Positions 1 through 9,833 of a stretch of DNA of 9,833 bases are shown piece after piece. This DNA comes from Methylophaga sp. GTDB taxonomy: Bacteria > Pseudomonadota > Gammaproteobacteria > Nitrosococcales > Methylophagaceae. Below the pieces are notes generated by a model. It did no database searches. It saw only the letters and a list, made by a program, of their open reading frames with translations, and had not been told where the DNA came from. The first letter of the stretch is position 1, and each line of letters opens with the position of its first letter. The DNA lies in assembly GCA_014762585.1 (NCBI GenBank), contig JABURN010000056.1, forward strand, positions 1-9,833, written 5' to 3'. The position numbers and the translations under genes were made by a program.

Positions 1-28
1 GGCAGCGTCAGAAGGGTAAAAGAGACAG
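1..28. other. Residual Nextera sequencing adapter (not genomic)
   Basis: These 28 bases align without gaps to the last 28 bases of the 33-base Nextera read-1 transposase adapter, which ends in the Tn5 mosaic end. Bases 1-12 (GGCAGCGTCAGA) and 20-28 (AAGAGACAG) are identical. The only mismatches are at 13, 15 and 19, where the adapter has T each time. The reverse-strand SucC reading frame stays open through this stretch but loses all resemblance to SucC exactly at base 28, giving DPVSFTLLT where the family has G-L/M-A-M-x-T-M-D. I read it as an untrimmed adapter at a contig end, with three errors. Confidence 0.9.
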
Positions 29-830
29 GGTCGGCACCATTCACCAGACAGGCGACATTACCATCGAGTGAGATGTAATTGAGACCGAATTCACGGGCAA
101 TCACCTCGGCGTCGTCTTCCTGAGACGGATCAAACATCTCAGCCAGATCGGCGTGACGGAACAGGCCGTTATCATCCAGATTTACCTTGGCATCAACAGC
201 CAGAAGATCGCCCTCGCCCGTCACCACCAGCGGGTTGACTTCCACCAGACTGGCATCGTTTTCGGTAAACAGCTGATACAGATTTTGCATTACCTGCTGC
301 AGTTGTTTGAAAGCTGCACCGCTGAGTCCCAGGAAGAAACCGGCACGGCGGCACTGATAGCTCTGCAGACCCACCACCGGATCCACATACAGGTTAAGAA
401 TCGCATCCGGATCTTCTTCTGCAACCGCTTCAATATCCATTCCACCCTGAGCGGAAATCATGAACACAATACGCTGACTGCTGCGGTCGAGCAGAACGGC
501 GAGATAAATTTCACGCTGAATATCAGTTGGCTTTTCTACCAGTACCTGGTTGACGGGCAAGCCTTCTGCGGTTGTTTGATGAGTAACCAGGCGCTGTCCC
601 AGCATGCCTTGCGCGGCATATTCAACAGCGTCCACGCTGTCTACAACCTTGACACCGCCAGCCTTACCACGGCCACCGGTATGTACCTGGGCTTTGACTA
701 CCCAGCGTTCACCGGTCAGTAATTCAGCGGCCTGTCTGGCCTCAGCAGCATCAGTCACTGCCTGCCCCTGCGGCGTCGGCACGCCGTAGCGGTTAAAGAG
801 TTGTTTAGCCTGAAATTCGTGCAGGTTCAT
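29..830 (-). CDS. sucC: Succinyl-CoA synthetase (ADP-forming) subunit beta, 3' end missing
   Basis: This is the beta subunit of succinate-CoA ligase, which with SucD interconverts succinyl-CoA and succinate with ATP or GTP formation in the cytoplasmic TCA cycle. The frame starts MNLHEFQAKQLF, the standard SucC N-terminus. It continues with the ATP-grasp fold: K46 in VVKAQVH, the nucleotide-binding loop GGRGKAGGVKV (about 52-62), AQGGMDIE (about 127-134) and the metal-binding EVNPLVV (about 197-203). About 267 of the usual ~388 residues are present; the rest, and presumably sucD, lie beyond the left edge. The start is set by the family N-terminus and by AGGA four bases upstream (minus strand, near 835-838). 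The last residue before the adapter is Asp, where the family has Gly (VNGAG), so the final genomic bases may also hold an error. Confidence 0.95.
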
Positions 831-860
831 TATTTCCTGTGCCTTTCCATCATCAATCGC

Positions 861-876
861 ACCGTGTTGCCACGGT
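861..876 (-). promoter_or_regulatory. Hairpin with GCAA loop in the sucC leader
   Basis: On the minus strand this reads ACCGTG-GCAA-CACGGT, a perfect 6-bp stem closed by a GNRA-type tetraloop, ending 30 bases before the sucC start codon. A second pairing (TTGCC at 882-886 with GGCAA at 867-871, minus-strand sense) overlaps it and would exclude it. It could be an mRNA leader structure, a protein-binding dyad, or chance. No T-tract follows, so it is not a terminator. Confidence 0.3.
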
Positions 877-998
877 CATCAGGCAAATCGCTCTGGGACT
901 CGCCATGTAAACCGCATATTTTCTCGCATTAGTCAGACAATTACCACATGCAGACGGCGGTTTGTTCGCCGCCATGAATCCTAAGTTCTCAGGCAGCA

Positions 999-1007
999 TG
1001 CTATAGT
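999..1007 (+). promoter_or_regulatory. Candidate extended -10 promoter for pip-dtd
   Basis: TGC-TATAGT fits the extended -10 pattern TGnTATAAT with one mismatch and faces pip. Transcription would begin near 1013-1015, leaving a short leader of about 24 bases before the ATG at 1038. No good -35 hexamer sits 16-18 bases upstream (TCCTAA-like), which is tolerable for extended -10 promoters. It lies in the only intergenic space upstream of the plus-strand genes. Confidence 0.4.
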
Positions 1008-1037
1008 GCAGGCCGTTAGGGAAAATTGAGCCAAACC

Positions 1038-2003
1038 ATGCGAACGCTTTATCCGGAAATTGAACCTTATCAGACACACGAATTTGCCCACGAAATGCTC
1101 AGTGATGGCCGCCAGCACCGGGTTTATGTCGAGGAATGCGGTAACCCGGATGGTATTCCCGTCATTTTCCTGCACGGTGGACCGGGCTCAGGCTGCCGCC
1201 CGCAGCACCGCAGCTATTTCAACCCGGAAAAATACCGCATTGTGCTGTTCGATCAGCGTGGCTGCGGTCGATCGACGCCCACAGGTGAACTGGAAAATAA
1301 CACTACCGATTATCTGGTGGCCGATATGGAACATATCCGTGAGGCCCTGGGTATTGAAAAATGGCAGCTGTTTGGCGGCTCATGGGGCGCGACGCTGGCC
1401 CTCTGCTATGCTCGCGAATACCCGCAACATGTCAGCTCTATGATACTGCGGGGTACCTTTCTGGGCCGTGCCCAGGATGTTGACTGGGTCTATGCGGAAG
1501 GTGGTGCTTCACGCCTGTTTCCCGAAAACTGGCAACAACTGGTGGCCGATTTGTCAGAATCAGAGAAGCCTCGCCCACTTCGCGCCTACTTCGATAAACT
1601 CACGGACGAAGATGAAGCCGTGCAACTCGCCGCCGCGCAAACTCTGAATGCCTGGGAAGGCACGATTGTCATGCTGCGGGACCATGAGTTTGTGCCGGAT
1701 TTAACGCAGGCACCGGGGCCCTTGGCACACTCCCGTATTCAGTTGCACTATGCCATGAATCATTGCTTTATCGATGACCGGCCCATACTCGACAGTGTTG
1801 CCCAGATGCAGGACATTCCAACCATAGTGATACATGGTCGTTACGATTTGGTCTGCCCGCTGCAGCAGTCCTGGGAACTCAAGCAGGCCTGGCCCAAAAT
1901 TGATCTACGCATTGTGCCCCTGGCCGGTCATGCTGCCGGCGAACCGGGATTGATTGATGCGTTGGTCACCGCCAGTGACGAAATGGCAGAGGTTTTATCA
2001 TGA
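1038..2003 (+). CDS. pip: Proline iminopeptidase (prolyl aminopeptidase)
   Basis: This is a cytoplasmic alpha/beta-hydrolase of peptidase family S33 that removes N-terminal proline from peptides. From the ATG the protein is 321 residues, normal for the family, and starts [11 protein letters not shown] as Pip proteins do. The oxyanion motif HGGPGSG is at 46-52, the nucleophile elbow GGSWG has Ser115, Asp270 lies in HGRYDLVCP, and His298 in AGHAAGEP. So the full Ser-Asp-His triad is present. The His motif is slightly off the usual GHSA-x-EP. A TTG at 1026 is an alternative start four codons upstream: AGGG at 1018-1021 suits it better than the ATG, but the family N-terminus favours 1038. The stop overlaps the dtd start (ATGA), so the two are translationally coupled. 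Confidence 0.93.
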
Positions 2004-2440
2004 TTGCCTTGTTACAACGAGTCACTCACGCAGATGTGCATGTCGGCAATAAACAGGTCGCAGAAATTCAACAGGGGCTACTGGTTCTTGTCGGCGTCGA
2101 GAAAGCTGATACTGAAACCGATGCTGATCGTTTACTGGAGCGTATTCTGGGTTACCGGGTATTCAGTGATGATAATGAAAAAATGAACCTGTCGTTGAAG
2201 GATATCCACGGCGGTTTACTGCTGGTACCTCAATTCACTCTGCCGGCCGATACCCGCAAGGGCATGCGCCCGAGTTTTACGCCGGCTGCGCCCCCCGAGC
2301 AGGGAGAAGCCCTGTTTGAATATCTGGTAGGAGAGGCCCGAATAAAACATGCCTCGACTGCCGCCGGTCACTTCGGCGCAGAGATGCAGGTACGACTCAC
2401 TAATGACGGTCCGGTCACTTTCTGGCTGCAAACCCATTGA
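2000..2440 (+). CDS. dtd: D-aminoacyl-tRNA deacylase
   Basis: Dtd hydrolyses D-amino acids (and glycine mischarged on tRNA-Ala) from tRNA, keeping D-residues out of proteins; it acts as a homodimer in the cytoplasm. The 146-residue length is typical. Family marks include [13 protein letters not shown] at the N-terminus, GYRVFSD (51-57), KMNLSL (61-66), [16 protein letters not shown] (78-93) with the conserved Thr80, and NDGPVTFWL (135-143), whose Gly137-Pro138 is the cross-subunit Gly-cisPro chirality filter. The usual SQFTL reads PQFTL, with Pro at position 77. The ATG overlaps the pip stop by four bases and has AGAGG at 1988-1992, seven bases upstream inside pip. Confidence 0.95.
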
Positions 2441-2453
2441 AGCGAATTTATTT

Positions 2454-3086
2454 ATGCGAATTTTAAGAAACGTACTGCTTGGTTTTCTACTGCTTACCGT
2501 TGGTATTGTTGCCCTGATGCTGATTCCCTCTCCGCAGGCCCCCGCAGAGAAACCCTGGGAAGTCACGGTGATGCCCGATGGCAACAGCCGCGTTCTGGGG
2601 ATTCATCTGGGACAAACCAACTATAAAACCGCGCAACAACAACTCGGGGAATTCGGTAAAACAGCCCTATTTGTTGATCCTGATGGTAGCCGCAGCGTGG
2701 AGGCTTATTTCGACAGTATCAATCTTGCCGGCCTGTCTGCCAAACTGGTGATGAATCTTGAGGTCGATGAGGACAGACTGCAAGCTATGCAAGCCCGTAC
2801 CGAGGAGGGTGAATATAAACCCAGTGGCGCCTATCAGTATCAACTGAGCGAGCAGGATCGAACCTTCCTGCTGGGCGTTCCGGTGATTGGTCTCACTTAC
2901 ATTCCATCGGTGCGACTGGATCGTGAAATGGTAAAGAGCCGTTTTGGCGAACCGGCACACAGCGAACAGTCAGAAAAGGATGAAAATGGCCGGGTCACTG
3001 AAACCTGGTTTTATCCGGACATTGGCCTCAGCGTAATATTCCAAACTGAGCAGAAAACGCTTTTAGTCTATCGCGCTACGCACTGA
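2454..3086 (+). CDS. Conserved-looking membrane-anchored protein of unknown function
   Basis: I do not recognise this 210-residue protein. Its N-terminus, MRILRN followed by a hydrophobic stretch at about 7-25 and then IPSPQAPAEKPWEV, is an uncleaved anchor or a signal peptide that might be cut after PQA, so the rest probably faces the periplasm. The soluble part is mixed alpha/beta with an acidic, charged surface (for example NLEVDEDRLQAM and SEQSEKDENGRVTETW) and no cysteines. There is no catalytic motif I can name. The phrase WFYPDIGLSVIF near the C-terminus and MPDGNSRVLGIHLG near the N-terminus look like domain ends. It starts 13 bases after the dtd stop and is probably in the pip-dtd transcript; the ribosome site (GAAG) is weak. 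The same frame is open from 2349 inside dtd, but the hydrophobic start and spacing support 2454. Its end overlaps the convergent GGDEF-EAL gene by 11 bp. Confidence 0.8.
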   Translation: MRILRNVLLGFLLLTVGIVALMLIPSPQAPAEKPWEVTVMPDGNSRVLGIHLGQTNYKTAQQQLGEFGKTALFVDPDGSRSVEAYFDSINLAGLSAKLVMNLEVDEDRLQAMQARTEEGEYKPSGAYQYQLSEQDRTFLLGVPVIGLTYIPSVRLDREMVKSRFGEPAHSEQSEKDENGRVTETWFYPDIGLSVIFQTEQKTLLVYRATH

Positions 3087-6000
3087 CCGACTGTTTCACA
3101 AGCGCCATAAAGGCGTCCTTATCCAGTGGCCGGCTGAGTAAATACCCCTGGGCACGCTGACAGTGATGCTGCTTCAGATAAGTCAGTTGTTCATCGGTCT
3201 CGACGCCTTCCGCTACAACGGTCAGCCCCAGACTTTTCGACATCGCCATAATGGCATCAACGATGGCGGCATCTTCTTTGTCGGTGGTGAGATCGCGGAT
3301 AAAGGAACTGTCGATTTTCAGCACATTCAGCGGGAACTGTTTGAGGTAAGACAGTGAAGAATAGCCGGTGCCAAAGTCATCAATCGCGAGGTTAATTCCC
3401 ATCTGGCTCAACTCCCTCAGCGTGAGTGTGGCAAGCTGGGTATCCTCCATCAGCATGCTTTCTGTGATTTCCAGTTCCAGATTCGCCGCCGGCATGCCGT
3501 TTCGCTTCAGTAAGCGCCGTATATCTGAAGCGAGATTCCCCCCCTTGAACTGACGACCTGAGAGGTTGACCGCCATCATGAACTCAGCCGGTAATGCCTC
3601 TTTCAATTCCAGATAGGTCTCGCAGGCCTGACTTAATACCCGTTCGCCTACCAGTCCAATCAACCCGGTATCTTCGAGGATAGGAACAAAACGCGCTGGC
3701 GAGACTTCACCCCACTCCGGGTTATGCCAGCGCAGCAGCGCCTCAGCACCGACCATTTGACCGGAATCAAGGTCATACTGAGCCTGGTAATGCAGGAACA
3801 ACTCGTTGTTCTCAACTGCCCGCCGTAACGCTGTCTCCATCACCAGCCTCTCGGCAGCCTCGGCATTCATTTCCATGGAATAGAACTGAAAGTTATTACG
3901 CCCCAGTTTCTTGGCATGATACATGGCCGCATCAGCATTACGGATCAACATATCAACATCGCGGCCATCGGCCGGATACAGGCTGACACCGATACTGGGG
4001 CTGATTGTCACTTCAGTGGATTCAATACTGTAAGGCTGCGACATCGCAGCGATAACTTTTTCTGCCACCTTGCCGACATATTCGGCCGAACGCACTTCCT
4101 CCAGCAATAAGGTAAACTCATCACCACCCAGCCTGGCCACGGTGTCCCCCTCTCGCAGACAGGACTTGATCCGTGAAGCTGCCTCTTTCAGCAACATATC
4201 CCCGGCGCGGTGCCCCAGAGAATCGTTAATGGTTTTGAAATGATCCAGATCGAGGAAAAACACCGCCAGTCGTCCGCCGCTGCGATGAGCCCTGTGAATG
4301 GCATGCTCAACCCGATCATTGAACACATTACGGTTCGGCAGACCGGTTAAGGCGTCAACACTGGCAAGGCGGGTCAGATACTCTTCATTTTCACGCTGCT
4401 TGGTGACATCTTCAAACAGCCAGATAGTACCGTCCATTGGCTTAGCCGGGTCAATCGCCTTGCCTGAGATCGCACACCAGAATTTACTGCCATCAGCTTT
4501 GACCAGTTCCAACTGTGCCTCATGGCTGTCACCGGAAGTGAGTGCAGAATAGGCCTGTTCGCCAAATTGCAGATAGGCCTGCTGATTGGGATAAAAAAAC
4601 GCGGTGCTCTGACCGATAAGCTGCTCCCTGCCCACACCGAATAACTGTTCAAAACGCTGGTTGACCCGGACAAACTGGCGATCACGAATAAAGGCGATGC
4701 CGATAATGGCATTTTCCAGAATCGCATTCTGTTCCACCGATAGTTGCTGTAGCCTCTGATCGGCCTGTTTCCAGGCAGTGACATCTGATATCACACATAC
4801 CCAGGTATCGGACTGTCCATTATTGATGCGACTCAGTGACACCCACATTGAGAGCGCGCTGCCATCCAGGCGTTGACCTTCAAACTCCGGATTCTCCGCC
4901 ACCCTTTCTGCCAGGGCCTGAACCGAATCGATTGCCTGTGACTGACTGAAGAAAGTCAGCACGCTCTGCCCGCTCAAGTCGCTGAATGAGGCACCCAATA
5001 TCTGCTCCGCGGCAGGATTCAGATCAATAATGGCCCCGCGATCTGTCAGGGTCAGAATCGCTTCAGGTACCCCATTGAGAATCGCTTGTATGTGTTGCTG
5101 ACGAGTCTGCAAAGACAGTCTGGCCTCATTCAGGGCGCTGATTGTCTGTTCAGTGTTCTCCGCGAACTGATTAAAGTCGCGCGCCAGCAGTGAAAATTCA
5201 TTTTTGGCGCCGGGCACACTCATTCTGGTATCAAATTTTCCCTCGGCCAGAGCGTGGATAGAATGCCGGATATTTATCAATGGTGACTGAATCTGCCGAA
5301 ATAACCGCCAGGCAATGAATATCATGGCAAAGCTAATCATCAGACTGAGAAAGATAATTCGCCAACGCGTGCTCTCTGCTTGTTGCACATTGGCACTGAT
5401 GCTTGCTGAGGTTTGCGCCGAAACGTCAGCGGCGACCTGGTTGATTTGTTCTGTCAGTACTTCCATTACTGACATTGAGGAGGCGGCGGTCTGTGCCAAC
5501 AGAGCACGGGCAAGCCAATATTCTTGCTGCTGTTTCAACAGACCTTGTTCACCACTGAGCAGTTCAATCAACACCTTTGTTTCATTGCGGATTTGAGCCA
5601 GTTGACGTGATAACTCAGGCCGGCTCAGCAGTGCTTCAGAAAGCAGACTGAATTGCTGCTCAAGCTCTTTTTCCAGTGTGGGCAGACGTGCTGTGAGCTG
5701 CTCTAAATCCTGGTCACTGACAGCCAGAAAAGATTGGTAGTTGAGCGCGCTGAGCTGGCTGACTGACAATTTAAGCCGCTGTGCCACTGCTTGTCTCGAG
5801 GCTAACTGCCGTTGCCCCAGTTCGGTCGCCAAAAGACTCAACTGCTGCTGCAACTGGGCAGACTGAATATCAATATCCTCACTCTGCTGACGGACTTGCC
5901 GGGTTGAGGTAAGCACATCCTGTTTACGCTGATACAGGTCACTGTCCAGTACCAGAAAGTCCTGATAAAAATCGAACAGGCTGGTAAAAAGCTTTTTCAG

Positions 6001-6327
6001 CTCGGACTCATTATCAAATACTGGCGCCAGGCGTAACCAGTTCTGCAGAAACTGCTGTTCCAGGGCTTCGCGCTGATTGAACTGATTGAGTTGTGGCAGA
6101 TTTTCGCTATCCAGTATCTGCTGCTGACGCTGACTGAATGCGGTGACAACGCTGCTGAGGCGGCGAGTGCTGTCTTCAACGGGTAACAGCTTTTCTGACA
6201 AAACCTGTCGGGATGATTCAATAAGAGAATGGGCATAATTGGCCATCAGAGCCATGATAATGACCACCAACACCGTGGTCCCTGCCCAGAACTGGAGCTG
6301 TTTTTTGATACTCCAGTTTTTAAACAT
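3076..6327 (-). CDS. Membrane sensor with HAMP, two PAS, GGDEF and EAL domains (c-di-GMP turnover)
   Basis: This 1083-residue inner-membrane protein probably makes and/or degrades cyclic di-GMP. In order: TM helix (~14-36); a ~285-residue periplasmic, almost wholly helical Gln- and Leu-rich region (~37-320); TM helix (~323-343); HAMP (~342-395); PAS 1 (~407-522, NGVPEAILTL); PAS 2 (~530-645, ENAIIGIAFI); GGDEF (~645-815); EAL (~827-1075). The GGDEF motif is intact at 734-738, with the inhibitory RxxD site (REGD) five residues before it. The EAL domain keeps EALLRW (862-867), NLSGRQF, ELEITES, IDDFGTGYSS, LKIDSSF, VAEGVE and AQGYLLS, so both activities are possible. The periplasmic part resembles helical-bundle sensors in size and composition; its ligand is unknown. 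I chose the ATG at 6327 because AGGA lies six bases upstream; a TTG at 6351 would add eight residues. It follows ccoS by 55 bp on the same strand and is probably in that operon. Confidence 0.93.
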   Translation of the reverse strand: MFKNWSIKKQLQFWAGTTVLVVIIMALMANYAHSLIESSRQVLSEKLLPVEDSTRRLSSVVTAFSQRQQQILDSENLPQLNQFNQREALEQQFLQNWLRLAPVFDNESELKKLFTSLFDFYQDFLVLDSDLYQRKQDVLTSTRQVRQQSEDIDIQSAQLQQQLSLLATELGQRQLASRQAVAQRLKLSVSQLSALNYQSFLAVSDQDLEQLTARLPTLEKELEQQFSLLSEALLSRPELSRQLAQIRNETKVLIELLSGEQGLLKQQQEYWLARALLAQTAASSMSVMEVLTEQINQVAADVSAQTSASISANVQQAESTRWRIIFLSLMISFAMIFIAWRLFRQIQSPLINIRHSIHALAEGKFDTRMSVPGAKNEFSLLARDFNQFAENTEQTISALNEARLSLQTRQQHIQAILNGVPEAILTLTDRGAIIDLNPAAEQILGASFSDLSGQSVLTFFSQSQAIDSVQALAERVAENPEFEGQRLDGSALSMWVSLSRINNGQSDTWVCVISDVTAWKQADQRLQQLSVEQNAILENAIIGIAFIRDRQFVRVNQRFEQLFGVGREQLIGQSTAFFYPNQQAYLQFGEQAYSALTSGDSHEAQLELVKADGSKFWCAISGKAIDPAKPMDGTIWLFEDVTKQRENEEYLTRLASVDALTGLPNRNVFNDRVEHAIHRAHRSGGRLAVFFLDLDHFKTINDSLGHRAGDMLLKEAASRIKSCLREGDTVARLGGDEFTLLLEEVRSAEYVGKVAEKVIAAMSQPYSIESTEVTISPSIGVSLYPADGRDVDMLIRNADAAMYHAKKLGRNNFQFYSMEMNAEAAERLVMETALRRAVENNELFLHYQAQYDLDSGQMVGAEALLRWHNPEWGEVSPARFVPILEDTGLIGLVGERVLSQACETYLELKEALPAEFMMAVNLSGRQFKGGNLASDIRRLLKRNGMPAANLELEITESMLMEDTQLATLTLRELSQMGINLAIDDFGTGYSSLSYLKQFPLNVLKIDSSFIRDLTTDKEDAAIVDAIMAMSKSLGLTVVAEGVETDEQLTYLKQHHCQRAQGYLLSRPLDKDAFMALVKQSVSA

Positions 6328-6382
6328 CCTGCGTCCTGCCGTCCGTACCAATCATTTGATGCGTTGCTGCAATACCGGCAAA

Positions 6383-6601
6383 TTAAGGTTTGCGAGAAGG
6401 TTTATCAGTGTCATTGTCAGTCTGCTCTTCTCTTACTGTTGTCCGCCCGGCATCCTGTTCTTCGTCGTCATCCATGAGTACCCGGTTGGCAGCACCGTCC
6501 ATATCGTCGTATTGGCCACTGCGCACTGCCCAGAAGAAAACACCGACGCCGATAATACCCAGCAACAGCATGCCCGGCAGTAAACCATATATGACTTCCA
6601 T
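6383..6601 (-). CDS. ccoS: Cbb3-type cytochrome oxidase assembly protein CcoS
   Basis: CcoS (FixS) is a small inner-membrane protein needed for cofactor insertion, notably copper and heme b, into the CcoN subunit of cbb3 oxidase. The 72-residue product has one TM helix (about 6-26, LLPGMLLLGIIGVGVFFWAV), then the family signature FFWAVRSGQYDDMDGAANRVL with an Asp-rich DDDEE. The tail is hydrophilic, acidic and basic, with no predicted fold. It starts 38 bases after the ccoI stop and has GAGGG (6606-6610) four bases upstream. Being last in the ccoGHIS series is the usual arrangement. Confidence 0.95.
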   Translation of the reverse strand: MEVIYGLLPGMLLLGIIGVGVFFWAVRSGQYDDMDGAANRVLMDDDEEQDAGRTTVREEQTDNDTDKPSRKP

Positions 6602-6639
6602 AATACCCTCTATGCAGGAAGCGATTCAGAACAAATAAA

Positions 6640-9087
6640 TCAGCCAGCCCGTTTCTTAAAAATCCGACCAATCCGAGCCGCGTTGGCAATCACCAGTAAA
6701 GAACTCATTGGCATGGTTATCGCCGCGACCAGCGGGCTGACCAGCGCCATCATGGCCAGTGGCACCATGATAACGTTATAGCTGATCGACAGTACAATAT
6801 TCTGGCGAATCGTTTTCAGGGTGCGTGATGCCAGTTGCCGAGCCTCGGCGACCTTATTGAGTTCCTGATGAGACAATACCACATCTGCACTCTCAACCGA
6901 CACGTCGGTACCGGATGCCATCGCCATACCGACATCGGCCTGAATCAGGGCCGGCGCATCATTGATACCATCTCCGACCATCGCCACAACATCGCCCTGC
7001 TGCTGCAGTTGGCGTATCACTGCTGATTTGTCCTGGGGCAACACCTCTGCCTGGCGGGAAATATCACCCAGGGGTGCAGTAACCGCATCCACTACAGCCT
7101 GTCTGTCACCGCTGAGCACAGTCACTTTTAGCCCTGCTGCAAGCAGTAGCTGCACTGTGTTTGCTGCGTCCTCTCGCAGTTCATCCATCAGGCCCAGCAG
7201 GCCGACGACTTCATCATCACTCGCAACTAGCACGCAACTCACGCCCTGACTTTCATTAACCGTAAGTTGTTGTGCCTGCTCACTGGAGATTGACATGCCC
7301 TGTTCCCGCAGCCAGGCAGCAGTACCAACCCTGACTTGCTGATTGCCGATGCTGGCCTTGACCCCTTTCCCCGGTGTCGATACAAAACCGCTGATTTCAG
7401 CCAACTGGAGACGTTTCTGTTTTGCTGAATCGCAAATCGCCGTAGCAATGCCGTGTTCGGAATGCTGTTCCACCGAAGCAGCCAGTCTGAGCAGTTCCGT
7501 TTCATCAAGGTCGCCAAATGATTCCAGATGACTGACCCGCAATCTCCCTTCGGTCAGCGTGCCGGTTTTATCGAATACCACATGGTTGACCCGCGACAGC
7601 TGTTCCAGTGCTTCACCACGCTTGACCAGAACCCCACGTGAAGCACCAGCACCGGTGGCCACAGCAACAGACATCGGCGTCGCCAGTCCGAAGGCGCAGG
7701 GACAGGTCACAACCAATACTGAAGTCGCAGCCAGCAAGGCAGTCTCAAAATCAAACTGCCACCAGTAAAGAAAGGTGATGGTCGCCAAGGTCAACGTTGC
7801 CAGTACAAACCAGGGAACAATACGGTCGGCCAGACTCTGGATCGGCGCTTTAGACGCCTGCGCTTCATCCATCAGCGTGACAATTTTCGCCAGCGCCGTA
7901 TTCCTCAGCACTTGCTCGGTGCGCACCCGGAAAGCCCCTTCACCATTAATACTACCGGCCACAACCCTATCTCCGGGTTGCTTGGCAACAGGTAATGACT
8001 CACCGGTGAGCATGGATTCATTAACCGCACTTTCACCGGAGACGATGACACCGTCCACCGGTACGCTGCCGCCCGGCTTCACCAGCATGATGTCTCCAAT
8101 CTGAACATGGCGAATCGGTACAATGCGGATATCATCTCCATCAACCCGGTTGGCCAGCTTCGGTTGCAATTCCAGCAGGCGCTGTGTGGCAGACAAGGCA
8201 CGCCGCTTGGATATCGCTTCCAGATAACGGCCAACCAGAATCACAAACAGAAAATTCACCACCGTGTCGAAATACACATGTCCGGTCGTCGATGCGGTAA
8301 AAGTGACATAACTTGAATACAGATAAGTCGATGTCGCACCGATGGCGATCGGCAAATCCATCGTCAGGTAACGATGTTTGAGACCGGTAAGACCGTTTTT
8401 GATAAAGGGGTAACCGGAATACAACAGCGTCGGCGTGGCGATGATAAAACCAATCCAGTGGAACCACTGACGGAACTGACCTTCATCGGCACCGGCGTAA
8501 AGTGCAATAGAGACCCAGGTCATGTTCATCATCGCGAAGCCGGCAAAAGCCATGCGATAGAGTAAGCCACGATGCCTTTTAGCCAGTGCGCCCTCCGCCG
8601 TTTCCGGATCAAAAGGCACGGCGGCATAGCCGATATCTGCGAGGATCTGCATCACCTGCGACAGGCTGATCTGATCATTATCCCAGCGAAGTTTGAGCCG
8701 TTTGGCAGTCAGATTCACTTCAACATCAATAACGCCCGGCTGACGTTTCAGCGCTTTTTCAATCAGCCAGACACAGGCAGCACAGTGAATCCCCTCGACC
8801 AGCAACTGAATCGTGCGCTGCGGCCCGAGCGAGTCGACATAGTCTGACTGTACTTCATCCAGATCATAGGCATCGAGTTCTTTCGCTACCGACGGTGGTG
8901 GCGCCAGCGTATCACTGCGAAGCGACTGACTGTAGAAACTCTCAAGACCTGAGGCATAAATAGTTTCACACACTGTCCGGCAGCCGTGACAACAGAATTC
9001 ACGCTGTTCTCCGGCCACTGTCGATGTGAACACGCCCTGCTCCTCGACCGGCAGGCCGCAGTGGTAGCACGAATCAGACACAGTCAT
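6640..9087 (-). CDS. ccoI: Copper-transporting P1B-type ATPase CcoI for cbb3 oxidase assembly
   Basis: CcoI (FixI) is a Cu(I)-exporting ATPase of the inner membrane that supplies copper for cbb3 oxidase. The 815-residue protein has the CcoI-type N-terminal cysteine region CYHC (7-10) and FCCHGC (31-36), then an HMA domain with GIHCAAC (99-105). Eight TM helices can be placed, four before the actuator domain (TGES, 361-364) and the pair carrying CPC (462-464). The phosphorylation motif DKTGTL has Asp506, and [10 protein letters not shown] is at 705-714. The nucleotide-site HP motif (usually SEHP) reads SEHG at 543-546, a departure at the Pro only. I use the ATG at 9087; a TTG at 9093 would add two residues, and neither has a strong ribosome site. 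It starts 45 bases after the ccoH stop. Confidence 0.96.
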
Positions 9088-9132
9088 CCCCAAGCCCGGA
9101 ACGCTTTGTCAGCATCAACCATAGGCAATCAA

Positions 9133-9636
9133 TCAGGGATCAATACGAATGCGACGGCTGATAATGAACTCATCATCGCCACGTTTGGCTTCAACGATCA
9201 CATCCCATGTACCGGGCAGATCGAAACTGACATCAGCCACGTAGCTGCCATGCCCGGATTTCTGCATATCAACAGCAAAGTCTGCATCGGCATCAGAAGG
9301 ACGATAAGCAAAAAATTTCACTGAGTCGAGCAGCAGGCCGGCAGAATTTTTACCTGTGATCATCGCCTCATAAGTTTGAGTCTGATTCACCCGGGAAGTC
9401 GTCGGTACCATTAGCATGCCGGACCAGCCCAGCGCTTTCTGGCGTTCAATACGCTGCTGGGTTTCAGCATAGGCTTCGCCCTTCTCATAGAAGTTTTCCA
9501 CGACCAGATTCGGCGGCGATGAAAATGCCAGATAAATGAATACGGCATTGGCAGCCAGAAACACAAACAAAAAAGCCAGTAAGCCCAGTACCCAGGGATT
9601 ACGTAAAGCCTGTGGATTTTCTTGTGAGATTCTCAT
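9133..9636 (-). CDS. ccoH: FixH-family cbb3 oxidase maturation protein (CcoH)
   Basis: CcoH/FixH is a bitopic inner-membrane protein that takes part in assembly and stability of cbb3 oxidase. The 167-residue protein has a short cytoplasmic N-terminus, a TM helix at about 15-38 (VLGLLAFLFVFLAANAVFIY), then PPNLVVENFYEKGEAY, a typical FixH stretch. After it comes a periplasmic beta-rich domain ending in PGTWDVIVEAKRGDDEF and RRIRIDP. The first ATG, at 9648, touches the ccoG stop (TAA-ATG), but the ATG at 9636 has AGGA five bases upstream and gives a more family-like start, MRISQENPQALRNPWV. I therefore prefer 9636. It lies directly between ccoG and ccoI, as expected. Confidence 0.92.
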   Translation of the reverse strand: MRISQENPQALRNPWVLGLLAFLFVFLAANAVFIYLAFSSPPNLVVENFYEKGEAYAETQQRIERQKALGWSGMLMVPTTSRVNQTQTYEAMITGKNSAGLLLDSVKFFAYRPSDADADFAVDMQKSGHGSYVADVSFDLPGTWDVIVEAKRGDDEFIISRRIRIDP

Positions 9637-9648
9637 TGTTTTCCTCAT

Positions 9649-9833
9649 TTACTCCGGCGCCATAAACATACTGTCATAGCGGGTGTTCAGTTGCGGCTGC
9701 TCCAGCACCCTGGCCTCAAAGGTAATCGCTGCCAGCCCGTCCTCGGTCACTTCAGCCGGGGCCCTAACCAGCGCCGTCACAGGCACCACCCGTCCCGGCT
9801 CGACTATCACTTCCTGTTCCATGCCATGCAGAC
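9649..9833 (-). CDS. ccoG: Cytochrome c oxidase accessory protein CcoG, C-terminal end only
   Basis: Only the last 60 residues are in the window. The frame is open from the right edge to TAA at 9649-9651 and reads ...GRVVPVTALVRAPAEVTEDGL...ITFEARLV...DSMFMAPE. This matches the beta-sandwich C-terminal domain of FixG/CcoG (VTVRV-A-PA, ITFE repeat and an F-x-x-P end). CcoG is an inner-membrane, iron-sulfur protein that reduces Cu(II) for cbb3 oxidase assembly; those domains lie beyond the right edge. The identification rests on this short tail and on position just before ccoH, so it is strong by context and moderate by sequence. Confidence 0.85.
   Translation of the reverse strand, partial: LHGMEQEVIVEPGRVVPVTALVRAPAEVTEDGLAAITFEARVLEQPQLNTRYDSMFMAPE

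Follow-up and report, generated by a model that had tools for sequence, protein, structure and literature searches.

Bases 1-28 of a Methylophaga contig as a probable, error-bearing Nextera read-1 adapter remnant, with similar remnants at other contig ends of the assembly

The Tn5ME-A (Nextera read-1) oligonucleotide is made up of the read-1 arm and the 19-base Tn5 mosaic end (PMC4248319). Adapter carry-over has also been described for PacBio HiFi data in the work on HiFiAdapterFilt, which shares with the present case the point that adapter in reads harms assembly, but which concerns a different platform and a different adapter (PMC8864876). The window, that is, the whole stretch of DNA analysed here, comprises 9,833 nt of Methylophaga sp. 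(assembly GCA_014762585.1, contig JABURN010000056.1, referred to below as C20), and its first 28 bases align with positions 6-33 of Tn5ME-A at 25 of 28 positions. The three mismatches fall at bases 13, 15 and 19, leaving exact runs of 12 bases at the left and nine at the right, in agreement with an earlier note, made from the sequence alone, which had claimed a 25/28 match to the inner read-1 adapter, the leftmost 12 bases being exact, and a mosaic-end core at the right. When up to three mismatches were allowed, this was the single site in the 9,833-nt window, and no match was obtained in 200 shuffles. Bases 1..9 (+ strand) correspond exactly to the inner part of the read-1 arm (adapter positions 6-14), and bases 10..28 (+ strand) to the mosaic end, which carries all three mismatches and points inward, so that the insert begins at base 29. 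Relative to the oligonucleotide, the orientation is that expected when the insert directly follows the mosaic end; the window differs in being without the outer five oligonucleotide bases and in its three mismatches (PMC4248319). We put at about 0.97 the probability that a sequencing read continued past the end of a short tagmented fragment, and that its tail of Nextera read-1 adapter entered the assembly as genomic sequence, giving bases 1-28. They are an artefact of a known kind and not a biological feature. Arm and mosaic-end sequence are both present, the match lies at a contig end and points inward, and it is absent in relatives; adapter identity, orientation, terminal position and loss of SucC sequence were each borne out.

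Immediately inside the junction, bases 29..830 (- strand) carry the 5′ two thirds of sucC, encoding the succinyl-CoA synthetase beta subunit and cut by the contig end. The domain was identified by Pfam as ATP-grasp_2, the closest database proteins among the matches listed are named succinate-CoA ligase beta subunit, and the closest named genomes are Methylophaga. The frame returned by the ORF finder (3-830, - strand, 276 residues) passes through the adapter to base 3, and its spurious extension (3..28, - strand) ends in the tail ..PVSFTLLTL, which, read from the sequence, is the adapter as encoded in the sucC frame after its three mismatches. In tblastn comparisons with 29 related loci, SucC homology ended at residue 266 (base 33) in all 29, and the HMMER match reached residue 269 at most. 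In the DNA itself the sucC reading extends as far as base 29, base 31 being the one mismatch, and a junction at 28/29 therefore fits. The window reads CLVNGADPVSFTLLTL where relatives have CMVNGAGLAMATMD, in 29/29 related loci and in 10/10 of the closest proteins fetched, which by the database listing are 95-99% identical over the real SucC part. At the same place in these 29 loci and ten proteins bases 1-28 were absent and normal SucC continued; other genomes with the 28 bases beside base 29, which the earlier note had said would speak against an adapter, were thus looked for in both sets and none was found. The expectation that annotation pipelines would extend sucC into the artefact held for a mechanical ORF finder only; no 276-aa protein was present among the best 120 of 7,998 protein matches listed, a set from which records of this genome may be absent. 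The rest of the window looks ordinary by Pfam, with an alpha/beta hydrolase, a D-Tyr-tRNA deacylase, a HAMP-PAS-GGDEF-EAL protein, a copper-type P-type ATPase and FixH between positions 1038 and 9648; the frame at 2454-3086 had no Pfam match. In a separate, one-contig genome (G022:C1:615479-616284) sucC occurs as two overlapping partial frames and contains an internal TGA, a frameshift that is either real or a sequencing error.

It had also been claimed that SucC breaks exactly at base 28, and this stood only in part: the 28/29 junction fits the DNA, but base 31 also looks erroneous, as base 47 probably does. Residue 267 is Gly in 29/29 loci and 10/10 proteins and Asp in the window (base 31). 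Residue 262 is Met in all 80 named loci, a set that overlaps in part with the 29 related loci, and Leu in the window (base 47); it is the sole departure of the window among 56 columns invariant in the 80 loci. Bases 31 and 47 are probably errors of the same poor read end, to judge from this conservation, and could instead be strain differences. Bases 29..47 (- strand) are genomic sucC with further probable read errors, and read damage probably reaches past base 28. Elsewhere in the gene, at SucC residue 71 (window 618-620, - strand), the window has Tyr where the ten closest proteins have Glu, Asp or Gln, which reflects a strain difference or an isolated error; since this residue lies far from the contig end, not every difference of the window is an end error.

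The whole assembly, consisting of 260 contigs and 2,367,704 bases, was searched for mosaic-end-like sites with up to three mismatches. Seventeen sites were found on 16 contigs, and none with the reversed control pattern. Two mismatches were present at 13 sites and three at the other four, with no site having zero or one. Each of the 17 points inward and is no more than 102 bases from the end of its contig; five are at base 1. Sequence outside the mosaic end was kept at 12 of the 17 sites and resembles an adapter arm to some degree in every case: C40 and one end of C103 have the full read-1 arm, C153 has the read-2 arm minus its first base, and the remaining sites with outer sequence have worn versions of an arm. 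T-rich tails extend beyond the arm in C40, C137, C148, C228 and C235, as might arise from reads that continue beyond the construct, and C103 carries a remnant at both ends. Contig ends were also aligned to both adapters, covering 200 of the 520 ends (left ends of contigs 1-140 and right ends of contigs 1-60). Thirteen of the 200 scored at least 13, compared with 11 for the best inner control and 10 for the best wrong-strand control; ends scoring 9-12 (e.g. C26, C47 and C101) were left uncounted because inner controls reach 11. This alignment identified C5, C22 and C48, none of which had come up in the mosaic-end search, and a 15-base search added C100. The suggestion in the earlier note that the mismatches are read-end errors is supported by the other 16 sites, which hold remnants of this adapter family, each with two or three mismatches of its own.

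The order of the contigs provides a further observation. Contigs 1-140 fall in length order except for C42, C48, C66, C95 and C126, each of which is shorter than its successor, and one end of each of the five has the mosaic end at base 1-2. By alignment, a mosaic end in this position was found in seven of the 140 contigs, namely these five together with C5 and C125. The overlap has a post-hoc hypergeometric probability of 5e-8, or about 1.3e-7 by hand when C100, whose right end is known only through the 15-base search, is added. As far as contig order and end sequence can tell, recognised adapter arms were probably clipped after the contigs had been ordered, leaving the worn mosaic end, and this clipping probably took place at submission. 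C20 itself is in length order, and the later clipping step is not claimed for it.

Two origins other than an adapter were weighed. Real genomic sequence that resembles the adapter by chance, in a strain whose sucC ends differently, has little to recommend it, since 200 shuffles gave no match, residues present in all relatives examined are lost here, and 16 further such sites occur at other contig ends; chance resemblance is exceedingly improbable and was rejected on the shuffles. The end of a natural Tn5/IS50-type insertion sequence, at which the contig was broken as at a repeat, has in its favour that the mosaic end is a hybrid of the IS50 ends and that natural look-alikes seem to exist, as in genome G080. 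There, 17 mosaic-end-like sites (up to two mismatches) were found. Several lie deep within contigs, and some form opposing pairs with a spacing of about 120 bases, e.g. C1:234263-234281 and C1:234385-234403; these sites are perhaps the ends of natural IS50/Tn5-like elements. A natural end would be expected to be without an arm, to occur as identical copies and to be accompanied by a transposase gene. In the present assembly, however, bases 1-9 are synthetic read-1 arm, which is no part of a transposon (PMC4248319), all 17 sites are found at contig ends with mismatches that vary from site to site, which is not the pattern of a single copied element, and sucC is uninterrupted in 29/29 related loci. 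A natural IS50/Tn5 end was accordingly rejected, given the synthetic arm and the differing copies, and we consider it scarcely credible at this locus.

Among adapter-based readings, the absence of clean copies has to be explained. From the 13:4 split, a fitted binomial gives an expectation of about 52 sites with zero or one mismatch, an estimate based on just 17 sites and a single error rate; none was observed, so something removed the clean adapter copies. Read trimming appears the likeliest filter, while collapse in the assembly graph or clipping at the contig level could contribute, or could produce the absence instead of trimming. Under graph collapse, exact copies would have merged as a repeat and only odd copies would have stayed on contigs, with no read trimming at all. 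This explains the missing exact copies as well, but does not sit well with assemblies elsewhere. The mosaic end (up to two mismatches) was found in 23 of 369 gammaproteobacterial genomes, including the present one, and 11 of the 23 list exact copies, mostly at contig starts; the reversed control gave a single match in each of G184 and G198 in this survey, and one in G288 when three mismatches were allowed. The exact 33-base adapter was found in at least 120 viral stretches, and 79 of the 80 sites fetched lie within 120 bases of the stretch end and point inward. Assemblies thus retain exact adapters when reads are untrimmed, and graph collapse as the sole filter is unlikely. A 3.1 Mb genome, G395, has 465 mosaic-end sites (up to two mismatches; 233 forward, 232 reverse), with ten listed places exact and several no more than 50 bases from the start of a contig, and is heavily adapter-contaminated. 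In G396 an exact mosaic end with a read-2-like arm (C1:1633346-1633364; L452) lies at least 1,500 bases from either end of a long contig and is possibly embedded in a join, as a chimera; likewise, bases 2154-2186 of the 4,734-base viral contig L131 are an exact 33-base Nextera adapter situated mid-way, a likely chimeric join.

The preferred reading, a read-through adapter tail that escaped trimming, can be set out as follows. The low quality of the read end would have introduced base-calling errors, seen as the mismatches. Trimming would tolerate at most about one error per 19-base mosaic end, leaving only reads with two or more errors, and at a thinly covered contig end such error-bearing reads would set the sequence. 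In other contigs, recognised arms would have been clipped after length sorting and the error-bearing mosaic end left behind. A/C exchanges account for 17 of the 38 mismatches across the 17 sites, and an exchange of this type fits Illumina base-calling confusion. A specific trimming program that permits one error in 19 bases was considered, but no program is named, since C48 begins with a mosaic end lacking one base, which a gap-tolerant trimmer permitting one error would have cut.

Other genomes show how frequent the pattern may be. In G166, G312 and G051 only copies with two or three mismatches were found when up to three were allowed (3, 1 and 5 sites, respectively), none of them more than about 101 bases from a contig end and most with an arm. 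The error-only pattern was thus present in 3 of 368 other gammaproteobacterial genomes, a count that leaves out G365, G115, G081, G202, G106, G367, G049 and G080, whose only matches have one or two mismatches. An exact search of viral contigs for the window's own 28-base variant gave no match, and the variant is therefore not recurrent among them. Among the titles listed by a literature search, none deals with deposited genomes that carry error-only adapter remnants, although such a paper may exist. We are inclined to think, with some reservation, that public genomes hold a hidden class of remnants that are exclusively error-bearing, from which trimming takes the clean copies and contig clipping the arms, and next to which some tens of bases are unreliable.

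For curation, roughly nine false residues are added to the sucC fragment and another two are in doubt; at least a dozen other contigs of the assembly need end trimming, and screens for the exact adapter or clipping of arms only will miss such ends. Beyond the earlier reading of an adapter fused to the start of the window, the bases adjoining it are doubtful too, and the fault is common to the whole assembly. The remnants in viral contigs and in other gammaproteobacterial genomes are likewise terminal and inward-pointing (79 of the 80 viral sites fetched), but the adapter is exact there, whereas it carries two or three mismatches at all 17 sites here.
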